Source: a virus
DNA length: 39,378 nucleotides
Strand: one strand, 5' to 3'
Virus record (IMG/VR): IMGVR_UViG_3300031972_002130
Location: 1-39,378 of that record
Positions 1-39,378 of the stretch are shown here, piece after piece; position 1 is the first letter of the stretch, and each line of letters begins with the position of its first letter. The translations under genes were made by a program, and so were the position numbers. The notes beneath the pieces were generated by a model. The model had not been told where the DNA came from, searched no databases, and saw only the letters and a program-made list of their open reading frames with translations.

Positions 1-652
1 ATGGCTCTAAATAGCTTCCGTGAACTTTCTTCTCTCTCCACATAGGTCTCTCTCCGAAACCGTGCTTAACATACCATTTCTGGTGTTTAGGATAATATGC
101 GTTTGTAATCTCAACACCGATAGAAGCAGCGTTCCACTTTGAACCTCCGGCATGATAAGCCACATGATTCATATCAAGCAACTGATAAATTGTACCGTCG
201 TTGTCTATGAGGAAGTGGACAGAAAGCCCACGGTTCTGTAAGACTCTGAAGCATGACTTGGAGTTCAAGCACACGTCCCAGTGACACACGAAGTTCTTTG
301 GTTCTCTCTTCTCAATGACCTTCTTGTATCCTTTGGTCAATTTCATTCCGCCTTTCATAAAAGGAAGAACAACCTTTGGCCAATCAATATCATAGTAATC
401 GTTGTTATAGATGATACTGGTGTTCTTGTGTTCGGGAACTTCATCCTGCAAAAAAGGAAGAGCCGACTCTCTGTCGGTCCAGACCCTTCGATAGGTTCCA
501 GGTCCACAAAGTCCATCGGCTTTTAATCCTAACTTTTTTTGATAGTCCTTAATTGCTTCGGTCAACTCTTCATCAAAAGACAAACACCCGAACCATTCGG
601 GCGTCCATCCTAGTTTCAATGCTGAGGACTCGTTGTAAAACTCTGCGTCCAT
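1..652 (-). CDS. N-acetylmuramoyl-L-alanine amidase endolysin (3' end outside window)
   Basis: Cleaves the bond between N-acetylmuramic acid and L-alanine in peptidoglycan at lysis. The first 217 residues are visible and open to the window edge, so the C-terminus is missing. Residues about 25-57 fit a peptidoglycan-binding repeat (FDEELTEAIKDYQKKLGLKA, then DGLCGPGTYR). Residues about 120-190 fit an Amidase_2 (T7 lysozyme-like) domain: VCHWDVC with candidate zinc ligand His124, then HFLIDNDGTIYQL, then AYHAGGSKWNAASIGVEI with His167. The third zinc ligand would lie beyond the window. The ATG directly follows the clpP-like stop codon, with GAGG eight bases upstream, so the two genes are translationally coupled. 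An N-terminal binding domain before the catalytic domain is typical of endolysins acting on Gram-negative walls. A tail-associated lysin is the alternative. Confidence 0.85.
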   Translation of the reverse strand, partial: MDAEFYNESSALKLGWTPEWFGCLSFDEELTEAIKDYQKKLGLKADGLCGPGTYRRVWTDRESALPFLQDEVPEHKNTSIIYNNDYYDIDWPKVVLPFMKGGMKLTKGYKKVIEKREPKNFVCHWDVCLNSKSCFRVLQNRGLSVHFLIDNDGTIYQLLDMNHVAYHAGGSKWNAASIGVEITNAYYPKHQKWYVKHGFGERPMWREKKVHGSYLEP

Positions 653-1366
653 TTAAATTACCTCATCTGCTAGTCCATATTCAACAGCTTCTTCGGCAGT
701 AAGATACACATTTACTTTTTGATCTAACATTTTCTTCAACTGTCTCTTAGTAAGTAGTGTTTCGGCGCATAAAGTCCTTATATAAGCATCTTGAATGTTT
801 TGGATTTCTTCCATCTCATTCACTAGATTGTGGATTGAGCCCATAGATCCAGCAGACACAGCATGCAACATTACTCGACAGTTCTTCATTATCTTTCTCT
901 TTCCTTGTGTTCCTGAAGCAAGTAGTAATGTTCCGGCAGACATTATTTTTCCCATGCCAATGGTTTCTATGTCTCGGTTTTTCTTTGTTATGCGCATCAT
1001 GTCATAGATAGCCATCATGTCATCAGCGGAGCCACCGTAAGTTGAGATATAGAATTGAATGTCAGACAATTCTTCACCTTCAGGTAGTCTCTCTTTTGTT
1101 TTGTCAACACGCTTCTTGTCTCCAAGTAACAATAAAGCAGACACAATGTCTGCTGCTCTTTCTTCATTTACATCACCATATAACATAAATGTTGACGGCA
1201 TTTCTTCTTCGGGAGGTCCCATCATTGCGGCAAGCATATCTCTTGCTTGATCCATCTCTTCTTGAGATGCTTCCTTGCCATTTTCTTCTTGCTTCTTAGT
1301 TTTCTTTTTCTTGTCTTTACTATCCTCACCTACGATAGCTTTGTTTCTTTTCTTTGTGAACTGCAT
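653..1366 (-). CDS. ClpP-like serine protease with N-terminal extension
   Basis: Resembles the proteolytic subunit of Clp protease (237 residues). About 55 lysine/glutamate-rich residues precede the ClpP core. The nucleophile motif is GKIMSAGTLLLASG (Ser143, matching GxxxSMGxxLLxxG of ClpP) and the histidine motif is RVMLHAVSAGSMGS (His168). Near the C-terminus VYLTAEEAVEYGLADEVI matches the usual end of ClpP, but the catalytic Asp position (ERD in E. coli) appears to be Asn219. Strong ribosome site AAAGGAGGTAAAATG; a promoter lies at 1433-1461. It could join host ClpAP/XP, act as a prohead or scaffold protease, or be a modified protease. A ClpS adaptor is encoded at 9899-10222, which makes a role in altering host proteolysis plausible (inference). 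Confidence 0.85.
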   Translation of the reverse strand: MQFTKKRNKAIVGEDSKDKKKKTKKQEENGKEASQEEMDQARDMLAAMMGPPEEEMPSTFMLYGDVNEERAADIVSALLLLGDKKRVDKTKERLPEGEELSDIQFYISTYGGSADDMMAIYDMMRITKKNRDIETIGMGKIMSAGTLLLASGTQGKRKIMKNCRVMLHAVSAGSMGSIHNLVNEMEEIQNIQDAYIRTLCAETLLTKRQLKKMLDQKVNVYLTAEEAVEYGLADEVI

Positions 1367-1405
1367 TTTACCTCCTTTATTGTAAATTTAGTTCTTTAAA
1401 AATTA

Positions 1406-1430
1406 AAGGACAAGTGATTAGCTTGTCCTT
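1406..1430 (-). promoter_or_regulatory. 9-bp perfect inverted repeat at the clpP-like transcript start
   Basis: AAGGACAAG and CTTGTCCTT (9 bp arms, 7 base loop) lie three bases downstream of the -10 box. They would span the predicted +1 or form the first hairpin of the mRNA. There is no U-tract, so it is not a terminator. It may be an operator or an mRNA-stabilising 5' hairpin. Confidence 0.55.
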
Positions 1431-1432
1431 AT

Positions 1433-1461
1433 ATTATAACACGTTTGTGAATTTTGTCAAG
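1433..1461 (-). promoter_or_regulatory. Sigma70-type promoter for clpP-like gene
   Basis: TTGACA, 16 base spacer ending in ACGTGT, TATAAT with extended TG. Reads toward the ClpP-like gene and the amidase. Confidence 0.85.
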
Positions 1462-1470
1462 TAATATTAA

Positions 1471-2040
1471 TTACTTTTTTCCAAGAGCTGTGTTTAATCG
1501 ACGTTGAGCAATTTTTGCTTCTTGCAATCGTTTCGCAACTCTTTTAGCAACAGCTTTAACAACTTCTTTTTGTGAAGGAATGTACGATACACCACGAAGT
1601 GCTTCTTCAAGCATTTCTTCTTCATCACCAGCAGGTGCTTCTTCATCACCAGCATCGAGTTCCATTGGAGCTTCTTCATCAGCATCCATATCCATAGGTG
1701 CTTCAGCATCCATGTTCATCTCTCCCGCTCCGCCGCCGAGCATATCAGCAACTTGTTGGATTGTACCAACTGCGTCCATAAATTTCTCTACCATTTCTTC
1801 ATCGATTTCAACATCAGCATCGCCCATGTCTTCTTCAGCATCCATATCCATATCAGCATCCATATCCATATCTTCTTCTTCATAAAGAGATTCATTCTGA
1901 TTGTCATTTTTATGAGCCATTTCTTCCATTGTTTCTTCGTCGTCTCTTTTATATGATGACTCCATCTCTACCAATGGTCGGATGGTTGCCAAGGCTTGGA
2001 ATCGGCGAACTTGGGCTTCAGATAGTAATTTTTTAGACAT
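1471..2040 (-). CDS. Acidic low-complexity protein, possible virion or scaffold protein
   Basis: A 189-residue protein of unknown function. The N-terminus MSKKLLSEAQVRRFQALA is amphipathic and resembles the openings of many uncharacterised marine phage proteins. Residues about 45-145 are extremely acidic with tandem Met-Asp-Met-Asp-Ala repeats. The C-terminal 45 residues are helical and basic (KEVVKAVAKRVAKRL). The second of two neighbouring ATGs (2040) is preferred because AAGGAG then sits nine bases upstream; the first would leave only three. An acidic middle with basic ends suits a scaffold core or a DNA-mimic-like protein, but neither is shown. Its 3' end abuts the -35 region of the clpP-like promoter. 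Confidence 0.75.
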   Translation of the reverse strand: MSKKLLSEAQVRRFQALATIRPLVEMESSYKRDDEETMEEMAHKNDNQNESLYEEEDMDMDADMDMDAEEDMGDADVEIDEEMVEKFMDAVGTIQQVADMLGGGAGEMNMDAEAPMDMDADEEAPMELDAGDEEAPAGDEEEMLEEALRGVSYIPSQKEVVKAVAKRVAKRLQEAKIAQRRLNTALGKK

Positions 2041-2103
2041 ATGCATATTCTCCTTAGTTTATTACATTGTTTTCTCTATAAATAGATCATAAAAATAGAA
2101 AAA

Positions 2104-2427
2104 TCACAATTCTGGATGTTCTTCTGCAATTAAATCAAAAATATTTTCAAGTTCATCGTTTTTTATACCAAATTTTGCCATAAGATCATCTGCTAGTTCA
2201 TCTTCTTTATTAGCTACTTTGATGTCTCTCTTTCGACCTATGTTTTTTTCTTCTTTGTATCTTCGGATAAACTTCATAAGATCTTTGTCATTGTCAGACA
2301 TCCCTGAAACACATGCTCTAAAGAAATCTGCTTGAGTGAGGTTTTCTCTTTCAAGTCTAATTTTGAGCTGGGCATGTCTGATGTCGGTATCTGTGAATTG
2401 GATTTTTTTGTTTTTGTGTTCTGACAT
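2104..2427 (-). CDS. Small conserved phage-type protein, possible ribbon-helix-helix
   Basis: A charged 107-residue protein, not confidently recognised. Residues 8-50 (KKIQFTDTDIRHAQLKIRLE followed by NLTQADFFRACVSG) could be a short strand and two helices of a ribbon-helix-helix DNA-binding fold. The rest is helical and charged, ending in a short acidic tail. The ribosome site is weak (AGGA about 14 bases upstream). The start lies three bases after the dUTPase stop, so translation is probably coupled. Function unknown; the DNA-binding reading is inference from pattern only. Confidence 0.65.
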   Translation of the reverse strand: MSEHKNKKIQFTDTDIRHAQLKIRLERENLTQADFFRACVSGMSDNDKDLMKFIRRYKEEKNIGRKRDIKVANKEDELADDLMAKFGIKNDELENIFDLIAEEHPEL

Positions 2428-2430
2428 ATA

Positions 2431-2856
2431 TTAATTAGTTCCTGTTGATCCGTATCCACCTTTTCCTCTTTCAGTTTTTGATAGCTCAAAAGCTTCTTCG
2501 AATTCTATTTCAGGATAAGGTAAGATAACAATCTGTCCTATTCTTTCTTCAATTTCGTACACAGGTGAGTTGTGCGTGTTTATTGCAAACTTAAAGATTA
2601 TTTCTCCACGATAACCAGAGTCGATGACACCAACAGCGTTTCTAAGATAGTGAGCTGTTTTGGAGATTGAAGATCGTGGGAAGAGTAATCCCACATATCC
2701 TTTTGGTATCTCCATGGCTAATCCTGTTCCATAAACATAATTGCCGTGCTTATCAAATGTTTGAGTCACAGCGTATAGATCCATTCCAGCATCACCAGGT
2801 TTGGCATACTTTGGGATAACTGCTCCTGCATCTAATTTCATTACTTTAACTTTCAT
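2431..2856 (-). CDS. dut: dUTP diphosphatase (dUTPase)
   Basis: Hydrolyses dUTP to dUMP and pyrophosphate, keeping uracil out of phage DNA and feeding dUMP to the ThyX encoded at 18399-19106. All five trimeric dUTPase motifs are visible in 141 residues: AGMDLYA (23-29), PRSSISKT (60-67), GVIDSGYRGEI (76-86, with the catalytic Asp), RIGQIVI (105-111) and the Gly-rich arm RGKGGYGSTG (130-139). Length is typical of phage and bacterial enzymes. GGAGG precedes the ATG. The 5' end overlaps the preceding small gene by 11 bases. High certainty. Confidence 0.96.
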   Translation of the reverse strand: MKVKVMKLDAGAVIPKYAKPGDAGMDLYAVTQTFDKHGNYVYGTGLAMEIPKGYVGLLFPRSSISKTAHYLRNAVGVIDSGYRGEIIFKFAINTHNSPVYEIEERIGQIVILPYPEIEFEEAFELSKTERGKGGYGSTGTN

Positions 2857-3052
2857 TTATAACCTCCAAGTCATTTTTTATTAATTTTACTGTTTTGCCT
2901 CCGGTACATAAAACTTTATAAAACCAAAGGTCTTTTTTTGTTTTTTTATTGTACCTCGACACTTTTCCTAGGAATATACCTATCTGTCCTTTGAGTTCGG
3001 GGAATCTGTAACAACTCACCACTCTCACAAGGTCACCCGTCTTTAGTTGCAC
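2846..3052 (-). CDS. Small SH3/KOW-like beta-barrel protein
   Basis: A 68-residue protein of unknown function with the pattern KTGDLVRVVSCYRFPELKGQ then IGIFLG and a C-terminal DLEVI strand. This resembles short KOW/SH3-like barrels that phages often encode in several copies. At least three other genes here share the GDLV(K/R/N) opening strand (11043, 11691, 17090). The start is GTG, chosen because GGGAGG sits five bases upstream. It overlaps both neighbours slightly. Role unknown; a nucleic acid or protein binding module is an inference. Confidence 0.7.
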   Translation of the reverse strand: MQLKTGDLVRVVSCYRFPELKGQIGIFLGKVSRYNKKTKKDLWFYKVLCTGGKTVKLIKNDLEVINES

Positions 3053-3284
3053 TTTCGCCTCCCGTATCTGTCATTGTTTTTAACAGAGAATCGAACTTTG
3101 TAAAAGCTGTTCTCAAATTGTTCATCGAACTTTCCATTTCCTCTTTCGATAACTCTCCATAATCTTCTTCTTGATATTGCTCCAAGTAAGAGTTGAACAC
3201 CTCGGACAAAGCATATGCTGCCATAGCCAAGTCTCCTTGTGTAAGGAGAGGTGTATCTTGCGGTTCTTCATTCGTTACATTCAT
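3033..3284 (-). CDS. Hypothetical small helical protein
   Basis: An acidic 83-residue protein, not recognised. It is mostly helical (LLTQGDLAMAAYALSEVFNS, then further charged helices). The ATG at 3284 is chosen because TGGAGGTAAAC precedes it. A longer frame begins at 3368 and would add about 28 hydrophobic residues (YCSPWRLLFPFWEL), but it lacks a ribosome site. It overlaps the following SH3-like gene by 20 bases. Function unknown. Confidence 0.65.
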   Translation of the reverse strand: MNVTNEEPQDTPLLTQGDLAMAAYALSEVFNSYLEQYQEEDYGELSKEEMESSMNNLRTAFTKFDSLLKTMTDTGGESATKDG

Positions 3285-3389
3285 GTTTACCTCCAAATTT
3301 GTATTTGATGTAAGTTCCCAGAAAGGGAAGAGAAGTCGCCAAGGCGAACAGTACACTCCATTCGCCATGACAGTTTAACAGGTGATGCA

Positions 3390-3695
3390 TTATTCTTCCT
3401 TTTTAACAATCTTGTTAACTGTTTGGAAAAGGTCAACAAACTCTGCCAAGTCTACATCATCGTCAATCATCCGATAGATCTTCATTGCCATCTTTTGTTG
3501 TTTAGCATCAAGCCATTCTTGCTCTTTGTAGTTGGTTTTAAGATCTTTTAATTGATCTTTGAACGGTTGCATTGCATCGTTCAGTTCTTTTATAGATTGG
3601 ATAAAGTCAATCATATGACCAGCTTCGTCTTTATCTACTTCGTCATCGTTCCATTCCGAAACCATAACTATTTGTTCTTTATTGTCATTCCACAT
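3390..3695 (-). CDS. Hypothetical acidic helical protein
   Basis: A 101-residue protein of unknown function, acidic, with a central predicted coiled coil (residues about 30-70, KELNDAMQPFKDQLKDLKTN) and a C-terminal helix ending KIVKKEE. AAGGAGGATAT precedes the ATG and a near-consensus promoter lies just upstream, so this is the first gene of a transcript running toward the dUTPase. No catalytic motif is visible. Confidence 0.7.
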   Translation of the reverse strand: MWNDNKEQIVMVSEWNDDEVDKDEAGHMIDFIQSIKELNDAMQPFKDQLKDLKTNYKEQEWLDAKQQKMAMKIYRMIDDDVDLAEFVDLFQTVNKIVKKEE

Positions 3696-3726
3696 ATATC
3701 CTCCTTATTGGTTTTTGTGTAATTAT

Positions 3727-3754
3727 ATTATAACACGTTTGTGTTGTTTGTCAA
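3727..3754 (-). promoter_or_regulatory. Sigma70-type promoter
   Basis: TTGACA, 16 base spacer, GTGT then TATAAT. It sits directly after the deaminase stop codon and starts the transcript with the genes from 3695 down. Confidence 0.85.
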
Positions 3755-4623
3755 GAAAAAAGTTTCTCTTTTGCCCAAAATTGTGTTTGGCGGATCTGTT
3801 CTTTCGTCAGTCCGCAATGTTTTCTGGCAAGATGAAATTCTTTTTCTAAAGTTGTTTGAGATAATAACGTATTATCTGTGCATAATGAAAACTTTATGTC
3901 GTTTTCATACCATTGTTTCATTGGATGATCTGAATATTCATTGATACATCCTGTGTGATAATTTGAAGAAAGGCATGCTTCTATCAACACATCCTTCTCT
4001 CTTATCAAATCCATTGTCTTCCAGTCGTCCAAGGCAGACAAGCCATGTCCAATTCTTTGAGCATGGAGGAAGTTTATAGCAACCTCAATCTCTTTAGCTG
4101 GTCTTCCTTCTCCAGCATGGACAGTCCTGCCGAGATCATACCTCTTTGCCTTCATAAAGGCATCTGAATAGTCTAGAAGAGACCATCTATGCTTGTCCGA
4201 TGGTGCACCAGCCAAATCAACTCCAACGACTCTATCACGCGTTTTTGCGACTTCTACAAGACGATCTAAAACATTTGGATGTTCACCATAGAGACCACAA
4301 AGGATAAGATTTATGTTGCCCCAAATGCCAGCCAAAGCAGCGTCAACTATATCTTCAACTGGTGCTCCATAGTGAAGCTGAGGGGCAAAACGTATTTCTC
4401 CTCCGTAAATTCCTGCTAGGTTTAAATCCATACATAAATTAAAGACAGCTTCTTTTACCAAGTCACCTGTTTGCAATGTTCCTAAAGTTAGTTGAAAACT
4501 TTCCAATGCTTTATGTAAACCCATTCCTTTATAAAAATAAATCTCTTTAGGGTTGTAGCCTAGGAATTTTGTTAATGTCGACTCTCTTATTGAACCATCT
4601 AGATGTAAGTGTAATTCTATCAC
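3751..4623 (-). CDS. Adenosine deaminase family protein
   Basis: Member of the ADA-like metallo-hydrolase family, which deaminates (deoxy)adenosine or related purines. Family motifs are in order: IELHLHLDGS (zinc ligands His5, His7), HAGEGR with the catalytic Glu, QRIGHG, and SLCTDN, corresponding to SLNTDDP with the zinc-binding Asp. Second Asp is replaced by Asn. Length is 290 residues, slightly shorter than the usual 330-350. GTG at 4623 is chosen because AAGGAG lies six bases upstream and the preceding polymerase gene stops 11 bases away; a longer ATG frame would begin inside the polymerase gene. The substrate is not shown. Coupling to the polymerase gene suggests a nucleotide-pool role. 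Confidence 0.85.
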   Translation of the reverse strand: MIELHLHLDGSIRESTLTKFLGYNPKEIYFYKGMGLHKALESFQLTLGTLQTGDLVKEAVFNLCMDLNLAGIYGGEIRFAPQLHYGAPVEDIVDAALAGIWGNINLILCGLYGEHPNVLDRLVEVAKTRDRVVGVDLAGAPSDKHRWSLLDYSDAFMKAKRYDLGRTVHAGEGRPAKEIEVAINFLHAQRIGHGLSALDDWKTMDLIREKDVLIEACLSSNYHTGCINEYSDHPMKQWYENDIKFSLCTDNTLLSQTTLEKEFHLARKHCGLTKEQIRQTQFWAKEKLFS

Positions 4624-4634
4624 AATCTTCTCCT

Positions 4635-7600
4635 TTAAATTAAAATTGCCCATGTGTTGTTTAGTGATCCATAAGTAGAGAATCCCCAATCAGCAGAATG
4701 TTTTGGCTTCAACATATAAGCTCTGTTGATTGCTAGAGAGTCCCTATCAGGGTCTACTCCCCAACATCTTATTTGAGTCTCTACTGAATTTGAATCTATG
4801 ACTTTCACAACAAAGAACGGTTTACCATTTTTAGTTTTCTTCTTGGTTACGGATCTAATGATTCCCCAACAGAACATCAAGTCTGGATCATACTCTGAAA
4901 TGGGCGGAACACCTTTGGCATCTAATTTATCCATGATGTGTTGAGACATTACCATAGACACAGGAAAAATACCTGTTAGGTCTGCAAAGAAACCAATCTT
5001 CTCATCCTCTGTGAATGAGCCCTCTGGTCTGTAAGTTTCAATGTTCTCGTCGAACTTCTTACGACTCTTAGGGCGATCTACAATTGCTGCTGACCAAAAG
5101 TGTTTATCACCTGTGAATCGCTCATCAATAAGATCTCCCAACGCTCCCGCTCTGCAAAGTACATCGAGAGCTTTCTTGTTGAGTTTAGAATATTTTACAT
5201 CATCATGGAATAGTAATTCATCAATTGTGTTGAACGGGCGATTAGCCAATACCTGATCGAATGCTGCGTCTCCAAAGCCTTTGATACCAGTCAATGGAGC
5301 GATCAACGTATCTTCACCTTCAATCTTCCAAGTTGCTTCGGAGTAATTGATGTTTAGAGGTTTGATCTTGTATCCATGCTGCTTGGCAAGGTTGATTGCT
5401 TTCTCCTTGCGAGACTCTGGTTCTTTGTCCAAGAATGATGCAACCCACTCGGCTTTGTAGTAGGTACACAACCAAGCACATTGATAAGAAATAATAGAGT
5501 AGGATACAGCGTGAGACTTGTTAAACCCATAACCGGAAAAGTACTCAAAGGTTTGCCACAATTCCTTGGCAGCCCTCTTGTCGACATCCTTTTGTACACA
5601 ACCTCTGATAAACTTTTCATATATAGCCTCCTTGACTTCGTGACCTTTACCTGTTCCTTTCTTGGTTAGGATCTTACGGAGAAGATTTGCCTCATCCATA
5701 GTAATACCGTCGCCAAGTTCATAAGCAAGTTTCGCAATTTGCTCTTGGAAAATCAAAAAGCCATGTGTTTCTTCAGTAATGTCTCTTACCTTGTCATTTA
5801 GATACTCAACAGAATCAGGATCATGAACAGCTTTGATGTAGGCCTTGTCAACACCTGCCGATAAAGGACCGGGACGATAGATAGAAGTGATAGCAGAGAT
5901 GTCTACAATAGATGTAGGCTTAACTCTTTCCGCAAGCTTCTGTGCTCCATCCTCGGTGAATTGGAAGATACCAATCCATTGGCCATTCTCGAAGATGTTC
6001 TCATAAACTGTTTGGTCATGAAGATCAATCTGGTCCGGGTGAAGGTGACAGTCATAAAACTTTTTGATTTGAGCAAAGGTTGGGTTTTCAATGTCATGAT
6101 GTCTTCGAAGAATCTTAGACACACAGTCCTCAATCATACGAAGTGTGGACAACCCAAGGATATCAAACTTGATAAAACCCATTGGCTCTAATTGACGAAC
6201 ATTCATACCTTCAGACCAAGGAGTCTGTCTGACACCCTTGGAAGAGATAAGAGGCATATAACGATCCAAGCCCTCACCAATCACCACACCACCAGCGTGG
6301 CGAGAACACGAACGATAAGACCCATGAAGAGCTTTGACGTGTTCCTTGACGTGAGGATATTTCTTGAAGAACTTCTGAAGAGATTCAGAGAACTCAATCA
6401 CTTCGTCAAAGGTCGGAGTATATACACCTGCTCTGATTCCGTGCTTCTTCTTTGCCGCAGGAGTTGCCTCGTGCATCATCTTACCAGTGACAGCATTTAC
6501 TTCTATAAAAGGAATTTCATAAAACTTAGAGATGTCCTTGATAAGAGAACGAAGTTGTAATGTGTTCCAGTTAGAAATAGGAACAACAACATCATTACCC
6601 CACTGTTCAATCATCACATCTTTAAGAACCATAGGATCGGATACATCATAATCAATATCAGGATAATCAGTCGCATCTGATCTGAGGAAACGTGAGAATA
6701 GAAGATCGTATTTAATTGGATCAACTTGAGTAATGCCCAAAGCATAAGCAACAAGAGAGCCAGCCGCAGAACCACGACCAGGTCCCGATATTTGTATTTC
6801 ATTTGTTTTATCCGCGATTGCTTTCATTGTGAGAAAGTACTTTGAAAAACCACGATCTGCAATTACTTTTAGTTCGTGCTTCAAACGCTTCTCGTATTTG
6901 TAAATAGGAGAAGAAGACTTTCCTTGCTTTCTTGTTAGACCTCTGTTCTTCAGAATTGTAAACAAACCTTCGGATGAAACTCTGTCAAGGTACTCATCTT
7001 CATTGTATCCAGCAGGGACAACAAATTCGGGAAGTCTTACCGTTGTATCAGGAATAAAATCCTCGCAACGTTCCATAGCAATGTGATAAGACTCTTCTAT
7101 AGATTGACGAATCAATTCATCACTATAGTCTTGCTCACATTCCTCAGAATATTGTTTGTAAGACTCCCACATCTCTTGACCGTTCTTTGGATACAATTCG
7201 TATTCCATCTCTTGAACAGAAGTTGGAAGATTCATATCTAACCACTCGGGCTTTCCACGACCAAGCCAGCCAAGACGCTTGTATAGTTCTCTGTCTTTCC
7301 AAGCATCAGGGTTGGGATAGTGTGAGTCACCAGTGGAAACTATTTTCATATCGTATTCTTCAGCAATTTGAATGATGAATTGGTTTAGATCGTGTTGTTC
7401 GGGAACTCTGTTCCATTGAACTTCAGGATACCAACGATCACCAAAGATGAAAAGCATGTCTTCAGTCATCTGTCTCATACTCTTGAGAACAGCCTCAGAT
7501 CCCTCCTCACGGTTCTGCCAATAACAACCAGCATAAACACCACCAAGACAAGCAGAAAGAGCAATGACGCCCTCGTTATACTTCTCCAATAAGGCAAAGT

Positions 7601-8081
7601 CCATACGTGGTTTACGATAGTAATAATCTCCATGGTATGACTCGGAAACCATCTTAAATATATTATTGAGACCTGTTTGGTTCATAGCAATTAGAACCAA
7701 GTGTCTTGTTCTGTTGATGTCAGACTTGGACAATCCTTTGGATTCTCCGTCTGCTTCAATGTTCGTGCCAGATCTATCAGCGTCAATAGACTTGGCTTTC
7801 TTCTTATCCTTCTTCAATTCCTCAAGCTTTTCTTTCCACTCGGGAACTGATGGTATAAAGTATGCTTCAACACCAAAGATTGGCTTGAAGTCTTTACCTT
7901 GTTCTTTCATCTTCTTTGCATGAAGAACTTGATAGGCAAAGCCATTCATGTTACCATGATCGGTCAATGCAAGACCCTCGCATCCATTTTCGTATGCAAA
8001 GTCCATGTGCTCTTGTGGGTAGCCAAAGCCGTCAAAAGGCGAGCCTACACCACTATGAGCGTGTAAGTTTATAAATTTCAT
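4635..8081 (-). CDS. dnaE: DNA polymerase III alpha subunit (DnaE-type, PHP domain)
   Basis: C-family replicative DNA polymerase, 1148 residues, close to bacterial DnaE length. The N-terminus is a PHP domain (MKFINLHAHSGVGSPFDGFG, LALTDHGNMNG). The polymerase core contains ISGPGRGSAAGSLVAYALG near residues 430-445. Catalytic aspartates lie in YPDIDYD (about 470), and a third in IKFDILGLSTLR (about 635). A helix-hairpin-helix (GIKGFGDAAF) follows near 930 and an OB-fold near 1060-1110 (MFCWGIIRSVTKKKTKNG). There is no separate exonuclease gene in the window; the PHP domain may proofread, as in some DnaE proteins (inference). GGAGGATAAT precedes the ATG. It has its own promoter, which overlaps a terminator. 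The phage also encodes a short family A polymerase at 32890-34065. Confidence 0.95.
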   Translation of the reverse strand: MKFINLHAHSGVGSPFDGFGYPQEHMDFAYENGCEGLALTDHGNMNGFAYQVLHAKKMKEQGKDFKPIFGVEAYFIPSVPEWKEKLEELKKDKKKAKSIDADRSGTNIEADGESKGLSKSDINRTRHLVLIAMNQTGLNNIFKMVSESYHGDYYYRKPRMDFALLEKYNEGVIALSACLGGVYAGCYWQNREEGSEAVLKSMRQMTEDMLFIFGDRWYPEVQWNRVPEQHDLNQFIIQIAEEYDMKIVSTGDSHYPNPDAWKDRELYKRLGWLGRGKPEWLDMNLPTSVQEMEYELYPKNGQEMWESYKQYSEECEQDYSDELIRQSIEESYHIAMERCEDFIPDTTVRLPEFVVPAGYNEDEYLDRVSSEGLFTILKNRGLTRKQGKSSSPIYKYEKRLKHELKVIADRGFSKYFLTMKAIADKTNEIQISGPGRGSAAGSLVAYALGITQVDPIKYDLLFSRFLRSDATDYPDIDYDVSDPMVLKDVMIEQWGNDVVVPISNWNTLQLRSLIKDISKFYEIPFIEVNAVTGKMMHEATPAAKKKHGIRAGVYTPTFDEVIEFSESLQKFFKKYPHVKEHVKALHGSYRSCSRHAGGVVIGEGLDRYMPLISSKGVRQTPWSEGMNVRQLEPMGFIKFDILGLSTLRMIEDCVSKILRRHHDIENPTFAQIKKFYDCHLHPDQIDLHDQTVYENIFENGQWIGIFQFTEDGAQKLAERVKPTSIVDISAITSIYRPGPLSAGVDKAYIKAVHDPDSVEYLNDKVRDITEETHGFLIFQEQIAKLAYELGDGITMDEANLLRKILTKKGTGKGHEVKEAIYEKFIRGCVQKDVDKRAAKELWQTFEYFSGYGFNKSHAVSYSIISYQCAWLCTYYKAEWVASFLDKEPESRKEKAINLAKQHGYKIKPLNINYSEATWKIEGEDTLIAPLTGIKGFGDAAFDQVLANRPFNTIDELLFHDDVKYSKLNKKALDVLCRAGALGDLIDERFTGDKHFWSAAIVDRPKSRKKFDENIETYRPEGSFTEDEKIGFFADLTGIFPVSMVMSQHIMDKLDAKGVPPISEYDPDLMFCWGIIRSVTKKKTKNGKPFFVVKVIDSNSVETQIRCWGVDPDRDSLAINRAYMLKPKHSADWGFSTYGSLNNTWAILI

Positions 8082-8108
8082 ATTATCCTCCGAGATATTG
8101 ATGTTTAT

Positions 8109-8137
8109 ATTATAACATAAAACCCCTTGTTTGTCAA
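8109..8137 (-). promoter_or_regulatory. Sigma70-type promoter for the DnaE-type polymerase
   Basis: TTGACA, 17 base spacer, TATAAT with extended TG. The -35 box lies in the stem and loop of the terminator at 8119-8146. Confidence 0.85.
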
Positions 8138-8146
8138 GGGGTTTTT
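8119..8146 (-). terminator. Intrinsic terminator after the PD-(D/E)XK gene, overlapping a promoter
   Basis: On the minus strand AAAACCCCTTG-ACAAA-CAAGGGGTTTT forms an 11 bp stem with T and A tracts on both sides, so it may work in both directions. It follows the nuclease stop codon at 8152. The TTGACA of the next promoter is built from the stem and loop. Confidence 0.75.
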
Positions 8147-8151
8147 TATAA

Positions 8152-8724
8152 TTAAAATATGTTTTCTAGAAAGCTTTTAAGATCACTCTCTTCTGTTTCT
8201 TCTGTTAATTTGAAAGTGATACCAGCAGCAATCCCATTTTTAATTGTTTTTGATCCAAAATCAAACTTATAAACATCTGTTGTGCCTTTCCTAAGATGAG
8301 GTGTTCTGCCTAAAATGGGATGAGGTACCTTGTAATCAAAGTCAGAATCTATTATCGTGAGGTTGATATGGTCTGGTTCTACATCAATAAACGCAAACTT
8401 ATCACAACCTACTAATCTAAGACTTTCGTGTTGGTAGTTTTTACATTTACCAAACCTAGCGGTTTTTACTTCGACTTTGAAATCATTGACAATCAGGTCA
8501 TAAGTTGCTTCACCGTCAATCTGATCTTCATTGTAAACACAATTCATACCATATTTTTTGCAAAGGTTTTCTAACCAACGCTCCCCGACCTTTCCACTTG
8601 GATCATTTTTCAATAAATTGATCTTTTCAAAATGAGAGTCAATCCAAATATTACTTCTCTCTTGTTTATCATACTCTTCACTTATGATACTTTTAAATTT
8701 TTTAAAATCATTATTAATTAACAT
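8152..8724 (-). CDS. PD-(D/E)XK-type endonuclease, probable restriction enzyme partner
   Basis: A 190-residue protein with a recognisable PD-(D/E)XK nuclease core: GKVGERWLENLCKKYG (Glu48), DGEATYDLIVND (Asp76), FKVEVKTARFGK (Glu85, Lys87). The order E-D-ExK matches many type II restriction enzymes. The rest (FAFIDVEPDHINLTIIDSD, TPHLRKGTTDVYKF) looks like beta strands of the same domain. It lies 47 bases downstream of an adenine methyltransferase and has its own promoter (8757-8785) and terminator. This is the arrangement of a type II restriction-modification pair (inference). A nicking, repair or resolvase-like nuclease is the alternative. AAGGAGGAAACAATG marks the start. Confidence 0.75.
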   Translation of the reverse strand: MLINNDFKKFKSIISEEYDKQERSNIWIDSHFEKINLLKNDPSGKVGERWLENLCKKYGMNCVYNEDQIDGEATYDLIVNDFKVEVKTARFGKCKNYQHESLRLVGCDKFAFIDVEPDHINLTIIDSDFDYKVPHPILGRTPHLRKGTTDVYKFDFGSKTIKNGIAAGITFKLTEETEESDLKSFLENIF

Positions 8725-8756
8725 TGTTTCCTCCTTGTTGTAATTAATGTATTTTT

Positions 8757-8785
8757 AATATAACTTGTTTTCTATAAATTGTCAA
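8757..8785 (-). promoter_or_regulatory. Sigma70-type promoter for the PD-(D/E)XK nuclease
   Basis: TTGACA, 17 base spacer, TATATT. The -35 lies in the last codons of the methyltransferase, so the nuclease can be expressed apart from it. Confidence 0.7.
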
Positions 8786-9902
8786 ATATTTTTATTAACT
8801 TTTTATATATATAAGATGTACGCAAGTTTAATGCAGAATTGGTTGATAAAAATGAAACCTCGCTCCAATCTATTTTTATCGATGCTGATATCATTTCCTT
8901 GTGTTTGTTTTTAAAAACAACACCATAACCCTTTTGACCAGGCAAGTCTTCAAAACAAGAATAGGCTCTCATGTTTTCTTTGCCAAAGCAGGTAGATGGT
9001 ATATATACATCACACTTGCTCAACATATCTGTGTTTCTTTGTTGTGACGGAGTATCTCCATTAGAAAGTGAATAGATCTTCATAACACTTTCATCTATTT
9101 CTTCTATGTCATATACTTTTTCGTGGTGATTCTTAGACCAAATTTGAAATATAGTATTGACCAACACTTCTTTCCCGTCCGGATATACAAAGCTACCCTC
9201 TAATTTTTCTGAATGTATGAGGCTATAATCTTCTATTCTTTTTCTAGGTGAGCCTTTACCATCGCTTTCAAACAATTGAGGTAATATAAAACAAACATAG
9301 TCTGAAAAATTAGCAGAATGGTTTATAAACTTTAATGCCAAATGCCCTCTCAGACCAAAAGGTGGATTACCAAAGACAACATAGTTCTTTTCTTCTTTTG
9401 GAAGCCATGTTAGGTAGTCGTGTTGAATCACATCTTTTCTTCTTGGCTCGATGTCTAATCCAATAGTTCTTTTATTCGGAAGAACATCTAAAAACACACC
9501 AGCTCCTGCTGATGGCTCTATGTAGCTGAAGTCTTCTTCATTCTCGCCTAAATCTTTGAGTTTGTTTTTGAAAATCTCATAACACTGTTTTGCCATATCA
9601 AGTGTTGTAAAGAATTGGTCTTTATCTTTGAATGAATATTGTGTATAGTCAATTTCTAAATTACAAAGCTTCATTAGATCAAATCTGTAGTTCTTTGGGA
9701 CATTCTTTAGTTCTATCCATCTGGTGACTGTACCTCTGGCAACATTAAGTTCTGTTGCTATATCACTTATTGCTTTGTTACGATATTTTTTATTATTTTT
9801 TATATAATCTATCAACATGTCTCTCGGCATATTTCCGTTATTCTCTTTCAGTACCTCATCACAAGTTAATTTTTCTATTGTTTGTTTTAAAAGTTCTATC
9901 AT
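8772..9902 (-). CDS. Adenine-specific DNA methyltransferase with N-terminal helix-turn-helix
   Basis: SAM-dependent N6-adenine DNA methyltransferase, 376 residues. Residues about 43-68 form a helix-turn-helix (KAISDIATELNVARGTVTRW). Motif X-like DQFFTTLDMAKQCYEIF lies near 95-111, motif I EPSAGAGVFLD at 129-139, and motif IV NPPF at 179-182. The C-terminal half probably carries target recognition. AAGGAGG-like TGGAGGAACA precedes the ATG, which overlaps the clpS stop by four bases. A nuclease gene lies directly downstream, so this is likely the modification half of a phage restriction-modification pair. The HTH could help bind DNA or regulate the pair, as controller domains do in some systems (inference). 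An orphan methyltransferase protecting phage DNA from host restriction is the alternative. Confidence 0.85.
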   Translation of the reverse strand: MIELLKQTIEKLTCDEVLKENNGNMPRDMLIDYIKNNKKYRNKAISDIATELNVARGTVTRWIELKNVPKNYRFDLMKLCNLEIDYTQYSFKDKDQFFTTLDMAKQCYEIFKNKLKDLGENEEDFSYIEPSAGAGVFLDVLPNKRTIGLDIEPRRKDVIQHDYLTWLPKEEKNYVVFGNPPFGLRGHLALKFINHSANFSDYVCFILPQLFESDGKGSPRKRIEDYSLIHSEKLEGSFVYPDGKEVLVNTIFQIWSKNHHEKVYDIEEIDESVMKIYSLSNGDTPSQQRNTDMLSKCDVYIPSTCFGKENMRAYSCFEDLPGQKGYGVVFKNKHKEMISASIKIDWSEVSFLSTNSALNLRTSYIYKKLIKIFDNL

Positions 9903-10222
9903 TGTTCCTCCATGGTTATTAAAAGTGGGTGCCCTTCTGATCGGGCAATTTGATTACATCGCTTGACTTTCATTACTGCTATTTCTTTTGAGTAAATTCC
10001 TGCTATTCCTTTGCCTTTTTCATGAACTTCCATCATGATTGAACTAGCTTTTTGAATACTGAAGTTGAATGCATCCATAAGAATAACAATAACAAAATCC
10101 ATCGGTGTAAAATCATCGTTGTGTAACACAACCTTATACTTACTCGGCGGCTCCAGTTTTTGGCGATCCTCAAGATCCACGCCATGACCTGTGCCTTCTT
10201 TTCTTTCTTTATCTGTTGACAT
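9899..10222 (-). CDS. clpS: ClpS-like N-end rule adaptor
   Basis: ClpS binds N-degron substrates and delivers them to the ClpA unfoldase of ClpAP. This 107-residue protein carries the signature KYKVVLHNDDFTPMDFVI (residues 28-45, with the NDD substrate-pocket residues at 35-37 and Met41), MMEVHEKGKGIAG with His67, and the closing HPLLITMEE. The length and order match bacterial ClpS, with a 25-residue flexible N-terminal tail that in E. coli engages ClpA. AGGAGGAAT precedes the ATG; a coiled-coil gene lies eight bases upstream and the methyltransferase overlaps downstream. It may redirect host ClpAP or work with the phage ClpP-like protein (inference). Confidence 0.93.
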   Translation of the reverse strand: MSTDKERKEGTGHGVDLEDRQKLEPPSKYKVVLHNDDFTPMDFVIVILMDAFNFSIQKASSIMMEVHEKGKGIAGIYSKEIAVMKVKRCNQIARSEGHPLLITMEEQ

Positions 10223-10230
10223 AATTCCTC

Positions 10231-10494
10231 CTATTTGCCTAACAATTTAATTTCAATCTCCTCTAGTCTTCTCTTTTGTTCTCTGAGAAGATCAGTGTGT
10301 ACTTTCATTCTTTTAACATATCGTATAGAGTTATCCGGATCTTGCAAAATGAGAGTCTTGAATTTATCCACTTGTTTCTCTCTAGTGTCCACTTCTTTTT
10401 GAAGCATCTCTAATTCTTTCTCCAAACGAACTGTCTCTTCTGGTGATAAAAGCTTACGAGATTTGAATATCTTTTTATAAAATTCCTTAAACAT
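10231..10494 (-). CDS. Small coiled-coil protein
   Basis: An 87-residue highly charged protein, almost entirely a predicted coiled coil (ETVRLEKELEMLQKEVDTRE, then LLREQKRRLEEIEIKLLGK). Basic N-terminus MFKEFYKKIFKSRKLL. AAAGGAGGAGTAATAATG marks the start. It is the first gene after a promoter and precedes clpS by eight bases. Function unknown. Confidence 0.75.
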   Translation of the reverse strand: MFKEFYKKIFKSRKLLSPEETVRLEKELEMLQKEVDTREKQVDKFKTLILQDPDNSIRYVKRMKVHTDLLREQKRRLEEIEIKLLGK

Positions 10495-10528
10495 TATTAC
10501 TCCTCCTTTGTGTTTTTTGAGTATTACT

Positions 10529-10556
10529 ATTATAACACATTCTGTAAGTTTGTCAA
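10529..10556 (-). promoter_or_regulatory. Sigma70-type promoter for coiled-coil/clpS/methyltransferase transcript
   Basis: TTGACA, 16 base spacer ending in TGTGT, TATAAT. Confidence 0.85.
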
Positions 10557-10564
10557 GTATTATT

Positions 10565-11053
10565 TTATATTTCTATTCTTGTTAGTAAACGAATTACTGC
10601 TTGGCTGATGTCATGGTCGGTTACTTCAGGTTTTCTTTTTATACGAACAGGTGGTTTCTCTATTTCTGTTTTGAAAGGAGATATCGTTCCACGTTCAACT
10701 TTGGTTCCTTTGATTGTGGTTTTTTGAGGAATTTTTTCTATTTTATACCTTTTTTCTATAATCGCTTCTGCAACTATTCTACTATTTTCATCATAAAGAA
10801 ATATATTTATTTGATAAGAGTCCTCTCCTTTAAATTCCTTGACTTGAAGATACCAATATTCTCTAATCATTGCACACTCTCTATGTCCCATTTCTCCGCA
10901 ATCTGCCCAACTAATTACCCCAATATCCTTCTTTTTAGAATGAAATTCTTTGTTAACAAAGTGGTGAACAACAGATGTTTCCAACTGTGTTGTCATTGGT
11001 GCGTACACTGTAGTGTCGGCGAAAGCCAAATTAAATAAAAAACTAATCATCAA
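10565..11053 (-). CDS. Predicted exported protein, unknown function
   Basis: A 162-residue protein starting with a short signal-like segment MMISFLFNLAFA, with a plausible cleavage site before Asp13. The mature part is beta-rich (YWYLQVKEFKGEDSYQINIF, RIVAEAIIEKRYKIEKI), then a basic Thr/Lys stretch and a helix at the end (ISQAVIRLLTRIEI). It contains two cysteines (WADCGEMGHRECAM) that could pair in the periplasm. GAGG lies seven bases before the ATG, overlapping the previous stop. The signal is short and lacks N-terminal positive charge, so export is likely but not certain. No family recognised. Confidence 0.65.
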   Translation of the reverse strand: MMISFLFNLAFADTTVYAPMTTQLETSVVHHFVNKEFHSKKKDIGVISWADCGEMGHRECAMIREYWYLQVKEFKGEDSYQINIFLYDENSRIVAEAIIEKRYKIEKIPQKTTIKGTKVERGTISPFKTEIEKPPVRIKRKPEVTDHDISQAVIRLLTRIEI

Positions 11054-11366
11054 TAAACCTCAAATGTTCTTCGGATACATATCTATACTTATCCGCGTTA
11101 CTAGATACAAGAATCTTGTATTCAATAAGAAAAAAAGGATTTTTATCCTCATAATCATCAATGCCATAGTCACGACACTCATAGAAGCTAACCTCACAGA
11201 CCAAACCCATGTCATCTTCTAATCTATATGAAGAAACCCCGTCATCTGAGCTGAATACTATTTTAACCAAATCTCCAACATTGAATTTTGGTTTCATGTC
11301 TTTGGGTAATTCGCTAGTTTTTAGTTGGCTGAAGTATTTTTCGATTCCAAGGTCCCCCCTTTCCAT
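11043..11366 (-). CDS. SH3/KOW-like small protein
   Basis: A 107-residue protein of unknown function. Residues about 28-105 show the barrel-like pattern KFNVGDLVKIVF, DDMGLVCEVS, FFLIEYKILVSS, then a closing YVSEEHLRFID, shared with three other small proteins here. The start at 11366 overlaps the preceding gene by 53 bases and has only a weak ribosome site, so the first 20-25 residues are uncertain; a start nearer MKPKFNVGDL is possible. Confidence 0.6.
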   Translation of the reverse strand: MERGDLGIEKYFSQLKTSELPKDMKPKFNVGDLVKIVFSSDDGVSSYRLEDDMGLVCEVSFYECRDYGIDDYEDKNPFFLIEYKILVSSNADKYRYVSEEHLRFIDD

Positions 11367-11694
11367 ACTGCTTTTGTATCTTGGCTTTTATTTTTTCAGC
11401 CATTTTTGTAGCGGTATTGACTATTTCATCAAGATAAGGGTCTCTACCCCCATCATAATAAATAGTAAGAAAACCAAATTTCATTTTAACCTGAGCTATG
11501 GTTCGTTGGTTATCAAGCTGTTTGTTGCGTGTAATGAAGCATTTTGTAACAAATGCCATGATGTAGTCGTATTCTCTATAAGCAGAGTAATCGAAACAAT
11601 CTCTATAAAGGTCTATCACTTCTATCATCATTTCATACGGCAAGTGGTGACACATCCTATCGTTCCACACGTAATCATTTTTATATTTATTCAC
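11314..11694 (-). CDS. Conserved phage-type hypothetical protein
   Basis: A 126-residue protein. The stretch QVKMKFGFLTIYYDGGRDPY followed by a long helix (EIVNTATKMAEKIKAKIQ) resembles a common but uncharacterised phage family with KEKFGxLRFYY-type cores. The start is GTG with GGAGG five bases upstream, overlapping the previous stop as GTGA. Four histidines and cysteines in the first half (CHHLP, FDYSAY, CFIT) are not clearly a metal site. Function unknown. Confidence 0.65.
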   Translation of the reverse strand: MNKYKNDYVWNDRMCHHLPYEMMIEVIDLYRDCFDYSAYREYDYIMAFVTKCFITRNKQLDNQRTIAQVKMKFGFLTIYYDGGRDPYLDEIVNTATKMAEKIKAKIQKQYGKGGPWNRKILQPTKN

Positions 11695-12125
11695 TTTACC
11701 TCCAATTTTTTAATTTCATGAAAAGCCACAGATTCTATCTTTGAACCATCTGTTATCTCAACATCGTAATAGGTGCAGTCCAATGGAGAGTGGTTAAAAA
11801 CCTTCTTTATGATCCATACTTTTTTTCTATCATCATGGCTATACAGGGGCCACCAGTTCACAAGATCTCCAACTTTATAATCAAAACTCACGACAGTACC
11901 CTTATAACTTCTTGCATATGGATTCGCCGTTCCTGTCCCAAGGGAATTAAATATACTGTCAAAGTCTGGTAATCTGAGATCCTTGAGGGAGGTTGTATAA
12001 GGATTGCCAATAAGTCCTGAAATCCAAGGTGCCAAGCTCGAACTAGCAACAGATCCCCCTTCTTTAAACAATTCATTCAACCCCCAATCGCAATCACAAG
12101 GATTACAGCCACAGTACGGACACAC
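11691..12125 (-). CDS. Cys-cluster plus SH3-like small protein (GTG start)
   Basis: A 144-residue protein if it starts at GTG 12125. It opens with a tight cysteine cluster (VCPYCGCNPCDCDWG, five Cys in the first 12 residues), likely binding a metal. A Gly/Ser-rich linker follows, then an SH3/KOW-like part from about residue 85 (YKVGDLVNWWPLY, VWIIKKVF, YYDVEITDGSKIESVAFHEI). A longer in-frame ATG at 12185 would place 20 residues out of phase inside the cysteine-rich peptide gene just upstream, and has no ribosome site. The GTG lies five bases after that peptide's stop, which fits translational coupling. Function unknown; the zinc-ribbon-like head suggests nucleic acid or protein binding. Confidence 0.55.
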   Translation of the reverse strand: MCPYCGCNPCDCDWGLNELFKEGGSVASSSLAPWISGLIGNPYTTSLKDLRLPDFDSIFNSLGTGTANPYARSYKGTVVSFDYKVGDLVNWWPLYSHDDRKKVWIIKKVFNHSPLDCTYYDVEITDGSKIESVAFHEIKKLEVK

Positions 12126-12129
12126 ATCA

Positions 12130-12204
12130 CTAGTGCTCACAACACTCACACTTACATGTAACAGGGTTACATCCACAACATTCACAATTTTTAATATTAT
12201 TCAT
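12130..12204 (-). CDS. 24-residue cysteine-rich peptide
   Basis: A short gene with eight cysteines in 24 residues (Cys 7, 9, 10, 12, 17, 19, 21, 22; pattern CECCGCNPVTCKCECC). AAGGAG lies six bases before the ATG, inside the last codons of the preceding gene. The CxxCGCNP core recurs at the start of the next protein (YCGCNPCDC), in another reading frame. The density of cysteines suggests metal binding, as in metallothionein-like peptides (inference). Its short length makes it less certain, but the ribosome site is among the best in the window. Confidence 0.55.
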   Translation of the reverse strand: MNNIKNCECCGCNPVTCKCECCEH

Positions 12205-12205
12205 T

Positions 12206-12523
12206 TTAATCTCCTTTTTCAACGAATTTTTTTGCATAACGAAGAACTTCGTTCTCAAGTCTTTCTTGTTCTTTCTCAAGTTGTTTTAACCTATCTTCCA
12301 TCAATTTAAATTTTACTTGACGGTCAACAGCATCAGTCCCATTTTGGCTATCCATATGAGAAACTATTTTATCTAACGATTTGTTTGCATCGTCCATCTT
12401 GTATTCCAAAGCTCCAAGTCTCATTTCCGAGTCCCAAATCCATATAAAACAAGGCACAATGATGATAGATAACATAACTGTAAAGCCTTTCCACGCATAA
12501 TCTGCGATTTTTGATTTTTCCAT
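12206..12523 (-). CDS. Single-pass membrane protein with coiled coil
   Basis: A 105-residue protein with one membrane helix at about residues 13-30 (FTVMLSIIIVPCFIWIW) and a long charged coiled coil after it (MEDRLKQLEKEQERLENEVL). Short basic N-terminus, acidic C-terminus. The layout resembles inner-membrane spanins and some single-pass holins, but no endolysin gene lies beside it, so a lysis role is only one option. TGGAGG is nine bases before the chosen ATG at 12523. The downstream stop codon overlaps the ribosome site of the cysteine-rich peptide. Confidence 0.7.
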   Translation of the reverse strand: MEKSKIADYAWKGFTVMLSIIIVPCFIWIWDSEMRLGALEYKMDDANKSLDKIVSHMDSQNGTDAVDRQVKFKLMEDRLKQLEKEQERLENEVLRYAKKFVEKGD

Positions 12524-12556
12524 GACATAAATCCTCCATAGTCAGATAGTAATTAG

Positions 12557-13441
12557 TCACTCAATGTGTCCAGTGCCCACCACTTCCCAAATTTGCATGG
12601 TTTCCATATAGGAGTTGTTGATGTCTGTCTCCACAGTGTCAGTTTCAAAGCGCTCAATGTGGATTGCAACCAATGACCAAGTAGGATAATTTAAATACTG
12701 TGATGGGATAAACATTGACCCATTATCTGGTCCGAAACAAGAAACTTGCCCTAATAATGCAGACCCATCAGATGAATAAATTCCAAGTGTGATCATCATT
12801 CTACTTGTGGATCTCACAGGAGCCCATGTAACAGTAAACCCAGAACGACGAACAGCTGCTTCAAAAGCATAGGAAGGGTCAACCCACAACATTGTATAAG
12901 GCTCGATGTAATCAAACCCTTCAATAGTAGTGAAGTTGAAAGACCCTTCACTAGTCTGAACATTGTATTCAGTATTCCTTTGCAAGTGAGATTCCCATAT
13001 ATTTTGGGATTGATAGATGCCAGCTCCGCTTTGATAGGCATCAAACTGATGATTTTGACTTGTCACTTGGATCACCTGCCCAACGTTAATTGGTTGGGTT
13101 GATGGTGTTGTTTGATAAAGATATTGGTCGCATGTTCCATCTGCTGGAGGCCACGAGTTCCATGAATCAGTAATTGGCTGATGGAAGTTGGCTTCATATT
13201 CAACAGTTAGTTCTTGCGTCTCTCCCATACATGCTGGACAAGCAACTTGTCTTAAATACATTGTTGATAGTCCTGTCACTCCTGATCTTTCTTGATCGGT
13301 ATCTTGTTCGGTCGATGGTTGCGGTGCAATGGCAACCGGCTCTCCGGGTTCTCCGACACCAATTGCTTGACCCGTTTCTTCAACTCTTTTAATAATTGAC
13401 ACATCCGAATCGCATGCCCATAATAATAATGATAATAACAT
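12557..13441 (-). CDS. Predicted lipoprotein, 294 residues
   Basis: Opens with MLLSLLLWAC, a compact lipoprotein signal with lipidated Cys10, followed by DSDV; an Asp at +2 can favour retention in the inner membrane of enterics. Upstream in this frame is a stop codon, so no longer signal exists. The mature protein has a Pro/Glu-rich linker, a CPAC motif near residues 68-71 and beta-rich domains (GSFNFTTIEGFDYIEPY, SGFTVTWAPVRSTSRMMITL). GGAG lies five bases before the ATG, which overlaps the stop of the J-domain-like gene. Phage lipoproteins often block superinfection at the receptor or envelope (established for T5 Llp and similar); that role here is inference. No family was recognised. Confidence 0.75.
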   Translation of the reverse strand: MLLSLLLWACDSDVSIIKRVEETGQAIGVGEPGEPVAIAPQPSTEQDTDQERSGVTGLSTMYLRQVACPACMGETQELTVEYEANFHQPITDSWNSWPPADGTCDQYLYQTTPSTQPINVGQVIQVTSQNHQFDAYQSGAGIYQSQNIWESHLQRNTEYNVQTSEGSFNFTTIEGFDYIEPYTMLWVDPSYAFEAAVRRSGFTVTWAPVRSTSRMMITLGIYSSDGSALLGQVSCFGPDNGSMFIPSQYLNYPTWSLVAIHIERFETDTVETDINNSYMETMQIWEVVGTGHIE

Positions 13442-14058
13442 TATAACTCCACTTTAAATAATTGTTTTAAAAATTGTTTTACAAGGATCTCCTTGCATTC
13501 TTCAGTTGCACATTCTTGGAATTTCCATGAATACATGCTTTCGTTTCCTTTAATCTTACGCCTAAGTTTTTTTGCTTCCTCTATCATAAGAGGATAGATC
13601 TCATTAATGTTCTCCGGCAAAATTCCATAGATCTCGGCTATCTCTAAAAGCTTTGACCAATCACCTGCTTCATAAGCAGCGGAAGCTGCTGCAAAGTTCA
13701 AAGAACTGCCGTTTGGCTTGTCTGGATGTGCTTGTTTTGCAACCTGTTTAAATAGGTTTGTAAATTTTTTCTGTTCTTTCTTTTCAACTGGTTTTTTCTC
13801 AAGAATTGATATTCCATTTTCATCATGTTTCAAATCTGAAAAATTTGGCTGTGGTAGGATTTTGGATACTCGGGATTTGTGCTTCTTATTCAGCCCACCT
13901 AAATCAACTTTGTTTTTGTCACACCACTCTCTATACCATACTTCAAAGTCTTGATGCGCAACCAACAAGACCTCTTCTTGGTATTGTAGTTCTGATCTTA
14001 AAAATTTTAGTTCCATAATATGTTTCTTATATTTTCTTAATTGTATTTCTTTATTCAT
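13441..14058 (-). CDS. J-domain-like protein
   Basis: A 205-residue protein. The segment NLFKQVAKQAHPDKPNGSSL with a strict HPDK at residues 111-114 is followed by FAAASAAYEAGDWSKLLEIA, matching helix II-loop-helix III of a J-domain. J-domains stimulate DnaK-type chaperones. The N-terminal 60 residues are a charged coiled coil and a basic linker follows. ATG at 14058 is chosen because AGG lies upstream and the preceding gene stops ten bases away. A TTG at 14100 would extend it by 14 residues. The -10 of a near-perfect promoter covers this ATG, so a transcript starting there could only make a shorter product. Other phages also carry J-like proteins in structural or accessory regions. Confidence 0.75.
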   Translation of the reverse strand: MNKEIQLRKYKKHIMELKFLRSELQYQEEVLLVAHQDFEVWYREWCDKNKVDLGGLNKKHKSRVSKILPQPNFSDLKHDENGISILEKKPVEKKEQKKFTNLFKQVAKQAHPDKPNGSSLNFAAASAAYEAGDWSKLLEIAEIYGILPENINEIYPLMIEEAKKLRRKIKGNESMYSWKFQECATEECKEILVKQFLKQLFKVEL

Positions 14059-14085
14059 TATAACACACCTAGTCTGTTCTGTCAA
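14057..14085 (-). promoter_or_regulatory. Sigma70-type promoter overlapping the J-domain-like start codon
   Basis: TTGACA, 17 base spacer, GTGT then TATAAT. The -10 covers the ATG at 14058, so the expected transcript start (about 14050) is inside the gene. It may mainly serve the downstream lipoprotein and envelope genes. Confidence 0.7.
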
Positions 14086-14977
14086 GTCCAATTGAGCCAA
14101 ATTCTGAAAATTTCATAAGCCACTCCGGAGGACGCTTGACGGTTTCGGAAAACGGCGATGATAAATAGTTTCTATATTTCTCCCAAGATGATAAATCGTA
14201 AAATTCCTCAATCTCTAAAGAGTTGTCATCTGTATTATCAAGATCCATAAAAACACTCTCCAAACCAAACCATCTTGCGGAATATCGTTCTTCGATTGGT
14301 AACTTAGTCTTTGGTATACCTTGTTCGTTGACTTCGTTAGTGTACTCTCCTGTTCCTTTTCTTATCTGTCTTCTGAACCTTACGAATTCGTCTTTTCCGA
14401 ATGAGAAACTGGTGTGTATGCCCTGCTCGACTGTTTGTTGGTTGTGTGTGATGTAGAAATTTTTTGGAGAGGAAATTTTTTGGCGGTGTTCTCGTAGAAG
14501 TTCTGGATCAAACAATCCATATGGAAATGAAACCCAATATTTGTTTGGGTAAATCCACTTTGATACGGTTGCTGATGTTTTGAATGCTGAAAGCGCTCCT
14601 TCTATCACCGACCATGACAAACAATCTCTTCTGAATCTGTTCTTTGGGTGAACTGGGACATAAAAGATTGGAATTCTTCTCTGCTTTGCTGTTGGTTGTG
14701 GGTCCATAGACCTCCAAGCCCAAACAGGATCTTGAATCCAATCACCTATTCTATGTCTAACTAGTGGTGCGGTGTCTTCGTAAAGACAAACCCATATAGT
14801 CTCGCAGCCTGCCCAAGCACACTCCATAATGGCTGCTTCAATCATTGTGTAGTTCGGAGCAATTGGCATCATAAAGTCAGGCCATTCCATTCCATAGTCA
14901 AGCGGTTGTCCACCGCAAGGTACTATTCCGGCGAGGTGGTAAGATGAGCCATTAACAGTTTTTGTGTCAAATTCCAT
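14069..14977 (-). CDS. Putative nucleotidyltransferase-like (GT-A fold) protein
   Basis: A 302-residue protein. Residues 14-85 resemble sugar-nucleotide transferases: HLAGIVPCGGQPLDYGMEWP, MMPIAPNYTMIEAAIMECAW, AGCETIWVCLYED, with the Gly-rich loop at 17-23 and a strand-helix-strand order like NTP transferases. The typical GxGTRLxPLT signature is not intact. The C-terminal half is charged and aromatic. AAAGGA is eight bases before the ATG, inside the upstream gene. If real, it could transfer a sugar or nucleotide to DNA, to a virion protein or to the host surface. It follows a Rossmann-like protein that may act with it. Function uncertain. Confidence 0.5.
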   Translation of the reverse strand: MEFDTKTVNGSSYHLAGIVPCGGQPLDYGMEWPDFMMPIAPNYTMIEAAIMECAWAGCETIWVCLYEDTAPLVRHRIGDWIQDPVWAWRSMDPQPTAKQRRIPIFYVPVHPKNRFRRDCLSWSVIEGALSAFKTSATVSKWIYPNKYWVSFPYGLFDPELLREHRQKISSPKNFYITHNQQTVEQGIHTSFSFGKDEFVRFRRQIRKGTGEYTNEVNEQGIPKTKLPIEERYSARWFGLESVFMDLDNTDDNSLEIEEFYDLSSWEKYRNYLSSPFSETVKRPPEWLMKFSEFGSIGLDRTD

Positions 14978-15738
14978 AAGTTTGTTCCTTTCTTGTCTTC
15001 GTAGGACAAGATCTCCTCAATTGATAATTTGTTTTTTACTTCCTCGAACACTTCACGATACATATGTTCTATTGAAATTGCATAATGGAGAGTTGTTCCC
15101 TTCTTGTTGTAACCATTTGCTCTTCCTCTTATCCCCACTTCCTTCATCATTTGGAGCGTTTTTATTCTGATGTAGGATGATGACCATTCTGTTGAGTTCA
15201 AATGCTCTCTAGGCACTCTAGAGACTGCACAAACGTCCTTTACATCTTTTCTTGTTCTGGGTCTGGTTGATCTGTGGAACAAAAGCATATGACAGAAATC
15301 TTCATTGGGGTTTGGAATAACCTCCCACTCGTGTCGCGACCCAGAGTGAACAGCGAACCAATCATAGACCATAAGATGGTCTCTTGTGTCACGATCAAAT
15401 TCTATTAGGCTGTTATAATGCACATGCATCTTTTTATTATCCAATCCAATAATTTGTATTCTACCATCTTCCATTCTAAAAGACTGTATGTTGTTGGGAA
15501 AAATAACCAAACCAGACATTGATAATAGAAAAGATATCCTATCCCATACTTGGGATTTCTTCGTATCTCCTCCTTTTTTAAACCCTAAGAACGATAAATC
15601 CCAATGACTCGGGACTTCCTCGAGAACAAAAGGTACATGAGCTATGTCAATAATGATTGGTAAGTTCTTCTTATAAGCATATAACAAAGCTGTTAGTGAA
15701 CCTCCAAGGACTAGTTCATCAAAGTAAAAGTCATTCAT
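14923..15738 (-). CDS. Hypothetical protein with Rossmann-like N-terminus
   Basis: A 271-residue protein, not firmly recognised. The opening FDELVLGGSLTALLYAYKKN then LPIIIDI resembles a beta-alpha-beta nucleotide-binding unit, with GGSLTA as a relaxed GxGxxG loop as in flavin or NAD(P) enzymes. The rest is mixed, with a histidine-rich middle (HVHYNSL, FAVHSGSRHEW, CHMLLFHRS) and a charged helical end. GAGG precedes the ATG, which overlaps the previous stop as ATGA. It overlaps the nucleotidyltransferase-like gene by 55 bases, which suggests they are expressed and perhaps act together. Confidence 0.6.
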   Translation of the reverse strand: MNDFYFDELVLGGSLTALLYAYKKNLPIIIDIAHVPFVLEEVPSHWDLSFLGFKKGGDTKKSQVWDRISFLLSMSGLVIFPNNIQSFRMEDGRIQIIGLDNKKMHVHYNSLIEFDRDTRDHLMVYDWFAVHSGSRHEWEVIPNPNEDFCHMLLFHRSTRPRTRKDVKDVCAVSRVPREHLNSTEWSSSYIRIKTLQMMKEVGIRGRANGYNKKGTTLHYAISIEHMYREVFEEVKNKLSIEEILSYEDKKGTNLWNLTQKLLMAHLTTSPE

Positions 15739-17093
15739 TTTTTCCTCAATAGGGACTTTAAGGTTTTTATTTTATCACTTAAGCTATCTCTAGAAGTTTG
15801 ATTTAATCTATTGTATACCAAAAGAAATTTTGACCACATTTTTTGTATATCTTTGTTGTTTTCAGTAGTTGCCATCTCTATAATTTTATCCAGATCTTCA
15901 TTTGCTCCGCCTAATCGGTAATCTTCTGTCTCTCCTGCCAATCCCATGGGAACATTTGCTCCAGCAGGTTTATCTGTCCCTAATACACCTTTTTCTTTTA
16001 TTATTTTATTTATATCATATTCTATATCATCTGAGTTTTTTGCTGTGTATACTATTTTTAAAAATGGTAGTTCATATTTTTTTTGACTTTCTTTTGGGAA
16101 ATTATTCCATACCAAAGACAACAGGATAGAATATTTTGGTACCAATTTGTTTTTTACTTGATGAGTGTCAATGTCAAGTATTTTTGGCATGTAATCATCA
16201 ATTAGTTTAACCTGTTCTTCTGTTGTGCTATTTAAGTATTCGCCATAATAATAATAACGAAACAAACGATTCATTCTATGTCTTTGTTTTTCTATCATTG
16301 GGCCAAATGTTGGATGCTCTTGTTTATTTAGTTCCATCTTGGCTTCATACGACTTCTTAGAAATGCCCATTATATAGTTCTTCACAAATGTATCATTATC
16401 TAATTCTGGTATGGTCCATAAAGAACCCAAATTGTTACTGATGTCGAATGCATTATCTTGTATAAGCTCATAAACTATTTCTATTAAATACTCAAGCTTA
16501 AATAAATGAAAATGCTTAGGGTTTATGTTCTTAAGTTCGTCTGAATCTTTATGCATAAAATCTTTCATTCCAGAACCAGCTGTTGTATCTTTAAAAACCG
16601 CACTGTTTGTCAGCCTAGCAAAATAAAAATCGCTAAACGATCCGGGTGCTTTTGATAGCATATACTTAGACTGGTGGCTGTCTTTTTGAGCCTTTTCTCT
16701 CATCATTGGTAAGTGAAAATGTATTAAGTGAGGAGCATCAGCATAAAAAATATCAATTAACTCTTGAGTTTCAAGTGAATCGTGAAACTTAACAGCTCTT
16801 TGATTTAACTCTTCTTCAACATCTTTCACATTTTCTTCATTCATGAGATTACCATTTTCGTCAACACCTTTATATAAATAAAGAAGTAGGTTTGCATCTC
16901 TTTTTGTGATCCCAGGGGTTTTTGCTCGAAGTTGTTTGTTTATCTCCTGATTGTTGGTTGGTCTTTGCAACACTGTATCTATTAGTTTGGCAATATAGAT
17001 CCGATTCTCTTCTAGTTCAGTTCCTTCAATTTGCATTGCTTGTTTTTCTTTGACAAACCTGTCCCAAGATTCTAATAGATTTTTCAGTTTCAC
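15735..17093 (-). CDS. Hypothetical 452-residue protein, possibly virion-associated
   Basis: Unknown function. It opens with MKLKNLLESWDRFVKEK, an amphipathic basic helix seen at the start of many phage virion proteins. The rest is mostly helical and charged, with a tyrosine run (MNRLFRYYYYGEYLN) and a Gly/Pro loop (GTDKPAGANVPMGLAGE) before the C-terminal helices. GTG start, overlapping the previous stop, with GGAGG ahead of it. No enzyme motif is visible. Both neighbours are also uncharacterised. Confidence 0.65.
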   Translation of the reverse strand: MKLKNLLESWDRFVKEKQAMQIEGTELEENRIYIAKLIDTVLQRPTNNQEINKQLRAKTPGITKRDANLLLYLYKGVDENGNLMNEENVKDVEEELNQRAVKFHDSLETQELIDIFYADAPHLIHFHLPMMREKAQKDSHQSKYMLSKAPGSFSDFYFARLTNSAVFKDTTAGSGMKDFMHKDSDELKNINPKHFHLFKLEYLIEIVYELIQDNAFDISNNLGSLWTIPELDNDTFVKNYIMGISKKSYEAKMELNKQEHPTFGPMIEKQRHRMNRLFRYYYYGEYLNSTTEEQVKLIDDYMPKILDIDTHQVKNKLVPKYSILLSLVWNNFPKESQKKYELPFLKIVYTAKNSDDIEYDINKIIKEKGVLGTDKPAGANVPMGLAGETEDYRLGGANEDLDKIIEMATTENNKDIQKMWSKFLLVYNRLNQTSRDSLSDKIKTLKSLLRKK

Positions 17094-17368
17094 TTTATCT
17101 CTACCTCCAATAAAAAGTTTTCCGGCATCATTCTAATTAGTTCTTTTCCCACTAAAATGTCATAACACCACCATTCAAAATATACTAGGTCGTGATATGA
17201 TTCTATTGACCTATATGAATAAGGACCCTTGGTGACTATTCCTATCTCACTCTGGGTTAGCACCACACCGAAACCCCTAATCTTTACCAGATCACCGATA
17301 GAGAATAGAGGCTTTGTTATTGGTTTGTTATTTTGCACACTTGATACACCTTGTTGGATGTCCGTCAT
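17090..17368 (-). CDS. SH3/KOW-like small protein
   Basis: A 92-residue protein with the same barrel-like pattern as three other genes in the window: FSIGDLVKIRGFGVVLTQSE then IGIVTKG, a YEWWCYDILVG-like strand and a closing LLEVEI. The ATG at 17368 lacks a clear ribosome site. A GTG ten codons later has AAGGTG upstream and could be the true start. Function unknown. Confidence 0.6.
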   Translation of the reverse strand: MTDIQQGVSSVQNNKPITKPLFSIGDLVKIRGFGVVLTQSEIGIVTKGPYSYRSIESYHDLVYFEWWCYDILVGKELIRMMPENFLLEVEIK

Positions 17369-17446
17369 GATAGATTTGTGGCATTTTTAATTTTGAACAA
17401 CTATCATCATGGCAGCTACTAATAATTAGAGTCATCCAGGTGTAAA

Positions 17447-18409
17447 CTATGAATTGGATATCTTTATGCATATTTTCCTCCGATTTTTTGCTTCTTGTAG
17501 TCCAGTGTCGTTTTGTGGTGAGTGTATTTGACTTGCTTTATCTTGCAAGTAATCACTAATCTTGAAATCATCCCCTTGGGATAATTCAAATTCTTTTAAT
17601 ATATAAATTCTTTCTTTTTTAGTACCGAAGTGGTACCTTTTTATTATTTTTTTAATCTCTTCTTCAGGTTTCATAACTGGTTTGTTAGAGCCTTCAGGTA
17701 TAGTATAACCGTTTTTTGCTATATCGTCAAGAAATTCATAAACTTTTATTTGCCAAACGTTATATGCAACTGACCAAGATAGTGGTAAGTATATTTGCCC
17801 TTCTTTGTTATACAGATAAGGTATTTCATCAAAAGGTGGATTGTAAGGCCATGCGTTAGCATTGTACAAGACATTGTGCAAGTTTAGAATGTCTTTACTA
17901 TAGTAATAATCTGTTTGTTGAGAAACAGTTAATCCTGTTGTTGGTAACACCTCTTCCTTATCTAGTGCTCCGGGATGTATGAAAACCATCTTAGGATTAA
18001 GTTGATACCAATCATCTTTGTATTTCTTTATCATTCTTTTCATTGGAATTTTAGCATTGTAGGTTCCTTTCATAAACCCATCTTTCACAATTCCATCTTC
18101 ATTGGCTGGGGCATTGGTGGTAGCTACTTTATCACTTTTCCAATACTCTTCGCCTTTTTCTTTAATTTTATCATGATATTTTTCCAACTCAGTTCTTGCA
18201 TCTTCAGTTTCTACGTCCTCTGGTGTCATGTTTTTCTTTAGTGAGGCTAAAGTAGTTCCACCTACAACACCCAGAGCTCCCAATCCCTTTAAAAAATCTC
18301 TTCTATTAATAGCTTCTTCTAGTAGTTCAATACCAGGGTGGTAAATCTTTTGAACCTGGTAAGATCTTCTAAGGTTCTCAAACAATATTTCAACTTCTCT
18401 ATTGCTCAT
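17447..18409 (-). CDS. Hypothetical protein with internal Tat-like motif
   Basis: A 320-residue protein. Residues 36-41 read RRDFLK and are followed by a small-residue hydrophobic stretch (GLGALGVVGGTTLA), the form of a twin-arginine signal. Unlike a usual Tat signal, 35 residues precede it. The remainder is charged, with many Tyr, Pro and Trp (NANAWPYNPPFDEIPYLYNK, YLPLSWSVAYNVWQ), suggesting a compact extracytoplasmic or virion domain. GGAG lies about eight bases before the ATG, which overlaps thyX. It may be a secreted or virion protein. Whether Tat would handle it is not known. Confidence 0.65.
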   Translation of the reverse strand: MSNREVEILFENLRRSYQVQKIYHPGIELLEEAINRRDFLKGLGALGVVGGTTLASLKKNMTPEDVETEDARTELEKYHDKIKEKGEEYWKSDKVATTNAPANEDGIVKDGFMKGTYNAKIPMKRMIKKYKDDWYQLNPKMVFIHPGALDKEEVLPTTGLTVSQQTDYYYSKDILNLHNVLYNANAWPYNPPFDEIPYLYNKEGQIYLPLSWSVAYNVWQIKVYEFLDDIAKNGYTIPEGSNKPVMKPEEEIKKIIKRYHFGTKKERIYILKEFELSQGDDFKISDYLQDKASQIHSPQNDTGLQEAKNRRKICIKISNS

Positions 18410-19106
18410 TTCTAATGCTCCTGTAAGCTGTTACCGTTTCCGGCCAAAGATCCGTAGCGATCTCTAAACATGCTTCTGCTACTTTTTGGATCTCCCATTG
18501 GGCTCCTTCGTGAGTTCGAAGACCAATAAATTTAAGTAAATTATTGAGATTGACTGTTCCGTAATACTCTGTGTAAAGATTTTGTGGTAAAATCATTCTT
18601 GCTTGTTCTCTACAAACACCAGCTTCTAACAAGTTATTGAAAGTGTCTAAACATTCATAAGTTTTGTTTTCTAAAAGCTCTTTCGCTGTCAAAGGGGACA
18701 AATCACCATAAACTCTTGGGTTTATTAACTCTTCGGCGTTTGATGCTTGTCTGTTAGATTTGTGCTGTGTTCGAAAATTGTTCGGAAGATAGAAGTTGAG
18801 GTCTTTGTCTGTGTATCTTCTTGAGATTTCATTATAAGACCAAGTACGATGTCTGTGATGTTGTGAGCGAACAAATAAAGGCACAGTAAACCTAAAAGTA
18901 ATTGTGTTGTGCTCCAGAGTTGAAGTATGTCTGTGTTTAATGAGATATTTAATAAGCTTTTTGTCTTTACTATCAAGCTCAGCTTTCTCGACACCAAAGG
19001 AGACTCTTGCTGAATTAACAACAGTAAGATCAGTCCCCATGTGCTCCACATAAGAGACACAACCGATATCATCATGGTATAAGGGTATCGTTTTAGCATA
19101 AGGCAT
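18399..19106 (-). CDS. thyX: Flavin-dependent thymidylate synthase ThyX
   Basis: Makes dTMP from dUMP with FAD, NADPH and methylenetetrahydrofolate. The 235-residue protein carries the ThyX signature RHRx7S at residues 85-95 (RHRTWSYNEIS) plus flanking RRY, the family segments NSARVSFGVEK and TSTLEHNTITF, and the C-terminal LYTEYYGTVNLNNLLKFI and LRTHEGAQWEIQ. Length is typical. Its ATG overlaps the upstream stop as TAATG. With the dUTPase, the ribonucleotide reductase and perhaps the deaminase it gives the phage its own dTTP supply. High certainty. Confidence 0.96.
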   Translation of the reverse strand: MPYAKTIPLYHDDIGCVSYVEHMGTDLTVVNSARVSFGVEKAELDSKDKKLIKYLIKHRHTSTLEHNTITFRFTVPLFVRSQHHRHRTWSYNEISRRYTDKDLNFYLPNNFRTQHKSNRQASNAEELINPRVYGDLSPLTAKELLENKTYECLDTFNNLLEAGVCREQARMILPQNLYTEYYGTVNLNNLLKFIGLRTHEGAQWEIQKVAEACLEIATDLWPETVTAYRSIRNEQ

Positions 19107-19882
19107 TATCGATTCCTTTGAATTTTGTACAACCTTTCTATTTCAAATCTTAAAGCTCTTTTTTTCAAAGTAGAGTTCGTATTCTTCACTTGTTCTTGCA
19201 AGGAAGATATTTGTTCCCGAACATCTCTCACGTTACCTCGGAAAGTTGTTTGATCCGCCGGACTTGGTGAAAAGAACGGTACAACAAATTTGAATGACCC
19301 AGCTCGAGAAAAGAAACTTTGTCTACCTTGAACGCTTGGTCCTGTTTGTGTTTGGTCTCTTGTATCAGTTACGCTTTGTTGTCTAGGGTCCATGTTTGGG
19401 TGTCCTGTCTTTGTTGGATGGAGTGAGATCATTTCGAACTCCATGTGATATGCTGGTCCTTGTTGTGTTGGATCCGTCTGCATCGATTCTTGCTTTCGTC
19501 CAACTATAACAGCGTCTTGGTTATATTTCTTGCCCAATCTCACCATATCGTCATAAAAATTTGGCCTTGGTTCACCTTGTACAACAACGAACAAAGAATT
19601 TTCTAGTGCACCATAGTCACCATCGATAGGATAATAATCATATCCTTTGCCATTCAAATCCATTTTTAGATAACCCTGCATTTCATCATTATTCCATTCA
19701 AAATTGGATCCAGCACCAGGTGGTTCTTCAGCAGTTATCATTGCAACTTGCGAAGCACCTTCGGCTTGTTTGAATGAGTTTATGATTTTTTTAACGTCTT
19801 GTTCTATGCTTTGAGGATTCATCATCCCCTCATTCATTTCGTTAAGAATCATTTCTTTTAGCAATTGTTTAGTAAGTTTCAT
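19106..19882 (-). CDS. Hypothetical protein, possibly virion-associated
   Basis: A 258-residue protein of unknown function. It begins MKLTKQLLKEMILNEMNE, an amphipathic start shared by many uncharacterised phage virion proteins. A mixed alpha/beta central part (SLFVVVQGEPRPNFYDDMVR, YNQDAVIVGRKQE, YHMEFEMISLHPT) is followed by a Gln/Thr-rich linker and a C-terminal coiled coil (REQISSLQEQVKNTNSTLKK). It overlaps the cpn10-like gene by 14 bases. Confidence 0.65.
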   Translation of the reverse strand: MKLTKQLLKEMILNEMNEGMMNPQSIEQDVKKIINSFKQAEGASQVAMITAEEPPGAGSNFEWNNDEMQGYLKMDLNGKGYDYYPIDGDYGALENSLFVVVQGEPRPNFYDDMVRLGKKYNQDAVIVGRKQESMQTDPTQQGPAYHMEFEMISLHPTKTGHPNMDPRQQSVTDTRDQTQTGPSVQGRQSFFSRAGSFKFVVPFFSPSPADQTTFRGNVRDVREQISSLQEQVKNTNSTLKKRALRFEIERLYKIQRNR

Positions 19883-20156
19883 CGTCTATTCTCCCATAGA
19901 TATAGTTTTCTAACACTAAATAGTTCTTTTCGCCTTTAATTTCTATCTCTGTTAACATTCTACGTTCAATTACAATAAGGTCTCCTTGTTCTAGGAACAA
20001 TTTGCAATCATCAGATATTTGAAGTACTTTTGCGACCATGTATGGTGACACAGTTTTCTTGTAATCTTGTGGCAAAGCAATAAGGGATTTTTGCTCTTCC
20101 TCTTTTTCCTCGACGAGTTCAATGAGAACGTGTCTGTTATATATATTTATAAACAT
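19869..20156 (-). CDS. GroES/cpn10-like small protein
   Basis: A 95-residue protein whose pattern fits the GroES fold: NRHVLIELVEEKEEEQKSLI, a mobile-loop-like LPQDYKKTVSPYM, VAKVLQISDDCKLFLEQGDL, IVIERRMLTEIEI and a closing NYLVLENYIYGRI. Phage T4 gp31 shows that phages replace GroES to fold their own capsid protein. Sequence identity to known GroES is not clear by eye, so this is a fold-level call. GGAGG is four bases before the ATG. A promoter with a perfect 11 bp inverted repeat lies upstream. Confidence 0.5.
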   Translation of the reverse strand: MFINIYNRHVLIELVEEKEEEQKSLIALPQDYKKTVSPYMVAKVLQISDDCKLFLEQGDLIVIERRMLTEIEIKGEKNYLVLENYIYGRIDDETY

Positions 20157-20235
20157 CTAACCTCCAATAAAGTAAAACTTGTCGCGCAAAGAAGAGTTGC
20201 CACAAGTTCTATTCAACACCATAAGTCAAACAGCA

Positions 20236-20284
20236 AAATGCTCCTAAAAGCATTATATATATTATAACACCTCTAGGAGCATTT
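20236..20284 (-). repeat. 11-bp perfect inverted repeat around a promoter
   Basis: AAATGCTCCTA (20236-20246) and TAGGAGCATTT (20274-20284) flank the -10 box of the 20261-20289 promoter, one arm touching the -35. A smaller hairpin (AATGCT/AGCATT) falls at the predicted start of the transcript. It may be an operator, or a switch between terminator and promoter. Confidence 0.7.
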
Positions 20285-20289
20285 GTCAA
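20261..20289 (-). promoter_or_regulatory. Sigma70-type promoter upstream of the cpn10-like gene
   Basis: TTGACA, 17 base spacer, GTGT then TATAAT. About 100 bases of leader separate it from the start codon at 20156. Confidence 0.85.
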
Positions 20290-20302
20290 GTGAAAAATAT
20301 AA

Positions 20303-20488
20303 CTATTCTTCGTTTTTCTTAGCTTGTATTTCCTTACGGAGATCTTGGCACACACCTTTTGTTTCATGCAAAGCTTTTCTAGCACGAACAGCAGCTGCTT
20401 TATAGCCATAAGATTTGTCTTCTACCTTTTCGATATCAGAAAGAATCTCATTTAGTCTCTCAATTGTCTCTAGTAGTTTTTGTTTCAT
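20303..20488 (-). CDS. Hc1-like (histone H1-like) small basic protein
   Basis: A 61-residue lysine-rich protein. The order of a first helix (LLETIERLNEILSDIEKVED), then YGYKAAAVRARKALHE and DLRKEIQAKKNEE resembles the N-terminal part of chlamydial histone H1-like Hc1 (KAAAQRVR followed by RKESIKAEK). It could bind or compact DNA; the basic Ala/Lys tail of Hc1 is missing. GGAGAACTT precedes the ATG. It is transcribed from a strong promoter with an inverted repeat in the spacer. The family call is by eye and moderate. Confidence 0.6.
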   Translation of the reverse strand: MKQKLLETIERLNEILSDIEKVEDKSYGYKAAAVRARKALHETKGVCQDLRKEIQAKKNEE

Positions 20489-20519
20489 AAGTTCTCCTTT
20501 TTGTTTATTATGAATTTAT

Positions 20520-20548
20520 ATTATAACATGGTCTAAACCATCTGTCAA
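20520..20548 (-). promoter_or_regulatory. Sigma70-type promoter with palindromic spacer
   Basis: TTGACA, 17 base spacer containing ATGGT-TTAG-ACCAT (20528-20541), TATAAT with extended TG. Serves the Hc1-like gene. Confidence 0.85.
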
Positions 20549-20555
20549 GTTTTTT

Positions 20556-22412
20556 TTATGTGATCTCACAAGCTCCACCTGCACAAGCAAGCTCTCCTGT
20601 GAGGTTTGTGTTATCATCTATCTCTATCACATTGTCCAAATTTACTTCTTTTAGAGAAGGCATTAAGGATTCATATTCTTCCTTGCTGCAATCTTCAAAA
20701 GGAGCTTGTTTGTAACTATGCTCAGAGAATGGCAAAACTGATAAGCCGTTATAGTTGTGTTTGTTATCCCACATCCAGTCTCCAACTTCTTGCCACTCGT
20801 CAGGTTTGATAGTAATAGTGGCAGACACATTGTTAGTATTTTGTCCTTTCCTGTGTCCTATCTTTACCCATTCGAGATGAACTTTCTTTACTCTCTCAAG
20901 CAAATCTAATGCCGATTCGTGACGCGTAATTGCCCCTTCAGGAGCTTTTTGAGGCACAGAGATGACAGCAGTGTCATGAGGTCTAAAAAATTCATCCTCG
21001 ATCAATTCTGGGTGATTTATTTGTAGATAAGAATAAATGCTTTCACTCTTTCCTACGCGGATTCTGCGTAGATAATAGTCGTTATGCCACGCATGAATTC
21101 CAGAACTTGTTCCAAGAGTCAGACTTGTTGTTCCTGCTGGTTTCACTGTAGTGCAACGAGAAGCAGGACCTATTCCAATCTCTTTGGCTACTTGTGCGTT
21201 CAATTCCTTTACACACTTTGCTGCTCTTTTCATATCTAATTCAAGTACTTTACCTGATGCTATGCCTGTCATTGATACACCAATCAGATAGTCTTTCTCA
21301 GTGTTTCTCTTCCAAACAGGACGCAGATAATGGAAGTCTGTGTAAGCTGCTTGTAGTGTTCCTATGATAGCAGCAGCTTGTGCTCTGTTATCTAGCTCAT
21401 CTTGGTCTTTAACATCAGAAACGTTAATTTCTGTCAAATTACAAAATTGAAATGGTCTAAGAGAGATCTCACAACATGGATTACAGCCGTAGTCTTTGTC
21501 GTTTGTAAAATAAAACCCAGGCTCTCCAGCACCGGAAGCTTTTACACGATCCCAGAGATCAAGGAATGTTTCCTTGTCTATCCTATGTCTCATTATAACT
21601 ACTGAGTTGTTTGCTCTTCCACGTTGTGGGTTTGTCTCATACCATTTACCTGATTTAGCGCCAAGCATATGTTGATCAGTAGCACTAAATAAGCTAATGA
21701 GAGCAGCCCTACGAATACCGCCGGCCAATACAGCGTCTGCGATGTAGCAGATAATATCGTGGACTTCAATTGTGGTAAGTTGATCACCGTTTTCTTTTCC
21801 ATCTAAAATTCCTTGTACTTTAAGGAGGCACTCTTTCAAAGGTTGTGGTCCGGGAGCTTTTCCTCCACTAGTAACTAGTCTTGCACCCTTTGGACGGATG
21901 TCTGAGAAGTCAAATCGTAGTTTAGAGCCGCCTGTGAAATAAACCTTCATCAATGCATTGACAGAATCAGACCACCCCTCAATAGAGTCTCCAATTAGAT
22001 AACGTCTTGTTCTCTTTCCCGATGGTTTATGGATCGCAGGGAGTTTCTCTACGTGATGATTTTGGACTGAATAGCCTACACCTGTTCCTCCAAGGAGAAG
22101 AAACATAATCTCTCCAAAGACTTTCATGTGATCAATAGGTGCATAAGCGCAATTGAATATTCTGTTTGGTGATACATCAATAGGTTTACCTCCAAACTGC
22201 ATTGAACGCATTGAAGGCAAGACCTTTTTGTTATAGACATATTTATATGCCCAATCAATTGTATCTTTTAATTGTGGAAACTTTTTCAAATGCATTTCTT
22301 TGTTTCTTGTAACCAATTCTTCCCAATTCTCTCTTCTTTCCTGCTCTGGAAGATACCGAGCGTATTTCATGTGGACTGTTATGTCCGATAATATGTTGTT
22401 TTCTATAGCCAT
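20556..22412 (-). CDS. Class II (adenosylcobalamin-dependent) ribonucleotide reductase
   Basis: Reduces ribonucleotides to deoxyribonucleotides using coenzyme B12. The 618-residue protein shows IFNCAYAPID with Cys88, the glycine-rich LLLGGTGVGYSVQNHH, the active site GCNPCCEISLRPFQFCNLTE (Cys313/314, Glu315), and the late KPAGTTSLTLGTSSGIH loop. The C-terminal redox pair is CAGGAC (Cys610, Cys615). No beta subunit gene is near, as expected for class II. It most resembles the monomeric RTPR type, though shorter than the roughly 740 residues usual there. AAGGAGAAAAAG precedes the ATG. It follows the helicase gene by 16 bases. It implies a host with cobalamin, or one that takes it up. Confidence 0.93.
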   Translation of the reverse strand: MAIENNILSDITVHMKYARYLPEQERRENWEELVTRNKEMHLKKFPQLKDTIDWAYKYVYNKKVLPSMRSMQFGGKPIDVSPNRIFNCAYAPIDHMKVFGEIMFLLLGGTGVGYSVQNHHVEKLPAIHKPSGKRTRRYLIGDSIEGWSDSVNALMKVYFTGGSKLRFDFSDIRPKGARLVTSGGKAPGPQPLKECLLKVQGILDGKENGDQLTTIEVHDIICYIADAVLAGGIRRAALISLFSATDQHMLGAKSGKWYETNPQRGRANNSVVIMRHRIDKETFLDLWDRVKASGAGEPGFYFTNDKDYGCNPCCEISLRPFQFCNLTEINVSDVKDQDELDNRAQAAAIIGTLQAAYTDFHYLRPVWKRNTEKDYLIGVSMTGIASGKVLELDMKRAAKCVKELNAQVAKEIGIGPASRCTTVKPAGTTSLTLGTSSGIHAWHNDYYLRRIRVGKSESIYSYLQINHPELIEDEFFRPHDTAVISVPQKAPEGAITRHESALDLLERVKKVHLEWVKIGHRKGQNTNNVSATITIKPDEWQEVGDWMWDNKHNYNGLSVLPFSEHSYKQAPFEDCSKEEYESLMPSLKEVNLDNVIEIDDNTNLTGELACAGGACEIT

Positions 22413-22428
22413 CTTTTTCTCCTTGTTG

Positions 22429-23796
22429 TTATTTAGACCCTGATAGTTTTGTATTAAAAGTTTTATATTTTTCTTTCATAAATTTGAGCTGATCCTTGGC
22501 GGTCAGTTGCGGTGTGTCTTCTTCACCTCCTCTTCCAGTGATATCTATTGATACAGTTGACCAATCAACTCCTGCACGAAATACCAGTCCATCTGGTCCG
22601 TTTCTGTTTTTAGCAATAAATATCCGCCCCGTATTAGCTTGTTTATCCGACGGAGTTCTCGATAATGAAAAGATAAAGTCAGCAACAAAGCATTTGTTGA
22701 AAGCCTCTGATATAGACTCCATAGTGATGACTTCGGCATTAAGACCTCCACGGTTTGTTTGAGATGCAGTTACAAAGGCACATTGGAATTCAGTAGCCAT
22801 TCCTCTAAGTTCTTCATAAATGCTTTCCAAATCATGTCTTTTCTCTGCTGTCGCAGAAACAGGGCGAAGCAAATCAGCGTAGTCAACAATCACCATATCA
22901 GGTAAAATGCCTTGCTTTTTCAACTTTTCCAAATGGTTCTTAATCGACTTGGTTGAAGCAGACTTGGTCGGATATTCTTTGATAATTAGTTTACCACCAA
23001 TTAGATCGATCTTTTCTTTTACAATTTCTTTAGAAATCATAATATCTTGAAGTGCTACTTTAGACAAGCAGGAATCATAACGAAGACCCACAACAGTGTC
23101 AGCTAGTTCCAATGTGTAGTGAACCACTTTCTTTCCTAGTGTCAATGCTTGGGCTCCAAGGTGCACCAGAACCATGGATTTACCAGCGCCTGTTGGAGCG
23201 ATAACTACAGCAAGTTCCTTTGCTCCCAAGCCACCCTTTGTTATTTCATCCATCCGATTCCAACCAGTTGTGATGGCTTTTCTAGATTGTTTCACATAAC
23301 GTTCATCAATGTCCATGAACCAATCATGACCAAAGTTTTGATCGTTACCTTTTGTCAAAGCTTCATTGATTATCTTTGTAATTGAATCATAATCTCCCTT
23401 CTTTACAAGATTAGCTGATTGAAGTATTGCTTTCTTTAAACATTGTTTTTTGCAAAAATCAATCGCTTGATCTTTTACATAGTCCTTATCATTTACATCA
23501 CTTGATTGTATTCTTACGACAAAATCCCTCAATTGTTTACTTACAGCTCCATCATATTTATTGCTACCCTTTTTTATCTCTGTATGTAGGGTGACAAAAT
23601 GTGGGTGTTGTTCGTATTTCTCTCTATAGTCCAAAATGATCTCAACAAAAGCTCTTAGATATGAAGAATCAAAAAACTCTAATTCTAAAACCTCTTCTAT
23701 TTGATCACAAAATGGTCTATCCTCCATCATCAACCGAGCAACGCTCTCTTGAAAACTCTTGCCGTAACCGACAAACGTATCCTTATCCTTATGCAT
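22429..23796 (-). CDS. DnaB-type replicative helicase
   Basis: Hexameric 5'-3' helicase of the DnaB/T4 gp41 class, 455 residues. The first 150 residues are helical, as in DnaB N-terminal domains. The RecA-like ATPase core has Walker A APTGAGKS (200-207), Walker B-like MVIVDYADLL near 300, then FVTASQTNRGG and FIAKNRNGPDG matching motifs H3 and H4. GGAGGATAAT precedes the ATG. It is transcribed from its own promoter and is followed by the ribonucleotide reductase. With the DnaE-type polymerase, SSB and RecA it forms the replication machinery. No primase gene is visible in this window. Confidence 0.9.
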   Translation of the reverse strand: MHKDKDTFVGYGKSFQESVARLMMEDRPFCDQIEEVLELEFFDSSYLRAFVEIILDYREKYEQHPHFVTLHTEIKKGSNKYDGAVSKQLRDFVVRIQSSDVNDKDYVKDQAIDFCKKQCLKKAILQSANLVKKGDYDSITKIINEALTKGNDQNFGHDWFMDIDERYVKQSRKAITTGWNRMDEITKGGLGAKELAVVIAPTGAGKSMVLVHLGAQALTLGKKVVHYTLELADTVVGLRYDSCLSKVALQDIMISKEIVKEKIDLIGGKLIIKEYPTKSASTKSIKNHLEKLKKQGILPDMVIVDYADLLRPVSATAEKRHDLESIYEELRGMATEFQCAFVTASQTNRGGLNAEVITMESISEAFNKCFVADFIFSLSRTPSDKQANTGRIFIAKNRNGPDGLVFRAGVDWSTVSIDITGRGGEEDTPQLTAKDQLKFMKEKYKTFNTKLSGSK

Positions 23797-23818
23797 ATTA
23801 TCCTCCGAATGTTTTATA

Positions 23819-23847
23819 AGTATAACCTATTATTGTTTATTTGTCAA
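23819..23847 (-). promoter_or_regulatory. Sigma70-type promoter for the helicase
   Basis: TTGACA, 17 base spacer, TATACT. The -35 overlaps the last codons of the exonuclease gene. Confidence 0.75.
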
Positions 23848-24799
23848 GTATTATTTTATTGTAACTTGCATACAAAGTGTCTAATTTTAGTGTAATTTGC
23901 CCGTCTCGCATCAGATACTTTTGGAATTCTATTTTTTTCCATTCTGGTTCGAACTCTCTTATTGAGAAATCCACAGTTCTCTTGGACGTGCTTCCTATTA
24001 CTGGTTTGTATAATTGCATGACATCGTAGTTGTTTTCTATTCTATCCAAACCAGCAAGTATGTTTTGATGAATTTTAAGTGGCTTGTCCACTTTTCTGCA
24101 ATGTTCTGCAATCGTTTCAGTAGTTTGAATCTCTGAACCAGATACAAAAGGAAAATACTTTTTAATTGTTTTAAGCCCAGCACGAGGTATCCCTGGCAAG
24201 TTATCTGATTTATCTCCAGCAATGGCACGAGCAAGGGCAAAATTATTGGGATGAATACCGTGTTCATCCATGAGATTTTCAAAGTTAACCAACTTTTTTT
24301 GGATTGGTCGATAGAGTGAGACATCTGATCCGACGAGTTGGAAAAAGTCTCTATCGCTTGAGATAATGTATTTATGATAATCTCTATATTTATCGTGTTG
24401 GCAAGCAAAAGCGATAATATCATCGGCTTCCACATAGTCAACAACGATTTGAATAATTGGTGATTCATTTAAGTACTCCACGAGTTTAATATATTGTTCT
24501 GCTTTGTTAATCTTTTCGTCTTCCGGGTTCAACTCTATCATTCTTCTATTAAAGCGGACAGGCTTTCGACCATCCTTGTATCCTTTGTTCATTTCTTTTC
24601 GTTTAGCGGAGCCAGAATGACCGTCCCACGCTACGATTATCTCATCAGGGCTAAACATACCACAGACCTTTTGCAAGCTCTTTATGAAGCCAATACAGCC
24701 GCCTATTGGGTGTCCCTTTGGTGTCATTGTTGGATTGACAACATAACTCCTTAGAAACATGTTTAGCCCATCTATTATTAGTAAATTTTTATCTTTCAT
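23837..24799 (-). CDS. 5'-3' exonuclease / flap endonuclease
   Basis: A 320-residue structure-specific nuclease of the T5 exonuclease/Pol I 5'-nuclease family, which removes RNA primers and flaps. Acidic metal ligands appear in order: LIIDGLNMF (Asp10), VAWDGHSG (Asp59), VEADDIIAF (Glu124, Asp126, Asp127), SSDRDFFQL (Asp149, Asp151) and GDKSDNLPGIPRAGLKTI (Asp196, Asp199, with the helix-hairpin-helix-like loop). ATG 24799 is chosen because TGGAGGCCAA lies just upstream; a longer frame would begin inside the small membrane peptide. It is needed because the phage PolA carries no 5' nuclease. Confidence 0.93.
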   Translation of the reverse strand: MKDKNLLIIDGLNMFLRSYVVNPTMTPKGHPIGGCIGFIKSLQKVCGMFSPDEIIVAWDGHSGSAKRKEMNKGYKDGRKPVRFNRRMIELNPEDEKINKAEQYIKLVEYLNESPIIQIVVDYVEADDIIAFACQHDKYRDYHKYIISSDRDFFQLVGSDVSLYRPIQKKLVNFENLMDEHGIHPNNFALARAIAGDKSDNLPGIPRAGLKTIKKYFPFVSGSEIQTTETIAEHCRKVDKPLKIHQNILAGLDRIENNYDVMQLYKPVIGSTSKRTVDFSIREFEPEWKKIEFQKYLMRDGQITLKLDTLYASYNKIILDK

Positions 24800-24887
24800 T
24801 TGGCCTCCAATGTAATGCCAACGCCCCAATCGTTGGTAGTCCAATAAAGACAACTGCGAAAGCTATCCATAAGTTTGTAAAATCCAT
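24789..24887 (-). CDS. 32-residue single-span membrane peptide
   Basis: A short gene with an excellent ribosome site (AAGGAGGATAATATG). The protein opens MDFTNLWIAFAVVFIGLPTI, continues GALALHW and ends RPNER: one membrane helix and a basic tail. It overlaps the exonuclease start by 11 bases, so the two are translationally coupled. Function unknown; small phage membrane peptides include holins and regulators of host proteins, but nothing here decides. Confidence 0.6.
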   Translation of the reverse strand: MDFTNLWIAFAVVFIGLPTIGALALHWRPNER

Positions 24888-24897
24888 ATTATCCTCC

Positions 24898-25236
24898 TTA
24901 TTTGATAATGAATTGTAGTGATATTAGAAGAACACATAAGCAAAATGATATAATGTTCTTAAATGTTAAGATCTCTTCTCCCAAGAAATACCAAGTTAAT
25001 GGTATGAATATTAGATATCCTATTCCAAAGGTAAGAAACCTTATTGACCATAATTCCATATGTTCATACAACATTATTGTTGCGTGTGCAAACAATAGCG
25101 ACACTATAGGCCCAAGCAGTATCGCTATGTAAACGTAATTTGATTTGAATGGTTCTCCAAGTATTCCAGAGTTTGACTGAAACCATGCGAGAACCTGTGC
25201 AATCATAAAAATGAATGCTCCATAAATAATCTTCAT
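24898..25236 (-). CDS. Small multi-span membrane protein (half-EamA / SMR-like)
   Basis: A 112-residue hydrophobic protein with four likely membrane helices (about residues 3-20, 33-52, 62-82, 91-111). The last two (FLTFGIGYLIFIPLTWYFLG, then IISFCLCVLLISLQFI) resemble half-size drug/metabolite transporter proteins seen in other phages. A dimer could form a transporter. It sits ten bases upstream of the 32-residue membrane peptide. Substrate unknown. Confidence 0.65.
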   Translation of the reverse strand: MKIIYGAFIFMIAQVLAWFQSNSGILGEPFKSNYVYIAILLGPIVSLLFAHATIMLYEHMELWSIRFLTFGIGYLIFIPLTWYFLGEEILTFKNIISFCLCVLLISLQFIIK

Positions 25237-25256
25237 CTATTCCTCCGATGTTTATA

Positions 25257-25568
25257 TTATAACCTGTCTCTCTTTCGTGAGGAAGTCAAAAAATACCCTG
25301 ATACAGAAATGTTCTTTAGTTTACCATTTTTGTTCGTATATCTAACCTGTATAATACTAGGATATAAATAAAGGTCTTTACCATGTTGAAGACAAAGATT
25401 GTTTCTTGCCTCTATAGCTTTTTCTATAAGTGGATAAAACTTTTTCTCGCTATTGCTTATTTTTTTACTTTTATGACCATGACCTCTACCACATTTGGAT
25501 ATTTTTCTAATCTTCCATTCCGCTTGACGTTGAGATTTGTAAAGCTTTTTTATTACGACTTTCATCAT
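25257..25568 (-). CDS. Hypothetical basic protein
   Basis: A very basic 103-residue protein, with a Lys/Arg/His-rich stretch (KISKCGRGHGHKSKKISNSE), a helix (YPLIEKAIEARNNLCLQ) and C-terminal strands (IIQVRYTNKNGKLKNISVSG). Unknown function; charge suggests nucleic acid binding. GGAGGAACA precedes the first of two adjacent ATGs, which overlaps the UvdE stop. It ends at a TATAAT-like sequence that precedes the transporter-like gene. Confidence 0.6.
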   Translation of the reverse strand: MMKVVIKKLYKSQRQAEWKIRKISKCGRGHGHKSKKISNSEKKFYPLIEKAIEARNNLCLQHGKDLYLYPSIIQVRYTNKNGKLKNISVSGYFLTSSRKRDRL

Positions 25569-26497
25569 TGTTCCTCCATCAATTGTCGCATTTTGAACAA
25601 TGCTTGTTCTTTATGTTTTGCCTCAAGCATAATGTCCATCTCCAAGCCATAGGTGTTTACGGGCCGAACATAAGAATCAGAATGAGCTTGCGGCTTGATT
25701 TTAGGATCCCCATATTCATCAGATCGGGATTCAGAGTAATGCACCACAGGGCGAATACCCACAGGCCAAGTAGACAAAGCCATATCCAAGGCTTCACGTT
25801 CTGACTGCTCTCCAGGGTGAAGATCGTGATGATGGTAGTCAAACACCACAGGAATATTAATCCGTTTATGGATATCATTGTACAGTTCCTCCGTAGTATA
25901 TAGTGAGGGCTTGTCGTCATTCTCCACTGTAAGTCTAGTTTTTACTGCTTCGGATAATCTTTGAAAATTCTTGCAAAAGTTATCAAGGGCCATAGGTTTG
26001 TCATCATAAGCTGCTCCTACATGTATGTTGATTTTAGCGAAAGGTGATCTTGGAAGACACAGAAGGTCAAACATACGACCGTGTAATTCCAAGTCTTTAA
26101 TTGTATTTAGTATCACAGACTCTTTTGGAGACGTGAGTTTGTTGAAGTGATCAGGATGAGTTGTGATACGAATATCATTCTCCTCTGCAAATAGACCACA
26201 TTCGAATAGGATTTCAGCAATTGCTTCGTAGTCTGGTAGATCTTCGAATGCATACTCCGAACCCCATGGAAACAAACCAGATGACATACGAAAGAAGTGT
26301 ATGTCCTGTTGTGCATTCCATTCTAATATTTTCTTTAGGTCTTGGCAATTAGCCAAAGCCAGTTCTGATACATAAGGTAAACCTTTCTCAAGAAAAGTAC
26401 GTCTTATCATACCACGATTTGTTGTTATGCGTTGTTTCTTAGAACGTTCTGAGAAGTTCTTGTTGATACAAGCGTAACCTAAGTTATAGTTGTTCAT
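25565..26497 (-). CDS. uvsE: UV damage endonuclease UvdE/UvsE
   Basis: TIM-barrel endonuclease that nicks 5' to UV photoproducts. The 310-residue protein opens NNYNLGYACINKNFS, typical of the family (GYACIN), and shows FFRMSSGLFPWGSEY, IRITTHPDHFN, INIHVGAAYDDK, LTVENDDK, VFDYHHHDLHPGE and RPVVHYSESR, whose His, Glu and Asp residues build the three-metal site. ATG 26497 is chosen because GGAGGATATT precedes it. It offers light-independent repair, which suits a phage in sunlit water (inference). The promoter at 26521-26548 serves it. Confidence 0.93.
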   Translation of the reverse strand: MNNYNLGYACINKNFSERSKKQRITTNRGMIRRTFLEKGLPYVSELALANCQDLKKILEWNAQQDIHFFRMSSGLFPWGSEYAFEDLPDYEAIAEILFECGLFAEENDIRITTHPDHFNKLTSPKESVILNTIKDLELHGRMFDLLCLPRSPFAKINIHVGAAYDDKPMALDNFCKNFQRLSEAVKTRLTVENDDKPSLYTTEELYNDIHKRINIPVVFDYHHHDLHPGEQSEREALDMALSTWPVGIRPVVHYSESRSDEYGDPKIKPQAHSDSYVRPVNTYGLEMDIMLEAKHKEQALFKMRQLMEEQ

Positions 26498-26520
26498 AAT
26501 ATCCTCCGAGATATAAATAT

Positions 26521-26548
26521 AACATAACACGTTTAGAAAGTTTGTCAA
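26521..26548 (-). promoter_or_regulatory. Sigma70-type promoter for uvsE
   Basis: TTGACA, 16 base spacer ending in ACGTGT, TATGTT, a weaker -10. Confidence 0.65.
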
Positions 26549-26558
26549 GTAAAAAGAT

Positions 26559-26586
26559 AAAAAAACCCCTAACGTATGCTAGGGGT
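26559..26586 (-). terminator. Intrinsic terminator after recA
   Basis: ACCCCTA-GCATACGT-TAGGGGT (7 bp stem, 8 base loop) is followed by seven T residues on the minus strand, 24 bases after the recA-like stop codon. Confidence 0.85.
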
Positions 26587-26609
26587 CAACAACAGGAGCT
26601 TGTTATGAT

Positions 26610-27731
26610 CTAATCTTCTATTCCTTCTGGTACTATGTTTGAGCCAGAAGATTCAAATTTCTTTATTAGTTCTTCATCCATGATATCAATTATCATCTTT
26701 TTGAACTTCTTATCTTTTAGTTTTTCCATCCATTCTTTTGAGCGAAACTTATGTTCTTTACCATCTTGGGTCTTGATGTAACACCATCCGCCACCTACAC
26801 GATAAGCTGATGATTGCTTGATAACTTCAAACCAAGACTCTTCGTCCATAATTCCAACATTATCACCCCAACGGATCTGAAATACTGCCATTCTGTCTTG
26901 TGTTCCAAAGCGAGACTTCTTGAGCTTTGCTTTGACTTCCGAACCAACTCTTCTACCTGATTCGTCAAAGACAAATGATTGCTTTGATTTACGACCTGTG
27001 AGCCAGATGCGAAGAGAACTGAAGTATTCTAATGCTAAACCACCGGGAGCCTTGAAAGGTGTTGTCAATTTCTCTGCTATATTACTTGTTATGTTTGTTT
27101 TCAATTGGTTTATTAGAAGCAAGGTATGTTGTCCATTAGCCAAAGGAACTGTTAGTTTAGGAAAAGCCTTAGAAAAGATTCTTGGTTTTACAGCCATACT
27201 AGATTGAGGATCAAAGTCACCTTCTAAGTCTTTCTCGGCAGATGTTGCCGCTATTGAATCCCAGATAAATACGAATTGCATTCCTGGATAGTCATTCATA
27301 GTATCCTCAATTCCTTTGAGAACTTTCTCTACTGAGACAGCTTGGACATAAAGAAAATTGTTATCCATATCAATTCCAGCATCCATCAAGAATACAGGGT
27401 CGATTGCTGATTCTGCATCATAATAAACAACAAACTTTCCTTGCTTCTGTGCTTGTGCCGCTATCTGAACTGCTAGGTAGGACTTACCTACGGATGAGAG
27501 ACCAGCGATTTCTGTTATTTTACCAACAGGAATTCCTCCCATCTTACCTTTTGCAATAATTGCATCAAGCCATCGAGACCCTGTTGGTATCCACTCTTTT
27601 ACTTCGGTTGGACTCTCTTCTGTGAGATCATACGCTGCTTCGATGCCCATTGCCTTGTTCATTGATTTTTTGAGATCTTTGATTGAGATCTTGCCCGGTT
27701 TTACTTGAGCCATGTGTATTACTTTTGCCAT
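26610..27731 (-). CDS. RecA/UvsX recombinase
   Basis: ATP-dependent strand-exchange protein, 373 residues. Walker A is GLSSVGKS (77-84), a variant of GPESSGKT. YYDAESAID carries the conserved Glu after strand 2. Walker B lies in FVFIWDSIAAT, and TLLLINQLKTNI matches the region just before DNA-binding loop L2, followed by KAPGGLALEYFSSLRIWLTG. The C-terminus is Lys/Asp-rich, as in RecA. AAGGATAACT precedes the ATG. It follows a small lipoprotein gene and ends with a strong terminator. It should support recombination-dependent replication with SSB and helicase. Confidence 0.93.
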   Translation of the reverse strand: MAKVIHMAQVKPGKISIKDLKKSMNKAMGIEAAYDLTEESPTEVKEWIPTGSRWLDAIIAKGKMGGIPVGKITEIAGLSSVGKSYLAVQIAAQAQKQGKFVVYYDAESAIDPVFLMDAGIDMDNNFLYVQAVSVEKVLKGIEDTMNDYPGMQFVFIWDSIAATSAEKDLEGDFDPQSSMAVKPRIFSKAFPKLTVPLANGQHTLLLINQLKTNITSNIAEKLTTPFKAPGGLALEYFSSLRIWLTGRKSKQSFVFDESGRRVGSEVKAKLKKSRFGTQDRMAVFQIRWGDNVGIMDEESWFEVIKQSSAYRVGGGWCYIKTQDGKEHKFRSKEWMEKLKDKKFKKMIIDIMDEELIKKFESSGSNIVPEGIED

Positions 27732-27800
27732 AGTTATCCTTGTTGTTAGAGTGGGAAGCTTTTTATTGTAGGCCAGCTCCCCAAAACCTTGGTAGATCTA

Positions 27801-27935
27801 TTACTCTTCGCCTTCCACTTCTTCTGTGGATTCTTCTACAACCTCTTCTTGAGGGTTCTCGACTTCTAATTTTGAAGTATCTGTTTCTTCATCGTCGCCA
27901 CATGCGAGAAAAGTTATTAAAAATAAATTAATCAT
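27801..27935 (-). CDS. Small acidic lipoprotein, 44 residues
   Basis: A short gene with AAAGGAGACAAA before the ATG. The protein opens MINLFLITFLACGDDEE: a hydrophobic signal with a lipobox (FLAC, Cys12) followed by an almost wholly acidic mature part (SKLEVENPQEEVVEESTEEV). The predicted lipoprotein is about 33 residues. It lies between SSB and RecA, an odd place for an envelope protein. It may be an exclusion or inhibitor protein (inference). The 69 bases to recA hold an imperfect hairpin and no further gene. Confidence 0.6.
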   Translation of the reverse strand: MINLFLITFLACGDDEETDTSKLEVENPQEEVVEESTEEVEGEE

Positions 27936-27955
27936 TTTGTCTCCTTTATTTGATT

Positions 27956-27985
27956 AAAAAAAATGCCCTCATAACGGAGAGGGCA
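27956..27985 (-). terminator. Intrinsic terminator after ssb
   Basis: TGCCCTC-TCCGTTAT-GAGGGCA (7 bp stem) is followed by eight T residues on the minus strand, just after the SSB stop codon. Confidence 0.85.
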
Positions 27986-27995
27986 ACCGACTCTC

Positions 27996-28748
27996 TTAGC
28001 CTACGAGTTTATCGAAGGCAGCATCAACAGCATCTTTCTCACCACCGTACTTATGTGTTTCGGAGGAACCACCACCAGTGTCAGAGGCAAGGGCTTCGTT
28101 CAATAAAGCTTGAACATCTGCTGTTGTTTTGCGGTCAAACTGTGCGCCGATATCAGGTATCGATTCTAGCAGGGCTTCACAGTCCGCAACATCATCATCG
28201 CAGAGAACAGACGGACGACGACGTGGCTTAAGAATGGTCTTAGGGAATGATCCGGGAGTTCCGGGGATATTGTAATTTAATACCATATCAGTTCCAGACT
28301 CAACATCGGTTATGTCTCCATAATCGGGATCACAAACGTAGCCTAATATTGTTTCATAAGCTTGTTTTCCATAAGCCCAAATCTTAACGCCTTCAGATTC
28401 TCTTCCACGAACCAAGATCGGTGAATAATAACGCTTGCGAACAAATAGCTTCTTTGCTTCACGTTTAGCGGTATCGTCGTTATTCTGAACACCTTCTTTC
28501 CAGAGCGAAGAGGCAAAGTCACAAATAGGACACTCCTCATTAAAGTTACGCTTTGGACACATAATGCCAGGATTTTTCCCAACATTATAATGAAAGTGAT
28601 ATTCCTTAAACGGATCACCATCCTTGGTAGGAAGGATTCTGATTGTTTGGTCACCTTGTTCAGGTTTCCATTTGGTATCATTTGATTTTTTGTTACCGTT
28701 CTTTGATGCATTTAATTTCTCTCGCATCGCTTCTAGATTTAGTGCCAT
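27996..28748 (-). CDS. Single-stranded DNA-binding protein, T4 gp32-like
   Basis: A 250-residue gp32-type SSB. The N-terminus (MALNLEAMREKLNASKNG) is the usual basic cooperativity segment. The core shows QTIRILPTKDGDPFKEYHFH and a zinc site GIMCPKRNFNEECPICDF (Cys64, Cys73, Cys76, plus His51 or His53), close in pattern to the T4 H-C-C-C ligands. The end is Gly/Ser-rich, then DAVDAAFDKLVG, matching the acidic tail that recruits partners. AAAGGAGTAAAATT precedes the ATG. A structured 200 base leader lies upstream, and a strong terminator follows. Confidence 0.92.
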   Translation of the reverse strand: MALNLEAMREKLNASKNGNKKSNDTKWKPEQGDQTIRILPTKDGDPFKEYHFHYNVGKNPGIMCPKRNFNEECPICDFASSLWKEGVQNNDDTAKREAKKLFVRKRYYSPILVRGRESEGVKIWAYGKQAYETILGYVCDPDYGDITDVESGTDMVLNYNIPGTPGSFPKTILKPRRRPSVLCDDDVADCEALLESIPDIGAQFDRKTTADVQALLNEALASDTGGGSSETHKYGGEKDAVDAAFDKLVG

Positions 28749-28777
28749 AATTTTACTCCTTTATTGTTATTATTGAC

Positions 28778-28828
28778 TTAACTGTCTAAGGCAAAGATAC
28801 TTTGTATCTCAACCGAAATCGCTTCCAT
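28778..28828 (-). CDS. Possible 16-residue leader peptide upstream of ssb
   Basis: An open frame (MEAISVEIQSIFALDS) with AAGGA seven bases upstream lies 30 bases before the ssb start. Six-base hairpin arms (AGATAC/GTATCT) fall inside it. It could couple or control ssb translation. Too short to be certain; listed as a candidate. Confidence 0.25.
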   Translation of the reverse strand: MEAISVEIQSIFALDS

Positions 28829-28859
28829 TTACAGTCCTTGTAATAGGAAGATAAAGAGG

Positions 28860-28891
28860 GCCAAGTTTTTTTTCAGGTTGGTGATCTTGGC
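28860..28891 (-). promoter_or_regulatory. Hairpin in the long leader upstream of ssb
   Basis: GCCAAG and CTTGGC pair across a 20 base, A-rich loop. With the AGATAC/GTATCT hairpin at 28795-28809 it gives the 28749-28960 region several stems. No sigma70 promoter was found in this region, so ssb may be read from the promoters at 29310 and 29443. T4 gp32 controls its own translation from such a leader; that is inference here. Confidence 0.4.
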
Positions 28892-28960
28892 AAACAACAC
28901 GGAGGAAGTTATTAAAACTTACGTATATTTTTTTTATTTAAAATTAGTGCTTAAGAGAGA

Positions 28961-29224
28961 CTATCCGTTGATAGTTACTTCTTGTCTTGAAAATGAAGGC
29001 TTTTCAATTACAGTATTGTGATTAAAAACTCTCCAACCATTTTGGTCAAGATCAAACACTACTTCATGCTTAGAGTCAAGATAACGTGGTTTCACTCCAG
29101 ATCCTCGAAGAGAGTTAGGAACAGCATTTTCTTTCAAGAAACGCATTGTTCTTGTAGTTCCATCTTTCTTTGTGAAGCTTCCGGTGTAAACGTTAGCATT
29201 GAGTGTGAATTTATTTGTAGACAT
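28961..29224 (-). CDS. Hypothetical phage-type small protein
   Basis: An 87-residue protein. The pattern TKKDGTTRTMRFLKENAVPN then EVVFDLDQNGWRVFNHNTVI resembles small beta-rich proteins common in phages and of unknown role. ATG 29224 is chosen because GGAGGATAT lies just upstream; a TTG-type start at 29251 would add nine residues. It is the first gene after promoters at 29310 and 29443 and precedes ssb, with which it probably shares a transcript. Confidence 0.65.
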   Translation of the reverse strand: MSTNKFTLNANVYTGSFTKKDGTTRTMRFLKENAVPNSLRGSGVKPRYLDSKHEVVFDLDQNGWRVFNHNTVIEKPSFSRQEVTING

Positions 29225-29309
29225 ATATCCTCCATAGATTTTGATTGTCATTAGTTAAATTTTTGAGATTTGAATTTCGGTTGAATCTCGAAACAACCAT
29301 CGTGTTATT

Positions 29310-29338
29310 AGTATAACATGTTCTCAACATTTTGTCAA
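29310..29338 (-). promoter_or_regulatory. Sigma70-type promoter with palindromic spacer
   Basis: TTGACA, 17 base spacer containing ATGTT-GAG-AACAT (29318-29330), TATACT with extended TG. Reads toward the 28961-29224 gene and ssb. Confidence 0.8.
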
Positions 29339-29376
29339 GTATTTTTTTTATTTTTTTTCTTCCGGCGATGTAAGGG

Positions 29377-29398
29377 TCCTCTCACAAAAATGAGAGGA
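29377..29398 (-). ncRNA. Candidate small RNA or leader hairpin between two promoters
   Basis: TCCTCTCA-TTTTTG-TGAGAGGA is an 8 bp perfect stem about 40 bases downstream of the 29443-29471 promoter. No U-tract follows and no open frame with a ribosome site lies between that promoter and the next, so the promoter may make a small RNA or a long leader. This covers the main content of the 29225-29472 gap. Confidence 0.35.
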
Positions 29399-29442
29399 TA
29401 AGAGCTACCTTAATAAAGGTTTGTTTGTTTTATTGTATTTAT

Positions 29443-29471
29443 ATTATAACATACTTTGATAAGTTTGTCAA
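29443..29471 (-). promoter_or_regulatory. Sigma70-type promoter without an immediate gene
   Basis: TTGACA, 17 base spacer, TATAAT with extended TG. The next start codon is over 200 bases away; a hairpin and a second promoter lie between. Confidence 0.8.
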
Positions 29472-29472
29472 G

Positions 29473-29658
29473 TTATTTTTTTAAAAAAGTTAAAATCTTT
29501 TCTGCTTCGCTTTGAATCTGCTCTGTAGTTGGAGCTGTTGTTTTAACTCCTGTTTGAATTAACATGTGAGTTTGTTCTGTTAAGATTTCTCTTGCCATAT
29601 GAAAAGCAGTTAAACGAAGATCTCGTTCATTTTTTCTTAATTGTTCTTTTTCACTCAT
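29473..29658 (-). CDS. Hypothetical small helical protein
   Basis: A 61-residue protein, mostly helical (KEQLRKNERDLRLTAFHMAR, then EQIQSEAEKILTFLKK). ATG 29658 is chosen because AGGAGGTAAAC lies upstream; an ATG at 29697 sits inside the promoter and is excluded. Its last codons form the A/T tract just ahead of the next promoter. Function unknown. Confidence 0.65.
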   Translation of the reverse strand: MSEKEQLRKNERDLRLTAFHMAREILTEQTHMLIQTGVKTTAPTTEQIQSEAEKILTFLKK

Positions 29659-29687
29659 GTTTACCTCCTTGGTTTGAATGTATTTGT

Positions 29688-29715
29688 AATATAACACGTT
29701 TTAAAAGTTTGTCAA
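29688..29715 (-). promoter_or_regulatory. Sigma70-type promoter
   Basis: TTGACA, 16 base spacer ending in ACGTGT, TATATT. Reads toward the 61-residue protein gene. Confidence 0.8.
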
Positions 29716-29726
29716 GTATTTTTTTT

Positions 29727-29757
29727 AAAAATTTGAGGCATCTAAAACCCATGCCTC
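29727..29757 (-). terminator. Intrinsic terminator after the GHKL ATPase gene
   Basis: GAGGCAT-GGGTTTTAG-ATGCCTC (7 bp stem) is followed by AAATTTTT on the minus strand, 16 bases after the ATPase stop codon. Confidence 0.8.
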
Positions 29758-29772
29758 CCTGTGGTGTTTTTT

Positions 29773-31326
29773 TTAGGAACGATCGAATGATAACGTTGCT
29801 TGTCTTAGTTTTTTGGAGAATCTCTCTCTAAAATCCATTATACTACAGTCCTCATCATCCGGCATTCCTTGAAAAGTAAGATAAAGAGACAGCAACCAAG
29901 CCTCAACAGCAGATCTCAAAAGAGAATCACTATCGTTAGACATATAATATTTAGATATGTAAGGGTTATCTGAATTGATTTGCATTATAAATTTAGATTC
30001 TGTTTGATCTTCATTTGCTACAATCATCGCAGGCTCACCTAATGCACCAAGAGACACTACTTTAACTTTTATATTGGGTATTGGGTTTTGAGGTAATTTC
30101 AAAGGTACAACCTTGCTTTCTATCTCAATCTCCACCTCTTGAGTATCAGTTTTTACTGAAACTGTGGTCTTTTTTGGCTCTTTTGATAGTTGATTAGCAA
30201 TATCATTGGTCAATTCTTCTTGCTTTATTCTTTCTTCTTTTGTTTTTAGTGTTTTATCTTTGCGGTTTTTCTCCTTAAAGATAACATTCATTTCACGGGT
30301 TACTATTTCTCCAATCCTATCTAAAAGATCTTGACTTGGATTAACCGAACTTTTATCATAAGATGTGTTAAATGTTTCGTCGTCAGACGCATCGTAGTAA
30401 ACGCCCCATCGAGACCAACTGTGTCCTTGGTGGCGATTTGGAATTTTTTTATTCCAAATTTGGTTTTCACCAGTTATTGATCTCTCTATGATTCGATCAC
30501 AACGATAAATATATCCACCTTGTCTAGACTGTGCTTTGCCTTGTATTTCTTTTGGTACGTTTTTAAGATTAACAATACGCAATCTTGCATTAGTTCCATT
30601 TATTGGTTCATCGTAAGCTTTTATAGTATCTGGGTGAAACCAACACAAAGGGTCTCGTGGTTCTACAACTTTACCATCAATATGAATTGTGACTTTATTT
30701 CTTGTGATATATTCACAATATGTTTCAGCACAATATTTTTTTATTCTATTTTGAATATTGTCTCTTCTTCTTCCAAAATTGTCGCGATCGAAGTTGCTAA
30801 GACAAATTAATGTACCAGTATTTCCTTTTCCAACTGATTCGTCAAGCAAGTCAACCAAATCAGAAGGTGGGATTATTGGATTGTGACCCCAAGCATCTTC
30901 AAGTTTAATCTGGTCAATGTCATACGATCTTGCAAAAACCTGACCGTTTTTATCTCTGGATATGGTAATTTTGTTACCGGCTATTCCTAAACAGCCCATG
31001 GTTCCACCAACACCAAACTTGCCATTTTGTTTATTTGTTCTGTTTGTTCTTGTAAATCCAAGTTTATAAGAACCTTTTAGGTATTCTTCGTCCATACCAA
31101 ATCCATCATCAATAAGGATAATCCTTTCAATAGAAGCGAAAGGGCCTTGAGTAATGACCCAGACGTTGTCTGCTGTTGCATCAATTGAGTTATCAACTAA
31201 ATCACCAATTGTAGCGGTTAGAACGTATCTTCCTTTTCTGATGGAATCAATAAAAGTATAGCCTATACTATCTTCTTGAAATTGTTGCCCTTGTGAAGTG
31301 GACGTACTTGTATTGTTATTTTTCAT
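29773..31326 (-). CDS. GHKL (Bergerat-fold) ATPase, Hsp90/MutL/MORC-like
   Basis: A 517-residue protein with a GHKL ATPase domain: N box IGDLVDNSIDA (40-50; Asp42 in place of the usual catalytic Glu, Asn46 for metal), G1 box IDDGFGMD (72-79) and G2 box GKFGVGGTMGCLGIAG (102-117). A transducer-like region follows (TGTLICLSNFD, VTIHIDGKVVEP), then RQGGYIYRCDRIIERS. A Lys/Glu-rich coil comes near 345-385, and a C-terminal domain of unknown type. The domain order is like MORC or MutL rather than a histidine kinase. It has its own promoter and terminator and lies next to a GIY-YIG nuclease and an FtsZ-like gene. Chromatin or mismatch handling, or a defence/counter-defence role, are all possible. 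Confidence 0.85.
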   Translation of the reverse strand: MKNNNTSTSTSQGQQFQEDSIGYTFIDSIRKGRYVLTATIGDLVDNSIDATADNVWVITQGPFASIERIILIDDGFGMDEEYLKGSYKLGFTRTNRTNKQNGKFGVGGTMGCLGIAGNKITISRDKNGQVFARSYDIDQIKLEDAWGHNPIIPPSDLVDLLDESVGKGNTGTLICLSNFDRDNFGRRRDNIQNRIKKYCAETYCEYITRNKVTIHIDGKVVEPRDPLCWFHPDTIKAYDEPINGTNARLRIVNLKNVPKEIQGKAQSRQGGYIYRCDRIIERSITGENQIWNKKIPNRHQGHSWSRWGVYYDASDDETFNTSYDKSSVNPSQDLLDRIGEIVTREMNVIFKEKNRKDKTLKTKEERIKQEELTNDIANQLSKEPKKTTVSVKTDTQEVEIEIESKVVPLKLPQNPIPNIKVKVVSLGALGEPAMIVANEDQTESKFIMQINSDNPYISKYYMSNDSDSLLRSAVEAWLLSLYLTFQGMPDDEDCSIMDFRERFSKKLRQATLSFDRS

Positions 31327-31425
31327 GATTTATTCTCCTTTGGCTTTTCGCCTTTTTAATTCAGAAACCAGTTTAGGTTCCCAACCAGAAAAATGATTTT
31401 TTAGTGTTGTTTTCTCAACAATATT

Positions 31426-31454
31426 AATATAACACATTTTGTTTGAGTTGTCAA
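31426..31454 (-). promoter_or_regulatory. Sigma70-type promoter for the GHKL ATPase
   Basis: TTGACA, 17 base spacer, TGTGT then TATATT. The roughly 90 base leader starts with a TGTTG/CAACA hairpin and has a GGC/GCC stem near the ribosome site; no credible gene lies in it. Confidence 0.8.
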
Positions 31455-31472
31455 GTGTTTTTTTAAAAAAAG

Positions 31473-32090
31473 TTAAAACCTTTCTTTTCCATCCCTGTTT
31501 AGGAGATCATTTGGAAAAAGATGACCAGCCCAAGTAATAAGTGTACTTTCTGTTTGTGTGACAGAAGTCGGAAAAGCCATGATTGGTACTTTCATTTTAT
31601 TTAATGAAACCATTGTAAGATAAATTTCTTTTTTGAATTCTCCATTAGAATCAAAAATAGAATTGTTCCAATCTTTGTACTTTAATGTAGATTTATTTCC
31701 TCGATAAGCTTCATAAAGATCTCCCAAGTGGTAATCAGGCCTAGATCCCCATCGTAAAAAAGGACCAGCAGGGTTTAAGTTTGTAGCATTGGCGCTGTAT
31801 TTTCTTGTTCTTCCTTTAAATTCTGATTTTCCAATGTATAGAGGAATTCTTCTGTTGTTATCAAAATAATACATCATATAAATAACGCCTTTATCTTTTG
31901 TTGTACCATCTTTAACTTCTTGTATAATTGATTTAATATGATTTTCAATCTTATCGCTGTGTTTGAATCTAGACTTATACTTACTGTTTGTTTTTAAAAT
32001 TGTTGGTTTGTTGCCGCTTTTATCAAACAACAAAATATCTTCTTTGATTAAAGAATTCCAAAACAAATCCCATTGGTTGTAATTTTTCAT
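31473..32090 (-). CDS. GIY-YIG family nuclease
   Basis: A 205-residue protein with the GIY-YIG core: GVIYMMYYF (68-76), PLYIGKSEFKGRTRKYS (83-99, YIG at 85-87, Arg94), a helix with HLGDLYEAYRG, and Glu181 in TQTESTLI as the likely metal ligand. The family includes homing enzymes, restriction enzymes and repair nucleases. No DNA-binding zinc finger is evident; the 60-residue basic N-terminus may serve. GGAGG precedes the ATG, which overlaps the FtsZ-like stop. The pairing with a GHKL ATPase and a tubulin-like gene is unusual. Target unknown. Confidence 0.75.
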   Translation of the reverse strand: MKNYNQWDLFWNSLIKEDILLFDKSGNKPTILKTNSKYKSRFKHSDKIENHIKSIIQEVKDGTTKDKGVIYMMYYFDNNRRIPLYIGKSEFKGRTRKYSANATNLNPAGPFLRWGSRPDYHLGDLYEAYRGNKSTLKYKDWNNSIFDSNGEFKKEIYLTMVSLNKMKVPIMAFPTSVTQTESTLITWAGHLFPNDLLNRDGKERF

Positions 32091-32893
32091 TTTTCCTCCG
32101 ATTGTATATAATGTGTAAATTTTATAGAATAGAAAAACGAACGGTTAGATGCGTTTTCCCAAATTCCAAAAGTTGTTTGTTCTTTTGTTTCTAAATAAGA
32201 TCTGATTCTTGAGAGAAGTTTTTTATCATTTTCTTTTGTTTCAGAACTTATACTATAGTAATAACATGATTCTGTTATGTTGTCAAGTAAAAAATATAAC
32301 TTTTCTTCATTTTTTTCTATGTCTCCGATAGACACGGTACAAATTCTTGATACTTCTTTTGGTTCATGTAAATTGCCCATAATTGGTTGCGTATTTTTAA
32401 ACCAATTATAGTTCGCAAGGAAATTAGCAATTGCTGAATTTACATTATCGTAGTAAGAGCCTAGAGAGCCTTCGCCTACGATTGTTGTTGCTTCTTTGTT
32501 AGAAACCAGCATTAAAGAATGTATCATTCCAGATCTTGCATATTCTTGTAGAACACCAAATGTCACTTTATGTTGTAGTTTTTGTGTTGCTGACATAAAG
32601 AAAGAATCGGGTACAATATACATCACTTTGACCTCGCGGTCTTTGATCTGTTCTAAAATTGCCAAGGTTGCTCCAGAAACTCTTGCTGCTCCACAAACAA
32701 TCATCCAAATGTCTTGGTCTTTTCCAAGTCGTAGTTTGTTTCCTAATTTAGGGACGCTAGATTCGTACTCTTCGTGTGTTTGACATTCCGGTAGGCCTTT
32801 ACCGCCGTGTAGCTCTATCGTCTTGTGCTTAGCCAAATTTGAGAGCTTGCGACATATGTTTATTCCAGCGTTTCCAAGTCCGATTGTTATCAT
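32087..32893 (-). CDS. FtsZ/tubulin-like protein with degenerate GTP signature
   Basis: A 268-residue protein that tracks the FtsZ GTPase domain. ITIGLGNAGINICRKL (2-17) matches the first GxGGxGxN loop. DIWMIVCGAARVSGATLAIL (61-80) sits where FtsZ has its GGGTGTG tubulin signature, but only Gly68, Gly74 and Thr76 keep a hint of it. VKVMYIVPDSFFMSATQKLQ and FGVLQEYA match the VVTxPFxxEGxxR to GIxxL stretch. IHSLMLVSN and then LGSYYDNVNSAIANFLANY match the following strand and helix. The C-terminal third has weak similarity. GTP hydrolysis may be lost. Phage tubulins (PhuZ) centre DNA in jumbo phages; a polymer, a decoy of host FtsZ or a non-filament role are possible here. Confidence 0.6.
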   Translation of the reverse strand: MITIGLGNAGINICRKLSNLAKHKTIELHGGKGLPECQTHEEYESSVPKLGNKLRLGKDQDIWMIVCGAARVSGATLAILEQIKDREVKVMYIVPDSFFMSATQKLQHKVTFGVLQEYARSGMIHSLMLVSNKEATTIVGEGSLGSYYDNVNSAIANFLANYNWFKNTQPIMGNLHEPKEVSRICTVSIGDIEKNEEKLYFLLDNITESCYYYSISSETKENDKKLLSRIRSYLETKEQTTFGIWENASNRSFFYSIKFTHYIQSEEK

Positions 32894-34065
32894 TTTAATT
32901 CTCCAAGGTTTTTTCCAACGTTGATATTGACTTTGAACTTTCCTAACTTGGTGTTCTCGAAGATCTCAACAATTTCTTTTATTCTGTTTTTTTCATCAAG
33001 TGGAACGTCTAATACAATTGAATCATGTACGAGGAACGCTACATTTGTTTTGAGTCCTTTACAGTATCTGTGGATTGTGCAGGCTCTGTCAAGGAAATTG
33101 TCTGAAGATGTAGATTGGATAAGGTAGTTAAGCGAGTGGAAATCATCTGAAGGTATTGCTCTTCCAAACGGAGTAGAAACAACTCCCTCCTCATAGTGCT
33201 TCTCCAAGACCTTTGACTTATCATAGTAGTCAGTGTCAATTGCTGTTGAAGTTGGGTTATAAAGCCATGCAAAAATCTTCTTCTTAGCATCAGCTCGTTC
33301 AATAGAATTATTAAAAATGTTATTTTGATTCCAATCATGGATATCTCCCGTGGGTTGTGGGTGCCCGGAGAGGTGTAGTAGGGTTCTTAACTCGGCACCA
33401 TTAAAGTCAAGCTCCACAAAGCAATCCCACTTGGGCTCTATAATGTCCTTCAGTGAGGTTTTAAGGTTTAGGATAGGAAAAGACCCTTGGTTGAGTCCCA
33501 AGCGTCCTGTAACGGTTCCCCAAGGGTTGTAATCAACAAATGATTTTCCTTCCCAATGAGACTTAACAAGATACATTGCTTTCTGATCTGTTTTAGCATG
33601 ATTTCTCCACTTGCCTCTATTGAATCTAATTTCTTGTTGGGAAATTTCCTTACACATAATATTAATATTGTGCATCAAACGATAATTTTGAGGTCTTGGG
33701 TTGTTGTTTAGAACCCATTCTGTTATTTCGTTCAATAAACTGTAATAATGCTGTATATCTCTCTCAGGAACAAGATTATAGAAACAAACATCTGATAGGT
33801 TTACGTTAGATGCTATGAAAGACTTTAAGTGAGCCTTGATTTTTCTTTCCCTTATTTCCAATCTTTCTTTTAGGTGATCGGGACATGCGTCTTGGATTGA
33901 CTGACCATAAGCAAACAATCTTGCAAGCTTAACATCTTTGTTTCCAATTAACGGAGACCAATCCCACGTTGCTTCTAAAGTTTCAGGTAAGTCCCTGATC
34001 CTTAATCTTCCATCTGCAAAATATCCTCTGCATTCTTTCTTGTCATCAATTATTTGAAATATCAC
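32890..34065 (-). CDS. Short family A DNA polymerase (Pol I palm/fingers)
   Basis: A 391-residue family A polymerase. TVTGRL (184-189) and the motif A strand FVELDFNGAELRTLLHLSG (Asp220) are followed by motif B-like RADAKKKIFAWLYNP (Arg257, Lys261) and motif C VAFLVHDSIVLDVP (His347, Asp348, with Ser349 in place of the usual Glu). There is no 3'-5' exonuclease domain and the N-terminal part is short. GTG start with GGAGGAACA upstream, inside the preceding gene. The window also holds a DnaE-type polymerase, so this may be a repair, primer-gap or translesion enzyme. The promoter at 34148-34176 serves it. Confidence 0.88.
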   Translation of the reverse strand: MIFQIIDDKKECRGYFADGRLRIRDLPETLEATWDWSPLIGNKDVKLARLFAYGQSIQDACPDHLKERLEIRERKIKAHLKSFIASNVNLSDVCFYNLVPERDIQHYYSLLNEITEWVLNNNPRPQNYRLMHNINIMCKEISQQEIRFNRGKWRNHAKTDQKAMYLVKSHWEGKSFVDYNPWGTVTGRLGLNQGSFPILNLKTSLKDIIEPKWDCFVELDFNGAELRTLLHLSGHPQPTGDIHDWNQNNIFNNSIERADAKKKIFAWLYNPTSTAIDTDYYDKSKVLEKHYEEGVVSTPFGRAIPSDDFHSLNYLIQSTSSDNFLDRACTIHRYCKGLKTNVAFLVHDSIVLDVPLDEKNRIKEIVEIFENTKLGKFKVNINVGKNLGELK

Positions 34066-35251
34066 TGTTCCTCCGTTCTTTTTGTTTATTTATTAGATCG
34101 TTCATTCCTCCCGGTCTTGAAAGTACCATTTGGTTGAATTGATTGTTAATATAACTTATTGAACGGGATGTGTCAAGTTTTTTCTCAAAAAATATTGCTT
34201 TTTCTTTTAATCTTCGGATATCAGCATCTGCTAATATATTATATTCTTCTATGTTTCTTAATTGTATATATATATTTATATAATATTTATTATTTATATT
34301 ATTATTTATTATTATTTTATTATTAATATTAATTTTAGTTTTACATGTGGAAGTATCTAGATCTGTATTGTATGGATTAACATAAATAAATTCATTATAA
34401 GATGTTTCAAGCGCTGAACGTAGTAATCTTATATCTTCTTCATAACATAAAGAATAATTTTCAGAAAATATTTGATTAACTGTTGACAAATCATATTTTT
34501 TAGTGTATAATAACATTGCTGGTGAATTTAAATCAGCAACTAGAACCCATGGTCTATCTAAATCTACATAAAATCCGTATTGTTTGGCGGTATTTATGTA
34601 GAAATCTATTGCTTTGTAATCTAGAAAGAATTCTTGTTTTTTTGTGTCGTCATCTGCTTTTAAATCTGATATTGAAATAGCCAAACCGGAGGTAAATATG
34701 TTTGATTTGTCTGTTCTTTGAAATCCTGAAAAGGTAATTGGGAATTTTGCACCATTTCTTTTGCAAAAGAATAGAAATTGGTTTGTCCAATCATCAAAAG
34801 TTAATATTGTTTTTTCGTTAATTTGATCCACAAATGAATCAAGTAGGTCTTCCATGTATTCATTATAAAGTCCATATGGGTCTTGATAGGCTCCATAGAC
34901 CTTTATCTCGGTTAGGTAGGGGTGGTCCTTTGGGCAATTACCAAATACCACTGCTTGTTTCATTTTTGCAACAAACCTTTCGAAAGCATCTGCTACAAAG
35001 TTTTGACATGAGTATATCCTTGATTCTTTGTCGGGATTTTTCAATCTCTTTAATTCAGATCTGTTGGGATATACCGTGTTAAATGCCGTGTTAATCCTTC
35101 CGTATTGTGTTCTCTCGGCAAAATTAAAATTCTTTACAGACTTTGCTCTTTCATCACTATTTTTTTTGAACGCATTAAGTTTGTATATAGCTCTTTGGGC
35201 TGCTATAATTCTAGTTGATTTGGTCTTGTTTTTTCCTTTGTAATCAGTCAT
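34046..35251 (-). CDS. Hypothetical 401-residue protein
   Basis: Unknown function, beside a large virion protein and probably structural. The first 60 residues are basic (KGKNKTKSTRIIAAQRAIYK). The middle has mixed strands and aromatic residues (KFPITFSGFQRTDKSNIFTS, AKQYGFYVDLDRPWVLVADL). Residues about 305-335 are Asn/Ile/Lys/Tyr only (KININNKIIINNNINNKYY), encoded by a tract without G or C. The end is charged and helical. The 3' part hides a promoter for the polymerase gene. GAGGAAGCTGAGCA precedes the ATG, which overlaps the previous stop. Confidence 0.7.
   Translation of the reverse strand: MTDYKGKNKTKSTRIIAAQRAIYKLNAFKKNSDERAKSVKNFNFAERTQYGRINTAFNTVYPNRSELKRLKNPDKESRIYSCQNFVADAFERFVAKMKQAVVFGNCPKDHPYLTEIKVYGAYQDPYGLYNEYMEDLLDSFVDQINEKTILTFDDWTNQFLFFCKRNGAKFPITFSGFQRTDKSNIFTSGLAISISDLKADDDTKKQEFFLDYKAIDFYINTAKQYGFYVDLDRPWVLVADLNSPAMLLYTKKYDLSTVNQIFSENYSLCYEEDIRLLRSALETSYNEFIYVNPYNTDLDTSTCKTKININNKIIINNNINNKYYINIYIQLRNIEEYNILADADIRRLKEKAIFFEKKLDTSRSISYINNQFNQMVLSRPGGMNDLINKQKERRNSDISNN
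34148..34176 (-). promoter_or_regulatory. Sigma70-type promoter inside a coding region, serving the family A polymerase
   Basis: TTGACA, 17 base spacer, TATATT. It lies in the last third of the 34046-35251 gene and is aimed at the polymerase, FtsZ-like and GIY-YIG genes. Confidence 0.7.
34265..34337. other. 73-bp tract containing only A and T
   Basis: No G or C occurs between positions 34264 and 34338. It reads as TTATTATTTATATT-type runs and encodes the Asn/Ile/Tyr-rich part of the surrounding gene. It could ease DNA melting (an origin-like element), or be a slippage product. Confidence 0.8.
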
Positions 35252-38200
35252 TGCTCAGCTTCCTCTTCTTTATCTGTAACACTGCCACCAGAAGTAGCAT
35301 CTGTGTTTAGTAATTCATTTTCAATTTTCAATATAACTGTTCTACACTCGTTGTCCTCTTCTCCTTTAGATATATCTTTGAGGTCTCCACATAGTTCAAC
35401 CTTTTTTAATCCATCTCGTCCCAATGGTTTACCATCACCAGAATAGACAAAATGAGCGTCTATGTCTGTTGTAAACGATCCTGGGGAGATCTTTGAGTTG
35501 ACCTTCATTATTTGATAATACCCACCAATACCCATAATGTTGGATAAGTTGGGGCTATCAACTCTTCCGGGACCATCATAGGGGTTTCCAAACTCTAATC
35601 CTCCGAATCCGAAAGGATTTATATATACTTCCATGCCGGGGTAGAAGAGGGTGTTCCCTATCATAGATATACTAGCTCTATACACAGATGATAGCTGTAA
35701 AAGACCATTTGATCCTTGTTGCATCATTCTAGACTCCCTTATGTACTGGATGTCTGATTTAGAAAATGAAATCTTTTTTGTCAATCCTTTATCTGCTCCA
35801 ATGTATAGATGATAAACTCCTCTGTTCTCGTCTAGAGACGCTATGCCTCTTCCTTCATGTTCTGCTGATCTGTAGTGAGGAAAGATAAACAAGTAATTAT
35901 ACAACTCAGCTGTTGGTTTGGGACTATTAAATTTCACACCTGTTGTTAGTGGTAAAAAGTCTCCATAATACTTTGAAACGTCTATTATAGACTCAAAGAT
36001 TGAGTTCTCACTATCAGCTGTAAAGTTCATTGGATCTTTACCACCATCTTGCTCATCGGCCAAAAAGGTTGTTGTTTGAAATGCTAATCTTTTGTGCTCT
36101 TGTCTGTTAATACAAGTTTCCAAAAACACATCTTGAATAAGGTAGTGCAACAATCTTTTTACAAAAGTTAATATAGGCATTGTAAAAATTTCTTTCTCTA
36201 TTATTTCTCTTTCATACCATGATAAGAATGTATCTAAATCAATTGGAATTTCTCCAATATTCAAATAACACTCTTCGCTTAAGAAAGGATTTTTGTAAGA
36301 GAAAGTTGAAAGAATTAATTTTAAATTTTCTGCTTCTTTTATCTGTGTAGAACCATCTTCTTTGTACAAAGAGTCTAAAACGTGGTACAAAAGATCACCC
36401 ATAAAAAAGAAATAAATCTTCCTGTTTTCTTGATAGCTACTGTCATGAAGAAAATCACTTTGAATAGCAGCATTAAGAGCGTCTTCATTTTTTGCATTAG
36501 CGGTAGCACCCTTTTTGTTTACTTCTGGCATCTCAACGCTAATATTAGGTATTTTAGAAAAAAAGTCTTTATTTCTAAAATCGTTCATATCACCACTATC
36601 GACTGATACACTGTAGAGTGATTCACTTAAGACCAGTTTTTTTACAATTCCTTGGTGGAGAGATCTGGCTATTTTATCATTTATAGAATTTATGCCTGCT
36701 ACCAGTTCCGCAAGCTCCTCATCAGTACATTTATTTCCAGATAGTAGTTTTTCGTATTCTTTTACGTACTCTCTTTGTCTTTCCCTAGTGTACCTAGTTG
36801 ATAATGCATTAAAACTATTTGATTGTAAGACTCCTTGCATATAAGCAATATAATCAGCATCAATAGTTACAGATCCATCTTCTCCAATATTGATTGTATG
36901 ATCAACAAGATTTAAATAAAATGTTTTATTTGTCTTATTGAGAGTATCATTAAATTTGGCAGGAGTTGTTCCTCTAGCTTCCAACAACTCAGCAAACTGT
37001 TTGTCGTTTCTTGGCTCCCAACCAACGTCTACTCTAAGTCGATAAAACGATGGATCATAATATAAAGGAGAAAATCTGTTAACTCCTGTTTGAGGACAAA
37101 ACTTTGTGTTCACAAACAAATCTAAGTATCTAAATTCATACTCCTCGTTATCAGCAACAACTTTTCTTACTTTTATAAAATCATTGAAGGTTTGAAAAAA
37201 CAAGCTTAGTTTTGCCTTTACAAATTTTTGAGCTGTTGCCGGTGTTTCACCATCAAAAGAGAAAGAAAACTCCTTTATGCCAAATCCGGCTCCTTTGTCA
37301 AAATTACCTTCTCCGGTGCTAAGACCATCAGATCGATGTTTTGGGTAAAAAGAGTCAAAAGGTACCTCATGGGTTTTTATTACTTTTTCTCCATCTTCTT
37401 TTGCTTCATAGACCTTATGAAGTCTTAATCTCGGTTGGAGAGCGGCGTGTATGTCTGGGGTTATGTTTAAAAAGGGTCTTGCTTCCTCACCAGGAGGGTT
37501 TGTAAGTTTGTTTAGAATAGAGTTAGAGTTAACTCCATCCTCAACCATCCAAAATCTGCCATTGAAAAAAGTTGATTTGTGCATTGGTTTATTGTTTGCT
37601 CTCTTGTGTGCTAAAAACATTTTATAATCTTTTTTTAGTTTATGAGCGTTCAAAAGAAGAGCACATTGTTTGTATAGTTTTTGTCTTTTTTCAATATCTT
37701 CAGCTGATAATTCTTTTTCCTCGAAATCAGATGTTGGAATATCATTTAAGTTCTTGTCTGCATCTGCTTCTGCTTTATCTAGTGTGTCCTCAGGATCTAA
37801 TTTAGACGGATCATCGGAAGCTTCTATTTGTTTTAGCAAGCTTGATATGATCAGTTCTTGTCTTATTTTTGCCAATATTGGTATTAAGTATATACTTATA
37901 TCCTGGACTTCCCAGTCAAAATATTCTCCTAAAATATTATCAACATCATTATCATCATTTACATCTATTTTTACTGAGTTTAAAAACCTCAGATAGTGCC
38001 CTAAGATTAAATCTTCTAATTTTGGATCAAACGTTTCTGTAGCAAACCAATACCATGGATCATTAACAACTGTTGGATCATACACCTCTACTAATCTTTG
38101 AGTGGACGCCTCAGAAGGAGGCTCAAGAGTAGTAACAAAATCTTCTAGTGACAAAAACCTTATATCACTTTCTGTATGGTCTTTATCATAGAGTTCTATA

Positions 38201-39288
38201 TCATACACCTTTAGTTCATTAAACCTTAAAGGGTTACTGTATATTGCTGAATCTCTTATACTATCCCACGGAACTATAGCACTATCTGTTTTTAGTTTTT
38301 TGCCACCAAAACTAGTTCCACCAGTGGATCCTTTGTCAAGTTTTATAATATTTTTCTTTTTTTGAGTCTCGGCATCTCCGGACGTTAAATATTCATTGAC
38401 TTTGCTTTTGGTAACTGTTAACAATGTCATTTCGCTTTCTTTGAATTCAACATAATTTATATTGTCTCCATCTGAAGCAGGATTCAAGACATCATCAGCC
38501 AACACTCCATTAACTTGTCCTAATTGTTGTGCGCCAACACCCATATCAATGTATTCTTGTATCTTTTTTACTATTGCATTTTTAAAAGCTTTATTGGAAA
38601 ACTCGTTTGCTGTGGAAGTGCCAAATCTTTTAACCAAAAACTCACTATCACTATTCGACTTTAATGCATTTTGTGTTATAAGAGATCTGGTTTCTTTTGT
38701 AGATTCAAATGAGCCTGTTTTTCCAGCTTCTGTAGCTTTAGCCCTAACTAATATATTATCATATAGGTTAAATATTTCTAACGATTCCGGACTGATTGGT
38801 TTTTCATCAGGAGTTTTTAGGCTATATTGAACCCTGATCATGTTGAACATTCTTTTTATTCTGTGGACTATTACTTTTTTAACATTATTGCTCCCAGCGG
38901 TATATTGTGTAGATATAAAGCTGTAAAGTCCTTTAATTGCTTTTCCACCTTCTCCGTCAAAAGTTCCACGAAAAGAAGTTGAAGTCAACACTATCCACTT
39001 TAAAAGGTTTGGCATTTCAGCAAAGTTTTTATATGGAAAGGTAAAACTATCAATAACAGCTTTTAACTCTGTTGTAATAGGTGCGTCTAAACCATCTCCT
39101 TTGTCACTGGTTAAAGAACTTACATAATCACCAATATAAAACTCAGGATCAACCCAGTCGGGGTGTCCTTTTAGTTCTATCCAATTGGCATATGAATTAT
39201 TAAAAATTTTAATACTTTTTCCATCTTCCGGATCAGTAAAGTTAAAGTCTTTTAATATTTCGTAATTGCTATCTAGTTCATTACTCAT
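35248..39288 (-). CDS. Large virion structural protein, possible tail/baseplate component
   Basis: A 1346-residue protein, acidic and mixed alpha/beta, without signal or membrane segment. Near the C-terminus (about residues 1230-1310) LFYPGMEVYINPFGFGG, IMGIGGYYQIMKVNS and KISPGSFTTDIDAHFVYSG resemble the hub-like closing domain of phage tail or baseplate proteins (GIGGYxxVxxV, then GxFxTxxxAxWVxSGD). Two long acidic linkers lie near 495-540 and 920-960. The size and position next to other structural-looking genes support a virion role. GAGGTGCTAGG precedes the ATG, which overlaps the upstream gene's stop. The exact role is not determined. Confidence 0.75.
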   Translation of the reverse strand: MSNELDSNYEILKDFNFTDPEDGKSIKIFNNSYANWIELKGHPDWVDPEFYIGDYVSSLTSDKGDGLDAPITTELKAVIDSFTFPYKNFAEMPNLLKWIVLTSTSFRGTFDGEGGKAIKGLYSFISTQYTAGSNNVKKVIVHRIKRMFNMIRVQYSLKTPDEKPISPESLEIFNLYDNILVRAKATEAGKTGSFESTKETRSLITQNALKSNSDSEFLVKRFGTSTANEFSNKAFKNAIVKKIQEYIDMGVGAQQLGQVNGVLADDVLNPASDGDNINYVEFKESEMTLLTVTKSKVNEYLTSGDAETQKKKNIIKLDKGSTGGTSFGGKKLKTDSAIVPWDSIRDSAIYSNPLRFNELKVYDIELYDKDHTESDIRFLSLEDFVTTLEPPSEASTQRLVEVYDPTVVNDPWYWFATETFDPKLEDLILGHYLRFLNSVKIDVNDDNDVDNILGEYFDWEVQDISIYLIPILAKIRQELIISSLLKQIEASDDPSKLDPEDTLDKAEADADKNLNDIPTSDFEEKELSAEDIEKRQKLYKQCALLLNAHKLKKDYKMFLAHKRANNKPMHKSTFFNGRFWMVEDGVNSNSILNKLTNPPGEEARPFLNITPDIHAALQPRLRLHKVYEAKEDGEKVIKTHEVPFDSFYPKHRSDGLSTGEGNFDKGAGFGIKEFSFSFDGETPATAQKFVKAKLSLFFQTFNDFIKVRKVVADNEEYEFRYLDLFVNTKFCPQTGVNRFSPLYYDPSFYRLRVDVGWEPRNDKQFAELLEARGTTPAKFNDTLNKTNKTFYLNLVDHTINIGEDGSVTIDADYIAYMQGVLQSNSFNALSTRYTRERQREYVKEYEKLLSGNKCTDEELAELVAGINSINDKIARSLHQGIVKKLVLSESLYSVSVDSGDMNDFRNKDFFSKIPNISVEMPEVNKKGATANAKNEDALNAAIQSDFLHDSSYQENRKIYFFFMGDLLYHVLDSLYKEDGSTQIKEAENLKLILSTFSYKNPFLSEECYLNIGEIPIDLDTFLSWYEREIIEKEIFTMPILTFVKRLLHYLIQDVFLETCINRQEHKRLAFQTTTFLADEQDGGKDPMNFTADSENSIFESIIDVSKYYGDFLPLTTGVKFNSPKPTAELYNYLFIFPHYRSAEHEGRGIASLDENRGVYHLYIGADKGLTKKISFSKSDIQYIRESRMMQQGSNGLLQLSSVYRASISMIGNTLFYPGMEVYINPFGFGGLEFGNPYDGPGRVDSPNLSNIMGIGGYYQIMKVNSKISPGSFTTDIDAHFVYSGDGKPLGRDGLKKVELCGDLKDISKGEEDNECRTVILKIENELLNTDATSGGSVTDKEEEAEQ

Positions 39289-39378
39289 CCTAGCACCTCA
39301 ATTGCTTTTGCAATATTTACAGGAATCTTTATTTTTTCCCCAATTGCGATGTGTGCCTCCGTTGGTTTTCTGTTATAA
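39285..39378 (-). CDS. 3' end of an upstream gene, probably structural
   Basis: Thirty codons of an open frame (ending IGEKIKIPVNIAKAIEVLG) run in from beyond the window, stopping at a TGA that overlaps the next ATG as ATGA. Too little remains to name it; its neighbour suggests a virion protein. Confidence 0.6.
   Translation of the reverse strand, partial: YNRKPTEAHIAIGEKIKIPVNIAKAIEVLG

Follow-up and report, generated by a model that had tools for sequence, protein, structure and literature searches.

The window analysed here is the whole of a 39,378-base IMG/VR virus record and represents a fragment of a tailed phage. Nearly all of its genes lie on the minus strand. They include structural and lysis genes (head maturation protease, endolysin), replication and recombination genes (DnaE polymerase, DnaB helicase, UvsX recombinase, SSB) and nucleotide-metabolism genes (ribonucleotide reductase, thymidylate synthase, dUTPase, adenosine deaminase); searches of the window proteins identified no lysogeny gene. 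The adenosine deaminase family protein (3751-4689; Pfam E 1e-46), encoded beside the DnaE-type polymerase gene, represents a nucleotide-metabolism function unexpected for a phage. A preliminary description had picked out two adjacent minus-strand ORFs, a methyltransferase followed by a nuclease, and had assigned the nuclease a separate promoter, with its -35 box in the end of the methyltransferase gene, and a terminator of its own. Both genes are in the ORF list, and both regulatory elements were found at the locus, which comprises the following features:

8152..8724, minus strand: PD-(D/E)XK nuclease (R), ORF of 190 aa, with E48, D76, E85-x-K87 and Q98
8772..9902, minus strand: methyltransferase (M), ORF of 376 aa, N6-adenine DNA methyltransferase-like
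9899-10222, minus strand: clpS homologue (Pfam E 1.7e-29), whose end shares 4 nt with the start of the methyltransferase gene
10231-10494, minus strand: small ORF upstream of the clpS and methyltransferase genes
8757..8785, minus strand: promoter-like site of the nuclease, TTGACA-17-TATATT, 11/12
8119..8145, minus strand: terminator-like stem-loop with a T run, 3' of the nuclease stop
8137-8109, minus strand: dnaE promoter, 12/12, TG-extended
10529..10556, minus strand: promoter-like site, 12/12, extended -10, upstream of ORF 10231-10494, clpS and the methyltransferase gene

The -35 box of the nuclease promoter-like site (8785-8780) falls within the end of the methyltransferase gene, and the site at 10529..10556 is probably the promoter of the methyltransferase transcript. 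Separate promoters of this kind could give the two genes different timing. Across the whole window, 14 sites on the minus (coding) strand match the sigma-70 consensus at 11 or 12 of 12 positions, whereas dinucleotide-shuffled versions of the window have 0-5 when both strands are counted; the class of sites is therefore not due to chance, although any single site could be. Downstream of the nuclease, the element at 8109-8145 is composite, its terminator hairpin containing the TTGACA that forms the -35 box of the dnaE promoter. The ClpS homologue belongs to the N-degron adaptors and may redirect the host Clp protease.

The methyltransferase is built of an N-terminal HTH (residues ~42-65), a catalytic domain (~92-265) and a C-terminal region (~266-376) that is a candidate target-recognition region and diverges from distant relatives. 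The motifs DQFFTT (95-100, motif X), EPSAGAG (129-135, motif I) and NPPF (179-182) occur in the order of N6-adenine methyltransferases of the M.TaqI-like class. EPSAGAG and NPPF, from which the preliminary description had read an N6-adenine methyltransferase, are invariant at most positions in alignments of homologues; the HTH that it had placed at the N terminus is a weak profile match alone (HTH_6, E 0.017), in a region conserved in close relatives. The protein also matches phrog_5172 (E 8e-34), the phage DNA methyltransferase family phrog_799 (E 1e-12) and, over residues 92-375 spanning the catalytic and C-terminal parts, the PADLOC profile MTase_II PDLC03280 (E 1e-52).

An AlphaFold2 model of the methyltransferase (pLDDT 80) has a SAM-methyltransferase fold, with ErmC, KsgA and M.TaqI as structural matches at Z 13-14.5. 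The M.TaqI match (Z ~13) extends over the C-terminal part as well, at high rmsd. ErmC, an rRNA m6A enzyme, shares the fold, and ErmC and KsgA outrank M.TaqI by Z, but the differences are below 2. The linked nuclease and the match to the type II methyltransferase profile led us to reject an rRNA-methyltransferase role.

The nuclease bears the PD-(D/E)XK residues proposed for it, Glu48, Asp76 and Glu85-x-Lys87, and these are conserved across the family. Among 26 distinct homologues, the window included, E48, E85, K87, Q98 and D108 are invariant, while 25 have D at position 76 and one (L014) has E. The L014 nuclease (3216-3899) also has an insertion before the ExK strand, and its activity may be altered or lost. 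A structural model of the window nuclease, made from a 10-row alignment, reached pLDDT 85.7 and pTM 0.80. In VIA-align, where rows no more than 1 Z apart are tied and a common fold alone shows no function, it matched NhoI at Z 10.9 (rmsd 3.1 over 116 residues), the N-domain of Eco15I and the homing endonuclease I-Ssp6803I each at Z 10.2, archaeal Hjc at up to Z 8.2, below NhoI and Eco15I, the restriction enzyme in 3ndh at Z 6.8, and EcoRV and PvuII at Z 5-6.

By sequence, the nuclease is divergent. The window nuclease was matched by nothing in Pfam (E 0.1) or NCBIfam, and a PDB sequence profile search with the nuclease alignment returned no match. The PADLOC REase_II profiles (PDLC03498/PDLC03515) match the window nuclease weakly (E 0.016) and that of its relative L016 at E 1.6e-11. 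The family also matches the phrog_6927 profile, with E 1e-3 for the window nuclease, 7e-15 for L102 and 1e-9 for L113. Structural relatives in BFVD include an Aureococcus anophagefferens virus protein (30% identity) and another entry at 42%. Going by accession numbers only, the nuclease-like F2Y0Z8 and the methyltransferase-like F2Y348 may belong to the same algal virus.

The two genes recur together across uncultivated viruses. Viral contigs L011-L090 were reached from an alignment of distant methyltransferases, and L096-L109 from a tighter one. L011-L014 encode HTH-methyltransferases with 47-51% identity to that of the window, each with a nuclease homologue just upstream. With a nuclease profile, the partner was found adjoining the methyltransferase throughout the L011-L014 and L096-L109 lineages, except in L101, which has a methyltransferase without a nuclease, and also in the more distant L015-L021; L022, whose contig begins inside the methyltransferase gene, was excluded from this judgement. 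Scans that started from the nuclease gave the same picture. All five matches of a first, smaller scan adjoin a methyltransferase, and when nuclease-only alignments were run against the viral collection, the methyltransferase lay directly downstream in 22 of the 23 new contigs. A family nuclease without an adjacent methyltransferase occurs in L157 (146-781), a relatively close relative that holds half of the pair. Altogether, a homologous nuclease adjoins a homologous methyltransferase in 47 other IMG/VR contigs, a count that includes a few whose methyltransferase is cut by the contig end; with the window, these represent 26 distinct sequence pairs.

In the window the methyltransferase precedes the nuclease. 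All 66 other pair loci, a figure in which some contigs occur more than once, show the opposite order, and in many relatives the two reading frames overlap or touch. Over the 26 distinct pairs, nuclease distances and methyltransferase distances are strongly correlated (Mantel r 0.88, 0/5000 permutations), a correlation that speaks for co-inheritance and not for function. In the L015/L016/L019 group, the one where selection was measurable, the nuclease has a dN/dS of ~0.17-0.24 and the methyltransferase one of 0.12-0.16, pointing to purifying selection on both genes. Of the two, the nuclease diverges faster: from difference counts, L102 and L103 share ~37% identity in the nuclease and ~78% in the methyltransferase. 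In L103 and L105 (~3214-5011) the nuclease genes are identical but 22 positions differ between the methyltransferase genes, which may reflect a recombination mosaic within the pair.

The relatives' pairs sit in replication and recombination clusters, with neighbours resembling gp46/gp47, UvsX, DnaB and UvsW, and a helicase gene lies near the pair in L113, L145, L151 and L155. One pair-bearing contig of 217 kb has T4-like gp23 capsid and terminase genes. A giant-virus origin of the IMG/VR relatives was considered and set aside on the gp23 and terminase genes of this contig; a search for NCLDV capsids matched nothing anywhere, controls included, and is uninformative.

These relatives were reached through alignments only, single-sequence searches being nearly empty. 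Single-protein pattern scans with the window proteins matched nothing in the viral and genome collections. In tblastn against 50,697 GenBank phage records, three family nucleases found no match and a fourth found distant cyanophage proteins only; the window nuclease itself had one match among phages, at E 0.03, and none among plasmids. The close methyltransferase alignment, scanned against bacterial and archaeal genomes, gave no match; since that scan needs near-exact peptide words, absence from bacteria does not follow from it. No close relative with known specificity was found.

For the preliminary description, orthology of the nuclease to a known phage repair or recombination nuclease that occurs without a methyltransferase would tell against a restriction-modification (R-M) pair. 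This applies only in part: nucleases without a methyltransferase are the solitary L157 and distant relatives in several T4-like cyanophages, the phrog_6927 nucleases (~27-32% identity), while the methyltransferase stands next door in those 22 of 23 nuclease-found contigs. The cyanophage proteins (P-SSM7, S-ShM2, S-SSM4, ACG-2014f) share the GxxGE ... D ... ExK pattern of the window nuclease but, unlike the window family, mostly lack an adjacent methyltransferase. S-ShM2, S-SSM4 and ACG-2014f have none beside the nuclease, which in S-ShM2 and S-SSM4 adjoins a helicase gene; S-SSM4 and ACG-2014f carry an N6/N4 methyltransferase elsewhere in the genome, and S-ShM2 has no PF01555 match. In P-SSM7 the nuclease precedes two methyltransferase genes of other types. 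The nuclease family thus extends beyond R-M pairs, or includes what is left of such pairs. On the methyltransferase side, relatives in rV5-like phages occur without such a nuclease. In Helicobacter phage Pt11470_1 and Mycoplasmopsis cynos, a more distant relative of the methyltransferase adjoins a nuclease-like protein of a second family with a PD...E-x-K pattern, and these loci are probable further R-M pairs. The two nuclease-like proteins (L002, 5866-6594, and L006, 3205-3990) both match phrog_18119.

We consider it likely, with good though not full confidence, that the two window genes form a complete type II R-M pair carried by a tailed phage. The reading, first put forward in the preliminary description, draws on the co-occurrence of the genes (22/23), the conserved active site, the type II PADLOC profiles and the restriction-endonuclease-like fold, and the locus has the parts by which such a system is recognised: separate, adjacent nuclease and methyltransferase genes, an intact PD-(D/E)XK active site, and SAM-binding and catalytic motifs together with a candidate target-recognition region. 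The pair is most likely a conserved viral weapon directed, presumably, against host or rival DNA, and not a chance neighbourhood. On the modelled fold, a homing endonuclease and Holliday resolvases are nearly as good as the restriction enzymes (Z 10.2 and 8.2), which counts against this reading. So do the weak restriction-enzyme profile match of the window nuclease (E 0.016), the cyanophage nucleases that lack a neighbouring methyltransferase, the single genes of L157 and L101, and the L014 variant. The nuclease could accordingly be a Holliday-junction resolvase or repair nuclease that stands by chance beside an orphan protective methyltransferase: Hjc-type resolvases reach Z 7-8 against the model, the relatives' pairs lie within replication and recombination gene clusters, and distant cyanophage nucleases are found alone beside a helicase. 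We regard this as unlikely. Near-exclusive pairing with one methyltransferase family is unexpected for a resolvase, NhoI and Eco15I (Z 10.9 and 10.2) resemble the model more closely than Hjc does (8.2), and restriction-enzyme profiles match relatives of the nuclease. A free-standing homing endonuclease of the PDDEXK_5/I-Ssp6803I group, spreading beside the methyltransferase gene, is a good deal less probable still. I-Ssp6803I has the same core fold (Z 10.2) and is the top Foldseek match of the model (E 6e-4), and a Bruynoghevirus PDDEXK_5 endonuclease shares 37% identity with the window nuclease over 84 residues. Against homing, no intron or intein interrupts the methyltransferase ORF, the window nuclease has no match to the PDDEXK_5 profile (PF11645; Pfam, E 0.1), and long co-inheritance over 26 variants with overlapping or touching frames is unlike the sporadic occurrence of homing genes.

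Two further explanations keep the methyltransferase and change the part of the nuclease, and to each we give very little weight, slightly less than to homing. Orphan methyltransferases predominate in phages (PMC4176335), and the relatives in rV5-like phages and L101 lack the nuclease, so that the window methyltransferase might be an orphan anti-restriction enzyme beside a nuclease that is inactive or of unrelated purpose; the catalytic residues, however, are intact in the window and nearly all 26 variants, and the nuclease is under purifying selection in the measurable group. The nuclease might instead be methylation-dependent (type IIM/IV-like), cutting host or rival DNA that carries methyl marks, with the methyltransferase acting at another site, an idea suggested by the top matches NhoI and Eco15I, which, from their entry titles, were solved on methylated target DNA. 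Enzymes of that type need no tightly linked methyltransferase, a common fold does not show methylation dependence, and a partner that made the nuclease's own target would be self-destructive, so the linkage fits a protective partner better.

For the type II R-M pair we infer how the two enzymes would work: that they cleave and methylate DNA at one and the same sequence, that the nuclease forms a dimer, which DNA it attacks and when. The methyltransferase, which probably makes m6A and belongs to the M.TaqI-like class, would methylate a specific sequence on phage DNA, and the packaged, methylated genomes would be protected on entry to the next cell. The nuclease, probably a dimer, would cut the same sequence when unmethylated, so that its targets would be DNA not made by the phage, whether in the host chromosome, in plasmids or in a rival phage. 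Regulation of the module may fall to the N-terminal HTH of the methyltransferase, and in the window the nuclease also has a promoter of its own. Whereas a plasmid on entry to a naive cell depends on a delayed restriction enzyme, a phage that packages methylated DNA would not need one to protect its genome on arrival, which would fit the nuclease-first operons of the relatives. The nucleotide-metabolism genes of the window are compatible with recycling of host DNA and do not separate it from exclusion of rivals. More tentatively, the pair may belong to a virus-held type II R-M lineage that has moved between the replication clusters of unrelated tailed phages as an attack weapon, a view we hold possible but on balance doubtful; it would have distant nuclease relatives in algal giant viruses, and pre-methylated DNA would let the enzyme act at once against rival phages or the chromosome of the host.

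The window pair appears to be of the known type II R-M kind, in which a small, separate PD-(D/E)XK nuclease likewise accompanies an adjacent adenine-methyltransferase-like gene; both components have profile matches. It differs in that its family resides in uncultivated tailed phages, its nuclease is too divergent for Pfam and NCBIfam, and M precedes R, with a promoter for R. The preliminary description had called complete R-M pairs rare in phages, in agreement with a survey that found 9 R-M systems in 831 phage genomes (PMC4176335); in a marine catalogue all but two methyltransferases were solitary (PMC9516812). The temperate Nitratiruptor phage NrS-3 has a complete, biochemically verified type II pair, R.Nph3I/M.Nph3I, with a proposed benefit to the lysogen (PMC10734518), whereas none of the window proteins searched was identified as a lysogeny product. 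Chlorovirus R-M enzymes degrade host DNA, and for the R-M systems of marseilleviruses the proposed role is exclusion of other viruses (PMC7253447, PMC12700378); these systems are virus-borne like the window pair but belong to eukaryotic viruses. Use of modification together with nuclease fusions in the same way has been predicted for jumbo phages (PMC7824862).

What the window family adds is the recurrence of the module in uncultivated phages. The two genes are nearly always intact together in the 47 other uncultivated viral contigs, despite the reported rarity of such pairs, and their carriers include at least one contig with T4-like capsid and terminase genes as well as a phage with a DnaE-type polymerase. 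Because the pair was not found in 50,697 GenBank phage records, surveys of cultured phages would miss it. The nuclease family is also a source of putative restriction enzymes. If the pair is active, the offensive use of restriction enzymes by phages, as in chloroviruses, would become testable.
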